A DNA stretch of 64,000 nucleotides from Rubripirellula sp. (GTDB taxonomy: Bacteria > Planctomycetota > Planctomycetia > Pirellulales > Pirellulaceae). Shown piece after piece: positions 1 to 64,000 of the stretch. Below the pieces are notes generated by a model. The model saw only the letters and a program-made list of their open reading frames with translations. It made no database searches and was not told the DNA's origin. Each line of letters starts with the position of its first letter. The first letter of the stretch is position 1. The position numbers and the translations under genes are program-made. The stretch covers positions 54,710 through 118,709 of the forward strand of contig JAAXJB010000008.1 in NCBI GenBank assembly GCA_012270065.1, given 5' to 3'.

Positions 1-148
1 CCTGACTGCTGCAAGTTGACCCGGGTAGAAGCAGACCGTTGCATGCTCGTGTTGCCTTGCGGCCGGCATCGTGTGTGCTGCGAAAGCAACTTGATGTTCA
101 CTACCCTTGCCTCCCCTGCCCTCTTTCTTCCTGACGAGTAACCATCAC

Positions 149-1138
149 ATGATCCGATATTGCGTGCCCCTTTTTGCATTTTTATTTGTCTGTCCCGTTC
201 TGGCTGACGAACGCTGGCTGGAATTTCCAGGTGGTGACGGGCCGGGAGCAGGCAAGCACATTGTGCTTGTTTCCGGAGATCATGAATATCGCAGTGAAGA
301 GGCTTTTCCGCAGCTGGGAAAGATTCTTTCGAAGCACCATGGATTCAAGTGCACGGTCCTGTTTGCGATCGATCCTGAAACAGGCGAGATCAATCCCGAT
401 AACGTGACCAATATTCCTGGTCTGGAAGCGTTGGCCGATGCTGATCTTGTGATTTTCGGATTGAGGTTCAGAAATCTGGAAGACGCGCAAATGAAACGCA
501 TCGTGGATTATGCCGAAGCCGGTCGACCTATGATGGCGTTGCGTACATCAACTCATCCGTTCAACATCCCGGGTGATCGCAAGTACGCGAAATACACTTG
601 GAACAACAGAAATCCTGAATATCAAGGTGGTTTTGGCAAGCAGGTATTTGGTGAGACGTGGGTTTCGCATCATGGTCAGCACGGCAAGCAGTCCACTCGG
701 GGAATGGTTGCTGATGCCAGCCATCCCATTGCGACCGGGATCAAAGATGGTGATATCTGGGGGCCCACTGATGTGTACGGAGTACGGTTGCCGCTCAGTG
801 GTGATGCTCACACCGTCATTCAGGGGCAAGTACTAGTTGGCATGAGCCCTGATGACAAACCTTTGGAGGGCAAAAAGAATGATCCGATGATGCCAATTGG
901 CTGGACAAGAAGCTATAAAAAAGGACGTACCTTCACGACAACCATGGGATCAGCCGATGATCTTCCCAGCGAAGGTGTGCGACGTATGTTGGTAAACGCG
1001 GCTTACTGGTGTGTCGGTCTGGAGGATGAAATCAAGCCGGACTCCAACGTTGATATCGTCGGCAAGTATGTTCCTACCAAATTCGGTTTTGGCGGTTATA
1101 TCAAAGGTAAAAAACCGGCTGATTACGACTTGAAATAG
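149..1138 (+). CDS. Secreted ThuA-like domain protein
   Basis: About 329 residues. The open frame extends upstream to 107, but the ATG at 149 gives a clean signal peptide (MIRYCVPLFAFLFVCPVLADE) and is the preferred start. The mature part begins with a strand-rich segment (HIVLVSGDHEYRSEE), followed by alternating strands and helices and a late segment, PIGWTRSYKKGR, near residue 250. This is the pattern of the ThuA-like (trehalose-utilisation, class I glutamine-amidotransferase-like fold) family that planctomycetes carry in many exported copies. Family members are poorly characterised, and a link to sugar metabolism is only by name. It is followed 35 bp later by the kinase-like gene on the same strand. 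No catalytic Cys is evident where a true amidotransferase would have one, so an amidotransferase activity is not claimed. Confidence 0.75.
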   Translation: MIRYCVPLFAFLFVCPVLADERWLEFPGGDGPGAGKHIVLVSGDHEYRSEEAFPQLGKILSKHHGFKCTVLFAIDPETGEINPDNVTNIPGLEALADADLVIFGLRFRNLEDAQMKRIVDYAEAGRPMMALRTSTHPFNIPGDRKYAKYTWNNRNPEYQGGFGKQVFGETWVSHHGQHGKQSTRGMVADASHPIATGIKDGDIWGPTDVYGVRLPLSGDAHTVIQGQVLVGMSPDDKPLEGKKNDPMMPIGWTRSYKKGRTFTTTMGSADDLPSEGVRRMLVNAAYWCVGLEDEIKPDSNVDIVGKYVPTKFGFGGYIKGKKPADYDLK

Positions 1139-1173
1139 CTTCCCATTGCTGGTCCTTTTTTCCGCTGACACTG

Positions 1174-2064
1174 ATGGATGAATTAACGGAAGTCTTTTCA
1201 GCGCTGATGACGGTTGAATACCGCGTCATCGGCTGCAAACGGGTGACCGGCGGTTGTATCAGTGAAGCTTACAAGGTTCTGGTGGAGGATTCTGCCGGGA
1301 AACAGTTGCGCTGGTTTGCGAAAGCAAATCAACCATCTTTCCTGAGCAATTTCAACGCCGAGGCGGATGGATTGGAAAGATTGGGTGCCACGGGGAGCAT
1401 CAGGGTTCCCCGTCCCGCATGTGTTGGACAAGTCGCCGGTCGTGTCTGGTTGATCATGGAATGGATCGATCAGAGTCCCCAGCATGACAGTTTTTTCCGC
1501 GATTTGGGCACACGCCTGGCCGAACTGCATCGATGCACCAGCGGTCGTCGTATCGGACTTGAGCAAGACAACTTTCTCGGGGCCGCGACACAGATCAATC
1601 AGGCAACCGGACGGTGGACTGATTTTTTCGCTGAGAACCGGCTCGGTTTTCAGCTGCGTTGGGGAGTCGACCAGCGACTTGTTGATGGCTCGCTACGTCA
1701 GGCTTGCGAGAGGATCATTGGCCGTTTGGATCAGCTTCTGGAAGGACGTGCCGAAGACACCTCGTTGCTGCACGGCGACCTCTGGAGTGGAAATTACCTC
1801 TGCGATGACACAGGCCAACCTGTGATTCTCGATCCAGCAGTTTACTATGGGTGTCGCGAAGCGGAATTTGGCATGTTGAGGCTGTTTGGAGCGTGTCCGC
1901 CACCTTTCTATGAAAGTTATCAGGACTGCTTTCCCATGAAAGCAGGTTGGCAGCGGCGGGTTAAAGTTTATGTTCTTTACCATTTGCTGAACCACTTGAA
2001 TCTGTTTGGCAGCGGTTATCATTCCGAGTGTCAGCGGATGGCTGAACAGATTCTCCGATCATGA
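1174..2064 (+). CDS. Fructosamine/ketosamine-3-kinase family protein
   Basis: 296 residues, the usual length for the fructosamine kinase (FN3K) family, which belongs to the aminoglycoside-phosphotransferase/protein-kinase-like fold. Visible kinase landmarks are the Lys in FAKAN (about residue 50), the hinge-like stretch LIMEWI (94-99), the catalytic loop HGDLWSGN (200-207) and the metal-binding Asp220 in ILDPAVYYG, a stretch characteristic of this family. FN3K enzymes phosphorylate the sugar moiety of glycated proteins or ketosamines, which then break down spontaneously. In bacteria this is regarded as protein deglycation or repair. The start ATG follows the ThuA gene by 35 bp. There is no obvious operon partner. 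Confidence 0.85.
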   Translation: MDELTEVFSALMTVEYRVIGCKRVTGGCISEAYKVLVEDSAGKQLRWFAKANQPSFLSNFNAEADGLERLGATGSIRVPRPACVGQVAGRVWLIMEWIDQSPQHDSFFRDLGTRLAELHRCTSGRRIGLEQDNFLGAATQINQATGRWTDFFAENRLGFQLRWGVDQRLVDGSLRQACERIIGRLDQLLEGRAEDTSLLHGDLWSGNYLCDDTGQPVILDPAVYYGCREAEFGMLRLFGACPPPFYESYQDCFPMKAGWQRRVKVYVLYHLLNHLNLFGSGYHSECQRMAEQILRS

Positions 2065-2155
2065 AGCGTCCGTGAATTACCTTTTCAGAGCATCATCGAT
2101 TGATACCAGTCATTGGCTCTGCTATTCGAAGTTACCCTTGCGATCAATCTGATTT

Positions 2156-2929
2156 ATGCTTGCAGCACGTGTCATTCCCTGTCTTGATGTTCATGATGGC
2201 AGAGTCGTTAAAGGAACAAATTTCGTCAACCTGCGAGATGCGGGGGATCCTGTGCAGGTCGCACGCAGATACGAGGATGAGGGTGCTGATGAGCTTGTGT
2301 TTCTTGACATCACCGCAAGTCATGAAAAACGTGAGATCATCCTTGATGTTGTTCGCAGGACAGCTGAGCAGGTTTTCATGCCTCTGACTGTGGGTGGTGG
2401 CGTACGCACCATCGAGGACGTTCGTTCCCTGCTGTCAGCCGGATGTGACAAGGTTTCAATCAATTCGGCTGCCTGCAAGGATCCTGACTTCGTGCGTCGA
2501 GCAGCTGATCGATTTGGAAGTCAGTGTATCGTCGTGAACATTGATCCGAAGCGAGTCATGCGTGATGGTCAGGAGGTATGGGAAGTCCATATCAATGGGG
2601 GGCGAAAACCCACAGGACTGATGGCCGTTGACTGGGCTCGCGAAGTGGAGGCCTTGGGTGCTGGTGAAATCGTACTCACCAGCATGGATGCGGATGGGAC
2701 GTGCGACGGTTATGACTTGCCTGTCACGGCAGCCGTCAGTGAGGCTGTTTCCATCCCCGTCGTGGCAAGTGGGGGGGCTGGCAATCCAGCACACCTCGCC
2801 GATGCAATTCTGAAAGGCAAAGCCGATGCCGCCTTGGCAGCCAGCATTTTTCATTTTGGGCAGTTCAGTATCGCGGAAACGAAACAGGTCATGCGAGAGG
2901 CTGGAATTCCGGTTCGGCTCGATGCGTAA
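2156..2929 (+). CDS. hisF: Imidazole glycerol phosphate synthase cyclase subunit HisF
   Basis: 257 residues, typical HisF length and an (alpha/beta)8 barrel. The N-terminal catalytic motif [14 protein letters not shown] contains the first catalytic Asp, and VVNIDPKR near residue 130 contains the second. VGGGVR and ASGGAG are the two phosphate-binding loops of the half-barrels. HisF uses ammonia delivered by HisH to convert PRFAR into imidazole glycerol phosphate and AICAR in histidine synthesis. HisH, HisA and the other his genes are not in this window. AICAR is the substrate of PurH, encoded by the next gene on the same strand. Confidence 0.97.
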
Positions 2930-3447
2930 TGCATTCAACGAGGATGGCGCTGTTGTGATGGCAGGTCGCCAGCGGCAACTGTGACTTCCGGCTCAACTGC
3001 GAACTCCAGATTGCATCCTGTCGAGCGGTGAGATTCAGGATTCGGAAATATGAATGATGAGGCGGAGACGAGTGGATATCATCACTTGGATTGAATACCG
3101 AATATTTAATTTTCAATTCGGCAGTGAAGAAATTAAAGCTGGGAGACCGAGTGCAAATCGGGGTCATAGCCGACATATCCCATGACTTTCCCCCGTCTTG
3201 GCTTACGGTTGGCGAAATCCGGTTTTTGGGAAAAAGGTCCGATGCAGCGGTTCCAGCCCAGTACCCGCTTGACCGTTGGCGGTCACCTCCATAAACCAAT
3301 GCGGAAAGAAGTAAGGATGTGATCGCGTTTCTTCCGGGAAAGTCAGTTGCGATTGAGCCATCATGGACGGTGGGCACAGGGAGGTGATGCGTGGTTTTTG
3401 TGATCTGCTTTTGGCTAATGTTTCCTTTTTAACCCCAGAAAAAGAAC
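2930..3447. other. 518-bp gap between hisF and purH
   Basis: No convincing gene was seen. Small open frames exist on both strands, but none has recognisable motifs or a good ribosome binding site. No tRNA, riboswitch or clear terminator hairpin was recognised. The end closest to purH is presumably its 5' leader. The PurH start is GTG, and only a weak purine-rich stretch (AGAAAAAGAAC) precedes it. Confidence 0.5.
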
Positions 3448-5019
3448 GTGTCTGACGTCGTCCCAATTCGAACCGCTCTGATCAGCGTCAGTGACAAAAT
3501 GGGTCTTGCCGATCTGGCGGCTGGTTTGCAGCGAGCAGGAGTCCGTATCTACAGTACCGGGGGAACCCGTAAGCATCTGGAGCAGTCAGGTATCGATGTA
3601 CTTGATGTTGCCGAGTACACGGGGTTTCCTGAAATGCTCGATGGCAGGGTGAAAACACTTCATCCAAAGATCTTTGGTGGAATTCTGGCGATAAGGGATC
3701 GAGACGATCACATGGATGCGATCAGCGATCATGAAATTGAACCGTTTGACCTGGTCGTGGTGAATTTGTATCCATTTGCTGCCACAGCTTCACGGGCCGG
3801 TTCGACGCGTGCGGAGTGCGTCGAGCAGATCGACATCGGTGGTCCCAGCCTCGTGCGGGCGGCCGCCAAAAATCACAATGACGTCGCAGTTGCCACGAGT
3901 CCCGAGCAATATGGGGAACTGCTTGAACAACTGGAGTCGACAGGTGGTTCCAGTTTCGCCCTTCGAGAGCAGTTGGCGGCCGATGCTTTTGATCATACGG
4001 CGGGATACGATCGTGCGATTGCTGATTTTATGCGTGGTGAGACGATTGGCGGCGAGTTTCCAGCCAGCCTGCATCTCTCACTCAAACGCAAGACCCAATT
4101 GCGTTACGGCGAGAACCCTCATCAACGTGCTGCCGTTTACAGTGATCCGAATGCCCGATCCGCCAATGTTGTTTCCGCCAGACAGCTCAGTGGCAAAGAC
4201 CTTTCGTACAATAATCTGCTGGATCTCGATTCAGCACTGGAAATTGTACGTGGGTTTGGTGGGCCTGCCGCTTCGGTCATGAAGCACAACAACCCATGTG
4301 GGGCGGCTACTGGTGAGAAACTTGTGGACGCCTGCCGGAAAGCTCTTGCCGGCGATCCTTTGAGTGCATTTGGTTCTGTCCTGGGTTTCAATCGTACCGT
4401 CGACACCGCAACTGCCGAGTTGTTGTGTGAGCCGGGACTTTTCATTGAGGCTATCATCGCGCCTGACTTTGAAGCTCAGGCAGTTGGGCTGTTGACGACC
4501 CGACCGCGTTGGCGTGAAAACGTCCGTTTGATGCAGGCTGGTCGCCTGGATGAACCATCGTCACAGATGCAGCGTCGATTCATCAGTGGCGGCATGCTGG
4601 TGCAGGATGCGGACCGAATGACGAGTTCTTCGTTGCAGTGGAAAACTGTCACGGAGCAGCCGGTCGAAGATGATCTGTGGGATGATGTATCGTTTGCGTG
4701 GGAGATGGTTCGGCACGTCAAGAGCAACGCGATCGTTCTCGGGAAAGACACTTCCCTGATTGGTGTTGGTGCTGGGCAGATGAGCCGTGTTGATAGCGTG
4801 GAAATCGCGATCGAGAAAGCATCGGATCGGGCTCCGGGGTCGGTGCTTGCCTCGGACGCCTTCTTTCCGTTCCCCGATTCAATTGAAGTTGCGGCGGAAG
4901 CAGGGATCGTAGCCATCATCCAACCCGGTGGTTCACGACGTGACGAAGAGGTCATTGCTGCCTGCAACCAGCACAACATGCCAATGGTGTTCACCGGTCG
5001 CCGGCATTTCAAACACTGA
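3448..5019 (+). CDS. purH: Bifunctional AICAR transformylase/IMP cyclohydrolase PurH
   Basis: 523 residues, the standard bifunctional length. The N-terminal MGS-like IMP cyclohydrolase domain (about 1-200) starts with ALISVSDKMGLADLA and carries the STGGTRKHL phosphate-binding loop and the LDGRVKTLHPKIFGGIL motif. The AICAR transformylase domain follows (LRYGENPHQRAAVY, then KHNNPCGAA with the catalytic KHNNPCG). It performs the last two steps of IMP synthesis, using 10-formyl-THF. The start codon is GTG. Its TGA overlaps the trpC ATG (TGATG), implying translational coupling to an unrelated pathway gene. Confidence 0.98.
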   Translation: MSDVVPIRTALISVSDKMGLADLAAGLQRAGVRIYSTGGTRKHLEQSGIDVLDVAEYTGFPEMLDGRVKTLHPKIFGGILAIRDRDDHMDAISDHEIEPFDLVVVNLYPFAATASRAGSTRAECVEQIDIGGPSLVRAAAKNHNDVAVATSPEQYGELLEQLESTGGSSFALREQLAADAFDHTAGYDRAIADFMRGETIGGEFPASLHLSLKRKTQLRYGENPHQRAAVYSDPNARSANVVSARQLSGKDLSYNNLLDLDSALEIVRGFGGPAASVMKHNNPCGAATGEKLVDACRKALAGDPLSAFGSVLGFNRTVDTATAELLCEPGLFIEAIIAPDFEAQAVGLLTTRPRWRENVRLMQAGRLDEPSSQMQRRFISGGMLVQDADRMTSSSLQWKTVTEQPVEDDLWDDVSFAWEMVRHVKSNAIVLGKDTSLIGVGAGQMSRVDSVEIAIEKASDRAPGSVLASDAFFPFPDSIEVAAEAGIVAIIQPGGSRRDEEVIAACNQHNMPMVFTGRRHFKH

Positions 5020-5804
5020 TGACGATTCTCGACGACATTATCGTAGAAACGCGAAAAACGGTTGAGGCAGATCGTGCGCAAAGGCCCATTGAATCGCTCG
5101 AATCGTTGGTGAGGGATCTGCCCGAATGTCGGGATTTTCACGCTGCTTTGGCGGCAGGTGATGCGGTGCAATTGATTGCGGAGGTCAAACGGGCTAGTCC
5201 TTCGGCGGGGATGATCCGGCAGGATTTTGATCCGGTGCAGATCGCCCGCAGTTATGCGGCGGCCGGGGCAGCTTGTATCAGCGTGCTCACTGATGCACCA
5301 TTTTTTCAGGGGTCCCTCGAATACCTGATCGATATACGAAAGGCGGTTGAGCTGCCTGTTCTTCGAAAAGACTTCATCATTGACCGCTATCAGTTGCTGC
5401 AGGCGCGGGCAGCCGGAGCGGATTGTGTTCTCTTGATCGCCGAATGCCTGACACCCGAACAGCTACTCAGCTTGCATCAACAGGCTGTTGAAATGGGCAT
5501 GCAGACCCTGATTGAATTATTCGATCCTGCGAATCTGCCTGCGGTTCTCGCAACTGGCACGCGGCTTGTCGGAGTTAATAATCGGAATTTGCACACCTTT
5601 GAAACTTCGCTGAATCACACTTTGACTTTGCGGCCAGAGATTCCTGAAGACCGTCTGCTGGTTGGTGAGAGTGGGATTCGCACCCATGCCGATGTTCAAA
5701 TGCTGGGAGCCGGTGGTGTGAAGGGGATTCTGGTCGGCGAATCTTTGATGAGACAAGCTGACATTGAGGTGGCAACACGCAAGTTGCTGGGCAAGGCATC
5801 CTAG
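5019..5804 (+). CDS. trpC: Indole-3-glycerol phosphate synthase TrpC
   Basis: 261 residues, standard for monofunctional IGPS. Signature stretches in order are IAEVKRASPSAG (catalytic Lys), ISVLTDAPFFQGS, PVLRKDFIID (second catalytic Lys), DCVLLIAECL, GVNNRNLHTFE and VGESGIRT. It converts CdRP to indole-3-glycerol phosphate in tryptophan synthesis. The ATG shares its A with the purH stop, so the two are likely co-translated. No other trp gene is present, consistent with dispersed trp genes. Confidence 0.97.
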   Translation: MTILDDIIVETRKTVEADRAQRPIESLESLVRDLPECRDFHAALAAGDAVQLIAEVKRASPSAGMIRQDFDPVQIARSYAAAGAACISVLTDAPFFQGSLEYLIDIRKAVELPVLRKDFIIDRYQLLQARAAGADCVLLIAECLTPEQLLSLHQQAVEMGMQTLIELFDPANLPAVLATGTRLVGVNNRNLHTFETSLNHTLTLRPEIPEDRLLVGESGIRTHADVQMLGAGGVKGILVGESLMRQADIEVATRKLLGKAS

Positions 5805-5994
5805 TGGAGCTTTGACTCCCTCGGCGTGACCGCGTGCCGTTGCCAAGTCCCGGTTATTTTCAGTTTGGGTAAGTAATTCCACTCAGGGAAACCCACTCAA
5901 GGAAATCCGGGAAGAAGTGAGATACGCAGTCGTTGCGGGCCATGCATGACAATGGCTGAACCAGCAAGCATGCCTTCCGGAAAATCGGGCCGAA

Positions 5995-6939
5995 TCAGGT
6001 TTCGGGTGGTGTGGGAGGGGGTTCGAACGCAAACTCCTGCCATTTCACGGCTTTGTCCATCGGCTCGATTCGCATCACAAGATTTCCATCTTGATAGAGA
6101 CGCACCGTGCCGGTGGATTGGCTGACCACGACCGAGATCGCTTTTGTTTTCAGCGTGATTGCGGCCGCAGCCCAGTGCCTCGCCCCCAATCCTTTTGTCA
6201 TGGTCAGATCTTCATGAGAGACCTCCAGCATCTGTCGACTGCGTTCGATGACGCCGTCACTGCCGATCAGAAAAGCACCATCCAGCTGTGCGATTTCCTT
6301 GGCGTCTTCCTGAACGCGGGCATCCAGAAGATTACGGTGTTTCTTGTTGTATCCTCGGAACGGGTCGACACCGCTATCGTTGGAGTGTTCCAGCACTTTG
6401 CGGGTATCTCCGACAACAAATAGAGTGCCAACAGCTTTGCCTTCCCGTCCCTCACGGCCAATTTGTGCGGCAAGGTCCACGACAACTTTAATGGTCTGCA
6501 ACGGGACGCGACTCTCCAGCATTTGCAGATCACGGCTTGTCAATCGACGCATGCGTTCATCGAGTTGCAGATGGCTGATGGAATCCAGTCGATTCTGCTG
6601 AAAACCACGGTAGACAGCTACCACTTCGCCGTTTGTTCGAATCAGCTCGTCAGCCGCCGCTTCGAGTAATGCATGTTGAAGGCGTTCAAGCAGAGGGGCC
6701 TTTTCCTTGTTGAGCGCGACGGTTTTCAAACCCGCTTCGGCTGCACCTTCCAGATCTTCCTGCGAATCAAGAGCGACAATGACAGGTTTGCCCGCATCAC
6801 TCGTCAATTCGACGATCCGTTTCCAGTCCGTTGTCCCATCCAGAAGTATCAGCAACGCGTCTGCATTACGCGCCTGAAGAAGATCCATGGCAGAGGAAAC
6901 CATGGCAGAGTTATGTTTGGTCAGTCGTTGCGTTGCCAT
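5995..6939 (-). CDS. Diadenylate cyclase, PK_C-like plus DAC domain (DacZ-like)
   Basis: 314 residues. Residues about 1-110 form alternating strands and helices (ADALLILLDG, KPVIVALDS) resembling the pyruvate-kinase C-terminal domain. Residues about 150-295 match the DisA_N/DAC domain: GTLFVVGD (171-178), the catalytic DGA (220-222) and GARHWAA (252-258) at the place of the family's RHR motif, with the last Arg replaced by Trp256. The reaction known for the family is 2 ATP to cyclic di-AMP. The PK_C plus DAC order is that of archaeal DacZ, unlike CdaA (membrane) or DisA (DNA-binding). No transmembrane segment is seen, so it is probably cytosolic. The C-terminus ends in a Pro-rich tail. The neighbouring genes give no clue to the c-di-AMP target. 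Confidence 0.85.
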   Translation of the reverse strand: MATQRLTKHNSAMVSSAMDLLQARNADALLILLDGTTDWKRIVELTSDAGKPVIVALDSQEDLEGAAEAGLKTVALNKEKAPLLERLQHALLEAAADELIRTNGEVVAVYRGFQQNRLDSISHLQLDERMRRLTSRDLQMLESRVPLQTIKVVVDLAAQIGREGREGKAVGTLFVVGDTRKVLEHSNDSGVDPFRGYNKKHRNLLDARVQEDAKEIAQLDGAFLIGSDGVIERSRQMLEVSHEDLTMTKGLGARHWAAAAITLKTKAISVVVSQSTGTVRLYQDGNLVMRIEPMDKAVKWQEFAFEPPPTPPET

Positions 6940-7030
6940 CGACAGCCGACCCCAGAAAAGGAACAGGACAGGACGTCTCTACTCTAGTCGATGCTGAGCG
7001 TTACGGACAGGCAATCCCCTCAAAAGATGA

Positions 7031-9328
7031 TCAACGTCGGGATTGACCAGCTGATTTTGCCACTGAACTCGATTGCCATGCCGTGGCACCACCGTAGACC
7101 CGTTCGTAGTACATCGCCAGAGACCGCAACGCGTGTCCCTTGGGACCGATCTTCCAGTCGTGTCCACGTTGGGAATAGATGTTGTTGGCGAGGAACCGGA
7201 CCGCGTTTACCAGTCGGGGTTCCTGAAGCTTCGAATCAGGGGTGATGGTCAGCAACCACTCCACCATGTGCCCGGTGGTCTGGATTTTACGATCAACGTC
7301 ACCATTGTCTTCGCGACCTTCAAACCAGTCCGTGCTCATCGAACCGTCCCGGTTTTGCAGGCGGAATGCATATTTCTCGAAATCATTCATGAAGATTTCG
7401 GCTCGCTTCCACTGTCCGGTGATTGGTTTGCCAGCGGCACGACGCTTTCGAAGAGCGTGGGCAAATCCCATCAGGCGATGTGTGCCGCCGCAGGCTGCTC
7501 CTACGATCGGCTGGGACAACTCTTCCTTGATCAGACGCTCAAAGCTCCACGTTTCACCGGCTGCGTTGAGCCATACGGTGTCGGTGTCCAGGTAATGGGA
7601 CAAGCCGATCAGTGAAAATGTCAGCTCCTCGCCGCTACGACAGCCTAGCATCTCTGATTCCACCAGATCACGGACCGAGAACTTCTTGCTTGAGGCATAA
7701 ATCGGGTAATCAAGTGGTACGTCACAGAGTGCAAACACGGCGAGGCACTGAGCTTGATGACCTTGTAGGCCCACCCCGCTGCGGGCAGCAATCGAGCCGT
7801 CCTTCAGCGTCAGCAACCGCTGGCCGCGACATGCGTTGTTGCCCGCGATCCATGCAATGGCACTGTGTTTTCGACTGCCCACCCGGATCTTGGTGTCTGC
7901 ACCATAAACCATGATCGAGTGCAACATGCCCCAGTTGCTGCGCTCATTGGCAGCTTCCGGTCGCAGGTAGTGATACAACAGACCCTGCTTGATCGTATTT
8001 CGCATTCGCGAAACAGAATTCGTCAGTTTGATCGGCTCTGCTGGACGGCCTGTGTAGTCCATCTTCGTAGCGAGTGGATTCTCGCTACTGACAAATTGGG
8101 AAACTGGCGCCTTCTTCGCCTTTTCCTCTGCCACCAGCGATTCTGTTTCACTGGCAGCCAATCCGGATTTGTCGGAAACCGTGCCATCGGCCTGAAGACG
8201 CAGTTTGCGAACTTTGACAGTTGCGGCGTTACCTTTGACATCGCTTTTAGGCGTGACTTCGTTTTTTCCAACCGTGCTTTCTACTTTCTCCGCCGTGCTG
8301 CTGTCGCTGCTGACAACTGCTTCGGTTGTGCCCGTTTCGGAAGATTTTGTGCCGACTGTCTCGGGACCGTTCGGACTCATCTTTTCCACCGATGGATTGT
8401 CATCGGCAGTCGGTTCTGATGCAGGATCGATGTTATCAGTGAGCGACGGCTCTGGTTTTGTGTCGTTCGCTACGGGTCGATCAGCTGCTGTCGATGCATC
8501 CGGCTTTGGTTGGGATTCAGTTGGAGATTCGACCAAATCACCTTTGCCGACAATCACCGCAGAGCCCTTGAGTGTTGCGGTGGAATTCTTGCCGATGCTG
8601 GTTTCAATCTCAGAAGCGGCTTTTCCATTTCCGCCGGTTGTGGACTCTGGCTTCGTCGCGGTCGCGGATTTGCCAGATTCTCGCGTCTCAGATGCACCGT
8701 CCTCAGATTGTCCGTCCTCAGATTGTCCGACGAGGTCATCCGCTCCTGCGGGCCCTTTCTTCTCGTCACTGCGAACGTCCGCACCAATTTCAGGCTCTTG
8801 CGAGTCCTGTGTTGCGCGGATCTCGGATACTGCTGTGTCGGGCTTGACGATTTGAAGCTTTGTTTCCGGCGTGGCTTCGTCAGCGGCAGAGTCCTTTTCC
8901 GATTCGTCTTGGCTATCAGCCTTTGCCGGATTGATTTCAAGATCGGCATAGGTGGGGATCTGCGTTTTCACGCGACCACGGGTGACCCATCCGCTGCCAT
9001 CCTCTGGAATCACCAGTGACATCGAAGGTGGATCAGGTATCGCCGCTGGTGGCCGCGGTGGTCTCATTTTGATCGAGGGTGCCGGGCTTGGTTTTCCGAT
9101 CTTTTCGAAGAGCCACGGTTTTCTTGCGACTCGAATCTGCAAAGTCGAATTCTGCGGTGAATTCGCTCTGTTATTCTGGCTTTGGGCCTTGGTGGGCTTG
9201 CGCAGAAGCGGTGGCACACGCGTCTCGTTTGCACCGAGCGAACCAGCATCCATCAGTGTTGAAGTGGATGCAACCAGGATCGCCAGGCAGCAGCGACGGT
9301 AGGCGAGGGAGAGGCGACGTTGCTGCAC
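7031..9328 (-). CDS. Large exported protein with low-complexity linker and conserved C-terminal domain
   Basis: About 765 residues. The frame opens at a TTG at 9340, but a GGAG six bases before an in-frame GTG at 9328 makes that the likelier start. It has an N-terminal hydrophobic, Cys-containing signal-like segment, then about 370 residues rich in Ser, Glu, Thr, Pro and Lys without predicted structure, including a duplicated QSEDG. A compact C-terminal domain of about 300 residues follows (NWGMLHSIMVYGADTKI, NNACRGQRLL, HYLDTDTVW, CGGTHRLMGFAHALRKR, GHMVEWLL). The latter looks helical and resembles alpha/alpha-toroid (prenyltransferase-like) proteins. I recognise it only as a planctomycete-type conserved hypothetical, and no enzymatic function is assigned. 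It probably faces the periplasm. Confidence 0.7.
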   Translation of the reverse strand: MQQRRLSLAYRRCCLAILVASTSTLMDAGSLGANETRVPPLLRKPTKAQSQNNRANSPQNSTLQIRVARKPWLFEKIGKPSPAPSIKMRPPRPPAAIPDPPSMSLVIPEDGSGWVTRGRVKTQIPTYADLEINPAKADSQDESEKDSAADEATPETKLQIVKPDTAVSEIRATQDSQEPEIGADVRSDEKKGPAGADDLVGQSEDGQSEDGASETRESGKSATATKPESTTGGNGKAASEIETSIGKNSTATLKGSAVIVGKGDLVESPTESQPKPDASTAADRPVANDTKPEPSLTDNIDPASEPTADDNPSVEKMSPNGPETVGTKSSETGTTEAVVSSDSSTAEKVESTVGKNEVTPKSDVKGNAATVKVRKLRLQADGTVSDKSGLAASETESLVAEEKAKKAPVSQFVSSENPLATKMDYTGRPAEPIKLTNSVSRMRNTIKQGLLYHYLRPEAANERSNWGMLHSIMVYGADTKIRVGSRKHSAIAWIAGNNACRGQRLLTLKDGSIAARSGVGLQGHQAQCLAVFALCDVPLDYPIYASSKKFSVRDLVESEMLGCRSGEELTFSLIGLSHYLDTDTVWLNAAGETWSFERLIKEELSQPIVGAACGGTHRLMGFAHALRKRRAAGKPITGQWKRAEIFMNDFEKYAFRLQNRDGSMSTDWFEGREDNGDVDRKIQTTGHMVEWLLTITPDSKLQEPRLVNAVRFLANNIYSQRGHDWKIGPKGHALRSLAMYYERVYGGATAWQSSSVAKSAGQSRR

Positions 9329-9441
9329 GGTTAGCTCCAAAGTAGTAGAATCTACTTGTGCTATCGGACATCTGTCGCTCGGAGTTTAAATGGAAAAATC
9401 AGACACGCCGGATTGCTGATCCAAGAAAAAATCAGGAATGA

Positions 9442-10446
9442 CTAAAGATCGAATTCATCCAGGGAATCGATCAGCTGATCCAGCCGATCTTTTGGCCCGG
9501 CATTGAGATCTGCCTGCCTTTTCTTCAGTTGCTCATCGATTCCGATTGTGTCTCGTCCTGCCAGCAATAGTTGCTCATCCCTTTCTCTTGCGGCCGTTTC
9601 AATCGGATCTTCTTTTTTATCTGGTGCTCCAAAAAGCTGTGACAAGTCGATTTTGAAGCCTTCCTCTCCGCCTGTATCGGCACCAGCAATTGCAGGAGCC
9701 TTGTGTTGCGGGAAGATGATAGCATTCGCAGGACACACCCGACTGCACGCGGGACAGCCTTTGCGGCAGTTGTCAGGTTGTTCAACGAGGATGTTCTCCG
9801 CACCGTCGACACCATAGACCCCGAACAGGCAGAAATCGACACATTCCATGCAGTTGGTGCAGCGACTGAAATCGATGACCGGATACCAGCGTCTCGATGT
9901 TTGTTCGTCCACCTGAACGAGTTGGCCACCGACGATCGGTAGGGAAGTCTCTTCGTTGCCTGCATTTTTCCCAAGAATCCGTTTGATCTCGGAAATGAAG
10001 GCTTGCGGATCGTTGTCGATTTTCAGATCGATGCAGTGAATTTTGCGATCGGGTCTTGGATACAGATCGGTGACTCGGTCAACAACGGGTTCCGATTGGT
10101 CACTTTGCAGGCTGGTTGCTTCCGTATCCTCATCCTCTTCGTCTGGTTCCCCAAGCTTGACTTCGCCGACTTGCCCCTGAATTCCATTGCGGTCGAGGAT
10201 CCAGTGTGCAGCACGCGCGAAAATCCACGATACGACGACAAAATCACCGTCAATTTGTGTCAGTTTCTGATAGGCATCGCTGTTTTTTGGCAGATCGTAG
10301 AGGTGGGGAATCGTGAGGACATTGATACCTTCGATGTTGGCAATTTCCTCTGCGATTCCCTGTTCAAGCCCCCGCTTTTGCGGGTTCCGCGATTGCCCAC
10401 GCGAGATGACCACTGTGCAGGCCGCTTCTTGAACTGCTGAAATCAT
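9442..10446 (-). CDS. Soluble 2x[4Fe-4S] ferredoxin-type protein
   Basis: 334 residues. Two cluster motifs are visible: C196-x2-C199-x2-C202-x3-C206 (CTNCMECVDFC) and C227-x3-C231-x2-C234-x3-C238 (CRKGCPACSRVCP), as in bacterial-type ferredoxin domains. The first 90 residues form an alpha/beta segment I do not recognise, followed by an acidic linker (PDEEDEDTEA, 101-110). The C-terminal 80 residues are charged and helical. There are no transmembrane segments, so it is probably a cytosolic electron carrier or subunit of an unknown enzyme. It lies 56 bp downstream of purL on the same strand. Its stop region is followed by a 100-bp gap before the next gene. Confidence 0.8.
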   Translation of the reverse strand: MISAVQEAACTVVISRGQSRNPQKRGLEQGIAEEIANIEGINVLTIPHLYDLPKNSDAYQKLTQIDGDFVVVSWIFARAAHWILDRNGIQGQVGEVKLGEPDEEDEDTEATSLQSDQSEPVVDRVTDLYPRPDRKIHCIDLKIDNDPQAFISEIKRILGKNAGNEETSLPIVGGQLVQVDEQTSRRWYPVIDFSRCTNCMECVDFCLFGVYGVDGAENILVEQPDNCRKGCPACSRVCPANAIIFPQHKAPAIAGADTGGEEGFKIDLSQLFGAPDKKEDPIETAARERDEQLLLAGRDTIGIDEQLKKRQADLNAGPKDRLDQLIDSLDEFDL

Positions 10447-10502
10447 GACGTCTGATCAGGGGAGGCTGGAATTGATGAAATCATCGAGGGCGGTTGTGGC
10501 AC

Positions 10503-13445
10503 CTAGGACCAGTCGAGAGGGCTTTTCCAAGCGGCCTTCGCCTCGTCCAAATCAACTTGCAATACAACGGTTCCTTCGCAGGTGACGACAAGTTCGCCAG
10601 AGGAATCGATTGTACCCAAGCGACCAACAGGAACATTGGCTGATTGTAACAATCGGTGAAATTCATCCGCGTTTTCAGGAGTGGTTTCAATCAGGAATCT
10701 GGTATTTGACTCACTGAACAGAATTTGTGTGCTGTTGAGATCGTCTGCGGCCTGCGAGAGATCAAGATTCATGCCCAGGTTACCGGCCATGGCCATTTCG
10801 GCAGCAGCAACGGCGAGTCCACCTTCGCTGAGATCATGACAGGAGCGAATCCAGCCGTTCTGGATTGCCTCGTGGATAGTCGCGAAGGTCTGTTTGGCCA
10901 ACTCGGAATCGACTTGAGGTACATGACCACCATCAAGGTCGCGAACGAGTGCCAAGTGCGAGCCGCCCAGTTCATTCTTTGTGATGCCGGCAAGGAAAAC
11001 CACGTTTCCTGTTTCTTTTGCGTCCATCGTGACGGACTTGGTCACATCATCGATTTGACCCATGGCACTGATAAGCAGGCTGGGTGGAATCGAGATGGTT
11101 TCCCGCTGACCATCGGCATTATCAAAACTGAATTCATTGTTCAGGCTGTCTTTGCCACTGACGAATGGGGTTCCCAGGGTGATTGCCATATCCTGGCATG
11201 CGATGGCGGCTCGAACCAGCGAGCCGAGTGTTTCCGCACGATCGGTGTAACCCCAGCAGAAATTGTCAAGAATTGCGATCTTGGCCGGGTCCGCGCCCAC
11301 CGCAACGGCATTTCTCATTGCTTCGTCGATTGCCGAAGCAGCCATGTGGTAGGTATCAAAATCACCATAATGAGGATTCATCCCACATGAAATCACGAGC
11401 CCGCGTTTGCTTTCCAGTCTTGGTCGGATCACGGCAGCATCACCGGGGCCATCACATTGTGGCCCCACGAGAGGTTTGACCACACTTCCACCTTGAACTT
11501 CATGGTCATACTGTCGAATGACCCATTCCTTGCTGGCAACGTTGAGACTGCTCATGACCGCCAACAGGGCTTCCCGATTCTCATCGGCTGAAAGCTGCGG
11601 TATTTCGAGTGGTTCGACCGGTGCGGGTGAGTAAATGGCATCACGTATTACCGGTGGTCGGCCATCATGCAGGAAACTCATGGAAATATCGCCAACCACT
11701 TGTCCGTGATAAGTGAGTTGCAGTCTTCCCGTGGGCGCGAAACGTCCGAGGATCGCGGCTTCGACACCTTCGCTTTCGCATAGTTCATTCAGTTCGTCCC
11801 AGCTGTCAGGCGGAACAGAAAGAACCATGCGTTCCTGCGCTTCGGAGATCCAGATCTCGGTGTAGTTCAAGCCCTCGTACTTCAAAGGAGCCTTTTCGAG
11901 CCAAACTTCGGCTCCGACTTCCTCGCCCATTTCACCAACGGCACTGGAAAAGCCCCCGGCGCCGCAGTCCGTGACAGCATTGAACAGACCACGATCACGA
12001 GCTTGCAGGAGAACATCAAGAACCATCTTTTCGGTGATGGCGTTCCCGATCTGGACCGCTCCACCTGAGAGAGATTCTGATTCACTGGTGAGTTCTGCTG
12101 ATGAAAACGTGGCACCATGAATGCCGTCGCGTCCGGTCCGACCGCCAATTGCGACGATCAGGTCATCTGGTTTGACCTCTTTTTCCTCCATCCCGACAGG
12201 AATCATCCCGACATTGCCGCAATACACGAGTGGATTGCCGAGATACCGACGGTCGAAATACACGGCTCCGTTGACGGTAGGAATTCCCATCCGGTTTCCG
12301 TAGTCACGTACGCCCGAAACCACGCCCTTCATGACACTGCGAGGGTGCAGAACACCGGGTGGCAGTTCTTTGACATCGGTTTCCGGGGGAGCAAAGCAGA
12401 ACACGTCTGTGTTGCACACTGGTTTGGCCCCCATCCCAGTGCCCATTGGATCGCGGATGACGCCACCAATTCCGGTGTTGGCACCTCCATATGGCTCCAG
12501 GGCCGAGGGGTGGTTGTGAGTTTCAACTTTGAAGCAGGCGTGGTATTCACTGTCAAACGTGACCACACCAGCATTGTCTTTGAATACGCTCACACACCAA
12601 TCATCCTCGCCGAGCGATTTCCGAATGGTCTGGGTTGCTGCAAAGATCGTTTCTTTGAGCATGTTGTCGAACTGTCGTTCATCCAGTGGACTCCCCGCTT
12701 CGACACCGGGTCCCCGATAATGGATGCGTCCCGCCAAAGTCTTGTGGCTGCAGTGCTCTGACCAGGTTTGCGCTACTGATTCCAGTTCAATGTCCGTGGG
12801 GTCTCTTCCCAGAGAGTTGAAGTGTGCCTGGATGGTCTTCATTTCGACCAAAGTCAGGTAGAGCTGTCCCTCCCGTGAGAGTTTTTCAAGTCCTTCGTCA
12901 TCAAGGTCACGAATTGGGATCGTAACCAGTTCAAACTCATACGGCGATCCAATGTCGAGCCGGTCCATTTCCAGTGGTCCGATGATGACTTGCTCGATGG
13001 CATCGTTGGATAATGCTCGGCGACAGATCGGGTCGAGGGTCTCCTGATCAACATCACCCAGCCAGTATTTTCGCAGTGTTCGGACCGCTTGAACATCAAA
13101 GCCGGCGTCCTGGGCAGCACCAATCGTGCTGGCTGCAACTGGGTCCATGACGCCGGGTTTTGGCAACACGTTGACCAGAGTTGTCTGTTGTCCCGGAGGT
13201 TCATTGAGCATGTCCTGGCCGGCAATGGCAACCACTGCCCGCTCAGTGACTGCATCGCAGAGCAGAGTTTCGGCCAGTCGATTTGCTTCTGAGATTGCAA
13301 ATTCTCCCTGAACAAGAAAGCTGCGTGCAAAGGCCACCGAGACCTGCTCACCCAGACCGAGTTCCGAGATTTCTTCCGTTGTTCGTATTGCCTCGCGATC
13401 GATTTGATCGTCCGCAGGATAGATGTCAATTTGCCAGAGAGGCAT
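10503..13445 (-). CDS. purL: Phosphoribosylformylglycinamidine synthase PurL with fused PurS-like N-terminus
   Basis: 980 residues, intermediate between small PurL (about 740) and the large type (about 1300). Residues 1 to about 210 look like two PurS-type alpha/beta units (LWQIDIYP at the start, then a second unit after about residue 90). The synthase core carries the family signature SEHCSHKTL, the ATP-binding [14 protein letters not shown] and the second half with GGSHLAL and [16 protein letters not shown]. The protein ends after the C-terminal AIRS-like domain, so the glutaminase domain (PurQ) of large PurL is missing and must be a separate protein elsewhere. It catalyses FGAR to FGAM in purine synthesis. 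It lies 39 bp downstream of tyrA, possibly co-transcribed. Confidence 0.95.
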
Positions 13446-13484
13446 GTTTTTGGACCCTATGAAATGATTCAGTGGAAGTGTGTC

Positions 13485-14345
13485 TCAGGCAGAATGTATT
13501 TTGATCTCTTTGGCTTCTGCGAGCCATCGATGCAAGTCAGCATCATTGGCATCGCGCATTAATTGCCGCAAGCGTTCCAATTCATCCGCGGTTTTTTTCA
13601 ATTCGTTTTCAATGGCTTCTCGATTTTCGCTACAGATGGCTGCCCAGAGTGTGGGGTCACCTGCTGCCACTCGCGTGATGTCACGCCAGCCGCTGCCAGC
13701 CAGAGGCAGAGCTTCCGTGGGCGTGATTTTTGCAACCAGAGCTGCCACCAAGTGTGGCATGTGGCTGATTGCTGCCAAGTGGGTGTCATGCTCGGAAGGC
13801 GTCATTTCACACGTTTGCCCGCCTGTCAGCTGCCAAAACGCGTGAGCTTTCTGCAGCTGTTCTGGCGGGGTGTTTTCGGCTGGCGTCAAAACGACTCGTT
13901 TTCCGTCAAATAATGAACTTGTCGCATGCTCTGGACCTGATTTCTCAGATCCGGCGATCGGATGTGCTGGCACGAATTTTCGGGAAACCCCTGAATCCGA
14001 ACCAACGCCCGCCACGATTTGCTGTTTGGTGCTGCCCACATCCGTGATCAGGCAGTGGTCTGGCGAATGTTCAGCCGCCGAAACAACCAGTTCCGCGATT
14101 CGATCCACGGGTGAGGCAACAACCACAACATCGCTGTTCTGACAGGCTTCACCGACCGTTCCCGTTGAAAAATCAACGAGCCCGTTGTCCATCAGGTATT
14201 TTCCCTTGGCTGCGTTGCGAGCCAGACCATGAATGCGAATTTTGGGTCTGGCACGCTTCAGGGAAAGGGCAACACTGCCACCCAGTAGCCCCACGCCAAG
14301 GACCGTTATCTGCCGTGGCCATTCGTTTTCAGCGATTGTGGACAT
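13485..14345 (-). CDS. tyrA: Prephenate dehydrogenase
   Basis: 286 residues. The N-terminal Rossmann domain has the dinucleotide motif GVGLLGGSVA near residue 18, and the substrate-domain signature HPIAGSEKSGPEHA lies around 130. The helical C-terminal dimerisation domain follows, and no ACT or chorismate-mutase domain is attached, so this is the short monofunctional type. It oxidatively decarboxylates prephenate (or arogenate) with NAD(P)+ in tyrosine synthesis. The C-terminal half includes THLAAISHMPHLVA, which carries a conserved His of the family. It is encoded just upstream of purL on the same strand. Confidence 0.92.
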   Translation of the reverse strand: MSTIAENEWPRQITVLGVGLLGGSVALSLKRARPKIRIHGLARNAAKGKYLMDNGLVDFSTGTVGEACQNSDVVVVASPVDRIAELVVSAAEHSPDHCLITDVGSTKQQIVAGVGSDSGVSRKFVPAHPIAGSEKSGPEHATSSLFDGKRVVLTPAENTPPEQLQKAHAFWQLTGGQTCEMTPSEHDTHLAAISHMPHLVAALVAKITPTEALPLAGSGWRDITRVAAGDPTLWAAICSENREAIENELKKTADELERLRQLMRDANDADLHRWLAEAKEIKIHSA

Positions 14346-14563
14346 GAACGACCGGTGTGGGATTCGTCTTGGAAGCGGACAGGCTCATCCATTCAAATTG
14401 AGCAGTCTGCCCATTCTATCCCGATGAAGCCACTCTACCCAGTGACCGTCCAGCACCGATTTTGCAGGTGAACACTCGAAAGTTTCCATGCTGATTCCCG
14501 CAGTAGCATCCATTTTTTTCGAAACAACGGGTTGCCTCGATTGCGGATTGCAGGGTCACCCGA

Positions 14564-15778
14564 TCATTGCAGGTCTGGCAACTGATGCCCCAGTTTTTCC
14601 CGCTTTGTCTCCAGATACCGCTGGTTGTGTTCATTGATAGGGGGAACGATCGGAACCTGATCAACGACACGCAGATCGAATCCACGCAAATTGAACGCTT
14701 CCGTCTTTTTCGGGTTGTTGGTCAATAGCCGGACTTCGTTCAGACCCAGATCCTTGAGGATCTGAAGTCCGATTCCGTAGTCACGCATGTCTGCTTTGAA
14801 TCCCAAAGCGTGATTCGCCTCGACCGTGTCCAATCCATTGTCCTGTAAACCGTAGGCCCGGATTTTCTGAGCCAGTCCAATTCCGCGTCCCTCCTGGGGA
14901 AGGTAGACCAGTGCCCCTCTCCCTTCACGGCTGATCATCTTTAACGCGATGTGAAACTGGTCTCCACAATCACAACGCAGGGACTCCACCAAGTCGCCCG
15001 TGAAGCAACTGCTGTGCATTCGTACCAAGGGTGGTGGTCCAGACGCGGTGAGGTCTCCAAAGACCAGCGCGATTGGCTCCTGTGCTTCGTACTGCACACC
15101 GAAAACGATGATCTGAAATTTGCCGTATTTGGTGGGCAGTTCTGATTCCGCATCCCGACTGATGAGCTTTTCACTCACACGGCGATGAGCGATCAGTTGC
15201 TCAATGCTAATGATTTTGAGATTCTTTTCCTTTGCGATACCCGCCAGACGATCACGTGTGGCACGTTCTCCCTGCTCGTCCAGTACCTCGCAGAGAGCCG
15301 CTGCGGGAGCCAAGCCGGCCATGCGTGCCAAGTCGACAGCAGCTTCCGTGTGACCAGCGCGGCGAAGGACACCTCCCTGCTTTGCCAACAACGGGTACAC
15401 GTGTCCTGGTCGTACAAAGTCATCTGCCGAACATTCGGTGGATGCAAGGCGACGGATCGTTTCACTGCGTTCCTTTGCCGTGATACCAGTTTTGGCTTCC
15501 CTGATATCAACCGGTGTTAGAAATGCAGTCTTCAAAGGGGCATCGTTCTGAACTACCAGCGGATTCAGATCGAGTCGTTTTGATACCTCCGGGAGGATGG
15601 AAACGCATAGTTGGCCCCGTCCGCTGAGCATGAAGTTGACGATCTCAGGGCTCGCTTTCTCAGCAGCACAGATGTAATCACCTTCATTTTCCCGGTCTTC
15701 TGCATCAACAACGATGACCACCTCACCCCGTCGGATGGCTTCCACGGCGTCCGGCACGGTATTAAGTTCGATTGACAT
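14564..15778 (-). CDS. ribBA: Bifunctional DHBP synthase/GTP cyclohydrolase II RibBA
   Basis: About 404 residues from ATG 15778, the usual RibBA length; the open frame reaches 15859, but its extra 27 residues lack family features. The N-terminal DHBPS domain has DAEDRENEGD (metal/substrate acidic loop), FVRPGHVYPL and RAGHTEAAVDL. The C-terminal GTP cyclohydrolase II domain has three Zn-binding Cys in SSCFTGD...RCDCGDQ, then QEGRGIGL and LLTNNPKK. Both domains therefore look intact. The enzyme supplies both precursors for riboflavin. No FMN-riboswitch-like sequence was recognised in the 5' region, and no other rib gene is in the window. Confidence 0.96.
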   Translation of the reverse strand: MSIELNTVPDAVEAIRRGEVVIVVDAEDRENEGDYICAAEKASPEIVNFMLSGRGQLCVSILPEVSKRLDLNPLVVQNDAPLKTAFLTPVDIREAKTGITAKERSETIRRLASTECSADDFVRPGHVYPLLAKQGGVLRRAGHTEAAVDLARMAGLAPAAALCEVLDEQGERATRDRLAGIAKEKNLKIISIEQLIAHRRVSEKLISRDAESELPTKYGKFQIIVFGVQYEAQEPIALVFGDLTASGPPPLVRMHSSCFTGDLVESLRCDCGDQFHIALKMISREGRGALVYLPQEGRGIGLAQKIRAYGLQDNGLDTVEANHALGFKADMRDYGIGLQILKDLGLNEVRLLTNNPKKTEAFNLRGFDLRVVDQVPIVPPINEHNQRYLETKREKLGHQLPDLQ

Positions 15779-15871
15779 GGGTGTGGTAGTCCGACTGGAT
15801 AGAGATTCGACGTTTCTGGACACTGCCTCTATTATACGAGGGGACCAGTTTCCTCCCACCTCCTGCTTGGC

Positions 15872-16975
15872 ATGAAAAAGTATTCCATACCCTACAGTCC
15901 CTACGTTTTACCCCGGAATGGCGTGTCTCGACTTCGCAAACCGCTGGTGGTGACCCGTCAATCAGTGGTCGAAGTCGGATTCTTTGTTCTGGTCATGCTG
16001 ACGGTGCAAGGGTTTGTGACCGTTCAGGCAGCGGGTCCACCGGTTGCTGACGCCTGCAACGGGCCATTCAATTCACCTCCGCAGAAAGAAACGTCCAAGG
16101 AGCCGAAAGCCGTTGATGCAACGGAACAGAAAAACAGAAGCAAGCGTGATGAATTGAACGTCCTGAAAGATCAGAGGTTCAGTGAACAAAAAGGCAGGGC
16201 CGGACTTTGCGACGTCTACCTGCCAAACGCTGATCCGCCTGCCAGTGGTTATCCCGTTATTGTTGTACTCCATGGGGGTGGCTGGATCTCAGGTGACAAA
16301 TGGACAGTCGCTACGTATTCCAGATTGCTTGCGCGGGAAGGAATCGTGACGGTCACGATCAATTACCGACTTGCACCTGTGCACAAGTTTCCGAGTCAGG
16401 TGGATGATTTGCGATCTGCGCTGGTTTGGGTCACCAGAAATTCTGAACGCTTCAAACTGAATCAAGACAGGGTCGGGCTTTTTGGTTATTCCGCAGGCGG
16501 GCATCTTTCGTTGCTGCTGGCATCTTTGGCAGATGAAACCATGGAAGTCCGTTCGGCAGCCAGCAATTGGCCGGTCACTGATGCTCGCTGGAAGGAATTG
16601 CCAGACATCGTTGCTGTCTGTGCCGGTGGTCCGCCCTGTGATTTTCGCTCTCTGCCCATCGATAACACTGCCATGACATTCTTTCTCGGCGGGTCACGAA
16701 GAGACAGGCCCGAGGCGTACGTTGCCGCATCACCAGCGGAACACGTATCCAAGGATGATCCCGTAACTCTTTTGTTCCATGGAGAGGCAGACGCATTAGT
16801 ACCCTTGGCAGGCACGAGCCAATTCCATAACACGCAGCTTGAAGCAGGAATTGACAGCCAGTTGGTTGTGATTGCCAAACAGGGACACATGCTGACATTC
16901 ATCAGCCCTCAAAGCTATCAGACAGTTGTCGACTTCTTTCGTAAAAAATTGCTACAGCCTTCTGACTTGCCCTGA
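15872..16975 (+). CDS. Secreted alpha/beta hydrolase (esterase/lipase, BD-FAE-like)
   Basis: 367 residues. A long basic N-terminus precedes a hydrophobic segment (about 33-53, GFFVLVMLTVQGFVTVQAA) acting as signal peptide or anchor. A charged linker then leads to an esterase fold: the oxyanion motif HGGGW (134-138), the nucleophile elbow GYSAGG with Ser207, the acid Asp in HGEADALVPL near 312 and His in KQGHML near 343. The hormone-sensitive-lipase/carboxylesterase subgroup has the same HGGGW motif. The substrate is unknown. It is transcribed divergently from ribBA, with only about 90 bp between starts, and convergently with the amidotransferase gene. Confidence 0.87.
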   Translation: MKKYSIPYSPYVLPRNGVSRLRKPLVVTRQSVVEVGFFVLVMLTVQGFVTVQAAGPPVADACNGPFNSPPQKETSKEPKAVDATEQKNRSKRDELNVLKDQRFSEQKGRAGLCDVYLPNADPPASGYPVIVVLHGGGWISGDKWTVATYSRLLAREGIVTVTINYRLAPVHKFPSQVDDLRSALVWVTRNSERFKLNQDRVGLFGYSAGGHLSLLLASLADETMEVRSAASNWPVTDARWKELPDIVAVCAGGPPCDFRSLPIDNTAMTFFLGGSRRDRPEAYVAASPAEHVSKDDPVTLLFHGEADALVPLAGTSQFHNTQLEAGIDSQLVVIAKQGHMLTFISPQSYQTVVDFFRKKLLQPSDLP

Positions 16976-17072
16976 ATGAAATTGACGTCTGAAAAGTGTT
17001 TTTCTCCCTGCAGAAAGTCACGCCGCCTTTGTCATTGGCATCCCACTGATGCCGACTGGTGTGATCGAGTAA

Positions 17073-17774
17073 TCAAGCTTCGTGTTCAGGTAAAAACTGG
17101 CTTAGAAAATAGTGCAGTTGCTTGCTTTGGTTAGGCAAATGCTGGTCGATTCCCTCCAGAATCTGCGTCTCTGTTTGGACACTTTTGCCGTCCAGTTTTC
17201 GGTAACGCGAAACAGCGAGAAACGTGCGAATGGTTCTGATGTCTGCTTCAAGGTGAAACTGAAAACCAAAAATTCGATCATCCAGACCGAAGGCCTGATT
17301 CAGACAGGTCGACGATTCATACAGATGCACGGCACCATCCGGAATCTCAAACGTATCCCTGTGCCAGTGGAATACAGTCATTTGTGGCGGCAGGCTTCTG
17401 TTGACCATGTTGGAATTGTCAGAGATGCGTTGAATAGCATGCCAACCCAGCTCCGCATGTTCGTTGCGGCGTACTGCAGCACCAAGCGCCGAAGCTACGA
17501 TTTGAGCACCCAGGCAGATTCCGAGAATGCGTCGATCATGATCGACATATTGACGTATTAACGATTGTTCTGCAGCAATCCAGTCCGGGCGTTCCTTCAT
17601 CGTTAATGGGTAGGGGCCACCAAGTGTGATCATTGCATCACAATCAACCGAGTCTGGAATCCGGTGTTGACGATCTACTCTGACGGTGACGATTTCATGT
17701 CCCAGCCCCTTGATGATACTTTCAGCGGAGGCCAGTGAATCAGCAGCACTGTGTTGAATCACCAGTATTCGCAT
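17073..17774 (-). CDS. Class I glutamine amidotransferase-like protein
   Basis: About 233 residues from ATG 17774; a longer frame to 17819 adds 15 residues before the strand MRILVIQH that normally begins the fold. The catalytic triad is visible as Cys87 in the GICLGAQ elbow and His/Glu in FQFHLEAD. It resembles the stand-alone GMP-synthase-type glutamine amidotransferases, which lack the synthetase domain. The acceptor partner is unknown and no synthetase gene is adjacent. It lies downstream of the cytochrome cluster on the same strand with an 83-bp gap, so it may or may not share the transcript. Confidence 0.88.
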   Translation of the reverse strand: MRILVIQHSAADSLASAESIIKGLGHEIVTVRVDRQHRIPDSVDCDAMITLGGPYPLTMKERPDWIAAEQSLIRQYVDHDRRILGICLGAQIVASALGAAVRRNEHAELGWHAIQRISDNSNMVNRSLPPQMTVFHWHRDTFEIPDGAVHLYESSTCLNQAFGLDDRIFGFQFHLEADIRTIRTFLAVSRYRKLDGKSVQTETQILEGIDQHLPNQSKQLHYFLSQFLPEHEA

Positions 17775-17857
17775 TGCAGAGATTCTTGAAGAATAAGAGG
17801 GATCGCGTAGACGTCGCAAAGATTTCCTGCGGCAGGCCTATTGTTGGAAGCCATTCG

Positions 17858-19996
17858 TCACTCAGGCACCAGATTCGCTCCACTGTCTGGGAGGTCGATG
17901 TGATATCGATGGCAGGTTGTGCAATTGTCTCCACTCGCACCCTTTCGATGGCAACCGCTGCAAGCCTCGCGAGTCAGCGGCAGGAATTCGTGGTTGGCAT
18001 GGGGCGCTCGTGCGACCACTTCTGTAATTGATAACGCGGGTGATGCTCCATCTGCCACCCGGTGGCAGTGAAGGCAGTTGGAAAGTTCCGCTACGTTGAG
18101 GTGGGACGCGTGACTGAATTTTGTGAACTGACCCATGTCGGATCGAGGTTCACTACGCCATCTGCCGTGCTTGCGTATCGCTCCGGGGTGACAGGTAATG
18201 CAGGAGGCGACCGCCTTGTTTTGAATCAATCGCTGCCGAGTGGGCATGCCCTCGGGAAGTTGGCGGATGATGTCGATCAACGCCTTGAGGACGGGGTCGT
18301 CATGACCCGTTCCCCGGTATTGGATTGCCATCCGCCGGTCATCCCGGAACCATCCACCGGCCGGCAACATCTTCTCAGCGTCAAAAGGCACTCCAGACAG
18401 CGAGTGAGATGCTGGGTCATCACCGCTTTCCCCGGGACTTTCGGATTCCAGCAGGTTGTCTTTGCCAAGTGGCTCAAGATCAAGAGGGTCCGTCTCTGTT
18501 TTCAGACTGGGGCCGAGCAATGAATCTCCTGATGACAAATCCGTTTCCAGCAGATGATCAGATTCTTGCAGACCGTCCAGCAAGTCATCGTCGCCTTCGG
18601 CTTGGGGAACTGCATGCTGTTCTCGGAGTGGTGTTTTTTTGTCTTCCAGCGAATCTTGCCTGTTGTCATCCTCGTCGCCAAACCATCGTTGCTGGGTCGT
18701 CTGGACCAGTTGTGGTGAAAGTGGGCGCAGAAGAGTCTGAATGCTTTCGGGCGAGAGTCCAAGGCGATCGGCACGCTGGATCAAGGCTGATTGACCGTTG
18801 CTGCCTATGTCCTCAAGCAGTTCTCGGATCCCTCTCGCCAGTGTTTCAGCAGCTTCCATGGATTCTGGAGTTGAAACTCCTGCAAAGTCGCCAGCTGGGA
18901 TTTTGTGAAGAGCTTCTGCCATGACAGGATCCGCTTGAAGCAGTAATTCGGTCAAAGGCGAAACAGGACCGTCGTAGAATCCCGTCGCTGCTTCTGGCCA
19001 CGGTTGGACTCTGTTTGCTGATTCACGCGACAGGACCGGCAGGATCAATAGGTCCAGGCCTTCGACGGTCTCCAGTTTCAACGCTTTTTCGTGGCATGTT
19101 GCACAGCCGGCTTGATAGCTGTTTGCGCGTGTGATTTCGTTTTTGGCATCGCGTTGGTGGCACTGTCCACATTCGAAAGGTTTGCTGTTGCCATCATGTC
19201 GATCAGCAGGAAAGTACTTGTTGGCGTGGGTCGCGTGATTGAAAGAAATGTCTCCCCCGCGACCATATGGCCAGTCATGCCAGTCGGGATGCGATGTAGC
19301 AAAGCTGCCAAATCGGTCGGTGTGACAGGTCTGACATTGCACGTCAGAAATGGCCAGAAGGTTCGCTGTGGCACCGTGGTGTTCGCGATGGCAGGTGGCG
19401 CAGCGAATGTTATCAAGCTCGACGGCCGGACCCGGTAACAAATCCTGCCACGTCGCGGAACGACCGGAAAGAGAAGCCAGCCGGGTCCGTGATTTTTTCA
19501 GTTCTGCCAACTGTTCGGCATTGAGGTTGTGGGCCAGTTTCGCAACGCTTCGAGGCATTGTCTTGTGGTGACAGTCCAGACAGGCATCGGTCTGCGTCAC
19601 CTGCTGATGTCCTTCACTTGAGCCATTGAACCATGTCTTGTCCGGGTCGGTTGCCTGTGGATGGCATGCAGCGCAACGCTGTGAGGTGATTGTGCCAGCA
19701 AGAATCTGCGCGTGCGGATTTGAGAGATTGCCAGGTTTGATGATCGCCAGTTGGTGGGGAGATCTCATCATGAACAGCAAAATGCCGAGCAGAATCAGGG
19801 TTGCGATCAACAGTGCCCGGCGACGGCGACCATACCATGACCTTCGTACCTGACATGCCGGTTCCATTGGACAGACACCACGATCGCTTGGACCACGCAG
19901 ACAAGGTTGCTGACCACCACGGCGCCCACACATCCAGCGATCACCTGGGCGATCGTTGTTGGGGGGCAGCGGTAATCGCAGTTCGTCGCGTCGCAT
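17858..19996 (-). CDS. Membrane-anchored decaheme c-type cytochrome
   Basis: 712 residues with ten CXXCH heme-attachment motifs (CAACH, CLDCH, CATCH, CQTCH, CGQCH, CATCH, CITCH, CLHCH, CSGCH, CTTCH), six in the first half and four near the C-terminus. About 250 residues of acidic low-complexity sequence separate them. A transmembrane anchor lies at about 61-77, preceded by a cytoplasmic tail with four cysteines (C23, C32, C42, C48; PCLRGPSDRGVCP), a possible metal or Fe-S site. The heme domain should face the periplasm. It follows the di-heme-b-like gene and the Fe-S/cNMP gene on the same strand, so all three probably form one membrane electron-transfer complex. The donor and acceptor are unknown. 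Confidence 0.88.
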   Translation of the reverse strand: MRRDELRLPLPPNNDRPGDRWMCGRRGGQQPCLRGPSDRGVCPMEPACQVRRSWYGRRRRALLIATLILLGILLFMMRSPHQLAIIKPGNLSNPHAQILAGTITSQRCAACHPQATDPDKTWFNGSSEGHQQVTQTDACLDCHHKTMPRSVAKLAHNLNAEQLAELKKSRTRLASLSGRSATWQDLLPGPAVELDNIRCATCHREHHGATANLLAISDVQCQTCHTDRFGSFATSHPDWHDWPYGRGGDISFNHATHANKYFPADRHDGNSKPFECGQCHQRDAKNEITRANSYQAGCATCHEKALKLETVEGLDLLILPVLSRESANRVQPWPEAATGFYDGPVSPLTELLLQADPVMAEALHKIPAGDFAGVSTPESMEAAETLARGIRELLEDIGSNGQSALIQRADRLGLSPESIQTLLRPLSPQLVQTTQQRWFGDEDDNRQDSLEDKKTPLREQHAVPQAEGDDDLLDGLQESDHLLETDLSSGDSLLGPSLKTETDPLDLEPLGKDNLLESESPGESGDDPASHSLSGVPFDAEKMLPAGGWFRDDRRMAIQYRGTGHDDPVLKALIDIIRQLPEGMPTRQRLIQNKAVASCITCHPGAIRKHGRWRSEPRSDMGQFTKFSHASHLNVAELSNCLHCHRVADGASPALSITEVVARAPHANHEFLPLTREACSGCHRKGASGDNCTTCHRYHIDLPDSGANLVPE

Positions 19997-20083
19997 CGTG
20001 TCGGGTTTCTGTTCTTTCTGTGGTTGAGGGCGGGAATCCGGATTGGATAGACAACCTGCCGGCTAAAAAGCGCCTTCTGGATT

Positions 20084-20905
20084 CTAACCCGCGAAACGAA
20101 GAGCCATGAAACTGTGGATCAGAGAGGTTGCCAGCAGCGCGAGTGTCAAAATACTGTGAAAAGCTACCCACAATCGCAAACGTAATTGCAACGCAAACTG
20201 GTAATCAAGGTCGTCCCGCCGTCGCACCAATGCTGCGAAGCGTCCGGCTGTACTACGGCCCTCGCTTTCCAGATAGCGTTCCAGATCCTTCAAGTCACTG
20301 AGCAGTCTTCGTCTGCGACCTCCTGTCGGCACCAGAACATAGGCGAGCGATGGACGGGAATTGAAGAAAGGACTGAGATGTTGGGTATAAAAGCTGCCAA
20401 GAACGGGGATTCCAACGTGTACGCTGAGTTCCTCCAGCAGCTTCCTGGCATGATCTGCGATTTGTCCGCGGTGCCACTCGACTCTGTCAAAGCGGTGTTG
20501 GCCTTCCACGGCGGTCAGGCGTTTGGGGAGTGTTCGCGAAGCATAGAGTCCGTAAAAACCGCTCAGGGTTACCAGTAGAAAAATGACAGAAAGACTACAT
20601 TCGAATACTCCATTTCCAATCAAATTGGGAACGTGCATCCAATAGACTCCCGCGGTGAAGAAGCCCATGTAAATGTGGACTTGAGTCCAGACGCTCACGC
20701 TACCGACCGGCAGAATCGGCAAGCGGCGGCGCATACCGAACAAGGCCAGTAACAGAAGGCAGCATAACAGCGTTGCACCGGTCAGCAGGGAAACATCAGC
20801 CAATCGACCTGTCTGGACCCAGACAATCCCAAGCATCACGAGCAATGCAAGCAGAGTCGTTGTGATGGCAATGCGCCGGCGATGACGAAAGGAGGAAACA
20901 GGCAT
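20084..20905 (-). CDS. Membrane protein with two His-x13-His helices (di-heme b-type candidate)
   Basis: 273 residues with about five hydrophobic helices (12-30, 38-57, 75-95, 100-120, 245-268). Two helices each carry a pair of histidines 14 apart: H77 and H91, and H250 and H264. This is the spacing used for bis-His ligation of two stacked b-hemes in cytochrome-b-type proteins. A basic cytosolic loop of about 120 residues lies between them. I do not recognise the family from sequence alone. It starts 4 bp after the Fe-S/cNMP gene stop and precedes the decaheme cytochrome, placing it as the membrane step between cytosolic Fe-S clusters and periplasmic hemes. Confidence 0.75.
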   Translation of the reverse strand: MPVSSFRHRRRIAITTTLLALLVMLGIVWVQTGRLADVSLLTGATLLCCLLLLALFGMRRRLPILPVGSVSVWTQVHIYMGFFTAGVYWMHVPNLIGNGVFECSLSVIFLLVTLSGFYGLYASRTLPKRLTAVEGQHRFDRVEWHRGQIADHARKLLEELSVHVGIPVLGSFYTQHLSPFFNSRPSLAYVLVPTGGRRRRLLSDLKDLERYLESEGRSTAGRFAALVRRRDDLDYQFALQLRLRLWVAFHSILTLALLATSLIHSFMALRFAG

Positions 20906-20909
20906 GTGT

Positions 20910-22733
20910 CTAGCTCCGCAGGTCGAGCCACTCCTGCAAGGGTTTTGACTCGGTCAAATCGATTTGGACAAGTGCATCGTGAGGGCAAGCAGCGGCACAT
21001 GCCGGGCCCGATGGAAGCTTGCTGCACATGTCACACTTGGTGGCCTTGACGATGGGCATGTCGGTGATCATGTCGCGGTAAGGACGACCCTGATGGTCAT
21101 AGACTTCGGTCATTCGAATATTGCCATAAGGGCAAGCAGCGGCACATGTGCCGCAACCAACGCAGATCGATTCATGAATTTGAACAACTCCGGATTCCTC
21201 GTCACGCATGATCGATCCGGTCGGGCAGCCAATCATGCAAACCGGATCAATGCATTGCATGCATGCTTCGACAACTTGCAAGCGGTCATGAGACAGTCCT
21301 TGACGGACGAAACGTGGATTGCCGTCATGGGCATTCCCGCATGCCTTGACGCAGTCATCACATCGCGTGCAGCGATGCAGGTCAATGACCATGGCCTGGC
21401 GTCCGTTGTTCAGCCGGCTTTGAACAATGAATTCAAGTAAAGCTGTTTGTTGGAATTGTTGCCCTGTCTCACTTTCGACATCGATATTCCGGGATGCCGC
21501 TGTGTCCTCGTCCCTTGCGTTCTGGCGACGGTCCGCGCCTGATTCTGATTGCTGTTCGATTGATTGCAGCATCAAATCCGCTGCTCTCTGAGGTAACTCT
21601 GTCCGACGGACGTGTGGCAAGATGTCGGCCGCGAACGTTTCTGCCGGTATGAAGAGCGCGTCCAGAAAACCAACGGCCCGTAAAGTGTTTTGTAAACTCA
21701 GCAACGGAGTATTGTCGGGCCGGACGCTGTTGTAAGACAACTCCTCCAGACCAAAGATATGCCCTTTGCCAAGATATGCCGTTGTGCGGTGGGAAGCGCC
21801 GTATTGCTGGGATAGCCTGCCGAATCCACTGCGTACGATTACCAATTCTGTTGGAACACGCCCCGCCTCACAGACGATCGGTTCAGATTCAATTTGTTGT
21901 TCGACGGGCAGATTTCGAGTGCGCTTGTAATCTGCGTTCCATTCGAGTCGACCAAAGGAACGCATCTGCGTGGCTTCCGCTACGCGAAGCAGACTTGGTT
22001 CTGGCAGGTAACGCAGTAACGGCACCTCACGTAAATGGACATTCAGCCAGTGTTTCCGGTAATGATCGTCCAGGCTGGCGGCAAAGCGTTTGTCTCGTCT
22101 GAGAATTCGAAGGCCTTGCCATCTGATTTCCAGTAATGTTGCTTCCGTTGCAGCAATGACCGTGGCTGTTCTTGGAGAACGATACATCGCGGCGACTTCA
22201 CCAAACAGTTCTCCCGGGCCCAGCTCTACACTTGTGTGGTCCCGAAGGACTACGCTGAAATCCTGCAGGAAAATGGCTGGGCGATCATCGATTTGACGGA
22301 TGGAACTTTTGTTTGTCGGTGAATCAACCGCTGTCGTCACCTGCTCCGGTGAACGGGCTTCGGCAACGCGTGGATGCCTGAGGAATTGCCGGATTGTTTG
22401 AAACCACGACATCTTTTCGGGACTGGAGCGACCCATCTGTCCGGGTGAAAGCGAATCCACAATCACATTTGTGCTGCCGGCAAGCACGAGAAATGCACTG
22501 TTGCCATAATCCCCCTCACGAACAATGATCTCACCCGGTTCGCAGCGTTTGATCCGGCAGTCGTTTCGTAGAATGCCTTCCAGAGGGATCGAACGCGGGA
22601 ATGCCTTGGCATCCATGCTCGCAAATGGTTCTCGAGAGCGCAGCCACAAAACGTCTGCATCGTCCATCGACGCATCCATCGGTTCGCTCCATCGCTCGGG
22701 ACGGCGCACAGCGATCGAATCTTCCACCTCCAT
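20910..22733 (-). CDS. Cyclic-nucleotide-binding domain protein with four [4Fe-4S] clusters
   Basis: About 607 residues from ATG 22733; the frame runs to 22886, but the N-terminal 51 residues look non-coding. Two Crp-like cNMP-binding domains come first. The first (about 55-215) is interrupted by a roughly 65-residue insert and retains a phosphate-binding cassette (GELFGEVAAMYRSPRTATV); the second (about 245-370) has a degenerate cassette. The C-terminal 160 residues resemble DmsB/FdhB/NrfC-type ferredoxins with 16 Cys in four groups starting at C455, C491, C524 and C567. There are no membrane segments. It probably senses a nucleotide or small ligand and passes electrons to or from the adjacent membrane cytochromes. 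Confidence 0.88.
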   Translation of the reverse strand: MEVEDSIAVRRPERWSEPMDASMDDADVLWLRSREPFASMDAKAFPRSIPLEGILRNDCRIKRCEPGEIIVREGDYGNSAFLVLAGSTNVIVDSLSPGQMGRSSPEKMSWFQTIRQFLRHPRVAEARSPEQVTTAVDSPTNKSSIRQIDDRPAIFLQDFSVVLRDHTSVELGPGELFGEVAAMYRSPRTATVIAATEATLLEIRWQGLRILRRDKRFAASLDDHYRKHWLNVHLREVPLLRYLPEPSLLRVAEATQMRSFGRLEWNADYKRTRNLPVEQQIESEPIVCEAGRVPTELVIVRSGFGRLSQQYGASHRTTAYLGKGHIFGLEELSYNSVRPDNTPLLSLQNTLRAVGFLDALFIPAETFAADILPHVRRTELPQRAADLMLQSIEQQSESGADRRQNARDEDTAASRNIDVESETGQQFQQTALLEFIVQSRLNNGRQAMVIDLHRCTRCDDCVKACGNAHDGNPRFVRQGLSHDRLQVVEACMQCIDPVCMIGCPTGSIMRDEESGVVQIHESICVGCGTCAAACPYGNIRMTEVYDHQGRPYRDMITDMPIVKATKCDMCSKLPSGPACAAACPHDALVQIDLTESKPLQEWLDLRS

Positions 22734-23191
22734 GATGAGATTTCGTAGGGGAATTGGGTAATCAAGGTCAAGATGAAACAGTGGTTTCGCAACAGAACAT
22801 GCCGCGGAAATTGGGTCCAACGAGCTGCTTTTTCGCGGGATCCAGATGTGTGTGGCGGTTGTTGGCAGCTTGCCAGCTGATGGCATGCGCTACCGGATCA
22901 ACCATCTCCCTCACCCCCACTGTCAAACAGCCATTCACTCAACCAAACTGGCGGGGTATGGATATTGAAGTGATGTGTTGTGAAACACGAATGTCCAGCA
23001 GGTCCGAATTCGAAGATCTCGGTTGGATTGCAGATACAATGGACCGGTTGTCCCAGTTGTGAATCGTTGTTTTGCAATGCCATTGAAGACCCTCGGCACG
23101 GTGTTTCACACCGAGCAACCAACGATTGAACACAGATTACTGACGCCGTCTCTGAACTCTCACAAGCCTTCTGAATCCAGTCAGGAATGAA
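22734..23191. other. 458-bp divergent intergenic region before the phosphofructokinase gene
   Basis: This region separates the minus-strand Fe-S/cNMP operon from the plus-strand pfk gene, so it should contain both promoters. Open frames here lack motifs. A small perfect hairpin lies about 80 bases before the pfk start (CGGTGT at 23099-23104, loop TTC, ACACCG at 23108-23113). It has no T-run, and its role is unknown. No palindromic operator of the Crp type was clearly recognised. Confidence 0.45.
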
Positions 23192-24340
23192 ATGGTCGAT
23201 GATTTGAAAGCAAATGTGGACATGACACCGCTGGATGAACGTCCACGGATTGGAATTCTGACTTCGGGAGGTGATTGTCCTGGATTGAACGCGGTCATTC
23301 GCGGAGTTTCGAAGTCAGCTTTTTGGCTGGGTTACCAGGTGGTTGGATTCAAGAACGGCTTCGAAGGGCTGATAGATCCGATCCAATGGCAGCTTCTGAC
23401 TCCGGAAGTCACGTCCGGGATTCTTGTCGAGGGTGGCACCATTCTGGGTTCAACCAACAAAGGGCGTTTCGGTGCCCGTGTAGGCAAAGATGGCAGAGCA
23501 GAGCTCGCTGAGGGTATCCTGGATCAGGTCGCCGAGACCTTTGAAAAGTTCCAGCTCGAGGGTTTGATTGTTGTTGGTGGCGATGGTTCTCTCTCAACTG
23601 CGCTGCAATTTCATGAAGCAGGTTTGCCCGTCGTTGGGGTCCCGAAAACGATCGACAATGATCTGTCCTGCACTGCTTACACCTTTGGCTTCAACAGTGC
23701 AGTGCTTTGTTGTTCGGATGCGCTGGATCGCCTTCACACGACGGCAGCCAGTCATGGCAGAGTCATGGTGTTGGAAGTGATGGGAAGGCATACGGGGTGG
23801 ATTGCACTTCATGGCGGTATCGCAGGCGGTGGTGATGTGATTCTGATCCCCGAGATACCTTGGACCTATGACAATATCCTGGCAAAAATCGATGAACGTA
23901 CCCGTATGGGCAAGAATTTTACTCTTGTGGTAGTTGCCGAGGGTGCAAGTTTGCCCAGCGGTGATTTGGTGGGGCAGGAGTCCGATAACATGCAGACAAA
24001 ACTGGGAGGGATTGGTCAGATCGTTACCGAGGAGTTGGACCGACGAATCGAGCAGGATGTGCGATGCGTAGTATTGGGGCATCTTCAACGTGGCGGTGGG
24101 CCGACGACATTTGATCGTGTTTTATCAAGTCAATATGGTGCCCATGCTGTTCGTCTGATTGTGGAAAAGAAGTTCGGTCAGATGGTTTGTTATGATCCAC
24201 CGGATATTCTCGATGCTTCGATTGAAGAAGCGGTCGGGAATTTGCGTACTGTGAATCCGGATGGATCAGCTGTAAACACCGCCAAGGCAATGGGGATTTG
24301 TTTCGGTGACACGCCCGGTTATGCAAATCCCTTTCATTAG
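23192..24340 (+). CDS. 6-phosphofructokinase, group III type
   Basis: 382 residues. The N-terminal nucleotide loop is ILTSGGDCPGLN. The phosphoryl-donor site is GGDGS (129-133), with Gly132 at the position equivalent to E. coli Gly104, and PKTIDND (151-157) has Lys152 at the position equivalent to Gly124. MGRHTGWIALHGGIAGGGD and GHLQRGGGPT follow. In this family, Gly at the first site favours ATP and Asp favours pyrophosphate. Lys at the second site is shared by PPi enzymes and group III ATP enzymes, so an ATP-dependent group III enzyme is the best guess. It phosphorylates fructose-6-phosphate in glycolysis. Confidence 0.93.
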   Translation: MVDDLKANVDMTPLDERPRIGILTSGGDCPGLNAVIRGVSKSAFWLGYQVVGFKNGFEGLIDPIQWQLLTPEVTSGILVEGGTILGSTNKGRFGARVGKDGRAELAEGILDQVAETFEKFQLEGLIVVGGDGSLSTALQFHEAGLPVVGVPKTIDNDLSCTAYTFGFNSAVLCCSDALDRLHTTAASHGRVMVLEVMGRHTGWIALHGGIAGGGDVILIPEIPWTYDNILAKIDERTRMGKNFTLVVVAEGASLPSGDLVGQESDNMQTKLGGIGQIVTEELDRRIEQDVRCVVLGHLQRGGGPTTFDRVLSSQYGAHAVRLIVEKKFGQMVCYDPPDILDASIEEAVGNLRTVNPDGSAVNTAKAMGICFGDTPGYANPFH

Positions 24341-24427
24341 CCCCGAGCACAGTAGGAATCAGTTAATGCCGGCAGCTCTTTGCGGTCTCCCTGAGGGAAC
24401 TGCCAGAGATTTCAGATTGGGCTACTG

Positions 24428-25045
24428 ATGTTTTTTTCAATGACTTCAAGACCGCGAAAACCGCAAGCTATCCTGCCCAGTGATAAGCAGCACCACTTTG
24501 GTGGAATTCTGTTCCTTGTTTCGTTGCTGGTGTTTTTCCTGAGCAGCATTCTGCTGTATGGCATTTACGCGTACAGTCGGCGAGGAGATCCGGAATCTGC
24601 GGCACCTTTGCCTTCCATGTTCCTGTTAAGCACTTTGTGCCTTCTGGTGATTAGCGGTCTGGTGCATATGGCTACACGTGCCATTCGACGGGAAAAGCGG
24701 TTGCTCACCAGCATGCTTCTGTTGATCAGTGGTATCACCGCAGTAATTTTTATGGGTCTGCAATTTGATGCGATGAGCGAAATGCTTCAGGGACCAGCCA
24801 TGAATAACGGAACTGGCAAGGGAGTTGCAGGGATGGTGGTTGTCCTTGCGATATTGCATGCGGTGCACGTTGCCGGAGGTGTCGTGGCTCTGACCGTTGT
24901 TGCGATTCGGTCCTGGCTGGGGCGTTATGACCATGAGCGTCATTGGCCGGTGGACTTCGCCGCCCAGTATTGGCACTTTCTGGATGTTGTGTGGTTGTGC
25001 ATGCTACTTGCCTTCTGTCTCACCACTGGTGGATTTGTGCTTTAG
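24428..25045 (+). CDS. Cytochrome c oxidase subunit III-like protein
   Basis: 205 residues with five transmembrane helices (about 27-49, 63-85, 92-112, 130-155, 175-200). The HAVHVAGG stretch in helix four and YWHFLDVVW in helix five are hallmark motifs of heme-copper oxidase subunit III (CoxC/CyoC type). Subunit III supports the catalytic subunit and carries no metal. The catalytic subunits I and II are not encoded here, so this is an isolated copy. It follows pfk by about 87 bp on the same strand. The alternative start at the internal MTSRP (fifth codon) is possible. Confidence 0.88.
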   Translation: MFFSMTSRPRKPQAILPSDKQHHFGGILFLVSLLVFFLSSILLYGIYAYSRRGDPESAAPLPSMFLLSTLCLLVISGLVHMATRAIRREKRLLTSMLLLISGITAVIFMGLQFDAMSEMLQGPAMNNGTGKGVAGMVVVLAILHAVHVAGGVVALTVVAIRSWLGRYDHERHWPVDFAAQYWHFLDVVWLCMLLAFCLTTGGFVL

Positions 25046-25163
25046 ATGCCGCATTGCAAGATGCCGTTCGATTCACAACTTTGTCCATTCCGGATCGGCA
25101 ACGTGATTCATGTGGCTGATGCCAGTTGCCGTTGCCATGGGTGGTTCATTGAGCTGTCTTGCA

Positions 25164-25192
25164 TTGACATGCACCATGACGTGAACCAGACT
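25164..25192 (+). promoter_or_regulatory. Possible sigma-70-like promoter of tRNA-Gly
   Basis: A perfect TTGACA (25164-25169) is followed after 17 bases by CAGACT, a three-of-six match to the -10 hexamer. This would place initiation about 20 bases before the tRNA. The weak -10 makes the call tentative. Confidence 0.3.
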
Positions 25193-25218
25193 TGAGTAGC
25201 GGTCAGGCGGGGTCTGCT

Positions 25219-25289
25219 GCGGGTGTAGTTCAATGGTAGAACATCAGCTTCCCAAGCTGAATACGAGGGTTCGATTCCCTTCACCCGCT
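25219..25289 (+). tRNA. tRNA-Gly (anticodon CCC)
   Basis: A 71-nt cloverleaf: acceptor GCGGGTG pairs perfectly with CACCCGC. The D arm is GTTC AATGGTA GAAC. The anticodon stem TCAGC/GCTGA encloses the seven-base loop TTCCCAA, giving anticodon CCC for the GGG glycine codon. The T arm is GAGGG TTCGATT CCCTT (one G-T pair) with the canonical TTCGA. The discriminator is T and CCA is not encoded. It stands alone between the oxidase-subunit gene and the converging epimerase gene. Confidence 0.97.
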
Positions 25290-25414
25290 TTCAGTGTCAC
25301 AGCCCCAGTTGCGGTCTCATTCTCCGCCGCAGAAATTGTTCACGGATCCGGCTTTCCTTTTTTCTCGCGACTGCTCGAGGCAAGCCGAATCAGGATTCAA
25401 GGTGATTCTGTCTG

Positions 25415-26455
25415 TCAATTTGCTGGCAGCAATTCCACCCCTGAACCTGGCAGGTTCGGGTATTTACAAACTCCCTGTTTCACTTGAACACCGGTCGCGA
25501 TGTCCCCAGCCAACAATTCAGCACCATCCATGTCGACATAGTCCAGCAACGGCAGCAACTGGCCGATGGCTGAGATTCCAACGGTTGACTCGGTCATGCA
25601 ACCAACCATTACCTTCAGATTCAACAGACGGGCCTGCTGAATCATGCGTCGTGCTGGTGTCAGTCCACCGCACTTGACCAGTTTGATGTTGATTCCATGG
25701 AATCTGTTGGCACAGGTTTCGACATCGGATTCCGTGATGCAACTTTCATCAGCAATGATTGGTAGTGCCGATCGCTCAAAGACATGCATGGAGCCTTCGA
25801 TGTCTTGAGCTGGCAGGGGTTGCTCGATGAACTCCACTCCCAGATCCTGTAATCTCTGTGCGTTACGCAGCGTTTCATCGACCGACCAGCCACAATTCGC
25901 GTCGACGCGGAATGTCGCATTTGTGTGCTGTCTCAGTTCAGAGATGATTTTCAGATCTTCGTTGGTTCCAAGTTTGATCTTGTATACCGGCCAGTCGGGT
26001 ACTTCCCGTATCTTCCTGACCATCTTCTCGACAGTGTCGATGCCAATGGTGAAATTTGAGACGGGCAGGTCACTGATATCCAGATTCCACAACTCATAGA
26101 CAGGGGTATCAAGTTGCTTGCCCCATAAATCATGGGCTGCCTGATCAATGGCGCAGATGGCAAATGGATCGTCCGGTAGACGCTCATGCAAACGCGACCA
26201 CAGGGCAGTCGGTTCCAGGCGGGTCGTGGATTCAATCTCATCACGAATTGACTCCACCGCGTCAACAATCCGTTGACCAGTCATTCCGTAGTAGTCGTTG
26301 GTTGTTGCTTCACCGAATCCCGAGTGCTTGCCATCACTCAATTCCACGATCACAGTCGGTTGTGTGGTGATACTGGAACGGGAGATCGTGAATGGGTGTT
26401 TGAGGTCCAGCTCTCGTGTGTGAATCGAAAGTTTCAAAGCGATGTCCTGATGCAA
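25415..26455 (-). CDS. Enolase-superfamily epimerase (dipeptide epimerase / DgcA-like N-acetyl-D-Glu racemase)
   Basis: 346 residues, mandelate-racemase/muconate-lactonising enzyme fold. Catalytic Lys pair in KIK (K159, K161); metal ligands D185 (VDANCGW), E211 (IEQP) and D236 (ADES); second base K258 (NIKL). This matches L-Ala-D/L-Glu epimerases. It sits 7 bp downstream of a DUF1611 gene. In marine Proteobacteria and haloarchaea that pair was described as DgcN (D-glutamate N-acetyltransferase) and DgcA (N-acetyl-D-glutamate racemase), which convert D-glutamate to N-acetyl-L-glutamate. I therefore favour DgcA over a murein-peptide epimerase, by context. The start ATG at 26455 begins a good N-terminal capping domain. 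Confidence 0.88.
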   Translation of the reverse strand: MHQDIALKLSIHTRELDLKHPFTISRSSITTQPTVIVELSDGKHSGFGEATTNDYYGMTGQRIVDAVESIRDEIESTTRLEPTALWSRLHERLPDDPFAICAIDQAAHDLWGKQLDTPVYELWNLDISDLPVSNFTIGIDTVEKMVRKIREVPDWPVYKIKLGTNEDLKIISELRQHTNATFRVDANCGWSVDETLRNAQRLQDLGVEFIEQPLPAQDIEGSMHVFERSALPIIADESCITESDVETCANRFHGINIKLVKCGGLTPARRMIQQARLLNLKVMVGCMTESTVGISAIGQLLPLLDYVDMDGAELLAGDIATGVQVKQGVCKYPNLPGSGVELLPAN

Positions 26456-26462
26456 GATTCTG

Positions 26463-27512
26463 TCAGCCTTGGATTTGCTGTTTCAGTTCCAGAACAGCTG
26501 CGGTGAGTTCACTGGGTCCGTGACGGAAAACATCACAGACGGGTAATTGAAATTGTTCTCTGATGCGTTTGCGTTCTTCCTCGGCCTGCTCTGCTGACAA
26601 CAAGCGACTGTTCATGGCAATCCCGATGACTTGACTTGGCATCATCAGGCGTGCTGCCGATTCATAGGCATCTTTCAGGGTAGCGAGATCTGTCAGCCCG
26701 ATTTCCGGCATGCCATGAATCGCCTTGCGACCGGCTTCATAACACAACACCATTCCATGAGGGACTGAGCCATGCAACAAGCCGAGCGTGACCGCAGAAT
26801 AGCGAGGGTGTGCCAGACTACCCTGTCCCTCAATGCAAAGAATGTCGTGGTCTTGTGCCGCCAGGATCTGTTTTTCGACCGCGCCGCTGATGAAATCTGA
26901 AACAACACAATCAACGGGGCAGCCATTTCCCGCGATGAGGATTCCAGTTTGTCCAGTTGCCACGAACTCTGCCTGATGCTGTTTTGCGATCAGGTCTCGT
27001 GTCAGTTCGATGGAGGTTACCATTTTTCCAACGCAGCAATCCTGACCCACAGTCAGAATGCGAAGGCAATCGGAACGCAGGCCAATCCGATTGGCAACAT
27101 CTGTTTCGCTGTTTTTTCTGACATCGACCAATTCGGTTCCTGCAGCAGCGGCCGCTGCTGAAAACTCCTGGTCCTCCGAGAGGAATTCATGAAGGCCGGA
27201 GAGAATTGTCATCCCGCGACTTATCGCCTGCAGGATGACAGGTCGCCAGTGCCCGGGGATTTTTCCACCCGGAGGAGCAATGCCGATGAGGAGCGTTTTG
27301 GCTTCGGGTGCCGCATCCAGGGCAGCGACCACTGGAATGTTGCCACCGGTTCCCAGTAATTGTGCGGCTGTCTGACCCGCTGCCTGGGAATCCAGAACAG
27401 CGACGACCTCATCCTGACAGTACCGAAGCACGCTGCACGCGGTTTTGGCCGTGAGAGGATTGGAATGTCCATCCGTCAGAATGACCATGCGTCGATTGGA
27501 AGTTGCTGACAT
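26463..27512 (-). CDS. DUF1611 family protein (DgcN-like D-glutamate N-acetyltransferase candidate)
   Basis: 349 residues. The N-terminal Rossmann-like part (1 to about 145) contains LLIGIAPPGGK. The C-terminal P-loop-like part has GQDCCVGKM (156-164) and an EGQGSLAHPRYSAVTLGLLHGS stretch typical of DUF1611. Family members were long unassigned; some are now reported as D-glutamate N-acetyltransferases, encoded beside a DgcA racemase, which is exactly the arrangement seen here. The gene lies 7 bp after the MutS-like gene and 7 bp before the epimerase gene, so the three form one operon. Acetyl-CoA use is inferred from family and context, not visible directly. Confidence 0.85.
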   Translation of the reverse strand: MSATSNRRMVILTDGHSNPLTAKTACSVLRYCQDEVVAVLDSQAAGQTAAQLLGTGGNIPVVAALDAAPEAKTLLIGIAPPGGKIPGHWRPVILQAISRGMTILSGLHEFLSEDQEFSAAAAAAGTELVDVRKNSETDVANRIGLRSDCLRILTVGQDCCVGKMVTSIELTRDLIAKQHQAEFVATGQTGILIAGNGCPVDCVVSDFISGAVEKQILAAQDHDILCIEGQGSLAHPRYSAVTLGLLHGSVPHGMVLCYEAGRKAIHGMPEIGLTDLATLKDAYESAARLMMPSQVIGIAMNSRLLSAEQAEEERKRIREQFQLPVCDVFRHGPSELTAAVLELKQQIQG

Positions 27513-27519
27513 CGTTAGG

Positions 27520-29496
27520 CTACTCTGAAGTTTCGCTCTGATCAGTGTTGTCGTTTTCGCCCAAGCCTACCATTTCCAGGAGACGTAACGCGTTGGTGGT
27601 CGGTGACACGCCTGCTCGCATCTTGTAATCGAAGGTCATCTGTTCATTTCCAGACGCATCCGGACGAATCGTTTCCCGGAAATGAACGGCTTGGCCGACC
27701 GATTGCAGTTCCGGTTCATCTGCCAGTTCAAGATCGTGCGTACTGATTGCACCGATTGATTTGTAATCGATCAAGTGACGCAGTACCTGCACAACGGCAA
27801 TTTGACGTTCACGGCTATTGGTGCCCTGCAGAATCTCATCCAAGAGAAATAAGCATACGCGGTCGTCGGCACGGCTCATTTCCCGGGCGTGGTCGACAAC
27901 ACTTTTGAGTCGTTTCAGTTCCGCCATGTAAAACGAAACCCCTTCAGCAACATTGTCACTGACGCGAATGCTCGTTGCCAATTCAGTTGAAGGCAAGTGA
28001 AAACTTTTTGCACAAACCGGCGCACCGACTGCCGCCAGCGCCACATTCAAACCGACGCTGCGCAACATCGTGCTTTTCCCGGACATGTTGCTTCCGGTGA
28101 CAAGCAAGATGGTTCCGGGGGGGCCGATTTGAACGTCGTTGCAGACGCGGGCATCGTCTGCAAGTAGCGGGTGTCCGATGCCAGTTGCCGCTATTGCGGG
28201 ATCATCCGAAGGAGATACCCACTGAGGTTGTGTCCATGTCGGGTATTCGTCGCGAATGGCGGCAACGGAGACCAGAGCCTCCAGTTCTCCCAGTGCTTCA
28301 AACCAGCCCTGCACATCGCCGGCGTGTGCAACCTGCCAGTCTTCGAGTCGCCTCAGAACCCTGACATCCCACAGTGTCAGCCCTTGAAGGGGAAGATAAA
28401 TCAAAAAGGTGCCCGCAGATTGTCGTAAACTGCCAGCAGTTGCAACCTTTTGCAGGGTCCGCATCCCGGTCTGTGCTGATCGAGGGTTGGTGAGCATCCG
28501 GTTACGGATGCGCGAAAGAAATTCCCCAGAATCATCTTGGTCATTTTCCGGGAGCCATTGGGCGGAACTGAAGATCTCCTCATAATCGCTGACCGCTCGC
28601 CGATTTGCCATCGCAATCGCAAAGATTGCATGTGCTGGTCCCAGCATCAACGTGGTGATCGCCATGTTGATTGCAACCAGACTACCCAATGCGATCAGGC
28701 TTCCAATGAAAATCTGGGCTGTCAACAGCCCAAAGCCGCTTACGACGGTCAACACAAGGATGATCCCTGACAGGACCGTTGAAAAGTTTGACCAGGTGAT
28801 CAGCCATTTACGGTCACCGAGCCAAGCTGGACCGGTAGCCCATTGGATGAATTTTTCAGGATCCCCGCTGCTTTCGGCTACCTGACGTGCGAGCGTATAG
28901 AAACGTAATCGTTCTTCGCGCATCGGTGCCAAAGTGCTGACAGCCAGCCAGCGTTGACGGGCATCTGTTTCATCAGCTGGTCCGGCCAGCCAATTTGCGA
29001 GAGTTCGAATCCCGGGCGTGGTCGCCGTCATGGAAACGAGATGGAACAGTGATGCATGCCCGAGTAAATCAAGATCACTTGCTACATCGCGGCGGTGACC
29101 CGGTAATTGGATTTCGGCCAGCTTCTTCGCCAGAGATTTGGTCGACAATCGGTCCCAGTCACGTTCCAGTCGCGCCACAAGCCGCTGCACAACGCTGCGA
29201 TGCCTGCCGAGTTCTTCCAGTTGTTCCCGAACTGGTTCATTGGCAGTGACAGCGACGAGAAACGCGATTATCGCAGCCCATCCAACCCAGCCCACATAAG
29301 GGATACCGTCAAAGCCATAGCCAATGACCAGAAAAGCCAGAGCTACAAAAAACAGGATTGCGCGAAGTTTGCTGAACTGGCGATCCTTGATTTGTAAACC
29401 GTCCCGTTCATCTTCGATTGACTTCAATTGTGCGCGGTAACGTTCCAGGGCTGCGGACGCGCCTGTATCTGGCCGATCCGTTGCAGATTCATTCAA
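27520..29496 (-). CDS. Membrane-anchored MutS-like ATPase
   Basis: 658 residues. The C-terminal 200 residues are a MutS-type ATPase: Walker A GSNMSGKST (468-476), Walker B LFLLDEI and the TNSRERQ loop. The usual MutS mismatch-recognition and connector domains are absent. Instead there are four hydrophobic segments, in two hairpins (about 45-62/68-85 and 236-256/262-282). It therefore belongs to the stand-alone MutS-related proteins, not to mismatch repair proper, and MutS2's C-terminal Smr nuclease is missing too. It overlaps the upstream membrane-protein gene by 4 bp (ATGA) and precedes the DUF1611 gene by 7 bp. Confidence 0.87.
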   Translation of the reverse strand: MNESATDRPDTGASAALERYRAQLKSIEDERDGLQIKDRQFSKLRAILFFVALAFLVIGYGFDGIPYVGWVGWAAIIAFLVAVTANEPVREQLEELGRHRSVVQRLVARLERDWDRLSTKSLAKKLAEIQLPGHRRDVASDLDLLGHASLFHLVSMTATTPGIRTLANWLAGPADETDARQRWLAVSTLAPMREERLRFYTLARQVAESSGDPEKFIQWATGPAWLGDRKWLITWSNFSTVLSGIILVLTVVSGFGLLTAQIFIGSLIALGSLVAINMAITTLMLGPAHAIFAIAMANRRAVSDYEEIFSSAQWLPENDQDDSGEFLSRIRNRMLTNPRSAQTGMRTLQKVATAGSLRQSAGTFLIYLPLQGLTLWDVRVLRRLEDWQVAHAGDVQGWFEALGELEALVSVAAIRDEYPTWTQPQWVSPSDDPAIAATGIGHPLLADDARVCNDVQIGPPGTILLVTGSNMSGKSTMLRSVGLNVALAAVGAPVCAKSFHLPSTELATSIRVSDNVAEGVSFYMAELKRLKSVVDHAREMSRADDRVCLFLLDEILQGTNSRERQIAVVQVLRHLIDYKSIGAISTHDLELADEPELQSVGQAVHFRETIRPDASGNEQMTFDYKMRAGVSPTTNALRLLEMVGLGENDNTDQSETSE

Positions 29497-31157
29497 ACTG
29501 TTTCAAGCTCCGTTTTTGATCGTCGAACCGGTGTTGAGCCGGCAACCACTTTGGTTGCAATTCGATCCTGCAGATTTGGTCGGAATATGGTCAGCAACAG
29601 CAGGGGCAGGAACCACGCAATGTAAAGACCACCACTCTCACCGTGCCAAAACTGAGCGGCGATCATCAAAGCCGCAGATCCACTCAAAATCGTTCCCAGA
29701 TTCTTTTGTGCTGGCCAGATTGCGAAAAACGCGCTGAGAATCACGTAGGCCACAATCACCGGCAAACGCCAGAATGGATTCCAGCCAAGCGCCCAAAGTC
29801 CCTGGAGGGATTCTGCCTCTCTTAAAGGGCTGAGTACACCGTACATGTGTTGCAGATGATCGGCGAGTGTTGACGAGTCGTCAAACCACAATGCCAACAT
29901 CAGCAAACCCAGCATTGATGCTGTTCCCACGATGAACTTTCGCACACCACGCTTCCAGTAAAAACTGATCCACAACGGCAACAGAAACAATGGATAGTAA
30001 ACAAGACCACCGGCCAGACCGACGAACATTCCGGCGATGAGTGGTCGACGATAGGCAAGGACTGCCCACAGCAGAAAAGCAGCCGGCAGCGCATGGTCTA
30101 CCCTACCAGTCATCTGGGCGGTGTAAGGCAGGATCAAGTAGAGTGTGGCACATCCAACCCCAGCGCGTGTGTTTCCAAAGTGTCGGCTGCTGATCAGGAC
30201 GATGGCCGATACGATTCCCAGGTGGGCGAGGATGGCCAGTACTTTGGCAACGACAGCAAGCTGCTTTTCGGAATCCGTAGGTTCTGGCTTGACATCGCCT
30301 GGAATGCCGTCCATCTGGGAGTTGATGGGAAGGGTTGGAATGGACGGTAACATTCGCATCAGGGCGTAACCAGGTCCCAGTTCCGGACCCTGGTTGTATT
30401 GTGTTTGTGGATCACTGCGTACAACATTCGCCATCATGAAGACAAACAGCGAAATGCCGAGGAACATGAGGCCACCGGCAGTCAGATTTGGATCCAATAA
30501 CGGACGCCGACTCATCACTGGATCAATCATCATGCGGATCAGGATGAAAGATTGAATTGTCAGCAGATAAAGAAAACCGATTCGTTGTAATTCACTCGAT
30601 GTGAATCCTGCATCGGCTTCCTCGTCTGCGGGCGTTTGCTGGACAGTGTCGGTATCCAACGGCCCGGATTCGAGTTCTACATCAGCGACGATGTTCTTGT
30701 TGCCAGACTCTTCTGCTGGAGTGGTCTTTGACAGGTCTGCCTGACTTTCTGTCTCATTATCTTCTGCTTGTGTTGAATCACGTGATGCGGAAGAGTCACC
30801 CTGTGTGGTGTTGGTTGTATCCGCTGTGGGATCATCCTGCTGCCGGATACGCGGCGACAGCGCATATACCGGCAAAGGTTCGACCAGCGTCAGGAATTTT
30901 TCTACCAGTGATTTCGTCTGCACGCCGGGTTGCAGAGTCACCTTCTGGTCCTGGCTGGCTCGTTCTCCAAGTTCGAGTTGCCTTCCCTCATAGACAATCA
31001 GCAAGCCGGGGGCGAGCAGGATCAGTAAAGCAAGGTCTAAATTGCGAATGCTCCAGAACCGATGAAACACGAAGTAGAGCCCAATCGTCAAGAATGACGA
31101 AAGGTAGACCCAAGTCGCAGGTTGCGGACGCTCGTAATTTAGAAGAATCTCGCCCAT
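29493..31157 (-). CDS. Polytopic membrane protein, unknown function
   Basis: About 554 residues from ATG 31157; the open frame extends to 31427, but the extra 90 residues look non-coding. There is a pair of N-terminal helices, then a long hydrophilic acidic loop (about 100-190, rich in Thr, Asp, Glu), then about eight further transmembrane helices. The helix arrangement vaguely recalls dolichol-mannosyltransferase-type (GT-C) glycosyltransferases, but I see no diagnostic catalytic DXD or similar motif, so no function is assigned. It overlaps the MutS-like gene by 4 bp, implying coupling. Confidence 0.75.
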   Translation of the reverse strand: MGEILLNYERPQPATWVYLSSFLTIGLYFVFHRFWSIRNLDLALLILLAPGLLIVYEGRQLELGERASQDQKVTLQPGVQTKSLVEKFLTLVEPLPVYALSPRIRQQDDPTADTTNTTQGDSSASRDSTQAEDNETESQADLSKTTPAEESGNKNIVADVELESGPLDTDTVQQTPADEEADAGFTSSELQRIGFLYLLTIQSFILIRMMIDPVMSRRPLLDPNLTAGGLMFLGISLFVFMMANVVRSDPQTQYNQGPELGPGYALMRMLPSIPTLPINSQMDGIPGDVKPEPTDSEKQLAVVAKVLAILAHLGIVSAIVLISSRHFGNTRAGVGCATLYLILPYTAQMTGRVDHALPAAFLLWAVLAYRRPLIAGMFVGLAGGLVYYPLFLLPLWISFYWKRGVRKFIVGTASMLGLLMLALWFDDSSTLADHLQHMYGVLSPLREAESLQGLWALGWNPFWRLPVIVAYVILSAFFAIWPAQKNLGTILSGSAALMIAAQFWHGESGGLYIAWFLPLLLLTIFRPNLQDRIATKVVAGSTPVRRSKTELETV

Positions 31158-31523
31158 GAGAATCACAGTACAGCCGCGGACGGCAAATACTCGTATGCTT
31201 CCAGAAGCTTGTTGTTGAATAGGATCCGCTACAGCATATCGCATCGTTCGGTGCTGAGAACCGTGTGAAAAGGTGCTGGAGTTGCTGAAAAACGGATAAT
31301 CATGGGCCAAATCGGCAGTTTTGTACCGCTTTGTCGGCCTGTCAGCTTGATGCGGGGGGCGTGGCCAACAAACGAGGGGCGGCTGGCAAAGCTGGTGACC
31401 GCCAGTTTCTGGCGGCGAATTGGTCAAGTGAATTGGTCAACTGCGTGGTCGTAGCGACGCAGTGCGGGATGGGAGGGATCGCCGTGGCCCAACACCATTC
31501 CGGCGTCCAAAGAGCTGCACCGG

Positions 31524-31591
31524 GTTCTGCCACATGGGAGGTTCTCCCACGTGAAACGTTCTCCCACGTGAGAGGTTTTCCCGGGTGGCTA
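31524..31591. repeat. Tandem repeat, four 17-bp units
   Basis: Four contiguous units start at 31524, 31541, 31558 and 31575. The two central ones begin GTTCTCCCACGTGA and are nearly identical; the outer ones have diverged (GTTCTGCCACATGGGAG and GTTTTCCCGGGTGGCTA). CCCACGTG in the core is close to a palindrome. No spacers separate the units, so this is not a CRISPR. Units decaying toward the edges suggest local slippage. Confidence 0.8.
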
Positions 31592-31827
31592 AGACCGGGA
31601 AAGGCACGTGGCTTTGCGATCAAATCCTCGAGCCCAGAATATTGGCAGGTCTGCTGATGAGCCATTTGCTGTTTCGCTTCGTACCAACGGTGGTCGTCGT
31701 GTTTTGTCTGCCAGGTTGGCTTCCTGAGCGAAAATCTGTTTCATGTGACCCCCTGTGATCAGGTCGAGGCTGAACCTTTTTCAAAGGAGGCGTTACTATA
31801 GAAGTGTGCAGGACAACTAACTTACAC

Positions 31828-31832
31828 AGGAG
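31828..31832 (+). promoter_or_regulatory. Ribosome binding site of aminotransferase gene (supports GTG start)
   Basis: AGGAG lies nine bases before the GTG at 31842, supporting that non-ATG start. Confidence 0.6.
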
Positions 31833-31841
31833 TGGTATCTC

Positions 31842-33272
31842 GTGGGTCAAACTTCGGAATCATCTGGCTCGTCAAATTCAAGCCTGGCTGCTGCAGCTTT
31901 ACGTGCAGATTCACGTATCGTGGAGGCACGTCGATTGATCGCTGAAGCCGTGGCTGAACACAGTCGTGGAATTCAGAAAGTTCAAGCCGCTGATCCAGAC
32001 AGGTCAGATTCCTATGAAAAACTCCTGTCCCGTTTAGCTGACACACGAGGCGGACCGCCATTCTGGCCCTACCTCTCAGCTGGGCTTGGGCAGGGCCCCT
32101 ACGTTGAACTGGCTGATGGTAGCATCAAGCTTGATTTCATTGGCGGGATAGGTGTTCATGGTGCGGGGCACAGTCATCCGGCAATGATCGATGCCGCCTT
32201 GGATGCAGCGTTGGAAGATACGGTCATGCAGGGCAATCTCCAACAACACCCTCCCAGCATCGAAATGTCAGAGCGTCTGATTCAGTTGGCTTGTGTTGGT
32301 GGAGCAGCCCTTGACCATTGTCTCCTGTCTACCAGTGGTGCGATGGCAAATGAGAACGCTCTCAAAATTGCCTTGCATCACAAATTCCCGGCTGACCGGA
32401 TCATCGCTTTTGATAATGCGTTTGCTGGAAGATCCTTGGCGATGGCTGCGCTGACTGACCGTCCAACTTATCGAATGGGGCTACCTTTGGCATTGAACGT
32501 TGATTATTTGCCATTCAGGGATCCCGCAAATCCTGAGCGGAGCACCCGGTGGGCTGTCGATGAGTTGCACCGACTGCTCAATCGGCATCCTGGCAGATAC
32601 GCCGGGTTCTGGGCGGAGCCCATTGCTGGTGAAGGTGGATACTATCCAGGTAGTCATGAGTTTTTCAAAGCTTTGTGTGAGCCGTTGCGTGAGGCAGGTG
32701 TCCCCATCATTTTTGACGAAGTTCAAAGTTTTTCCCGTACGTCAAAACCATACGCATTTCAGCATTATGGTTTGGATGAATTTGCGGACATTGTGACGGT
32801 GGGGAAGATAACGCAGGTATGTGCAACGTTGTACGGTGAGGCCTTCAAACCAAAAGGACCCATTCTCAGCCAGACGTTCACTGGATCCTCGTCGTCAATT
32901 GCAACTGGTCTGAAAATGTTGGATTTGTTGGATTCAGGCGAGTGTTTTGGCAGTCGAGGGCAGAATGTAACAAGGCACGAGTATTTTGCAGAACAACTTG
33001 CGTCCCTTTCACGGAAATATCCGAAACTGGTCAGCGGACCGTTCGGCGAAGGCATGATGATCGCCTTCACTCCGGGTGATGGCAGTGTGGATCAGGCAAA
33101 ACGCTTGATGATGACAATGTATGAGGTGGGATTGTTGGGTTTTGTTTGTGGAGCCAATCCAACACGGATTCGATTTTTGCCGCCACCAGCGACGACGACC
33201 AGCGAGCACATTGATGATGCTGTGGCTCTCCTGGAAACCTCCTTGCTCCAGTTTGCAAAGCAAATCGACTGA
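31842..33272 (+). CDS. Class III PLP-dependent aminotransferase
   Basis: 476 residues with a GTG start preceded by AGGAG. Fold-type I class III motifs: GGIGVHGAGHSHP (101-113), STSGAMANENALKIA (163-177), the PLP-pyridine Asp292 in IIFDEVQSFSR and the Schiff-base Lys322 in VTVGKITQVC. The K-x-TQVC environment resembles lysine 6-aminotransferases more than acetylornithine/succinylornithine aminotransferases (AstC), which are about 70 residues shorter. It is followed 10 bp later by an arginine N-succinyltransferase, which makes a role in arginine/ornithine or lysine breakdown plausible. The exact substrate cannot be read from the sequence. Confidence 0.85.
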   Translation: MGQTSESSGSSNSSLAAAALRADSRIVEARRLIAEAVAEHSRGIQKVQAADPDRSDSYEKLLSRLADTRGGPPFWPYLSAGLGQGPYVELADGSIKLDFIGGIGVHGAGHSHPAMIDAALDAALEDTVMQGNLQQHPPSIEMSERLIQLACVGGAALDHCLLSTSGAMANENALKIALHHKFPADRIIAFDNAFAGRSLAMAALTDRPTYRMGLPLALNVDYLPFRDPANPERSTRWAVDELHRLLNRHPGRYAGFWAEPIAGEGGYYPGSHEFFKALCEPLREAGVPIIFDEVQSFSRTSKPYAFQHYGLDEFADIVTVGKITQVCATLYGEAFKPKGPILSQTFTGSSSSIATGLKMLDLLDSGECFGSRGQNVTRHEYFAEQLASLSRKYPKLVSGPFGEGMMIAFTPGDGSVDQAKRLMMTMYEVGLLGFVCGANPTRIRFLPPPATTTSEHIDDAVALLETSLLQFAKQID

Positions 33273-33275
33273 GGA
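33272..33275 (+). promoter_or_regulatory. Ribosome binding site selecting the astA start
   Basis: AGGA overlaps the aminotransferase stop and is seven bases before the ATG at 33283, supporting this start over upstream in-frame codons inside the previous gene. Confidence 0.6.
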
Positions 33276-33282
33276 TTTTGCC

Positions 33283-34305
33283 ATGTGGGTTGTGCGCGCT
33301 GTACGCATTGATGACATCGATGCTCTTTTTCAGTTGGCCAAGTCAGCTACGAAAGGATTGACATCGCTGCAGTTGGATCAGGCGAGACTGCTGGACCGGG
33401 TTGAACAGTCCACCTTTGCCTTCAGTCGCACGGGAATCTCGCCCCGGGGAGAGCCCTATGTGTTAGTGCTGGTGAACACTGATTCAGGGGAACTCGTCGG
33501 AACGTCGACGATTTATGCCAAGACAGGCGGATACCAGCCACTCTATGCCTATCGTCGAGTGGAATCGGACCACCACAGCGATCTTCTGGGAGTCCGTCAG
33601 CACCGTGTGCGTTTGGATCTTGAACGCATCCATGACGGGCCAACAGAAATCGGTAGTCTGTTTTTACGTGGAATCTACCGTGGTGAAGGACGTGGACGCT
33701 GGTTGTCGCTTGCGCGGTTTGCCTTGATTTCCATGCTGCCCCATCGATTTGCTGACCGTGTGATTGCACAGATGAGAGGCAGAGCAGAAGACGATGGAAC
33801 GGTTCCCTTCTGGAATGCTGTTGCCGGTCGATTCATACCGGTGGATTTCGCAACGGCTGACGCCATGTCGACAATCTCCAAACAGTTCATTGAAGAGATG
33901 ATGCCACAGCATCCGATTTATCTTGAACTTCTCGCAAAGCAGATCCGCGAGGGCATCGGCAAAGTTCACAAGGAAACGGAGCCCGCCATTGCCATGCTGA
34001 AGGCAGAGGGTTTCCGGGCCACAGATCTCTTCGATATCTTCGATGCTGGCCCTGTCATCAGCGCCGAAACCCAGTCGATTCATGCGGTGCAGCGAACACG
34101 ACCGGTCACGGTCGGTCGTGTTCTCGATAAAGTCGGTGAGAACAGTGCCCGGGTGATGGTTGCCAGCACTGAAGGAGGTTTCACAAGTGTTCTGACAGAA
34201 ATTCAAATTGATGGAGATGTGATCGATTTGAGTGCAAGAGACGCAAGGCAACTGCATGTCGAGAGTGGTTCAGCTTGTGTGATGATGAAGCTGAAACCCG
34301 AGTAG
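33283..34305 (+). CDS. astA: Arginine N-succinyltransferase
   Basis: 340 residues, the usual AstA length. The start ATG at 33283 is chosen because it gives the family N-terminus (VVRAVRIDDIDALFQLA) and follows an AGGA; a longer frame from 33121 would overlap the previous gene. Visible AstA-type stretches are GTSTIYAKTGGYQPLYAYR, EIGSLFLRGIYRGEGRGRWLSLARF and RGRAEDDGTVPFWNAVAGRFI. The family transfers succinate from succinyl-CoA to the alpha-amino group of arginine, the first step of the AST pathway. AstB, AstD and AstE are absent from the window. It is translationally close to the class III aminotransferase, likely one transcript. Confidence 0.9.
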   Translation: MWVVRAVRIDDIDALFQLAKSATKGLTSLQLDQARLLDRVEQSTFAFSRTGISPRGEPYVLVLVNTDSGELVGTSTIYAKTGGYQPLYAYRRVESDHHSDLLGVRQHRVRLDLERIHDGPTEIGSLFLRGIYRGEGRGRWLSLARFALISMLPHRFADRVIAQMRGRAEDDGTVPFWNAVAGRFIPVDFATADAMSTISKQFIEEMMPQHPIYLELLAKQIREGIGKVHKETEPAIAMLKAEGFRATDLFDIFDAGPVISAETQSIHAVQRTRPVTVGRVLDKVGENSARVMVASTEGGFTSVLTEIQIDGDVIDLSARDARQLHVESGSACVMMKLKPE

Positions 34306-34603
34306 TCATTCCGTCTGTCGATTGGGCATTGCTTCACTGCGAAGTTTTCACCGCAAAATTCGATCCGCGACGCGCTTCCCAAAAAGTCCATTGAGGAAGC
34401 TGGAACGGGTGTATTCCTGATCAGGACTCACACTGGCGACGACCGTCGGCGATACAACCCGCATAACCGTTAAAGCGTCGCAGCAGGGTGTGATCAGCTG
34501 GACTGAAATTGCTCCAATCATTGCACAACACGCAGGGGGATCGCAAAGTTCTAAAAGCTGCCTCTTCTATTCCAATTGTACTGATCGGATTTCCATCGTG
34601 CTC

Positions 34604-37102
34604 ATGAACCGCGTCGCCTCAGCACGCTCCAGAAGCACCTTCCTGTTGGTCGTTGTTGCGCTGCTGGCAGTCAGTATCTGGACTGCTTTACGGCGCGTTC
34701 CTCAAAAGGCAACAGCCATGCCCGTTGAGCTGGATACGAGTGGGCAAGTTCTCCGACATGCCCGGGAGTGGTTATCCCGGGAGACGTTGAGTGATGACAG
34801 TCAGCAGTTGGCGGATGTGCTGAATCAGATTGTGACAGCACAGCCGAACCTGATTGCGATCCGTATTATCCAGTACGCTGAATCAGGAGATCCTTCCCCA
34901 GGAAAAACGAACAAAGAGCATCAATTGATCGCTGCTCCAGATGATGCGGCGTGGGAAGAAGCACGCGAAACGGATCATCAAGTTGACTCAAGGCTCGTCT
35001 TGAGTGATTCAAGACCGATAGGACGCGTCGATTTCTATTACCGAGGCAAAAGCCTTCTTCTGCCCCGTCGGGGTCTGCGGACAGCGTCGGAATATGACCT
35101 GAACGTCTGGCCTCTCTTGCTGGTGCTGACCATCAGTGTGCTGTTTTGTATCGCCCAGTGGGGAAGAAGCCTCAAGAAAATGCAGGCAACTCAGGATATC
35201 CCAAAGCGGGTTCGTCATTCGATCGACATGCTTTCTGAGGGGCTGCTTGTCATGGACAAGAATGAAAAAATCATTTTGACAAATCTCGCATTCCAGAAAA
35301 TGACCGGTTTGCGACCCGACCAACTGATTGGAAAAACAGTCAGTTCGCTTGCCTGGGACTGCAGTGAAACAACTCGCAGGTCCGACCTTCCATGGATACG
35401 TGCGAGAGATGAGTCGCATGTGCAAATCGAACAGTTGATGCGATTCCAGAAGCCCGATGGATCCTATCGCTTCTTTTCCATCAATTCATCCCCAGTCGAA
35501 TCGCCCGACGACGAACTGAGGGACGTGTTGAGCACATTTCGCGATGTGACCGACAGTGAGCAACATCGTGCCCAAACCGAACATATGCTCGCGATGTTGA
35601 AAAGCAGTCGTGATGAAGTCCGCCTGAAAAACCGTGAATTGCAGATACTGGCAACACAGGATGCGATGACTGGTTGTTTGAATCGTCGAGCGTTTTTCGA
35701 ACAGCTGGAAGTCCTGTGGGATGATGTGGTTGCGAATGGGGGAGCACTGGCATGTCTCATGTTTGACTGTGATCATTTCAAGAATGTAAACGATCAATAC
35801 GGGCATCAGACTGGAGACGATGTTCTGATCAATGTTGCAAACATTCTTGTGAATGTTTTCACAGAGCCCGCATTGGTGTGCCGCTATGGTGGCGAAGAGT
35901 TCTGCGTCGTTGTCAATGATCATTGGATCGGGTCTGTGGTTGAACAGGCGAATGCGGTACGTGAAAAAGTCAGGGAGCTGAAGCTTGAGGAACACCCAGA
36001 GCTTTCACTCAGTGTCAGCATAGGGATCTCGGAGTTGGCAGCGGGTGCCACTTCCCATCAGGAGTTGATCAGTCAGGCAGATGAATGTCTCTACGGAGCC
36101 AAACGTGGTGGTAGGGACACAGTGGTGTTGTTTTCTGACTTGATTGCCAGTGATGACGGGGATCTTGATTTGGCCGATCAGGGAGTGAATGTGGCTTACC
36201 AAGAGCACGAACAGCAAGTCATTTCTTCGGAAGTGGTGAAGGCATTGGTCAGTGCCCTTGCTTACCGTGATTACGAGACTGCCGATCATTCCAGAAGAGT
36301 TGCTGACCTGTGCATTCAGCTGTCTGATGGTCTCCTGAGCGGGCAGGATATCCATCTACTTGAGGTAGCAGCACTTCTGCATGATATCGGAAAGATAGGA
36401 ATCCCGGATGACATTCTGTTGAAGCCAGACAAGTTGTCAGATGAAGAATGGGCATCGATGCTGCAGTATGAACGGATTGGGTTGGAGCTGATTTCCAACA
36501 CCTTCAGTTGTGATGAACTGTTTGAAATTCTTCGTTCTTATCGAGCTGACTACCGACCCCGTCAACTGGATTCTGGTCTTCCAGTAGGCACAGATATTCC
36601 CCTCGCTGCACGATTGCTTAAATTGGCCGATGCATACGATGCAATGACTACGGAACAACGTTACTGTCCTGCCAGATCAGTAGACGAGGCGATTCAGGAA
36701 TTGCAAGCTTGTTCCGGTGAGCAGTTCGACCCTGTTCTGGTCGAACATCTTGTTCATTTTCTTACGGTTCAAGACAGAAATGGAAATGATGATGCTTCAC
36801 TTCCAGCGGAACTTCCGTCCAAAGCAATCGGCATTCAGGTAGAAAAAATCGCGGATGCGATTGATGCGCGGGATGTTGACGAGGTCCGGGAGCTTGCTGC
36901 CAGTTTGGCACACACGGCAAGACAGCACGACAGCGAAGAGATCGCCTTTGTTGCGGACAGGCTTCGAGCCGAGGTCAGGCAGGAGCAATTTGAGTGGGTC
37001 GATTTACTGCGGGATACTGAGTCGCTTTTGAATCTGTGTCGAGCAGATCAGATCGAAACCATTTCAGAGCCAAAAAACTACATGGGCAAAGATGAATCCT
37101 GA
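34604..37102 (+). CDS. Membrane PAS-GGDEF-(degenerate HD-GYP)-HPt-like signalling protein
   Basis: About 832 residues from ATG 34604 (the frame opens at 34490, but the N-terminal helix starts here). Two transmembrane helices (about 13-30 and 168-185) flank a periplasmic sensor of about 130 residues. A PAS domain (about 205-320) is followed by a GGDEF domain with an intact GGEEF (429-433), without the RxxD inhibitory site. An HD-GYP-type domain keeps HDIGK (593-597) and ADAYDAMT but has lost the HHE and GYP motifs. The last 80 residues resemble an HPt domain, with His770 in LAHTARQ. Predicted diguanylate cyclase with a probably inactive or altered phosphodiesterase half. Confidence 0.88.
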   Translation: MNRVASARSRSTFLLVVVALLAVSIWTALRRVPQKATAMPVELDTSGQVLRHAREWLSRETLSDDSQQLADVLNQIVTAQPNLIAIRIIQYAESGDPSPGKTNKEHQLIAAPDDAAWEEARETDHQVDSRLVLSDSRPIGRVDFYYRGKSLLLPRRGLRTASEYDLNVWPLLLVLTISVLFCIAQWGRSLKKMQATQDIPKRVRHSIDMLSEGLLVMDKNEKIILTNLAFQKMTGLRPDQLIGKTVSSLAWDCSETTRRSDLPWIRARDESHVQIEQLMRFQKPDGSYRFFSINSSPVESPDDELRDVLSTFRDVTDSEQHRAQTEHMLAMLKSSRDEVRLKNRELQILATQDAMTGCLNRRAFFEQLEVLWDDVVANGGALACLMFDCDHFKNVNDQYGHQTGDDVLINVANILVNVFTEPALVCRYGGEEFCVVVNDHWIGSVVEQANAVREKVRELKLEEHPELSLSVSIGISELAAGATSHQELISQADECLYGAKRGGRDTVVLFSDLIASDDGDLDLADQGVNVAYQEHEQQVISSEVVKALVSALAYRDYETADHSRRVADLCIQLSDGLLSGQDIHLLEVAALLHDIGKIGIPDDILLKPDKLSDEEWASMLQYERIGLELISNTFSCDELFEILRSYRADYRPRQLDSGLPVGTDIPLAARLLKLADAYDAMTTEQRYCPARSVDEAIQELQACSGEQFDPVLVEHLVHFLTVQDRNGNDDASLPAELPSKAIGIQVEKIADAIDARDVDEVRELAASLAHTARQHDSEEIAFVADRLRAEVRQEQFEWVDLLRDTESLLNLCRADQIETISEPKNYMGKDES

Positions 37103-37360
37103 ATCCCACCACCGGAGATTTGGCCATTCGGTAGTACGTGTTGAACGCCGGTTCTGACTAGCCATCGGGGCTTGGCACAGTTCCGCAGTATCATTGGAAT
37201 GCATGACAGAATCCTGTGCGTCAGGTGTTGGTTTGTTCTGATCAGGAAGTTCCGGGCTGAGCGCGCTGGCAGTTCTTGGCAGCGTTCAATGACCCGGATG
37301 CGAAATTCCTGTTTTAACTTCTTCAACATCAATCAGGATGGAAGTTCAGATTTCCTGCTC

Positions 37361-37858
37361 TTATTTGTTGAAGTGATTCTGCTGAAATCGCTGCAACGAT
37401 GCGTCGAACAGGCTCTGGTTCAGTCCTTGTGTGACATGAACGCAGGCGACTCCAAGTGAACTTACCTCAGATATGTTACGCGATTCATCATCAAAAAAAA
37501 GCATTTGACTGAACTCAAATGTGCTTGCTTTTTTGAGTGAGGAGAAGTGCAGTACTTTGCTTGAGGGATAGATTTCCGAGAATGCAAAATATGAGGTGAT
37601 TCCCAATGAATCGATCAGTGAAAGGGCCCACGCGGGTTGTTCAGTGCGTGATGCCAGCGCCATTTCGCAATCAAGTGCTTTGCATTGTTCCAGAATCTGT
37701 TTGACATCAGGATAGAGGGTAACGGGTCGTTTTGTTGAGTCCATGACCACTCCGGATTCCATCCCAAAAGGAGGCGAGAGACAGTCACACCAAGTTCCGT
37801 CACAGTCCCATAATGTGAAATCGAGATCGAACACGATCAGTTTTGGTAACATTTTCAA
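37361..37858 (-). CDS. Magnesium-dependent phosphatase-1-like HAD protein
   Basis: 165 residues. HAD motif I is FDLDFTLW (nucleophile Asp and acid Asp), followed by a short loop. Motif II is ALASRTE, and motif IV is MLFFDDE. The length, the FDLDFTLWDCD start and the lack of a large cap match the MDP-1 (acid phosphatase PF12689-like) group, best known from eukaryotes. Proposed roles for that family are protein-tyrosine or sugar-phosphate dephosphorylation and glycation repair. It converges with the signalling gene and has its own promoter region upstream. Confidence 0.85.
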   Translation of the reverse strand: MKMLPKLIVFDLDFTLWDCDGTWCDCLSPPFGMESGVVMDSTKRPVTLYPDVKQILEQCKALDCEMALASRTEQPAWALSLIDSLGITSYFAFSEIYPSSKVLHFSSLKKASTFEFSQMLFFDDESRNISEVSSLGVACVHVTQGLNQSLFDASLQRFQQNHFNK

Positions 37859-38098
37859 CCCTGAGGTGCCAGAGAATCCGGGGGAAGCTTCTCCCTGTCT
37901 TTGTTGTTACTATACAGAGGCCGCCAGACCATTTGTTTTGGCGTACGTGACACTCTTGATGGTGTTCTCCATCCTGTTCAAGGGGACAGGATTTGGCCAT
38001 TGATTTCGCTGGAACGGATGGTGCTCAAAGTTCCGGCGTGACGGCACACATTGACCCGTTCGCTGAAAATCACTCACTCAATCAGACGGATTCTGGTG

Positions 38099-39529
38099 AT
38101 GAAAATTATTCTGCTGTCAGCATGCCTTACTTGTTGTCTGTTTGGAAACTGGTCTGAGGCAGCCGACTATTCGATTGTGGTTTCGAAGGACACAAAAAAC
38201 CAGCCTGAGTGGCAACTGGTTCTTGATGCATTGATGGAACGACATGACGGTGCCGTTGTTGTTGTGTGGGAAAATGATGTCACTGAAACGCTCGCTGCCT
38301 TGAGTGAACTGCATCCTCGCTACACATGTTTTCTTGCGCGTCCCGAGGAAGCAGGCAGAAGTTTCGTTGCGGCAGTCCATCAATTGACCAGAAAATACGA
38401 CACCGACCCGTATGCAGATACTTTGTGGGGCATCCTGACCGGCTATGACGCTGCTAATGCCCTGGCGATCGCTGAGACGGAAAAGCCGTTGCAAGTCAAA
38501 AAAGTTGCCTCAGGCACCGAGTTGGCCCTTGAGTTGTGTGAGGAGGGCATTTGGTATGACGAGCTGGTAAAGAATAAAAAAGTCATCAAAGAGTCAGGTG
38601 GTGTACCGACGGAGCAAAGTGGACCGTCTGACACTACTCGGGCATTGGCTGACACATTGACTGACGGGGCAGCTGATCTCTTCGTGACATCCGGTCATGC
38701 AACCGAACGGGACTGGCAGATCGGATACACCTACCGTAATGGGACTTTCCGTTCAAAAAAGGGGAGGATGTTCGGTTTTCCATTGCAGGGTGAGTCATTT
38801 GAGATTGCTTCATCCAAGCCTCGAGTCTATCTGGCAATTGGCAATTGTCTGATGGGGCACATTGATGGGCCTGACGCGATGGCACTTGCTTGGATGAATG
38901 GTGTTGGAGTGCGCCAAATGGTGGCTTACACCGTTGTCACATGGTACGGCTATGGTGGCTGGGGAGTCCTTGATTACTTTACCGAGCAGCCCGGGCGTTA
39001 TACGCTCTCGGAGGCTTTTCATGCGAATCACCATGCTCTGATTCATCGCCTCGATCAATACTTTGGTCAAGTAGCTGGGGCCGCTTTTGAGCCGGGTTCG
39101 CGGAGTTTGCCTGCGGTGGAACCGAATGCAAAAGGCAGGCAACTTGGTTTGTCGGCTCAAGACTGCCGAGGCTTGCTTTGGGACCGCGATACGGTTGCCT
39201 TTTATGGTGATCCCGCCTGGGAAGCGCGTCTGCCCACGCGTCCCAAGGCCTATGGGCAGAAACTGGACGTCAAGGGTGATGTGTATACGCTTACAATCAC
39301 ACCTCAACTGGATAGCAGATCTTTCAAGCCGGTCAATACGAATGGCGCCCAGCGGGGATGGCGGCCAATCGTCCACATGCTTGATCATCGCATTGAAAAC
39401 GCTTCCATGATTCAGGGTGATGATCTTGAGGCTGTCATTGCTGACGACTTCATTCTTGTTCCCAATCCGCGCGTTGTTGACCGGGATCGTGAATACATCA
39501 TCCAATTCAAAGCTGACCGGATCGAGTGA
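38099..39529 (+). CDS. Secreted caspase/gingipain-like (clan CD) protein candidate
   Basis: About 476 residues from ATG 38099, which gives a signal peptide (MKIILLSACLTCCLFGNWSEA); the frame starts at 38051. The fold is alpha/beta with a His in TSGHATERDW (His200) and a Cys in AIGNCLMGHID (Cys250) after strand VYLA, the order and spacing of a clan CD His-Cys dyad, as in C25 gingipains. The gingipain-like GNC-x-x-G element is present. No C-terminal sorting domain is recognised, but a beta-rich tail follows the catalytic region. Function is unknown; a secreted cysteine protease is the best guess. It converges with the giant membrane-protein gene, with only 55 bp between their 3' ends. Confidence 0.7.
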   Translation: MKIILLSACLTCCLFGNWSEAADYSIVVSKDTKNQPEWQLVLDALMERHDGAVVVVWENDVTETLAALSELHPRYTCFLARPEEAGRSFVAAVHQLTRKYDTDPYADTLWGILTGYDAANALAIAETEKPLQVKKVASGTELALELCEEGIWYDELVKNKKVIKESGGVPTEQSGPSDTTRALADTLTDGAADLFVTSGHATERDWQIGYTYRNGTFRSKKGRMFGFPLQGESFEIASSKPRVYLAIGNCLMGHIDGPDAMALAWMNGVGVRQMVAYTVVTWYGYGGWGVLDYFTEQPGRYTLSEAFHANHHALIHRLDQYFGQVAGAAFEPGSRSLPAVEPNAKGRQLGLSAQDCRGLLWDRDTVAFYGDPAWEARLPTRPKAYGQKLDVKGDVYTLTITPQLDSRSFKPVNTNGAQRGWRPIVHMLDHRIENASMIQGDDLEAVIADDFILVPNPRVVDRDREYIIQFKADRIE

Positions 39530-39584
39530 TTCGTCCAGTCGCTGGAAGGATGTCACATGCGTGGAATGCCAAAGCAGCTTTGAA

Positions 39585-42500
39585 TCATTGTTCCCACTGG
39601 GAAAGCTGTTTGGAATACGCCTGCAATTGAGGCTTGAATTTTTCCAACGTCATCAAGCCAGCCAGCAGCAGAAGACCCATGCTGATACCGAATACCCACC
39701 ATGGCCATGTCGACTCAAAGGCCCGATGAGCATGCCACACCATGCTTGTCACACCCATGAAAACAAATGTAGCGCCCAGATACAGGAATGGCCGGATTCG
39801 GAGTGCCACTCCCAACAGCATCCCTGCGAGAGCCAGAAGGATCAGGACCACTGGGCCCGCCAGCGTTGTTCCCATCTGTTGAAGAAGCATGTCTGCTGAA
39901 CTGCTGATGTAGATCAACAGCGTCGAAGCATAGCGAATGCCGGAAACCAGTTGTGGGTCAAGTCGGTGCCGATAAAAATGCGTCATGACAAGAACGCAAG
40001 CGGCTGGTGGAATCAGCCATAACTGAGGATGCATCATGAATCCCCATCCTGGTGCTTGCACCAGCAGGAACCACCATGCCACATTACCAAGAATGACACC
40101 CATGACTCGTGGCATGGTCGCCTTCCACATCGTTCCCACGACAAGGTAGTAGATCGCAAGTACAACAAGCAGGATCTCGAAATCCATCTCGATGAGATTC
40201 CGAAGAACAGAATCAGCTTGATTGGATACGCTGAGCCACAAGCCCAGCAAAGGAATCAGCGGTAAGTACAGTGCGGTTTTGCGGATGGTGTCGGACATCA
40301 CCTTGTCCCCGCGGCGACGCGCGAATTCGGTGATTCCAACACTGATGAATGAAAGTCCCATGACCAGATAGGGCCAGTGATCCCGTAGACCCAGCAGGGC
40401 CCATTCGGGCTTGCAGAGGAATACGTGCAGCCACGTCAGGAAGCCGAGTAATTGTGTAGCAATTAGCAGGTAAGCACGCTGTGGATCTGTGATTGGAATT
40501 GTCAAACGCCAACGGCTTCCGGGCCCGGTCGCCAATGCGGCTAATCCACACATCAGGCTGGATGCGGCCAGCGTGCTGGCCACTCCGATCACAAGTATCA
40601 GGGGTAAGGCTGCCAGGCCGGACTTATCACGAAGAGTGAATTCCAGCGCGAGCATCACAAAAATGGAAATGCCACAGGCGACTCCTGACGTGATTGCACC
40701 TTTCAAGAGCGCATCCTGCCAGCGTTCCCGTATGACGGGCCCCAGAACTTTGGGAAGGATGATCAAAAGAGTGGGCATCATGATGAAAGAAGCAACGATC
40801 CAACGCATGCTGATCGTCAGAAGCAGGTACTCCGTGTCCAACGAGGTCGCAGTGGCCCACATCGCGATGGCTACCAGGCCGAGCGTCACAGCGACGTATC
40901 GTAGTTTTGCGATGGAAGCCTGGTCCGAGATTTCAGCGAATGCCCACGCAACGATGGCGACACTCACGATTGCGATCTGAACTTGAGGAAGGGGTAGACG
41001 CCCCAGCACCATCGCAATTGGACTGGCGACACTCACAACAGCAAGCAGGGCCAGGATCAACTTGCTTGCTGTGACCAGACGCTGGAAGTGTGACTCGGGG
41101 GAACTTGAGGTCATCCTCGCTGTGAGTTTTGCAAGACTGCCAAGCAAAGATGTGCTAGCGGCAAAGAAGATCGTGCAACCGGTCAGTGCAGCCGTATATT
41201 GATCGACTTGAGCCCCCCCCAGTGTTTTGGTGAGTGCAACCACGAAAAGTGAAAATGATGTGCCGAGCATTGCAAGTGAAATGAACCAGTCCATGCTCGT
41301 TCGTGCGCGGATGACGACTGAACCAGCCGCAAGTGTGTAGCAAGTGGATCGGAGCCATAGCATTGGATCGTCAAGGAAATACGAATCGGCAGCAAGAGAC
41401 AAGCTGAATGCGAGGTCAACCAGAGCAGTGACACAGAGGAAAAGTCCGAATTCCAGTAAAGGCAGATGCTGCAACCGTTCGGTTTCAAACCGACGTGTGG
41501 CTTTTTCCCTGTCAACGTAACGCCATATCAGAACCCAAGCTGTGATCCAGAGTGTTATGTATGTGATTTGCAGACCGAAAACTTGCCATGAAAGTGCTAC
41601 TCCGGAAAGTCCGACGAACCAGCCAAGTATTCGTGATGCTATTGGAGGTACGTCCAGAACTCGCTTGCCTGCAGACATGAGTGTGATTTGTGTGCCAACG
41701 ATCACTGTCGTGAGCAGACTCAGGTAGGGCAGAATGTCAGACCTGTTTTGGTAATAGATGGCCGCAATCAGTGCGGCCAGGGCGACTGCTGCCAGGTGAT
41801 AGAAGTCAATCACGCGTTGTCGATTACCCGGCAGGAGGCTGGACATGACTGCGGCAAGAGTCCATAGGATCATCACGATCTCGACCGATTGCATGGTGCC
41901 GGGGGAGACCATCGTGAAATACGATTGTTGCAGGATCCAGGTGATCTGTCCGGCAAGGAGCGACCATGCACAAGGAAGAGAGACGTACCAGTTCGAAGCA
42001 GTTTCTCCAGTAAAAATATGTCTCGCTCGACTGGAAACCATGGCTGCGGCAGCGACGAGGGACAGCATCGCACCTGTAGGGCTCAAGAAACTTTCAAACA
42101 CTGGTAAACCCAGTATCACATTGAGGCTGGCACCGATCGACGTGATGACTCCTACAGTGACCAACAAACCAAGGATGACCTGAAGCTGGTGAGTGTGGCC
42201 ATTGCCAGATGGAATCGTACTTTGAACTGGGAGAACACGGCTTGCTATTGCTAACCACACAAAGGTCAGCAGGCATGCAATGTACAGTTTGCTCATCAAT
42301 GGCAAATCGAAAAACGGAGTCGTGAGGACCGTACCAGCAGCAGCGAAAAAGAAGGCTGATAACACCAGACTCCAGGCACTGCTTTGCCTTTTCGTTTCCC
42401 ATAGGGCGAGCATGGAAACGATGAACCACCATGCGGTGATGCTCGTCGCTGCGGCGAAATCCGCTAGTCCAGTCTGCTTGATTGGCAGGTAGACACCCGA

Positions 42501-45500
42501 GTAGAGAAGCGACATTGATCCAGTGAAAAGAATGACGCACTGGGTGGCATTGCATGTTTTCAGAACATTCGACGTTCCACTGTCGGCATTCATGGAACGA
42601 AGAACCGGTTTTGCGGCAAAGTAAAGAACTGTTGCGAGACTCACAGAAGTGATCAGGATGATTTTGGGATCCGTGATCATCCATGCTGATATTTGGCACG
42701 AAAACCAGAGAGTAAAAAACACACCTAGCAGTCCGCTCAGCGGATAGCTGATTTCCCTTTGGGTTTTTTGCCTGGTCAGAAGTATCAGAAAGGCTCCAGC
42801 GGTAACCCAGGCCGTTGCCGACACGAGCCACGAAATTTCGTAATCAAGGACGGCTTGGGAAACGGTGGCTTGGTTGATATTGCAGAAAAAGTAAATGGTT
42901 GCAGCTGTATTGAGGGCTACTGCAGCAATTCCAAACCACGTGTCTGGCATTTCAAAGGGATGTATCTTTTGCCCGAATAAACCGGACAATCTCGATACGA
43001 TTGAAGTATTCTGGTCGGGTTTGTTCTGCTGTTCTTCCGGTTTTCCCCCGGTAACATTCCGCTTCACAAAGAAAGTTGCTGCTTCGCGAAGCAGGTACCA
43101 GGAAATAGCAAGAACACCCAACGCGACTGCCCAGCCCCATGCAGCTTGACCGGAGAGCCACGAGGCTTGTGTCCACAGATTTGCTTCGAAGTATTCGAGT
43201 GTCAGCGCGACTGTCAGCAGAAAAGTTGGAATTTGTGCAAGCTTGAAAAGATTCAGATCAATCAGCAGGCCTGCAAGCCAAACCACGATGATGGTAGCGG
43301 TCAGGAATGTCAGGCAGCACAACTCAAAGCGTTCTCTGGCGGTGACAACTGTCAGTAAGACAGCGATACCGATGATGACGAGACTTGCGATGGCAAGTTG
43401 CTTCTGTACCGTTTTGCCGTTTGCTTCACTACTTCTTCTCTGCCGTGTTGCAAGCCTGCAAGCGAGTTCGCTCAGGAAGGTCAGCGAACAGGAAACACTG
43501 AGAGCCAGATAGATGCAGTCCACGGCTGTTTCCTGACTCAGCGATGGCGCCACGTGGAAAATGGAGTTGAACGAAAAGGCTGATGCAATCACCGTGAAAT
43601 ACGAAGCCCGATCGTCACGAAGTGAAATCAGGAATATTGCTACCAGTGCGGTGAAGAGCGTGATCGTGACGATCCAGATGGGAACGATTCCCATGTCAGG
43701 TTCGGGTGCAAGTGACAGCCCCGTTGTGATCAGCAATGTCGCCGAAAACCAGCCAATCCCGGCATACTTCAGCCATTGTTTTGATGCCTTCGATTTCACT
43801 GCATGCCAGAGGATGCTGCTGATCAGACACATCAGCAAGGATGCCAACATTGCCTCGCCGTTCAGAAAACGCATCAGCAGGCTCTTGGCTTGCCACACCT
43901 GGCTACCCATCCAATTCTGCGCAGTGCAGATCGCGACAAAACCAACGGGGAGAGTCGCCAGGGCAAGCCACGTTGGCTGTTGTAAAATGTAATGGCCAGC
44001 CACCAGGCTGGTGGCTATCAGAACCGCCCATGTCCATAACCAAATCGGTGATGACATGGCGGGCGCAACAACGACGAGTGTGATCGCTGACAATAAAACA
44101 CAACAGACAGCGGCGATCATCGAAACCACGCTGTTACGCGCGCGTTCCCGCAAAAAGTTGGCGATTCCTGCCAGTGCAATGCATGCAGGAATGCATGCCA
44201 TTGCAAGAGGCATCAGGGCTGACGAACCGATGCTACGGAGATGATAGCCAATGAACAGAGTGGCAATTGCCAGCGAATAAAAGCTGAAGCCCATCACCAG
44301 TAAATGGTGACGAGCGGCTGCAGAGCCCAGAGTTCTGATTCGCCGTCGGTTCAGCCTGCCGATCATGATACTGGCTAGTACGACCGAAAAACTGCCAATG
44401 CTGATGACCCACCCAGCCTGTTCTTCAAAAGTTCGAATGGCCGTCGGAGATAACACCAGAGCCAGAAGGGGACCTGCGACTGCAAGGAAAATCGGCCAAA
44501 CATGCGTTCGACTGGTCAGTGCGCTGCCGCCTTTGTAAAGGAACAAGGAGTAAACAAGGGCTGCCAGCCCAATGGTTCCCAATGTGATTGGGTCAGTCAG
44601 GTTGATTGCACTGGCAGTATCAATCCCCGATGCGGCAATTCCCGCCAGAACGCTCAATGGGATCAGCAGAGTTGCGATGACCAGAACCGCCCGACTTGTG
44701 TGGCGAAGCCGCCATCGCGAAAGTGTGTAAAGACCAACACCGTAAATGGCGGCGTTGGCGGCCAGAAAAATGAGTGTCGGTATCGCACGGTGAGTTTGAA
44801 CCAGAGGTCCCCATAAACTGATGACCAGTCCGATGGAACAAACCACGATCATGGTTCCGGCAATCAGTTCGCCCCAACGGATGTTGTGGGCCATCAGAAA
44901 TGATTGAATGATCTCAGCAAGAGAGACAGATGGACGTGGACTTGGTGCCTTTGTGTCCGGAACACTATCACTGTTGCTGGAGGCGTGGTAATCAGGAGCT
45001 TCCTCATCGATTCCGTGGCGTAGAGCTTGCTTCGCATCAGACAGGCGAGGGCTGGATTGTGGCGGAGTCTCGGGGTGGTGTAACGAGTGGGCTACAGGTG
45101 CTGCGATGGGTGGTTCAGCTTCGTTCTCTTGAATAAGATCCGCCACGATAATCGCGGATTGAGGTGTTTCGGCGGCACGACTGCGGTCCTGCGAATCGCC
45201 ATCCGTAAAATTGGTGTGTGAGTGGTTGCTTTGAGTCGTTGCAACGTGGGTCGGATTCGGGTTTGGAGCGGATTCCTTGAGTGACGTCTGTTCACGAGAT
45301 CCGAGAGATTCCTGCTGGTTGATCGCGTAGACGACCCTCTCCATGGTCTCACTGTTAATCCGACCCTTGCCATGCAAATCCCTGAGGACTTTTTTGGCAA
45401 TGACAGTGTGTTTCTGGGCAACAGTATTTTCGGACGAGTCAGCCGAACCGGTGAGCAGGCTACCCAGTTTTGCGATCACCAGCCAACTGGCATGACCAAC

Positions 45501-45551
45501 GAGCGTGATGGCTATCCATGCGATCGCCAATCCAATCAGAAAATCGGTCAT
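39585..45551 (-). CDS. Giant polytopic membrane protein (1988 residues), unknown function
   Basis: One uninterrupted frame. It starts with a transmembrane helix (about 3-32), followed by a hydrophilic region (about 35-215: a short helical unit VIAKKVLRDLHGKGRINSETMERVVYAIN, then low-complexity Ser/Pro/Glu sequence). After that there are some dozens of transmembrane helices to the C-terminus with short loops. No catalytic motif was recognised. The regular helix spacing resembles DUF2339-like giant membrane proteins, but homology is not established by eye. It does not look like a fusion or frameshift artefact, as coding character is continuous. Its promoter lies in the 327-bp gap upstream. Confidence 0.8.
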   Translation of the reverse strand: MTDFLIGLAIAWIAITLVGHASWLVIAKLGSLLTGSADSSENTVAQKHTVIAKKVLRDLHGKGRINSETMERVVYAINQQESLGSREQTSLKESAPNPNPTHVATTQSNHSHTNFTDGDSQDRSRAAETPQSAIIVADLIQENEAEPPIAAPVAHSLHHPETPPQSSPRLSDAKQALRHGIDEEAPDYHASSNSDSVPDTKAPSPRPSVSLAEIIQSFLMAHNIRWGELIAGTMIVVCSIGLVISLWGPLVQTHRAIPTLIFLAANAAIYGVGLYTLSRWRLRHTSRAVLVIATLLIPLSVLAGIAASGIDTASAINLTDPITLGTIGLAALVYSLFLYKGGSALTSRTHVWPIFLAVAGPLLALVLSPTAIRTFEEQAGWVISIGSFSVVLASIMIGRLNRRRIRTLGSAAARHHLLVMGFSFYSLAIATLFIGYHLRSIGSSALMPLAMACIPACIALAGIANFLRERARNSVVSMIAAVCCVLLSAITLVVVAPAMSSPIWLWTWAVLIATSLVAGHYILQQPTWLALATLPVGFVAICTAQNWMGSQVWQAKSLLMRFLNGEAMLASLLMCLISSILWHAVKSKASKQWLKYAGIGWFSATLLITTGLSLAPEPDMGIVPIWIVTITLFTALVAIFLISLRDDRASYFTVIASAFSFNSIFHVAPSLSQETAVDCIYLALSVSCSLTFLSELACRLATRQRRSSEANGKTVQKQLAIASLVIIGIAVLLTVVTARERFELCCLTFLTATIIVVWLAGLLIDLNLFKLAQIPTFLLTVALTLEYFEANLWTQASWLSGQAAWGWAVALGVLAISWYLLREAATFFVKRNVTGGKPEEQQNKPDQNTSIVSRLSGLFGQKIHPFEMPDTWFGIAAVALNTAATIYFFCNINQATVSQAVLDYEISWLVSATAWVTAGAFLILLTRQKTQREISYPLSGLLGVFFTLWFSCQISAWMITDPKIILITSVSLATVLYFAAKPVLRSMNADSGTSNVLKTCNATQCVILFTGSMSLLYSGVYLPIKQTGLADFAAATSITAWWFIVSMLALWETKRQSSAWSLVLSAFFFAAAGTVLTTPFFDLPLMSKLYIACLLTFVWLAIASRVLPVQSTIPSGNGHTHQLQVILGLLVTVGVITSIGASLNVILGLPVFESFLSPTGAMLSLVAAAAMVSSRARHIFTGETASNWYVSLPCAWSLLAGQITWILQQSYFTMVSPGTMQSVEIVMILWTLAAVMSSLLPGNRQRVIDFYHLAAVALAALIAAIYYQNRSDILPYLSLLTTVIVGTQITLMSAGKRVLDVPPIASRILGWFVGLSGVALSWQVFGLQITYITLWITAWVLIWRYVDREKATRRFETERLQHLPLLEFGLFLCVTALVDLAFSLSLAADSYFLDDPMLWLRSTCYTLAAGSVVIRARTSMDWFISLAMLGTSFSLFVVALTKTLGGAQVDQYTAALTGCTIFFAASTSLLGSLAKLTARMTSSSPESHFQRLVTASKLILALLAVVSVASPIAMVLGRLPLPQVQIAIVSVAIVAWAFAEISDQASIAKLRYVAVTLGLVAIAMWATATSLDTEYLLLTISMRWIVASFIMMPTLLIILPKVLGPVIRERWQDALLKGAITSGVACGISIFVMLALEFTLRDKSGLAALPLILVIGVASTLAASSLMCGLAALATGPGSRWRLTIPITDPQRAYLLIATQLLGFLTWLHVFLCKPEWALLGLRDHWPYLVMGLSFISVGITEFARRRGDKVMSDTIRKTALYLPLIPLLGLWLSVSNQADSVLRNLIEMDFEILLVVLAIYYLVVGTMWKATMPRVMGVILGNVAWWFLLVQAPGWGFMMHPQLWLIPPAACVLVMTHFYRHRLDPQLVSGIRYASTLLIYISSSADMLLQQMGTTLAGPVVLILLALAGMLLGVALRIRPFLYLGATFVFMGVTSMVWHAHRAFESTWPWWVFGISMGLLLLAGLMTLEKFKPQLQAYSKQLSQWEQ

Positions 45552-45878
45552 TTCGCTGATTACTCTGGCTGATCGGGAACGGGCCTCACGGTATCACCAC
45601 AGGACGGTGGTCGCAGTAAAGAGCCCGCCACTGGGCATTCGATGCGCCATTAATCGTGTCCAGAATCAGGAACGATAGTGAACAAATGAACCCAATGGTT
45701 CCATTTGGCTGTCGCTTGAAGAAGCCCCGTTTAGTTCGCCGCCTGAAGACGTTTGCTGCCGTTGTCAGCTAGAGCAACCAGATGGTGGTTCGGTAACAGC
45801 TGACAGGTTAATTGGCTGGTCGCACCGTATGAGGCACAGACACCGGTGTGTGGAATTGCAGGTTTTCGATGGCGGCTG
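45552..45878. other. 327-bp gap upstream of the giant membrane-protein gene
   Basis: No gene is supported. An inverted repeat TGTCAGCT ... AGCTGACA lies at about 45756-45809, with arms about 35 bp apart, too far for a convincing terminator. The 3' end of the permease gene is at 45879, so this gap holds the end of that transcript and the promoter of the 1988-residue gene, neither of which is recognisable. Confidence 0.4.
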
Positions 45879-47192
45879 TCATTCGTGGCGCAATGCGTCA
45901 ATCGGGTTCATATGGGCAGCGCGGCGAGCTGGGTAGACGCCAAAGATCAAGCCGACACCGAGCGATATGAACAGAGACAGGCATACCGACCAAAGGGCAA
46001 TTCTCGGTTCAAGCGTGAGAACACTTGGAGGCAGCAGGTCGGGGTTAATGAGAAGTACGACAGAACGTATGACCTGAAATAGTGGTTTGCATAGCAAACC
46101 GAACATGACACCGAGCAGTCCACCACTTCCTGTCAACACGAGGGTTTCGGTGAGGAACTGGGCAATGATATCGCTGCGCTTTGCACCCAATGCGCGGCGA
46201 ATGCCAATTTCACGTGTTCGCTCGGTGACGGTAGCCAGCATGATGTTCATGATGCCGATACCGCCGACTAGCAGAGAAATACCCGCGATGACGACAAGCA
46301 AGACATTGAACATCGCCCTGGTGCGTGCCGCCTGTGCCAACAACTCTTTTGGTACTACAACCGCATAATCTTCACGGTCATGGGTTTCCTTCATCAAAAG
46401 TTCGATGATGGCGGCGGTTGCATCGACTGTTTCAATGTCATCGACTGTCAAAGTGATTTGCGTCAATTCGACGATTTCACCCCGAAAATTGAAACCTTCG
46501 CCTTGGCGCGTCATGATCTGGTCACCCACGCGCTGTTCGAATGTTTTCAGTGGGATGTAAGCATCGAACGCATAATCTCTTGCTTCGAGGCTGCCACCGA
46601 TGGCGGCTGCAGCTGCGCGGGGCCTGGTCTGTCCGATGACGGTGTAGACATCACTTTCCACTCCCACTTTCTTTCCGATCGGATTACTCATGGGAAAAAG
46701 CCGTTTGGCAGTCTGGTCGGCAAGGATGATGACGTTGATACCATCATCTTGAGGGGCCATCCATCGACCGCGAGCGATGTCGAGGTGATTCAGATCGAGA
46801 TAAGCCTGGGTACAGCCAACGAGGTTCACATCTGCTGTCCGGCCATCAACCAGAAAATTTCGTTTGAGTTCCCGCATGGGAACGGCACTGCTGATGGTCG
46901 GAACGTTGGCAAGGATGCGTTTGTAATCCTTGCGCAGAAGACCATAGGTTTTCACTCGCTCAGTAGCACCGTCAGCTGATTGAGGCTCAACACTTCGGAT
47001 GATGATATTGTTGGCACCCAGTTCCATGATCTGCTGCTGTGCGTCGTAGCTGACGCCTTCCCCCATCGCCACCAGCCAGATGACGGTAGTGGTGCCGATG
47101 AAAATGCCCAACGCTGCGAGAGCGGACCGCATCTTCTGCAGCAGCAGGCTCTTCAGGCCCAGCAGCAGTGTCTGACCGAAGAGAGTACTCAT
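45879..47192 (-). CDS. MacB/FtsX-type ABC transporter permease
   Basis: 437 residues. An N-terminal transmembrane helix (about 20-45) is followed by a MacB-PCD-like periplasmic domain of about 240 residues (for example SSAVPMRELKR, DLNHLDIARGRW). Three further helices and the FtsX signature (LVGGIGIMNIMLATVTERTREIGIRRALGAKRSDI) come next, and the end PARRAAHMNPIDALRHE is typical of MacB. These permeases need an ATPase, none of which is encoded next to it. Its 4-bp overlap (ATGA) with the upstream adaptor gene shows co-translation. Substrate unknown; lipoprotein, peptide or drug efflux are all possible. Confidence 0.92.
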   Translation of the reverse strand: MSTLFGQTLLLGLKSLLLQKMRSALAALGIFIGTTTVIWLVAMGEGVSYDAQQQIMELGANNIIIRSVEPQSADGATERVKTYGLLRKDYKRILANVPTISSAVPMRELKRNFLVDGRTADVNLVGCTQAYLDLNHLDIARGRWMAPQDDGINVIILADQTAKRLFPMSNPIGKKVGVESDVYTVIGQTRPRAAAAAIGGSLEARDYAFDAYIPLKTFEQRVGDQIMTRQGEGFNFRGEIVELTQITLTVDDIETVDATAAIIELLMKETHDREDYAVVVPKELLAQAARTRAMFNVLLVVIAGISLLVGGIGIMNIMLATVTERTREIGIRRALGAKRSDIIAQFLTETLVLTGSGGLLGVMFGLLCKPLFQVIRSVVLLINPDLLPPSVLTLEPRIALWSVCLSLFISLGVGLIFGVYPARRAAHMNPIDALRHE

Positions 47193-48847
47193 TTTCCCTT
47201 GGCTGCTTTCAACGCTGCGGAAAGTTCAGTAACACTGATTCTTCCATCCTGGTCAGCATCGATTCTGGAAAAATTGGCCTGATCCTTGGCTGGGAATTCG
47301 TCTTTCTGCAGGAAACCATCTCCATTCTTGTCACCGGCCTTCATCAGGTTCAGTGCATTTTTGTCGGCTGGCTTCCCTTCGGGTTTGTCTTCAGTTTTTT
47401 GCGTTTTGCCTTCGTTCTGTGTTTTGCCTTCGTTCAGGGGCTCACTTCCAGATCCCGGTGTGGAACTCTCCTCAGCGACTGCATCTGAGCTGTCGGAGTT
47501 GCCTGGTTTGAGTGCTTCTTTCTCGGCCTGCTCAAGATGGGAAAGAGGATTCAGGACAACCTCTTCGCCCTCGGCCAGCCCTGACTTGACGACGGTGAAC
47601 TCATCATTGGTGTCGCCAAGTTGAACGTTTCGTTTTTCGATTTGACCATCTTTGCGAACCCAGCACAGATATCCTTCCGGGGATTCCACGATCGCTGCAA
47701 CCGGAACCTTCAATACGTCGGTATAGTTGGCAAGCACGATATCGACGATGGCGCTCATTCCCGGTTTCAAGCCGGGTTGAGGATCCAGACGTATCATGGT
47801 GTCATACTTCACCATGTTGCCTGTCCACCATCCTGCGGGGCGGGTTACCTCGGCAATCTCGTTAACCTTGCCAGTCAATTCCAGATCCTGTAGCGCGACC
47901 TTTGCCGTCATTCCGATTCGAAGACGGCTGACTTTCGATTCGTGCACCCCGACCTTCACTTGCATTTTGCTGGTGTCAGGAATCATCAACAGTGTCTGCT
48001 GCTCTCGTACACGGGCACCTTCTTCGATGTCCGGAGTCTCTTTCCATTCAGCCGCAGATGGAAAGATGACCATCCCTTCTGCTGGTGCGGTGATGACACA
48101 GTTTTTCAGTTGTTCTTTGTCACGATCCAGGCGATCCTTGGCAAGTTTCAGTGATGCCTGCTCGGCAGCGAGGCGGGCTTCCGCGGCATCCAATGCACTT
48201 TGTAACTGTTGAAGCGTTTTCTTCTTCTTGTAACGGTCCAGAGTTTCAAGCTTCTTCTTCTGTAATTCGAGATCTTTACGTGCCGAATCGACGGCGAACT
48301 GTTCGCTTTCCATCTGAAGCGATCCATACACTCCCTTGGATGCCAACCTGAGAGAAGATTCGAAAGCGAGTTGCTTTTTTTTCACCATTTCCTCGGAGTC
48401 GAAAATGGATTTTTCGATCGTACTTCGTTCTTCGACATAAGTGCCATTGAGGTACTCTTCAATGTTTGTTTTTGCTACATCAACTTCACTTTGGGCGATA
48501 ATTTCGTTGGCAACGGCGCGTTCGTAGGTGATTTGCTGCTGGGTGATATTGTCTTCAATCAAAGACGTATCCATACGGACGAGTTCTTCGCCTGGTTTGA
48601 CAATGGTGCCTGTCTCGATGACCCAGAGAACCGTACTTCCACCCTTCACCATGCACTTGATTTCTTCGTTGTTGGAACTTTCCAGCATTCCATTTTCGGT
48701 AACCGTGACGCTCAGATCACCGCGAGTGACGCGGTAGGTCATGATCGACTTGTCATTGCGATTACCATCACCTGGTTGCAGAAGTGGGATCGTTCCCGCT
48801 GTGATTGCGACAATGGTTGTGACACCTAAAACAATCTTGAACCACAT
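47189..48847 (-). CDS. HlyD/MacA-type efflux adaptor with C-terminal EF-hand pair
   Basis: 552 residues. It has an N-terminal membrane anchor (about 3-24), a lipoyl-like half-domain, a long coiled-coil hairpin (about 100-250, Lys/Glu/Leu-rich), then a beta-barrel region with MQVKVGVHESKVSRLRIGM and GMSAIVDIVL. The C-terminus has a low-complexity linker (repeated NEGKTQ) and two canonical EF-hand loops (D506 to E517 and D530 to E541). The EF-hands suggest Ca2+ control or assembly outside the cytoplasm. It overlaps the permease gene by 4 bp. Its upstream gap carries 15-bp tandem repeats. Confidence 0.9.
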   Translation of the reverse strand: MWFKIVLGVTTIVAITAGTIPLLQPGDGNRNDKSIMTYRVTRGDLSVTVTENGMLESSNNEEIKCMVKGGSTVLWVIETGTIVKPGEELVRMDTSLIEDNITQQQITYERAVANEIIAQSEVDVAKTNIEEYLNGTYVEERSTIEKSIFDSEEMVKKKQLAFESSLRLASKGVYGSLQMESEQFAVDSARKDLELQKKKLETLDRYKKKKTLQQLQSALDAAEARLAAEQASLKLAKDRLDRDKEQLKNCVITAPAEGMVIFPSAAEWKETPDIEEGARVREQQTLLMIPDTSKMQVKVGVHESKVSRLRIGMTAKVALQDLELTGKVNEIAEVTRPAGWWTGNMVKYDTMIRLDPQPGLKPGMSAIVDIVLANYTDVLKVPVAAIVESPEGYLCWVRKDGQIEKRNVQLGDTNDEFTVVKSGLAEGEEVVLNPLSHLEQAEKEALKPGNSDSSDAVAEESSTPGSGSEPLNEGKTQNEGKTQKTEDKPEGKPADKNALNLMKAGDKNGDGFLQKDEFPAKDQANFSRIDADQDGRISVTELSAALKAAKGK

Positions 48848-48900
48848 GGTTTCTTGCTATCTTGGGAAGGTTGAAATTGATGAAGCTTGTGACGGTCGTT

Positions 48901-48945
48901 TTACGGTCAGCCTTATTACGGTCAGCCTTATTACGGTCAGCCTGG
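48901..48945. repeat. Tandem repeat, three 15-bp units
   Basis: The unit TTACGGTCAGCCTTA occurs twice exactly (48901-48915, 48916-48930) and once with a changed end (TTACGGTCAGCCTGG, 48931-48945). It lies 54-98 bp upstream of the adaptor ATG, probably within its promoter or leader. Confidence 0.85.
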
Positions 48946-48962
48946 TACAAAGCAAACCAATC

Positions 48963-48986
48963 ACAGTGGACTGTACAGTGGACTGT
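48963..48986. repeat. 12-bp direct repeat, two units
   Basis: ACAGTGGACTGT occurs twice in tandem. Each copy is itself near-palindromic (ACAGT..ACTGT), the form often taken by operator sites. It is located 116-139 bp upstream of the adaptor gene start. Confidence 0.6.
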
Positions 48987-49540
48987 GCTGATCGGTGAGT
49001 TCGCGGTTTTGGAAACCGCGGATTTTGGAGGCGCCAGTTCTGCTCAACCCATGCCATCATACCTGCGATAGCGTGCTGAGTTTCAAAACCAGGGGGCGGT
49101 ACCTCTTTCCGGTTGGGTGGTTCCGCGACTTTCGCAACCGCTTGCTACTATCGCAGCGAAAGCGGCAATGAAACATCGCTTTCCGGTATCGTTTTGTAAC
49201 TGGATGTTGTGCTTCCCGTTACGAATTGCCTAATCGGTTTGAAATGAACCCAGCTTGACTCTAATCTCTCCTGGAAATTCATCTCTCGGAACCTGCCGGG
49301 TTCACTCATTTACAATGGTTTTCAGCTTCACAGAGAGACAATCGTGGACAGCCTGAGCATCCCCGCATCGAGCTAAACACGCGAAAACGGTGATCAACTG
49401 GACGCATGAGCAGTCTCTCGGGGCGTTTCGGTACTTCGATAACTTAACCACATTTATTCCGTTCTCGGCGCTGTCATGCGTTTTTTACTTTGCCACAATG
49501 GAGCCTGGTGAGTTTCCCGGTTGATTTGAAGGAATTCTGA

Positions 49541-50521
49541 ATGTCACGCTTTGCCCAGTTTGTTTTTGTTCCGTTCGCATTCCTGGTTCATGGATCATTG
49601 GTTCAGGCTCAGGTCGTTGAGGAAACCGCAGAGGCGTCCGTTTTTTCGGGACCACAAGTGGGCGAGACGCTGCCTGGATTCAAGGTAACATCGTTAATTG
49701 AGGCATCTGCGGGGCAGGAATTTGATCCTGTTTCGGAAGCGAAGGACGAGCCCATCGTTCTGGTTTTTTTGCATGAGTTGACAAGGCCTGGATTCGGTCT
49801 GATGCGGGCAGTGACTCGTTTTGCGGCGAGCCGAAAAGATCCGGGCATGAAGGCAGCCGTTGTTTTCTTGACCGATGATGCCACGAAGACGAAGAACTGG
49901 TCAAAGAATGTTCAACGCCTGTTCACCGAGAACGTGCATTATGGGGTTTCCATGGAGGGAAAGGAGGGGCCCGGTGCCTATGGTCTGAACCGCAATGTGA
50001 TTGCTACTGTCCTGGTGGGTAAGCAGGGAAAGGTGACTGGAAACTTTGCTTTGCTGCAACCGCAACTGCAAGTCGATGGACCCGCCATCGTCGAAGCCAT
50101 CGTTGCGGTAACGGGTGGTGGGAAAGTGCCTTCGATGGCTGAACTCGAACAACTGTACGCTGGACGATCCCGTATGAGCAGAACGCGACCACAAGACGGA
50201 AGCAAGGGCCGTATGGATGCTGCCGAGCGGGATCCCCGTTTGGCAAACATGCTCCGGGCTGTCATCAACAAGCAGGCAAGCAATGAGGAGGTGTATGCCG
50301 CTGCAAGCCGCATTGAGGCCTACGTTGCGAATCGTAGCAACGTGAAAACGGAATTGATAGGAATTCTGGATACTGTCGTGAACTCTGACAGGTTTTCAGA
50401 TTACGGGACCCCGGAAGCCCAGAAAGTTTTGAAGCGATTGTGGGAGAAGTATTCAGAAGGAAAGAAACGCGGTCAGCAAGAGGTTGAAGCAAACGCGGAA
50501 ACATCCCCGGAGGAGGAGTGA
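49541..50521 (+). CDS. Exported cysteine-free redoxin-like protein
   Basis: 326 residues with a signal peptide (about 1-22, ending at VQA). The core after residue 35 (PQVGETLPGFKVTSL, PIVLVFLHELTRPGF, GLNRNVIATVLVGKQGKVTGNFAL) looks like a thioredoxin/AhpC-TSA fold, but the whole protein has no cysteine, so it cannot perform disulfide chemistry. A charged C-terminal helical region (about 215-326) is attached. It is the first gene of a plus-strand cluster, with the DUF1549 gene starting 4 bp later (GTG at 50525). A structural or regulatory role is more likely than an enzymatic one. Confidence 0.75.
   Translation: MSRFAQFVFVPFAFLVHGSLVQAQVVEETAEASVFSGPQVGETLPGFKVTSLIEASAGQEFDPVSEAKDEPIVLVFLHELTRPGFGLMRAVTRFAASRKDPGMKAAVVFLTDDATKTKNWSKNVQRLFTENVHYGVSMEGKEGPGAYGLNRNVIATVLVGKQGKVTGNFALLQPQLQVDGPAIVEAIVAVTGGGKVPSMAELEQLYAGRSRMSRTRPQDGSKGRMDAAERDPRLANMLRAVINKQASNEEVYAAASRIEAYVANRSNVKTELIGILDTVVNSDRFSDYGTPEAQKVLKRLWEKYSEGKKRGQQEVEANAETSPEEE
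50511..50518 (+). promoter_or_regulatory. Strong ribosome binding site for the DUF1549 gene
   Basis: AGGAGGAG overlaps the 3' end of the redoxin-like gene and lies six bases before the GTG at 50525, fixing that start. Confidence 0.75.
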
Positions 50522-50524
50522 AAG

Positions 50525-52654
50525 GTGTTCATCTGCTGGGTACTTTTAGCTGCTGTACTGCCCGGGAAATCCGATTCACTGGTCGACTTTGATCATGACG
50601 TCATGCCCGTGTTGACCAAGGCTGGTTGCAACGTAGGGGCATGTCATGGTGCAGCGATCGGTCGTGGTGGTTTCAAGTTGTCGTTGTACGGCAGTAATCC
50701 TGCAGCGGATTACCGGACCATTGCCTTGGAGCTCAAAGGGCGCAGGGTGAATCTGCTGGAGCCCGAGCAGAGTCTTGTCATCATGAAACCAACCGAAGCG
50801 ATGGAACACGAGGGTGGAGTCCGTATCGACCCTGGTTCGGACTCAGCTGAAACAGTGATCCGTTGGATCCGTGAGGGTGCTCTAAGGTCACATGATGGTT
50901 CCAGGCCTGTTTTCAAGAGTCTGGAAATTTCACCAGCATCTGTCGTTGCAGATGATTTTGATCAGGATGTCACTTTGAAAGCCATTGCCCATTTTTCGGA
51001 TGGTTCCTCCCGCGATGTGACTCGGTTGACGGTATTCACGCCGGAAGATCCAGGTGCGTTGTCCATTGATTCCAAAACAGCGGACGTTCATGTCCGGCGG
51101 CGTGGTCGTCATATTGTGATTGCACGTTATCTGAGAGCAGTCAAGGCGATTGAAATCATCGCGCCCTTTTCGCGTCAGGTTTCTGCTGAACCTGTTGATG
51201 CACCAGACTCGTTCATTGACACATCGGTCAATCGATTGTTGAAGAAAATTGGCATTCCAGCTTCAGGTCAGCTCGATGATGAGGCATTCCTTCGAAGGGC
51301 ATCTCTGGATTTGACTGGCAGACTGCCTGATGGCCAGGATTTGCGTTGGTTTCTCGCGGACGATGAAAGAATTCGCCGGACGAACTTGATTGATCGTCTG
51401 TTGGCTTCCGAAGCGTTCACTGAATACTGGACATTGAAATTGGCCAAGCTTTTGAGGATTCACGGCAAGCCGGGAAACGAACGCGGTGCTGAAAAATACC
51501 ACCGCTGGCTGGAGCAGCAGATTGCTGAAAATGCCGGATACCACACGATTGCAATGAGCTTGCTGACTGCAACGGGGGATACCGAACAAGTCGGACCGGC
51601 AAACTTTTATCGGATGGTTGGCGGGCCGCGTGAACAGGCCGAGTTTACGAGTGAACTTTTCATGGGGAGCCGCTTGCGATGTGCGAACTGTCATGATCAT
51701 CCGCTTGATCATTGGACACAGGATGATTACCACGGCCTCGCAGCCATTTTTGCAAAGGTTCGTCAGGAACCGATTGTTCGGGTTGTTGATGATGGTCAGG
51801 TCATCAACCCGCGAACGGGAAAAAACGCCGTTGCGAGAATCCCTGGTGAACGCTATCTGGATGACGATCACGGTGCGCTCCAGGCGTTCGCGCGGTGGAT
51901 GGTGTCCGAGGATAATCCCTACTTTGCAAAGGCGATTGTCAATCGACTTTGGAAATCCATGATGGGGCGTGGACTGGTTGAGCCTGCCGATGATTTGCGA
52001 TCGACCAATCCTGCCACTCATCCCGATTTGCTACAGGAACTGGCCCGTGATTTTGCTGAGCATGGGTATGACCTGCGCCACACGTTGAAAAAGATTGCCA
52101 CGAGCGATGCGTATGGACGTCGTAGTGAAGTATCCGGCGGGAATGCAACGGGCGGCCAATATTATTCCCGGCATCTTCGGAAGCCTCTGGAACCTGAAGT
52201 ATTGGCAGACGCGATTTCAGATGTGCTGGAAATTCCCGAGATCTATGGTCAATATCCCGCCGGCAGCAGAGCAGTCAAGCTGATCAATCCACAAGTTGAA
52301 TCACAGACGCTGGATGTTCTGGGGCGATGTGCTCGGGAGGAAAGTTGCGAGACCTCTGTGGCTGCAGGCAATACGGGAGGGTTGTCGCTGAAGCTGCACC
52401 TGTTCAATGGTCCGATTCTGAATCAGAGAATCGCTTCACCAAAAGGAAGGCTTTCACGATTGATTGCTGCTGGTGAGACAAATGAAGCAATCGTTCAATC
52501 TTTCTACCGTGCAGCTCTGTCGAGATCCGTTTCTGATGATGAGCGGAAATTCTGGAACGAACAGATCAACGGTAGCGGTGATCAGCGGCGTGCATTGCTG
52601 GAGGATTTTGTATGGAGTCTCCTGACTTGTCAGGAGTTTGTGACCAACCACTGA
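50525..52654 (+). CDS. DUF1549/DUF1553 protein with CX4CH site and Ig-like domain
   Basis: 709 residues, GTG start with an ideal Shine-Dalgarno sequence. It has a short signal peptide (1-18). A candidate heme site C35-x4-C40-H41 (CNVGACHG) replaces the usual CXXCH, within a planctomycete cytochrome-like N-terminal domain (about 20-125). An Ig-like (BIG2-type) domain spans about 135-225. DUF1549 (about 235-440) and DUF1553 (about 470-700) complete the protein. This is the architecture of the very abundant planctomycete surface/periplasmic proteins of unknown function. CANCHDHPLDHW in DUF1549 is another CXXCH-like element. Partner of the DUF1501 gene 64 bp downstream. Confidence 0.92.
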   Translation: MFICWVLLAAVLPGKSDSLVDFDHDVMPVLTKAGCNVGACHGAAIGRGGFKLSLYGSNPAADYRTIALELKGRRVNLLEPEQSLVIMKPTEAMEHEGGVRIDPGSDSAETVIRWIREGALRSHDGSRPVFKSLEISPASVVADDFDQDVTLKAIAHFSDGSSRDVTRLTVFTPEDPGALSIDSKTADVHVRRRGRHIVIARYLRAVKAIEIIAPFSRQVSAEPVDAPDSFIDTSVNRLLKKIGIPASGQLDDEAFLRRASLDLTGRLPDGQDLRWFLADDERIRRTNLIDRLLASEAFTEYWTLKLAKLLRIHGKPGNERGAEKYHRWLEQQIAENAGYHTIAMSLLTATGDTEQVGPANFYRMVGGPREQAEFTSELFMGSRLRCANCHDHPLDHWTQDDYHGLAAIFAKVRQEPIVRVVDDGQVINPRTGKNAVARIPGERYLDDDHGALQAFARWMVSEDNPYFAKAIVNRLWKSMMGRGLVEPADDLRSTNPATHPDLLQELARDFAEHGYDLRHTLKKIATSDAYGRRSEVSGGNATGGQYYSRHLRKPLEPEVLADAISDVLEIPEIYGQYPAGSRAVKLINPQVESQTLDVLGRCAREESCETSVAAGNTGGLSLKLHLFNGPILNQRIASPKGRLSRLIAAGETNEAIVQSFYRAALSRSVSDDERKFWNEQINGSGDQRRALLEDFVWSLLTCQEFVTNH

Positions 52655-52666
52655 GATTTTTTAACT

Positions 52667-52702
52667 CGAGACTAAGAAATGGTTATATCCATTTCTATCT
52701 CG
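52667..52702 (+). promoter_or_regulatory. Intercistronic hairpin between DUF1549 and DUF1501 genes
   Basis: A bipartite stem: CGAGA (52667-52671) pairs with TCTCG (52698-52702), enclosing a second stem AGAAATGG (52675-52682) with CCATTTCT (52689-52696) and the loop TTATAT. Both stems are perfect. It sits in the 64-bp gap between two same-strand genes, and only a weak T-run follows, so it could be a partial terminator or an mRNA processing/stability element. Confidence 0.6.
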
Positions 52703-52718
52703 ATATTTTCACCGGACC

Positions 52719-54137
52719 ATGAATGATCAATGGGTAAGTTTCCCCAGAATCAAGAGGGCTACTGTTTTGCGTGACCTGATCGCTGACGAATCCAGACATC
52801 GCCTTGACTTCAACCGACGCGGACTTGTCCGTGTGGGTGGTTTGACGGCTCTGGGGTTAGGTTTGGGAGATTACTTTCGAATTCAGCGAATCGCTGCGGC
52901 TGGCGAGAGTGAGACATCGATCGGAAAGCCAAAAGCCAAGTCCTGTATTCTCATTTGGCTTGATGGTGGTCCCAGTCATCTGGAAACCTTTGATCCAAAA
53001 CCAGAGGCGCCGCTGGAGGTGCGTGGGCCATTGGATTCGATTGCAACGGCAATTCCGGGAATCCGTTTCAGTGAATGCCTTCCCTCGACGGCAGCAATGC
53101 TGGACAGAATCTCTGTCATTCGCTCAATGACGTCGCCGCTGGGTGAGCATAATTTTGGGACTCACTATTTGATGACGGGTTACAAGCCAACCCCTGTTCT
53201 GGAGTATCCGGGTTACGGGGCTGTCTTGTCCCAACTGAATGGTCGAGTTGGTGTATTGCCTTCCAATATCGCCGTGCCAGATTTCAAAGTTGGGGGCAGC
53301 CGATTGACGGGCAGCGGTTATTTGCCGCCGGAAACGAGACCATTTTCCGTAGGCAGCGACCCTTCCAAGCCGGGATTCGCAGTTCGTGATCTCGATTTTT
53401 ACAACGGCTTGGATTTGAATCGTCTTGATCGCAGGAGGAGGTTTGTGGAATCGCTCAATAATTTTGAAGAGCGAAAATCAAAAGCAGGGGAGACTTCGTC
53501 TGATCCTGATCTTGAGCGTGCTTTCCGGTTGATTGCCTCAACTGATGCAAAGCGTGCTTTTGAATTGAACGAAGAGCCTGCGGCAACTCGTCAGAAGTAT
53601 GGGACCAGGACCCTTGGTCAGAGTTGCCTTCTTGCACGTCGTTTGGTTGAAAGAGGTGTGCCCTTCGTTACCGTCAACCATAAAGGCTGGGATACCCATG
53701 AAAATTTGACGACCCGTTTAAAAGACGGATTCGCTGGTGCACGGGTCAGTGTCGGGCTTGTTCCGTCTTTGGATCTTGCCCTCGCTGCCTTGATCGAAGA
53801 CCTGGAACAGACGGGTTTGTTGAGTGAAACGCTGGTCGTTGTGATGGGCGAATTTGGTCGCACTCCCAAGCTGAATACGCGGGGCGGAAGAGATCACTGG
53901 CCTCGAGTTTTCAGTGTGATGTTGGCAGGCGGAGGTGTAACGCCCGGTCTGGTGCTCGGGAGTAGCGATGCTGTGGGTGAATCGCCGCGTACCCGCCCCG
54001 TTACACCCTCGGATCTGGCTGCCACCATTTACACCCTTCTTGGAATTGACCCGCGTCGGGAGTTTAAAACTGATGATGGTCGGCCAGTTTCGATTGCACC
54101 TCATCAAGCCGAGGTTATTTCAGAATTGATCGCATGA
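52719..54137 (+). CDS. DUF1501 family protein
   Basis: 472 residues. The N-terminal part contains a Tat-like stretch (FNRRGLVRVGGLTALGLGLGDY) about 25-50 residues from the start. The alkaline-phosphatase/sulfatase-like core follows, with CILIWLDGGPSHLETFDPKP (about 75-95), EHNFGTHYLMTGYKP, PFVTVNHKGWDTHEN and VVVMGEFGRTPKLNTRGGRDHWPRVF, all hallmarks of DUF1501. The family's enzymatic role is unknown; metal-binding Asp and His in these motifs suggest a phosphatase/sulfatase-like fold. It is nearly always found beside a DUF1549 gene, as here. Its 3' end overlaps the WD40 gene by 4 bp. Confidence 0.92.
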   Translation: MNDQWVSFPRIKRATVLRDLIADESRHRLDFNRRGLVRVGGLTALGLGLGDYFRIQRIAAAGESETSIGKPKAKSCILIWLDGGPSHLETFDPKPEAPLEVRGPLDSIATAIPGIRFSECLPSTAAMLDRISVIRSMTSPLGEHNFGTHYLMTGYKPTPVLEYPGYGAVLSQLNGRVGVLPSNIAVPDFKVGGSRLTGSGYLPPETRPFSVGSDPSKPGFAVRDLDFYNGLDLNRLDRRRRFVESLNNFEERKSKAGETSSDPDLERAFRLIASTDAKRAFELNEEPAATRQKYGTRTLGQSCLLARRLVERGVPFVTVNHKGWDTHENLTTRLKDGFAGARVSVGLVPSLDLALAALIEDLEQTGLLSETLVVVMGEFGRTPKLNTRGGRDHWPRVFSVMLAGGGVTPGLVLGSSDAVGESPRTRPVTPSDLAATIYTLLGIDPRREFKTDDGRPVSIAPHQAEVISELIA

Positions 54138-55195
54138 TTTTTCTTTGGCCTTACCGTATGTCTGGACACGCAGGGGAACAAGCTTCAAGCATTGAAATGA
54201 ATCCCTGGCAAAGACTTTTCCGGAACAGGAACCCATGGGTTTACATCGCTTGTTTCCTGTCTCTGCTTTGGGGTATCGACATCGGATCGGCGGCAGAGCC
54301 ATCCATTACCGCGTTGGGCTTTGACCCTGCCGGTAAGGTGCTCGTCGCTGCATCACAGTCTTACATCACCGAATATCGATGGCCGGGTTTGCAATCGAAG
54401 CGGCGGTTGCAGTCTTCACTTGTTTCAATTCAGGATCTGGTCTTTTCGCCCGATGGAGAAAAGCTTGCGGTCGCAGGTGGGACTCCAGCAGAAAGCGGGC
54501 GTGTTGAGATACGCTCCTGGCGAGACGGAAGACTCATCGATGAGCTTGGGAATCATGACGATACGGTTCAATCAGTTGCATGGCTCGATAATGATACTGT
54601 CATCACGGGAAGTCTTGATCGTAGAATCGCAGTTTGGAAGCTCGGGCAGTCATCACCGATCCAACAGTTCGAGGGGCATTCCAAAGGGGTCACGACGATC
54701 CAGTTGATCGCAGACACCAACCTTGTTGTCAGTGGTGCACTCGACGAAAACATCAGAGTATGGAACCTGGAAACTGGAGCCTTGGTCCGAACACTCAATA
54801 ACCACACTGGTGCAGTCAATGAAATGAAAGCAAGGCCCATGAAGCAAATCACCTCTTCTGGCATTGCCCGGTTGCCGATGTTGGCATCAGTCAGTGATGA
54901 TCGCACAGTCAGACTTTGGCAACCGACCATTGGCCGGCTCGTCAGATTCTGTCGAATCGATGCAACTCCTTTGGCATTGTGTTGGAATGAAGGGGGCGAG
55001 TGGCTCGCGGTTGGATGTGATGATGGAAGTGTCCAGATCATCCATCCGGATACAATGGACCTGAAAAACAGGGTAATGGCCACTGAATCTTGGTGTTACT
55101 CGATCCAAGCACACCCCGCCGATGGCAGCCTTGCTGTCGGCAGTCGCAAAATGCAATTAAAGCGTTTGGATGCAAGCCAGTTGGTGAGAGAGTAA
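54134..55195 (+). CDS. Exported WD40-repeat protein
   Basis: 353 residues. The start ATG overlaps the DUF1501 stop (ATGA); an internal ATG at 54197 (MNPWQRLFRNRNPWVYIACFLSLLWGIDIGSAAE) would give a cleaner signal peptide. The mature part is a WD40 propeller of about six blades with clear units, for example SVAWLDNDTVITGSLDRRIAVWKL, TTIQLIADTNLVVSGALDENIRVWNL and SVSDDRTVRLWQP. It probably acts as a scaffold in the same exported assembly as the DUF1549/DUF1501 proteins. No catalytic domain is attached. Confidence 0.9.
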   Translation: MIFLWPYRMSGHAGEQASSIEMNPWQRLFRNRNPWVYIACFLSLLWGIDIGSAAEPSITALGFDPAGKVLVAASQSYITEYRWPGLQSKRRLQSSLVSIQDLVFSPDGEKLAVAGGTPAESGRVEIRSWRDGRLIDELGNHDDTVQSVAWLDNDTVITGSLDRRIAVWKLGQSSPIQQFEGHSKGVTTIQLIADTNLVVSGALDENIRVWNLETGALVRTLNNHTGAVNEMKARPMKQITSSGIARLPMLASVSDDRTVRLWQPTIGRLVRFCRIDATPLALCWNEGGEWLAVGCDDGSVQIIHPDTMDLKNRVMATESWCYSIQAHPADGSLAVGSRKMQLKRLDASQLVRE

Positions 55196-55259
55196 CATCA
55201 ATAAAATGTCGTCTTCTGAGATATGCTTCACGCCAGTCACACCTAGTTGAGAGAATTGA

Positions 55260-56123
55260 ATGATGGAATCTGCCACTTGCAAACCGTATCAGAAGGCAAC
55301 TGCTTTTCTTTTCGCTTCATCAGACAGTTCGCCCTGCAGAGGCGGCAAATCCTGTCGCATGGGTGCTCTGTTCATTCTCACGCTGATATTTGGAAGCCCA
55401 TCGCCGAGCTTGACCCTGCACGCTGATGAAGGTCAGTCGGGCATCAATCTTTTTATTCTGTCCGGTCAATCCAATATGGCTGGCATGAAACCCGAAGAAT
55501 CTTTTACGCCTGCGGTTGAGAAGGCGTTTGGCAAAGCGAATGTGCTAGTTGTCAAGGATGCCCATGGTGGACAACCCATTCGCCGTTGGTACAAGGATTG
55601 GAAATCCGCCGAGGGCAGTAGTCCAGAGAAAACCGGAGACCTTTACGAGCGTCTGATGCAAAAGGTCAAAGAAGAAACAAACAAGCATGCCAGAAAAATA
55701 GAGACGGTAACGTTTGTCTGGATGCAGGGTGAACGTGACGCCAAAGAAAAGCATGGAACAGTTTATGGATCGAGTCTTGAGGGTCTCTTTGAGCAAATTG
55801 CAACCGATTTGCAACGCCGTGATCTTAATTTTGTTATTGGGCGGTTAAGTGACTTTGATATGTCGAATCGGACCTATCCGCATTGGACACTCGTGAGAAA
55901 GCAGCAGGTCGCATTAGCAGAACAGAATGAGAATTGTGCCTGGGTGGATACGGACGACTTGAACGATGGCGAGAATCGACGCGGTAAACAGATCAAGAAT
56001 GATCTGCATTATTCCGCAGAAGGATATGCCATTCTTGGACAGCGTTTTGCCGATCAAGCGATCGAAATGATCAAGTCACGGCGTCCTCCTGCTGCTGCAG
56101 CAGCAGAACGTTCGCGACCCTGA
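55260..56123 (+). CDS. Exported SASA-type carbohydrate esterase (sialate O-acetylesterase-like)
   Basis: 287 residues. The N-terminus carries a hydrophobic segment (about 38-56) after a hydrophilic stretch, so export is probable. The catalytic core has the nucleophile block SGQSNMAG, the WMQGERD motif and the late catalytic Asp/His region LHYSAEGYAILG, all typical of SASA (DUF303) SGNH hydrolases. Members remove acetyl groups from carbohydrates. The 3' end encodes a run of Ala over an 18-bp perfect palindrome (56089-56106). The creatininase-like gene follows 67 bp later on the same strand. Confidence 0.88.
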   Translation: MMESATCKPYQKATAFLFASSDSSPCRGGKSCRMGALFILTLIFGSPSPSLTLHADEGQSGINLFILSGQSNMAGMKPEESFTPAVEKAFGKANVLVVKDAHGGQPIRRWYKDWKSAEGSSPEKTGDLYERLMQKVKEETNKHARKIETVTFVWMQGERDAKEKHGTVYGSSLEGLFEQIATDLQRRDLNFVIGRLSDFDMSNRTYPHWTLVRKQQVALAEQNENCAWVDTDDLNDGENRRGKQIKNDLHYSAEGYAILGQRFADQAIEMIKSRRPPAAAAAERSRP

Positions 56124-56180
56124 TTCCCGGGTTGTCTGATCGTGTTTCAGTGTTGATCCCTCGGTGAATGACTGTCTTCC

Positions 56181-56184
56181 AGGA
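56181..56184 (+). promoter_or_regulatory. Ribosome binding site deciding the creatininase-family start
   Basis: AGGA lies six bases before the ATG at 56191, preferring this start over the upstream GTG at 56164. Confidence 0.5.
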
Positions 56185-56190
56185 AAAAAA

Positions 56191-56994
56191 ATGGCAAGTG
56201 ACGTGCGACCATGGTTGTTGTCGGAGTGCAACTATGACTACGTGAAAAATGCTGATATCCGCGTTGCGGTCCTGCCCTTGGGTGCAACCGAGCCACATAA
56301 CCTGCATCTGCCCTATGGTACGGATGTGTATGAGGCGACGATCATTGGCGAACGTGTTTGCGCAGAAGCATTTCGCAGGGGCGCTGCTGTCACCTTGCTG
56401 CCAACCATCCCGTTTGGTGTTCAGACCAATATGCGCAATCTGCCTCTGGCGATGAACATCAATCCTGCAACGCTTGATCTGTTCATTGCCGATCTGGTCG
56501 ACTCCCTTGTAAACTCAGGAGTCGAAAAAATCCTGCTTCTCAACAGTCATGGCGGAAATGATTTCAAGCCGTTGTTAAGGACCTTGGCGGGGCGGAACCA
56601 GACTGTATTTCTGTGCGACTGGTTCAAAATGGTGCAGGATATCTATCAAACGATATTTGAGCATCCGGAAGACCATGCTGGTGAAATGGAAACCTCCATT
56701 GCACTCGCCTACTTTCCACATTTGGTGGCAACAAAGCCGGATGGATCTCTTGCTGCAGATGATGGAGCTACCCGCCAGACGCGATTTCACGCCGTCAATC
56801 AGGGTTGGGTGCAGATCACGAGAACCTGGGATCTGTTGACCACAAATACCGGGTCTGGGTATCCCCACGCGGCTACTGCCGACAAAGGGAAGCAGTTGAT
56901 GGGATTGATTTGTGATCGACTGGCAGACTTTCTGTTGGAATTGTCTGAATCTCCCTTGGACGGTGACTTCCCTTTTGCAAATTCCCTGGAATGA
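56191..56994 (+). CDS. Creatininase family metal-dependent amidohydrolase
   Basis: About 267 residues from ATG 56191 (SD-supported); a GTG at 56164 would add nine. Metal-binding residues are visible in PLGATEPHNLHLPYGTD (Glu, His, Asp), NSHGGND and the late HAGEMETS (Glu). This matches the creatininase/MftE/FAPy-deformylase family, whose members hydrolyse creatinine or deformylate formamidopyrimidine intermediates. No creatinase, riboflavin or mycofactocin gene is adjacent, so the substrate is open. Confidence 0.87.
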   Translation: MASDVRPWLLSECNYDYVKNADIRVAVLPLGATEPHNLHLPYGTDVYEATIIGERVCAEAFRRGAAVTLLPTIPFGVQTNMRNLPLAMNINPATLDLFIADLVDSLVNSGVEKILLLNSHGGNDFKPLLRTLAGRNQTVFLCDWFKMVQDIYQTIFEHPEDHAGEMETSIALAYFPHLVATKPDGSLAADDGATRQTRFHAVNQGWVQITRTWDLLTTNTGSGYPHAATADKGKQLMGLICDRLADFLLELSESPLDGDFPFANSLE

Positions 56995-57150
56995 ATCTCG
57001 CTGGCATGGAATGGGCACGAATTCAGGCGGTTGTCCCATGGCAGCTTTCGCATGTCAGCCGAAAGTGGATGCCCAGTTCGAACACATGTTCGTTGTTTCG
57101 TTCAGTCCCTGCTTATGCGAATGAGATGTCACTTCCAGGTGGGTTTGTTC

Positions 57151-59049
57151 CTATTGTTCCGTAACGACAGGCCTGATTCCGAACGTTTCAGAAAGTTCCA
57201 GCAGTAATCGTTCTGCTGGATTCATTTTCGCACGTTCTGTCAAGACGCGGCGGGCCAAGTCAGGTCTGTCTGTGATGATTCCATCTGCTCCGAGACTGAT
57301 CATTCGTGACATTGTGACGGCATCATTGACCGTCCAGACAAATACATCTTTTCCAGATGCATGTGCACGTTGAATGAATGCACGATCGATGAACATCGCA
57401 TTGACCGCCAGAAAATCGGCTTTGGTATTGTCGATGCTCCCGCCAATCACCGACATCAGCAAACCGGCACGACAATCAGGTGCCAGTTGCTTCATCTTGC
57501 CAACGGCATTCAGGTTCAACGACATGTACATCACATCAGATGACATGTCATGTGCGTTGACAATGTTCAGGACCTGCTGCTCCAGATCATCGTCATGGCC
57601 ATAGTATTTAAGTTCAATGACGACTCCGGTCTTGCCCTTGCATGTGGTGAGTAGTTGAGACAACGTTGGAACGCGTTCCATACTGAAAATCGGATCTTTG
57701 TGGCTGCCAATATCAATGTTTTCCAGATCGGGCATGGTTGCATCCCAGATTTTGAGATTGTTATTGGCTAGCTTCATGAAGTCACTGTCATGGAAAACAA
57801 CAACCTCACCATCACCCGTCTGCTGGACATCAATTTCAACCCAGTCGGTGGAATATTCGATGGCCTGATTCATGGCAGCCAAAGTGTTCTCGGGAGCATC
57901 CGCTGACGCCCCTCGATGGGCAATGATGTCAACGTCATCATCGAGCCGAACACTGTTCAGTGTCCAGATTCCGATGCAGGCAGCGGTGATCAAGCCCAGC
58001 ATCGAAACGACAATCAGTCGCGTGCCAGTAATACGAAACCTGTCATTGCGAGTGCGTGAAGTGGTTGGCTTGCGCACCCCAAACGCAGCAATCCTGTCAT
58101 CACATCCGAATTCGCGGTAAAGATTCCACCACAACGATGCAAAAAGCCCACTGCTTGTCATCTGTATCAGGATATGGACGACTGTCCAGACCAGCACAAA
58201 GATTCCGAGTGAGATCACCAGCAATCCGAGTGAACTTGCAGCATCGGGAATGATAAGGCGACCGAACAACAGCAGCAGGGATGTCGTCATGGCGGATAGC
58301 CCCAATCCAGTGCCGAGCCAGATGCTGACAGCTCTGATGATTTGTGACCTCAAGCCCTGCGTCCGCCGTGAACTTTCTTGAAGCGCTTTCGATACAGGTG
58401 TATTCTCGAAGAGCACCATTGGTAATGCGAAAAGCCAACCGGCAAGGAATCTCAACAGCAGAATGATGAATGTGATCAAGAGAGCCAAACCGATCCCAAC
58501 AGCAACGATGAACTTGGGAGGTTTCGCCTGCAGATAAAAATTGATGTCGAATTCACTCAATAGAAAAAAGTAGGTAATCCCTGCGATTGCAAGAAAAGGT
58601 GTTGCCAACAGACCCACTCGGATGATCACCCATGCTGTGATCTGACTGACTTGCCATGTCTGTGACATCGCAAATTGGATCGCTGATACCGTACCGAGTT
58701 TGGTTTCCTGATCTGAATCAGAGTCGTTGGAAAAGCGCGGCGCAGCGAGAATCCCAATCAGAGCCGCTTGTCCCAACACAATGATGCATAGCCACAATGC
58801 ACCCAGAGTGACCGCACAAATCCAGCCAGCAGGTTGGAGAAGGAAGAAGAGGATGTCCTGATCCGCAAGCACCGGCTTTCCGGAAAGCCGAAGTAGTATC
58901 TGGGACAAAAGTGCGAGCAAGGGTGTGAGCAATACGACCGCGATGACGTTGTAAACGCCAATGGTCAGGAATAATTGCGGCCAGTGTTGGCCAAAATCCC
59001 TTACAGCAGCTCGAAGCGTCCTGTTGCGCAGCATCCGCGAAATCTTCAA
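57151..59049 (-). CDS. Membrane-bound glycerophosphodiester phosphodiesterase (GDPD)
   Basis: 632 residues. The N-terminal 360 residues hold about seven transmembrane helices of the GPDPase_memb type. The cytosolic or periplasmic C-terminal GDPD barrel starts at IAHRGASADAPENT (catalytic His and the NT loop), with EIDVQQTGDGEVVVFHDSDF and VIELKY. Catalytic His, Glu and Asp are all in place. Such enzymes cleave glycerophosphodiesters from deacylated phospholipids to glycerol-3-phosphate and an alcohol. The 4-bp overlap with the HdeD-like gene shows coupling. Confidence 0.92.
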   Translation of the reverse strand: MKISRMLRNRTLRAAVRDFGQHWPQLFLTIGVYNVIAVVLLTPLLALLSQILLRLSGKPVLADQDILFFLLQPAGWICAVTLGALWLCIIVLGQAALIGILAAPRFSNDSDSDQETKLGTVSAIQFAMSQTWQVSQITAWVIIRVGLLATPFLAIAGITYFFLLSEFDINFYLQAKPPKFIVAVGIGLALLITFIILLLRFLAGWLFALPMVLFENTPVSKALQESSRRTQGLRSQIIRAVSIWLGTGLGLSAMTTSLLLLFGRLIIPDAASSLGLLVISLGIFVLVWTVVHILIQMTSSGLFASLWWNLYREFGCDDRIAAFGVRKPTTSRTRNDRFRITGTRLIVVSMLGLITAACIGIWTLNSVRLDDDVDIIAHRGASADAPENTLAAMNQAIEYSTDWVEIDVQQTGDGEVVVFHDSDFMKLANNNLKIWDATMPDLENIDIGSHKDPIFSMERVPTLSQLLTTCKGKTGVVIELKYYGHDDDLEQQVLNIVNAHDMSSDVMYMSLNLNAVGKMKQLAPDCRAGLLMSVIGGSIDNTKADFLAVNAMFIDRAFIQRAHASGKDVFVWTVNDAVTMSRMISLGADGIITDRPDLARRVLTERAKMNPAERLLLELSETFGIRPVVTEQ

Positions 59050-59642
59050 TTGTCGAGCGGTTCATCCACGGTCGATGTGTCCGTGGTCTGTTTGACTCTG
59101 TCTTCCAGCATAGCTGTCAATTGACGGACGGTAATTGCAACAGCAAGCATGGATATGCCAGTCAAGAAGAAATCAATGCCAGCCAGAATGCCGACGATGT
59201 CAAGCGCTTCCTCCGGGGTGCGCGTGTACAACCAGTAGCCGAGAATGCAGGCAATGACACCACTGACCAGCAGGACCAGCCAACCTTTGGCTGGTCGATA
59301 ACTGAATGCATTGATGATTTTCCAGATACCGCTGATCACAAAGAATATCGACATCACCAGGATGACCATCTTTGATCCGATCCATGGCTCGGTCAGAAGT
59401 CCACCGCCAGACACAACGGAAACCAATCCGATGATGAGAGGTGAGATTTTTTGCAATCGACGTTCAGCCCACCAGAATGTGATCAACTGAGTGATGCCGG
59501 CGATTAACAGCACAACGCCCAGCATCCCTATGACCCAGGTCCCGGCAACACTCGGTGCAGCAAATGAGAGGCAACCAAGCAGTGTCAGAACTGTACCGAT
59601 GAGATACAGCGGAGCGGTTCTCGGGAATTGGCGATCGGTCAT
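59046..59642 (-). CDS. HdeD-like membrane protein (DUF308)
   Basis: 198 residues with six closely spaced transmembrane helices and the HdeD/DUF308 pattern (for example GTWVIGMLGVVLLIAGITQLI, PLIIGLVSVVSGGGLLT, WLVLLVSGVIACILGYWLY and GILAGIDFFLTGISMLAVA). In E. coli HdeD is linked to acid resistance, but elsewhere the role is unknown. It overlaps the start of the membrane GDPD gene by 4 bp, suggesting a membrane-related partnership. A charged C-terminal tail follows. Confidence 0.85.
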   Translation of the reverse strand: MTDRQFPRTAPLYLIGTVLTLLGCLSFAAPSVAGTWVIGMLGVVLLIAGITQLITFWWAERRLQKISPLIIGLVSVVSGGGLLTEPWIGSKMVILVMSIFFVISGIWKIINAFSYRPAKGWLVLLVSGVIACILGYWLYTRTPEEALDIVGILAGIDFFLTGISMLAVAITVRQLTAMLEDRVKQTTDTSTVDEPLDN

Positions 59643-59814
59643 GATTGCTCACCAGTTGGAAGATTGGGTTCGTTGCATCCAATGATATGGAGCAAAAGAC
59701 TGGGTCTCGAAGGTTTGGAAGAAAACTCTCTGGTTCGTAAACAAGGGTCTTTTCGACTGCGTGATCCGTGTTTTCCAGATGACTCGTGCGAGCTCGACAT
59801 CGTACCCGAATTGC

Positions 59815-61578
59815 CTACCCTTTTGTGAATTCCAGAGGCGGTTGTCCCTCGGTATCACCAATCATGTAGAAGTCGAGTTTTCCGTCCTTGAATAGCACTT
59901 GCGCCAGCATGACGCCATCATCATTCATTTCCATCGCGAGAACACCTTTGTCGTCGACGTTCCAGATACCAGTCACTTGCTGTGATTGGCTGCCTTGCGA
60001 ATAAGTCCAGGAAAAGGTTCCATCTTGTTTGAGATCCATTTCGAATTCACGCCCTTCTCTGTCAGCAGACCATGATCCCGTGAGTTCGTTTTCCGTGATT
60101 TTGGTCGTCGGTTGAGGGGGCAGTGTCTCCTTGGGTGGGTCAGGGATCTTCGCATCGGGGTCAACACCCAGCAGCAACTGAATTGCTACCGGATCGGTAG
60201 GCGTGAGGGCAACCAGTCGTTGCAGTTCGGTTGCTGCTGCTTCATCATGCCCTGCCGTAATGTACTGGTAGGAAAGTACCAGCAAGCCAGCAGTATCATC
60301 CGGATGGTCAGTCACAAATTCTTCCAGCTTGCGGAGTTGCTCGGTGTAAATTTCCACCTGCGGATACAGACCAATCATGGTTGTCCAATCCCAACCCGGA
60401 CCAACACTGAGGACTGCGTAGAGCGTTGCTGCTGATTCCTGGTATTTCCCGAGAGCGAACAGGGTCAAAGCGCGAAACTCATGAATCACTGCATCGTTGG
60501 GACTCTCCTGGAGTGCCTTGTCCGTGGCTTGCAGTGCTGCTGTGTAATCACCTGCATAAAAATCACTTCGTGCCTGGTCAAAGGCTGTCAGTGATCCCTC
60601 AGGGATTTCATTTGCGGGTGCAGCTGACGGATTTTCCGACAGCGTGGTTTCGCCAGGAGCCATGACAAGAGGTTGCGAGTAGTCGTAAACACTGTTGTCG
60701 ATAACAACCGTGCTCGGAGTGGCATAAGGGTTGTAGTAGTTGCTGTATCCGAAAGCCCATCCAACACGATTGATTGCCCAGGTGGTCACTCCGAAAGTGG
60801 TCAGTACGGGATAACGGTTCCACCAATAGTTCCAGTAGACGGGTGGGCGCCACGGATGATGCCAGGATCCATGGTGCCAGTGATGGTGATGGTCGTAGTG
60901 ATGGTCGTACCAGTCGTCCCATCCGGATCCCGGCCGATCATGAATCGGGTGCAGGTCACCGGGACGCTGGTCCAATCGATTCTTCAATGCCGCTCGTCGG
61001 TCATCGACATTTGGTCTGTCGGTTGTTCCAGGCCGGTCAGGGCGATTGGGAAGCTTGCCATCCAGACCGGGCAGACTGGGTCTCGTTGATGGTCGGTCGT
61101 TGCCTGGCCGGAGGGTGTTGCCAGGTCGATCACCCGGCAAAGACGGGCGTGTCGAAGGCTTGAATCCAGGTAAGGATGGTCTTGTGGATGGAAGCGACGG
61201 CCTTACCGAAGGAATTTCCGGGCGATTTGAGGGGAACGATGGCCTTGTCGCAGGCAGGTTGGGGCGAGTTGCAGGCAGTGAGGGTCGCGTCGAAGGAATG
61301 TTGGGTCGAGTCTGGGGAATGTTGGGTCGAGTTTGGGGAATGTTGGGGCGAGTTTGAGGAAAAGACGGGCGAGTCTGAGGGAAAGATGGGCGCGAGATCG
61401 ACGGCATTCCACCGGTCGGTCGTGCCGGGTGACTGAAACTCGGGCTGGGCCTCGCCGCATTCATGCGACTCAGATTTGCGCGACCACCCCCGCCACCGCC
61501 TCGACCGCGAGCATGAAGTTGGCTGCTGGATGTCAGCAGCAAGGTGGTAGCCAGCAGAAAATAGAACCCTGTCTTCAT
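59815..61578 (-). CDS. Exported Pro-rich-repeat / TPR-like protein with C-terminal beta domain
   Basis: About 587 residues from ATG 61578, which yields a signal peptide; the frame opens at 61632. In order: a Gly-rich patch (RGRGGGGGGR), then about 150 residues of proline-rich units such as RPNIPQTRP and RPSLPSTRP, then a His/Trp-rich stretch (HHYDHHHHWHHGSWHHPW). Two or three TPR-like helix pairs (about 330-450) and a C-terminal beta-strand domain (about 495-585) follow. The Pro-rich repeats resemble a cell-wall or surface spacer. No enzyme motif. The gene ends with its own short repeat arrays upstream at 61629-61679. Confidence 0.75.
   Translation of the reverse strand: MKTGFYFLLATTLLLTSSSQLHARGRGGGGGGRANLSRMNAARPSPSFSHPARPTGGMPSISRPSFPQTRPSFPQTRPNIPQTRPNIPQTRPNIPSTRPSLPATRPNLPATRPSFPSNRPEIPSVRPSLPSTRPSLPGFKPSTRPSLPGDRPGNTLRPGNDRPSTRPSLPGLDGKLPNRPDRPGTTDRPNVDDRRAALKNRLDQRPGDLHPIHDRPGSGWDDWYDHHYDHHHHWHHGSWHHPWRPPVYWNYWWNRYPVLTTFGVTTWAINRVGWAFGYSNYYNPYATPSTVVIDNSVYDYSQPLVMAPGETTLSENPSAAPANEIPEGSLTAFDQARSDFYAGDYTAALQATDKALQESPNDAVIHEFRALTLFALGKYQESAATLYAVLSVGPGWDWTTMIGLYPQVEIYTEQLRKLEEFVTDHPDDTAGLLVLSYQYITAGHDEAAATELQRLVALTPTDPVAIQLLLGVDPDAKIPDPPKETLPPQPTTKITENELTGSWSADREGREFEMDLKQDGTFSWTYSQGSQSQQVTGIWNVDDKGVLAMEMNDDGVMLAQVLFKDGKLDFYMIGDTEGQPPLEFTKG
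61140..61440. repeat. Internal coding repeat array (Pro/Arg-rich units)
   Basis: Within the TPR-like gene, DNA encoding repeated RPNIPQTRP/RPSLPSTRP units forms degenerate repeats of about 21-27 bp. They are in frame and appear only as a protein spacer. Slippage here would change spacer length without frameshift. Confidence 0.6.
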
Positions 61579-61628
61579 CAGTCGTATCTCAATCGTAGGG
61601 AAGCTTATCCAGCAGAATTCGGATCGTT

Positions 61629-61679
61629 TCATCTCGGTGAACGGGTCATCTCGGTGAACGGGTCATTTCGGTGAACGGG
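61629..61679. repeat. Tandem repeat, three 17-bp units
   Basis: Units at 61629-61645, 61646-61662 and 61663-61679 read TCATCTCGGTGAACGGG (twice) and TCATTTCGGTGAACGGG. The last unit forms the stop codon and final codons of the downstream-strand gene (stop at 61663), so the array begins exactly at the coding end and runs through the gap toward the TPR-like gene. Confidence 0.9.
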
Positions 61680-62652
61680 CAGGTGGCGGTGGGCGTTTTA
61701 CCATCCTGACCGGTTCCATGTTCTCGCGAACATCGCCAGCAACAATCAGGTTCTGATACTCCCATGTCACCATTTCTGCATCGTGGATGGTGTAGATGCT
61801 TGTCGCTGTTACTGTCTCTCCATCGGCCGTGACCCCTGTCGAATTCAGCAACCAGCGTTGACCGTGCCTTGTCCAGAGTCCAGTGAAAAATCCACCTTGC
61901 GAGTCAAACGTCCACGAGCGGAGTTTTTTTCGGGCGGGATCCCAGCCAATGCGTTGAATTCCATTCATCGCCTTGCCATCCCGGGTTTGCACGGTGAAAC
62001 GACGCAAAAGGAAGTTACCATCAGCAGACCAGTCACAGTTGGTGTGCACGACCGAATCATCATTCTCGTTGACCCAGTCACCGATCATCCAGTTCAGCTG
62101 TTCGAGTTGTTCTTTTCGTTTGGCCGCACTGGCAGGCATGTTTTTGAGAGAATTGATTCGCCACTTTCCGTCTTTCTCCAGTGTGTGCAATGCCACATAA
62201 CGACTTTGGAGCTGCGCTTTCCCCGGGGATTCTGTTGAAAAGACCGTGCCCTCTTCCATCACAACACGATCTGTGATTTTCCGTATTCGTTCGATCGCAA
62301 TTTCATCGATGGTCGCGTTCAGCGAATTCTCAAACACATTTTCGAATAAGGCAACAATGGCTTCACGCCCCTGCGTCAATTCTCCAAACTCGTCAAGAAA
62401 CTCTGCGTCCGCGGTGAACATGTTTCCAATCGCCGAAGCATCACGTTTTGTGTAGGCATCAACAAAAGTCTGGGCGCTGGCGAGAAACGGCTGGTACTCC
62501 CGGTTGACCCCCGCGGTTCGTGTTTCTGTCTCAGAAACATCGTTGCCAGCTGGTGAAGGTTTTTGAGCCCACGCAAAGCATGGAAAAACCAGCCACGCCC
62601 CAAGTAATATCCAGCGGACACCATCGGTCAGTTTGTTCATGTTATTGGTCAT
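61663..62652 (-). CDS. Exported SnoaL-like (DUF4440-type) protein with second domain
   Basis: About 330 residues from ATG 62652, or 326 from ATG 62640; the latter fits a signal peptide (MNKLTDGVRWILLGAWLVFPCFAWA). An NTF2/SnoaL-like domain (about 45-170: FVDAYTKRDASAIGNMFTADAEFLDEFGELTQGREAIVALF) is followed by a second, beta-rich domain (about 185-315: QLNWMIGDWVNE ... WTFDSQGGFFTGLW), as seen in other planctomycete exported proteins. The ligand is unknown. The stop is within a 17-bp repeat. Confidence 0.85.
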   Translation of the reverse strand: MTNNMNKLTDGVRWILLGAWLVFPCFAWAQKPSPAGNDVSETETRTAGVNREYQPFLASAQTFVDAYTKRDASAIGNMFTADAEFLDEFGELTQGREAIVALFENVFENSLNATIDEIAIERIRKITDRVVMEEGTVFSTESPGKAQLQSRYVALHTLEKDGKWRINSLKNMPASAAKRKEQLEQLNWMIGDWVNENDDSVVHTNCDWSADGNFLLRRFTVQTRDGKAMNGIQRIGWDPARKKLRSWTFDSQGGFFTGLWTRHGQRWLLNSTGVTADGETVTATSIYTIHDAEMVTWEYQNLIVAGDVRENMEPVRMVKRPPPPARSPK

Positions 62653-63471
62653 TTTCAGAATTACTGGTGACAAGTGCTCTCGAAGCCCAGGCAAGCAGGC
62701 CGGACTCCCTGACAATCCAACCACGTCCGGTCATTTTTGTTGGTTTGAAAAGAAAGGGATGACATGAAGAACCGAGTTGTCGTCGCGGTTGGGCCGGGTA
62801 GCATGCTCGCGCTAACTCTATTTTTGTTTCACACCACGTTGCCGATTGTAACACCTGATTGCCCCCGAACACCACGAGGTTTTTGCTTGATTGCCGTTCC
62901 TGACGGTTCAGATGTCCGAAAATCCCGGCAGTTCCCGCCTTCGATTCTGTGAGGCAGCCACCCGTAGAATCTTCTGCCGCGCCCGAACGCGATGGGACAC
63001 TTGTCCCCGGAGGTGGACTTTCGACTGCGGGCCGTGAATTTGAGCGAAGAAGATAATGTCAGCGGAAAAGAGAACACCGGAAAACCGATTCGCTGATTTA
63101 GTCAACAAAAGCTGACAGCAACACTTCATGAATCCCCCCAGCAGGATTACATCAAAACACCATGAAGCCGGATTGAGCTTTCCAGGCACATTCGATGCCC
63201 CGAGCAGTTCGCAAATGTTGATCTCGATGGTTCTTGAAAGGCTCCGTGCAGATATTTTCGTGCAGATATTTCCGTGCAGATATTTCCGTGCAGATATTTC
63301 CGTACGGGTATTTCCATACGGGCATTCATGAACGTTGGGCGCGAATCTGAAGATTGCAAACCTGCTTTTGCGATTCTTGCAGAGTGTTGCACTTGGGGAA
63401 TCACGCCTCGATTTCAAAATGCCCTTCGCGCTGCGTCATGCGCTTCATACTCGCGGATCTTCCCGGGGACA
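62653..63471. other. 819-bp gap with 14-bp tandem repeats
   Basis: No convincing gene. A short plus-strand frame (62764-62952, 62 residues) has an acceptable upstream GGGA but no motif. A minus-strand frame across 62908-63417 is created partly by the repeats and is not credible. The repeat block at 63245-63328 is the only clear structure. Promoters of the divergent-edge genes should lie here. Confidence 0.5.
63245..63328. repeat. Tandem repeat, six 14-bp units
   Basis: Units begin at 63245, 63259, 63273, 63287, 63301 and 63315. The first four are CGTGCAGATATTTY (three identical, the first ending TT); the fifth is CGTACGGGTATTTC and the sixth CATACGGGCATTCA. Divergence increases toward one end, so expansion has probably occurred from the conserved end. 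Confidence 0.9.
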
Positions 63472-64000
63472 TCAAAGAGCCGGTGGAGGCGGAAGATTCA
63501 GGGTAGACATGGCCTTGGTCATGGACTGCTGGTAGTGCCGTAACACTCCATAAACAGATTGGAAAGCAGGATAGGAAGCCAGTTCTTTGTAAGCAGGGTT
63601 GTTCGCAACCGCATCGAAGCGTTTCAGGACAGCGGCGAGTTCTGTGGGTGAGGGATGACCACCCGCCAAGAAAATCGATGATGGTAACGCGAGATAATTC
63701 TTCCAGTCATTATCCAGCTTTTCGTACAGTTCTGGTGCCAGTCTCGTGAGTTGTGTTCTCATGACTTCTGCTTCCGACATCACATGCTGACGAACGATCG
63801 GTGGGCTTGTTGAACTTGCCGTCACATTGCTCGCGGCATTGGCGGCAAGTCCCGGGCTTGCTCCGCTATTGCCGGTCGTTGGTATGCCCGTCGTGGACCC
63901 AGGTTGTCCCGCATTGCCGGCCAATGATGTCACCTGTGCTGGAGTGCGCTTTGGTGTGGCGCCAGCGTAACGCGCGATGTTTTGAGTCAGTTGTAACGCC
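63472..64000 (-). CDS. Hypothetical protein, 5' truncated by window edge
   Basis: The reading frame stays open from the stop at 63472 to the window end, so the true start lies outside. The GTG at 63933 is not the necessary start, because the upstream codons encode plausible sequence (LQLTQNIARYAGATPKRTP). The visible part has a Thr/Ser/Ala/Gly-rich linker, then about 100 residues of helices (MSEAEVMRTQLTRLAPELYEKL, LAAVLKRFDAVANNPAYKELASYPAFQSVYGVLRHY), ending in a Pro-rich tail. I recognise no family. Confidence 0.6.
   Translation of the reverse strand, partial: ALQLTQNIARYAGATPKRTPAQVTSLAGNAGQPGSTTGIPTTGNSGASPGLAANAASNVTASSTSPPIVRQHVMSEAEVMRTQLTRLAPELYEKLDNDWKNYLALPSSIFLAGGHPSPTELAAVLKRFDAVANNPAYKELASYPAFQSVYGVLRHYQQSMTKAMSTLNLPPPPAL

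Follow-up and report, generated by a model that had tools for sequence, protein, structure and literature searches.

A planctomycete gene cassette matching the core of the PCC4 porin-cytochrome conduit, with a cyclic nucleotide-binding type domain at its predicted cytosolic end

PCC4 is a putative porin-cytochrome conduit, Subgroup II of which was described in 2017 by He, Barco, Emerson and Roden (PMC5566968). As presented there, it comprises a porin and multiheme cytochromes with 4, 5 and 10 hemes, together with an inner membrane protein of five transmembrane (TM) segments, carrying two WX3HX13H motifs and SGXXG. In Subgroup II an Fe-S gene (pfam13247) lies upstream of the gene for this membrane protein, and in PCC4 the tetraheme gene is preceded by a redox gene (PMC5566968). 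Hosts include Planctomycetes and iron oxidisers, and the model of He et al. has electrons flowing inwards, to quinone; the same authors remarked on the likeness of the membrane protein to the ferric reductase domain (FRD). The main text of the article makes no mention of cyclic nucleotide, cNMP, cyclase, adenylate or cAMP (PMC5566968).

Judged by sequence, three neighbouring genes of a planctomycete genome, here named A, B and C (Table 1), match the core of PCC4. The cassette is thus already known, and the novelty that the earlier note had attached to it is not supported (PMC5566968). What goes beyond the main text of that article is the cassette of the first cNMP-binding (CNB) domain of A, a cyclase gene neighbouring the operon in relatives and the presence of NuoEF upstream of A in a distant clade. 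Within the window, the whole stretch of 64,000 nucleotides analysed here, the open frames bear out what the note had seen: three consecutive minus-strand genes, the second beginning 4 bp after the first, with 16 Cys in four ferredoxin-type groups in A, two His-x13-His in B, and ten CXXCH and an N-terminal anchor in C. We see in A-B-C the inner-membrane part of a widespread, barely studied bacterial envelope electron wire. Our preferred reading, to which we give somewhat better than even credence, is that A-B-C would form the inner-membrane module of a PCC4-type conduit whose genes are dispersed, with outward electron flow under cNMP control.

Table 1. Features of the A-B-C locus and of its unlinked partners (window positions unless a locus is named)
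Feature	Position	Strand	Remarks
Gene A, tandem cNMP-binding-like domains and 4x[4Fe-4S] ferredoxin-type domain	20910..22733	-	607 aa, predicted cytosolic
CNB1 of A, open-frame residues 104-262	22101..22577	-	long insert between strands; Pfam PF00027, Foldseek
Presumed phosphate-binding cassette of CNB1, residues 226-243 (ELFGEVAAMYRSPRTATV)	22158..22211	-	conservation of residues
CNB2 of A, residues 263-420	21627..22100	-	degenerate cassette; alignment, fold comparison
4x[4Fe-4S] domain of A, residues 497-647	20946..21398	-	16 Cys; Pfam Fer4 families
Gene B, di-heme-b-like inner membrane protein, PCC4 'IMP' type	20084..20905	-	273 aa, 4 bp past A
Helix 3 of B, residues 70-91, W73xxxH77x13H91	20633..20698	-	AlphaFold2 helix 70-91; W73, H77 and H91 in 79/79 rows
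Last helix of B, membrane part, residues 240-268, W246xxxH250x13H264	20102..20188	-	AlphaFold2 helix 214-271
Gene C, membrane-anchored decaheme cytochrome c	17858..19996	-	712 aa, ten CXXCH
TM anchor of C, residues 61-79 (TM segment 57-86)	19760..19816	-	hydropathy; sole N-terminal TM segment
Ten-heme region of C, residues 108-699	17900..19675	-	ten CXXCH
Cys4 motif of C, N-terminal, Cys23, 32, 42, 48	19853..19930	-	ahead of anchor
Tetraheme cytochrome gene	L159:6653-7690		unlinked to A-B-C
Pentaheme cytochrome gene	L166:7540-9657		contig C21, adjoins porin homolog

Two collections of relatives were compared. The order set consists of 40 relative loci found through B (40 conservation rows with the window included and a broken locus, L031, excluded); the named set consists of 80 loci found through A, with 79 alignment rows for A and B, and 65 for C, limited to sequences of at least 600 aa. 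Co-occurrence in relatives, set beforehand as a test, was borne out: starting from B, A is found at 39/40 loci and C at 40/40, beside B or within a few kb, and starting from A, B is near at 79/80 loci and C at 75/80. At two loci (L072, L073) A and B are kept and no multiheme gene was found in the stretch examined. The distances within A, B and C correlate with r of 0.855-0.882, the maxima of 999 permutations being 0.087-0.156. Loci with all three genes come from Planctomycetota, Verrucomicrobiota, Proteobacteria and others, and their redox ligands are conserved; going by record titles, the carriers include several named strains of Planctomycetota (Rhodopirellula, Stieleria, Roseiconus, Lacipirellula, Bythopirellula).

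The open frame of A extends over 20910-22886. The start at 22733 (Met52 of this frame), as the earlier note had it, is better than 22886 because it is aligned with the starts in relatives. A matches the Pfam families cNMP_binding (E=4.3e-20) and Fer4_7 (E=8.4e-13), and PF13247 at 36.4 bits for a cut-off of 26.2. Its 16 Cys, between residues 506 and 634, are all invariant (39/39 order-set and 79/79 named-set rows), and its closest PDB sequence matches are HycB3 and the Fe-S subunit of an aldehyde oxidoreductase. B has exactly two Hx13H, His77/91 and His250/264. Their count alone is weak evidence, because shuffled versions of B reach at least two in 351/10,000 cases. Conservation is strong: the four His are present in 40/40 order-set rows, His77/91 in 79/79 and His250/264 in 78/79 (one gap) of the named set, with W246 in 69/79, and B has the PCC4-type WX3HX13H pairs as well as SGXXG (S115-G116-G119). 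In the AlphaFold2 model of B (mean pLDDT 91.5) the third helix, which lies under the hydropathy threshold used, is nevertheless helical. The proposal that the four His face the membrane agrees with helix assignment and conservation; B would hold heme b in the predicted topology. Foldseek matched the model to no solved fold at E<=0.001. C carries ten CXXCH, when 0/10,000 of its shuffled versions reach even three, and ten further His that can be its distal ligands, present like the CXXCH in 65/65 named-set rows; for the order set the figures are 40/40 rows for nine of the ten and 34/40 for His565. The Cys4 motif of C is found in 31/34 close-set rows, with its pattern in 49/65 named-set rows, and is probably cytosolic, because it is placed before the membrane anchor.

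Both Crp-like cNMP domains announced for A are there, the first with a conserved cassette, but the second has no recognisable ligand-binding cassette in the clade of the window protein. By Foldseek the model of A matches tandem CNB structures of PKA and PKG (E=3.5e-17). In CNB1, residues 226-243, which we take to be the phosphate-binding cassette of cNMP domains, hold the Glu and Arg looked for in PF00027; in the window protein these are E230 and R239. G229, E230 and R236 are found in 79/79 named-set rows and R239 in 71/79, and the cassette Arg is missing in 6/39 order-set rows. The mean conservation of the cassette positions is 0.74, against 0.54 for the whole of CNB1, a value depressed by its gappy insert. 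CNB1 keeps a canonical cassette and may bind a nucleotide. It is rather unlikely, in our view, that A escapes gating by cyclic nucleotides, its Crp-like domains binding another ligand (a nucleoside, for example) or only docking B. The degenerate CNB2 would fit, as would the His that replaces R239 in the other 8/79 rows, and the presence among the fold matches of a trypanosome PKA regulatory subunit titled as cAMP-independent and guanosine-bound. Yet the exceptions to the Glu and Arg pair all come from Planctomycetota, and both the conservation of the cassette and a cyclase gene adjoining the operon in relatives argue the other way.

Which way electrons flow is suggested by what lies next to A. 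A cluster for a FAD/NAD/2Fe-2S reductase, which we assume to be the PCC4 redox gene of He et al., is near A at 38/80 named loci, and in a distant clade NuoEF, an NADH module, lies immediately upstream of A in 9/9 genomes. In the window genome nothing matches the relatives' reductase in full, the top match resembling NqrF. An NAD(P)H end in the cytosol, as suggested by this comparison, therefore points to an outward direction. The same conduit might work inwards, electrons from extracellular Fe(II) or Mn(II) passing through porin and cytochromes to the quinone pool at B, with A as an accessory branch; we hold this unlikely. Indeed, A is the recurrent cytosolic partner, adjoined by these NAD(P)H-type modules, and transfer from a Fe(II)-level donor to NAD+ is uphill in redox and runs against the membrane potential, when transfer from NADH to the periplasm is downhill in both. 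Inward flow nevertheless is the published model, PCC4 was found in iron oxidisers (PMC5566968), and in a Mariprofundus MAG (L144) A, B and C are accompanied by tetraheme, reductase and porin. B may also have a quinone branch.

A gene for a class III nucleotidyl cyclase lies within 6 kb of A in 11/21 examined genomes of family f7, where 0.131 was expected. It is found at 16/80 named loci, divergent in 16/16, at -4.06 to -4.69 kb; among the 80, this operon position is seen only in Planctomycetota, and at L065 a cyclase stands beside a much-diverged A in a different arrangement. Neither of the two class III cyclases of the window genome is of the operon type: both are unlinked, and they are 18-27% identical to it. 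A cyclase beside the operon in relatives gives independent support to the idea of gating. That cAMP or cGMP made by this cyclase of relatives opens or closes, through CNB1, the flow from NAD(P)H to the outer membrane is a conjecture to which we give slightly less than even credence. A gate would be useful to the cell, since electrons leaving outwards drain NAD(P)H and the membrane potential alike, and in a parallel clade such a gate would be coupled to an NADH module that is NuoEF/NuoG-like. It is improbable that the cNMP link controls expression or assembly rather than electron flow, the cyclase serving other targets: second messengers commonly regulate transcription, and the cyclase gene is divergent and outside the operon, but no DNA-binding domain appears among the Pfam matches of A, and its CNB domains share one chain with an electron-carrying domain.

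The path need not stop at C, because the window genome also codes for a tetraheme cytochrome (E=1.4e-139), a pentaheme cytochrome (E=1.8e-218) and a porin candidate (E=2.9e-107). The latter is a homolog of the relatives' porin-like cluster and ends with Phe; members of this cluster from three relatives have no Pfam match, and the beta-barrel is therefore putative. A-B-C and its partners sit at three loci (contigs C55, C4 and C21), A-B-C alone being compact. Across 196 genomes, the tetraheme is present in 38/40 B-positive and 0/156 B-negative ones (agreeing with B in 194/196), the pentaheme in 37/40 and 2/156; in the window's family the tetraheme is in 11/12 B-positive and 0/23 B-negative genomes. 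One exception, G113, has a broken copy of A-B-C and lacks both cytochromes. That A-B-C feeds periplasmic reductases only, the outer membrane being unrelated, is quite improbable: the flanks fetched around A-B-C in the window's clade (L031-L036, L071-L090) hold no porin, tetraheme or pentaheme gene, but all three are elsewhere in the window genome, and both cytochromes track B, in its own family too.

The outward, cNMP-controlled conduit that we prefer would work as follows. A cytosolic reductant, which in relatives would be NAD(P)H acting through a flavin/2Fe-2S or NuoEF module, would reduce the 4x[4Fe-4S] chain of A; electrons would pass from there to a heme on the cytosolic side of B (His77/His250), then to one on its periplasmic side (His91/His264), and on to the anchored decaheme C, the unlinked tetraheme and the outer-membrane pentaheme/porin pair. 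Binding of cAMP or cGMP to CNB1 would switch A between electron-delivering and non-delivering states. Sequence comparison shows gene identity, conservation, co-occurrence, the intact cassette and the cyclase linkage in relatives, with a porin homolog and all three multiheme cytochromes in the window genome; from these we infer heme b in B, the topology, nucleotide binding, the identity of the nucleotide, the gating and the direction of electron flow. Against this reading stand a cassette Arg that is not universal, a degenerate CNB2, a window genome without operon-type reductase or cyclase (near A at just 38/80 and 16/80 loci), two loci with no multiheme gene, two genomes with pentaheme and no B, and a model of B unlike any solved fold. 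The gated path from cytosol to periplasm first proposed for this locus is partly supported, by gene co-occurrence, residues, cassette and the cyclase neighbouring the operon in relatives, and none of the three refuting outcomes named in the note came about, the position of the His being judged by helix assignment and conservation; the proposal was incomplete, outer partners being present in the genome. With a domain of the cAMP/cGMP-binding type at its cytosolic end, the wire may respond to a cell signal that turns it on or off. Direct switching by a cyclic nucleotide is not known to us for any envelope electron conduit; if true, intracellular signalling and extracellular electron transfer would be joined in one protein, and a conduit formerly proposed to run inwards to quinone would, as comparison suggests, run outwards, fed by cytosolic NAD(P)H.

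With PCC4 our system shares a porin homolog, cytochromes of 4, 5 and 10 hemes, a B-type membrane protein and an Fe-S gene, A, upstream of B, and, in relatives only, the redox gene upstream of the tetraheme; the window genome has none of the relatives' type. PCC4 is shown as one compact cluster, which we read as defining for it, whereas here the parts are split over three loci (PMC5566968). Compared by description, a cluster of freshwater Verrucomicrobia proposed for extracellular electron transfer also sets a porin beside multiheme cytochromes; its description includes a periplasmic cytochrome with eight hemes, and Opitutus sp. GAS368 is named (PMC5615132). The MAG we label L141 bears the title Opitutus sp. 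GAS368. The Hmc, Tmc and Dsr complexes of sulfate reducers resemble A-B-C, as proposed here, in combining periplasmic multiheme c, membrane heme b and cytosolic 4x[4Fe-4S] proteins and, to our knowledge, have no cNMP domains. The curated NCBIfam cut-offs for such complexes were missed (DsrO 55/200 bits, HmcB 34.8/420, TmcA 20.7/114). DmsB-like proteins have four [4Fe-4S] Cys groups, as A does, with 49.6 bits for A against the curated DMSO_dmsB model, whose cut-off is 214.1. A shares with the regulatory tandem CNB of PKA and PKG its fold and, in CNB1, the cassette, but its second cassette is not kept, and where those CNB domains act on a kinase, the ones in A are fused to a ferredoxin-type electron-transfer domain. 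Finally, the NADPH oxidase (NOX)/ferric reductase domain (PF01794) has two Hx13H-type His pairs on its third and fifth helices, as does B; the window protein has no Pfam match to it at E<=1, and 5/24 members of the B family match it weakly (best E 0.0029). NOX provides an outward electron path from an NAD(P)H/flavin module, regulated from the cytosol; by comparison, the present system would place an Fe-S protein between flavoprotein and membrane protein, and would pass its electrons to a multiheme cytochrome rather than to oxygen.

The 7.0 Mb genome carrying the window is spread over 122 contigs, the window lying on contig C55. An earlier note had described three consecutive genes there as a protein with two cNMP-binding domains and four [4Fe-4S] motifs (A), a membrane protein with two Hx13H motifs (B) and an anchored decaheme cytochrome c (C), and this description agrees with the coordinates, Pfam domains and CXXCH count found here (see table). 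The A-B-C cassette is already known: it is the core of PCC4, a putative porin-cytochrome conduit. As given in the main text of its description, PCC4 comprises a porin and three multiheme cytochromes of the periplasm (4, 5 and 10 hemes), together with a five-transmembrane-segment inner membrane protein that has SGXXG and two WX3HX13H motifs; in Subgroup II, a Fe-S gene lies upstream (He et al., 2017; PMC5566968).

Features of the window: the A-B-C cassette and its surroundings
Feature	Position	Strand	Remarks
Gene A	20910-22733	minus	PF00027 and several Fer4 families (Pfam)
Gene B	20084-20905	minus	No significant Pfam match
Gene C	17858-19996	minus	Ten CXXCH; matches to cytochrome c7/c3 families (Pfam)
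Cys4 motif of C (W.C...C..GP...G.CP....C)	19853-19930		N-terminal, ahead of the membrane anchor; no Pfam match
COX3-like gene near A	24428-25045	plus	E=1e-7; homolog near A in 6/80 loci of the named set
tRNA-Gly (CCC)	25219-25289		Sole tRNA found by ARAGORN in the window

The neighbourhood was approached from two sides. In the order set, 196 sampled genomes of the order, B has matches in 62 genomes; 40 of them reach E<=2e-31 and are called B-positive, the 22 with weaker matches, including a distant NuoEF clade and G168, being scored B-negative. Wide loci were fetched for 40 of the 66 places matched by B, the window's own being one of the 66. A is present at 39 of these loci (L069, without it, is a short contig) and C at all 40, with ten CXXCH at every locus except L031, a broken copy. 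The named set, collected through A by a scan of genome contigs, consists of the best-scoring 80 of at least 541 relatives and is not a sample; near A, it has B at 79/80 loci and C at 75/80. The conserved neighbourhood expected from the earlier note is thus borne out through B and through A alike. The five named loci devoid of C are two contig ends (L113, L143), L100, with neither B nor C near A, and two Rhodopirellula MAGs (L072, L073) which keep A and B while no multiheme gene appears in the stretch, including downstream of B. At L100 (Bythopirellula polymerisocia), A stands with reductase, tetraheme and cyclase genes some 50 kb from B, a distance taken from G127:C5. The 75 C genes comprise 65 with ten CXXCH, eight truncated by the contig end, one short near a contig end (L103) and one broken (L076). 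Titles within these best 80 of at least 541 span Planctomycetota, Verrucomicrobiota, Alphaproteobacteria, Mariprofundus, SAR324 and Poribacteria, many being MAGs whose taxon titles or bins may be wrong. The two sets have genomes in common, and their counts are not additive as independent ones; neighbour counts are lower bounds, as the greedy longest-frame gene calling may hide genes (at L167, A and NuoEF were missed, then recovered by tblastn).

Conservation extends to the residues expected to carry cofactors. In the named set, the sixteen Cys of A are kept in 79/79 rows, His77 and His91 of B in 79/79, His250 and His264 in 78/79 with one gap, and the ten CXXCH of C together with ten further His in 65/65; the order-set alignment leaves out L031, and the named-set one the A rows of L075 and L076, the B row of L143 and twelve short C rows. 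Over the 65 rows common to A, B and C, their pairwise distances have correlation coefficients from 0.855 to 0.882, well beyond those of permutations. Chance might have accounted for two Hx13H in B, as 351 of 10,000 shuffles reach two, but this conservation rules it out. A is no Crp/Fnr-type transcription factor either, its Pfam matches including no DNA-binding domain; its closest relatives, among the best 80 of at least 541, are a Planctomycetaceae MAG, then Rhodopirellula MAGs, which most likely places the host within the Pirellulaceae. A sulfate-reducer complex (Hmc, Tmc, Dsr) is dismissed, no cut-off of those models being reached.

The AlphaFold2 model of B is of high confidence and all helical (mean pLDDT 91.5, pTM 0.83), its third helix being a helix in the model yet lying under the hydropathy threshold applied; Foldseek returned no match to solved structures at E<=0.001. 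The abundance of Lys and Arg in the N-terminus and in the long helix 4-5 loop suggests that both would be cytosolic. On that layout, the direction of helices 3 and 5 would be cytosol to periplasm, and we infer that His77 and His250 face the cytosolic side, His91 and His264 the periplasmic one. The Fe-S half of A (residue 491 onward) is modelled with low confidence, block means being 42-78, and was kept out of inference. As to C, its Cys4 motif is probably cytosolic because it precedes the anchor, and we would guess that it holds a metal or a cluster near A. The pattern is found in 49/65 rows, with a second copy in 12/65; it is missing from Stieleria-type proteins and from the distant clade, and is therefore not essential.

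Other parts of PCC4 are present, at a distance: in the window genome, the tetraheme gene is on contig C4, while pentaheme and porin genes are adjacent on contig C21. Across the 196 genomes, the tetraheme gene occurs in 38/40 B-positive genomes and 0/156 others, and the pentaheme gene in 37/40 and 2/156 (G009, G164), distributions for which Fisher values overstate independence since the genomes are related. Pentaheme-positive here means E<1e-200 (39 genomes); 12 further genomes passing E<=1e-60 (4e-70 to 6e-65, with partial model cover) were left out as another family. The B-positive genomes lacking the tetraheme gene are G113 and G194, and those lacking the pentaheme gene are G113, G182 and G194, with listed completeness of 99% for G113, 87% for G182 and 76% for G194. 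In the 35 genomes of the family to which the window belongs, the tetraheme gene is present in 11/12 that are B-positive and 0/23 that are B-negative. The exception is again G113, a relative of the same genus where none of A, B and C is intact (A in two frames, a stop in B, a short C; L031:6953-10681 on G113:C148) and the tetraheme and pentaheme genes are missing too. This looks like a whole conduit in decay, the genes lost together here being unlinked to one another in the window genome, though G113 is a draft of 520 contigs where assembly errors are possible.

Linkage of these partners varies. Pentaheme and porin genes are each near A in 15/79 rows, and the changes needed on a quick tree of A amount to 12 for pentaheme, 13 for porin, 13 for tetraheme and 9 for reductase, counts that are inflated by contig ends. 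These counts make A-B-C a stable core with mobile partners, which fits the split state of the window genome. In some genomes of the window's family, a reductase homolog still stands beside the tetraheme gene on a contig without A-B-C (G137:C5:327032-329359, G144:C437:16416-18890, G121:C38:12524-14814), which looks like a stepwise break-up of the operon.

What may feed A with electrons is suggested by its relatives. A gene combining FAD, NAD and 2Fe-2S modules is found at 38/80 named loci, in 28 of the 38 sharing the strand of A with an offset of -2.3 to -2.9 kb, and a tetraheme c554-type gene likewise at 38/80, in 35 of the 38 on the same strand at -1.0 to -1.5 kb. The distant clade has an A extended by a NuoG-like 2Fe-2S/4Fe-4S part (Pfam, L067), and the gene immediately upstream of A encodes a NuoE-NuoF fusion in all nine genomes whose A was recovered (G104, G124, G163, G042, G049, G175, G076, G171, G147); no A was seen in the stretches of G155 and G059. 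At L065 (G168), where A has a different architecture, a NuoE-NuoF-type gene was not seen within its 12 kb. Giant ten-heme proteins stand beside the NuoEF-linked conduit (L067:12377-16342, with an LVIVD-repeat match, and L070:9178-13371), a possible surface module. The FAD/NAD/2Fe-2S and NuoE-NuoF modules near A point to NAD(P)H as its putative reductant. Electron transfer from NADH to the periplasm is favoured by redox and membrane potential alike, and its reverse is opposed by both, which makes outward flow the likelier direction where the module is present. In the window genome, the relatives' module was not found: the one match to the reductase model was set aside, since it spans half of that model, has its 2Fe-2S domain at the opposite end and sits in a gene row that we take to be nqr-like.

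There remains the cNMP-binding half of A. Glu230 of its first domain, CNB1, is present in 79/79 rows of the named set; Arg239 is in 71/79, replaced by His in eight, all Planctomycetota and forming two groups on the quick tree. Residue 240 is Thr or Ser in 60/79, and in kinases and channels Thr or Ser at the equivalent place accompanies cGMP affinity. Mean conservation is 0.74 at cassette positions against 0.54 for the whole of CNB1, the latter pulled down by a gappy insert. In the second domain, CNB2, the cassette is absent in the window's clade; L065 has a canonical cassette in each domain.

A class III nucleotidyl cyclase accompanies A at 16/80 named loci, always divergent in strand from A and offset by -4.06 to -4.69 kb; that of L109 matches PF00211 (E=2.7e-11), and the cluster has PDB sequence matches to adenylate cyclases. 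In one family of the order set (f7, 27 B-positive genomes), 11 of the 21 genomes examined have a cyclase within 6 kb of A, where 0.131 would be expected under random placement given cyclase number and genome size, although kinship means that the 11 cases do not count as 11 separate events; on the quick A tree, a minimum of five changes is required for the linkage. L064, a second G190 locus stopping just past A, was left out of this count, while in G127, G146, G186 and G194, outside the 21, coordinates place a PF00211 match about 1.2 kb or less from the reductase match. L065 has a cyclase of the same protein family on the opposite flank of A, downstream and on the same strand; together with the 11, it makes a diverse group (median identity 0.39). 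Among 29 operon-type cyclases, which include same-genome sequences from both sets, the two metal-binding Asp and the catalytic Arg are kept in 29/29, and the Asn in 27/29. A cyclase at the operon position was not seen at the Verrucomicrobiota and Proteobacteria loci; a more distant cyclase gene is found at 8.7 kb in L118, and another at +8.8 kb in L052. Two class III cyclases are encoded in the window genome, both away from A-B-C; the first matches FHA weakly and the second has CHASE2. At 18-27% identity, they were rejected as orthologs of the operon type.

The conserved CNB1 cassette and the cyclase linked to the operon in relatives strengthen the idea that a cyclic nucleotide truly gates electron flow, an idea we hold tentatively, at slightly less than even chance. 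For the overall explanation, a dispersed PCC4-type conduit under cNMP control and running outward, we lean modestly in favour, confidence being lowered by the reductase lying near A at only about half of the loci. In fold, the CNB tandem of A is similar to the regulatory domains of PKA and PKG (Foldseek); also among these matches is the regulatory subunit of a trypanosome with guanosine bound, and the ligand may therefore be other than a cyclic nucleotide. The literature searched, with most subscription journals and supplements outside it, gave no description of a cNMP-gated conduit (PMC12419801 contains each of the terms once), and the main text on PCC4 has no mention of cyclic nucleotide, cNMP, cyclase, adenylate or cAMP (PMC5566968). 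A, B and C of the window fit the inner-membrane part of PCC4, the remaining parts of which lie elsewhere in the same genome; relative to the published system, what remains new is the gating by cNMP proposed in the earlier note.
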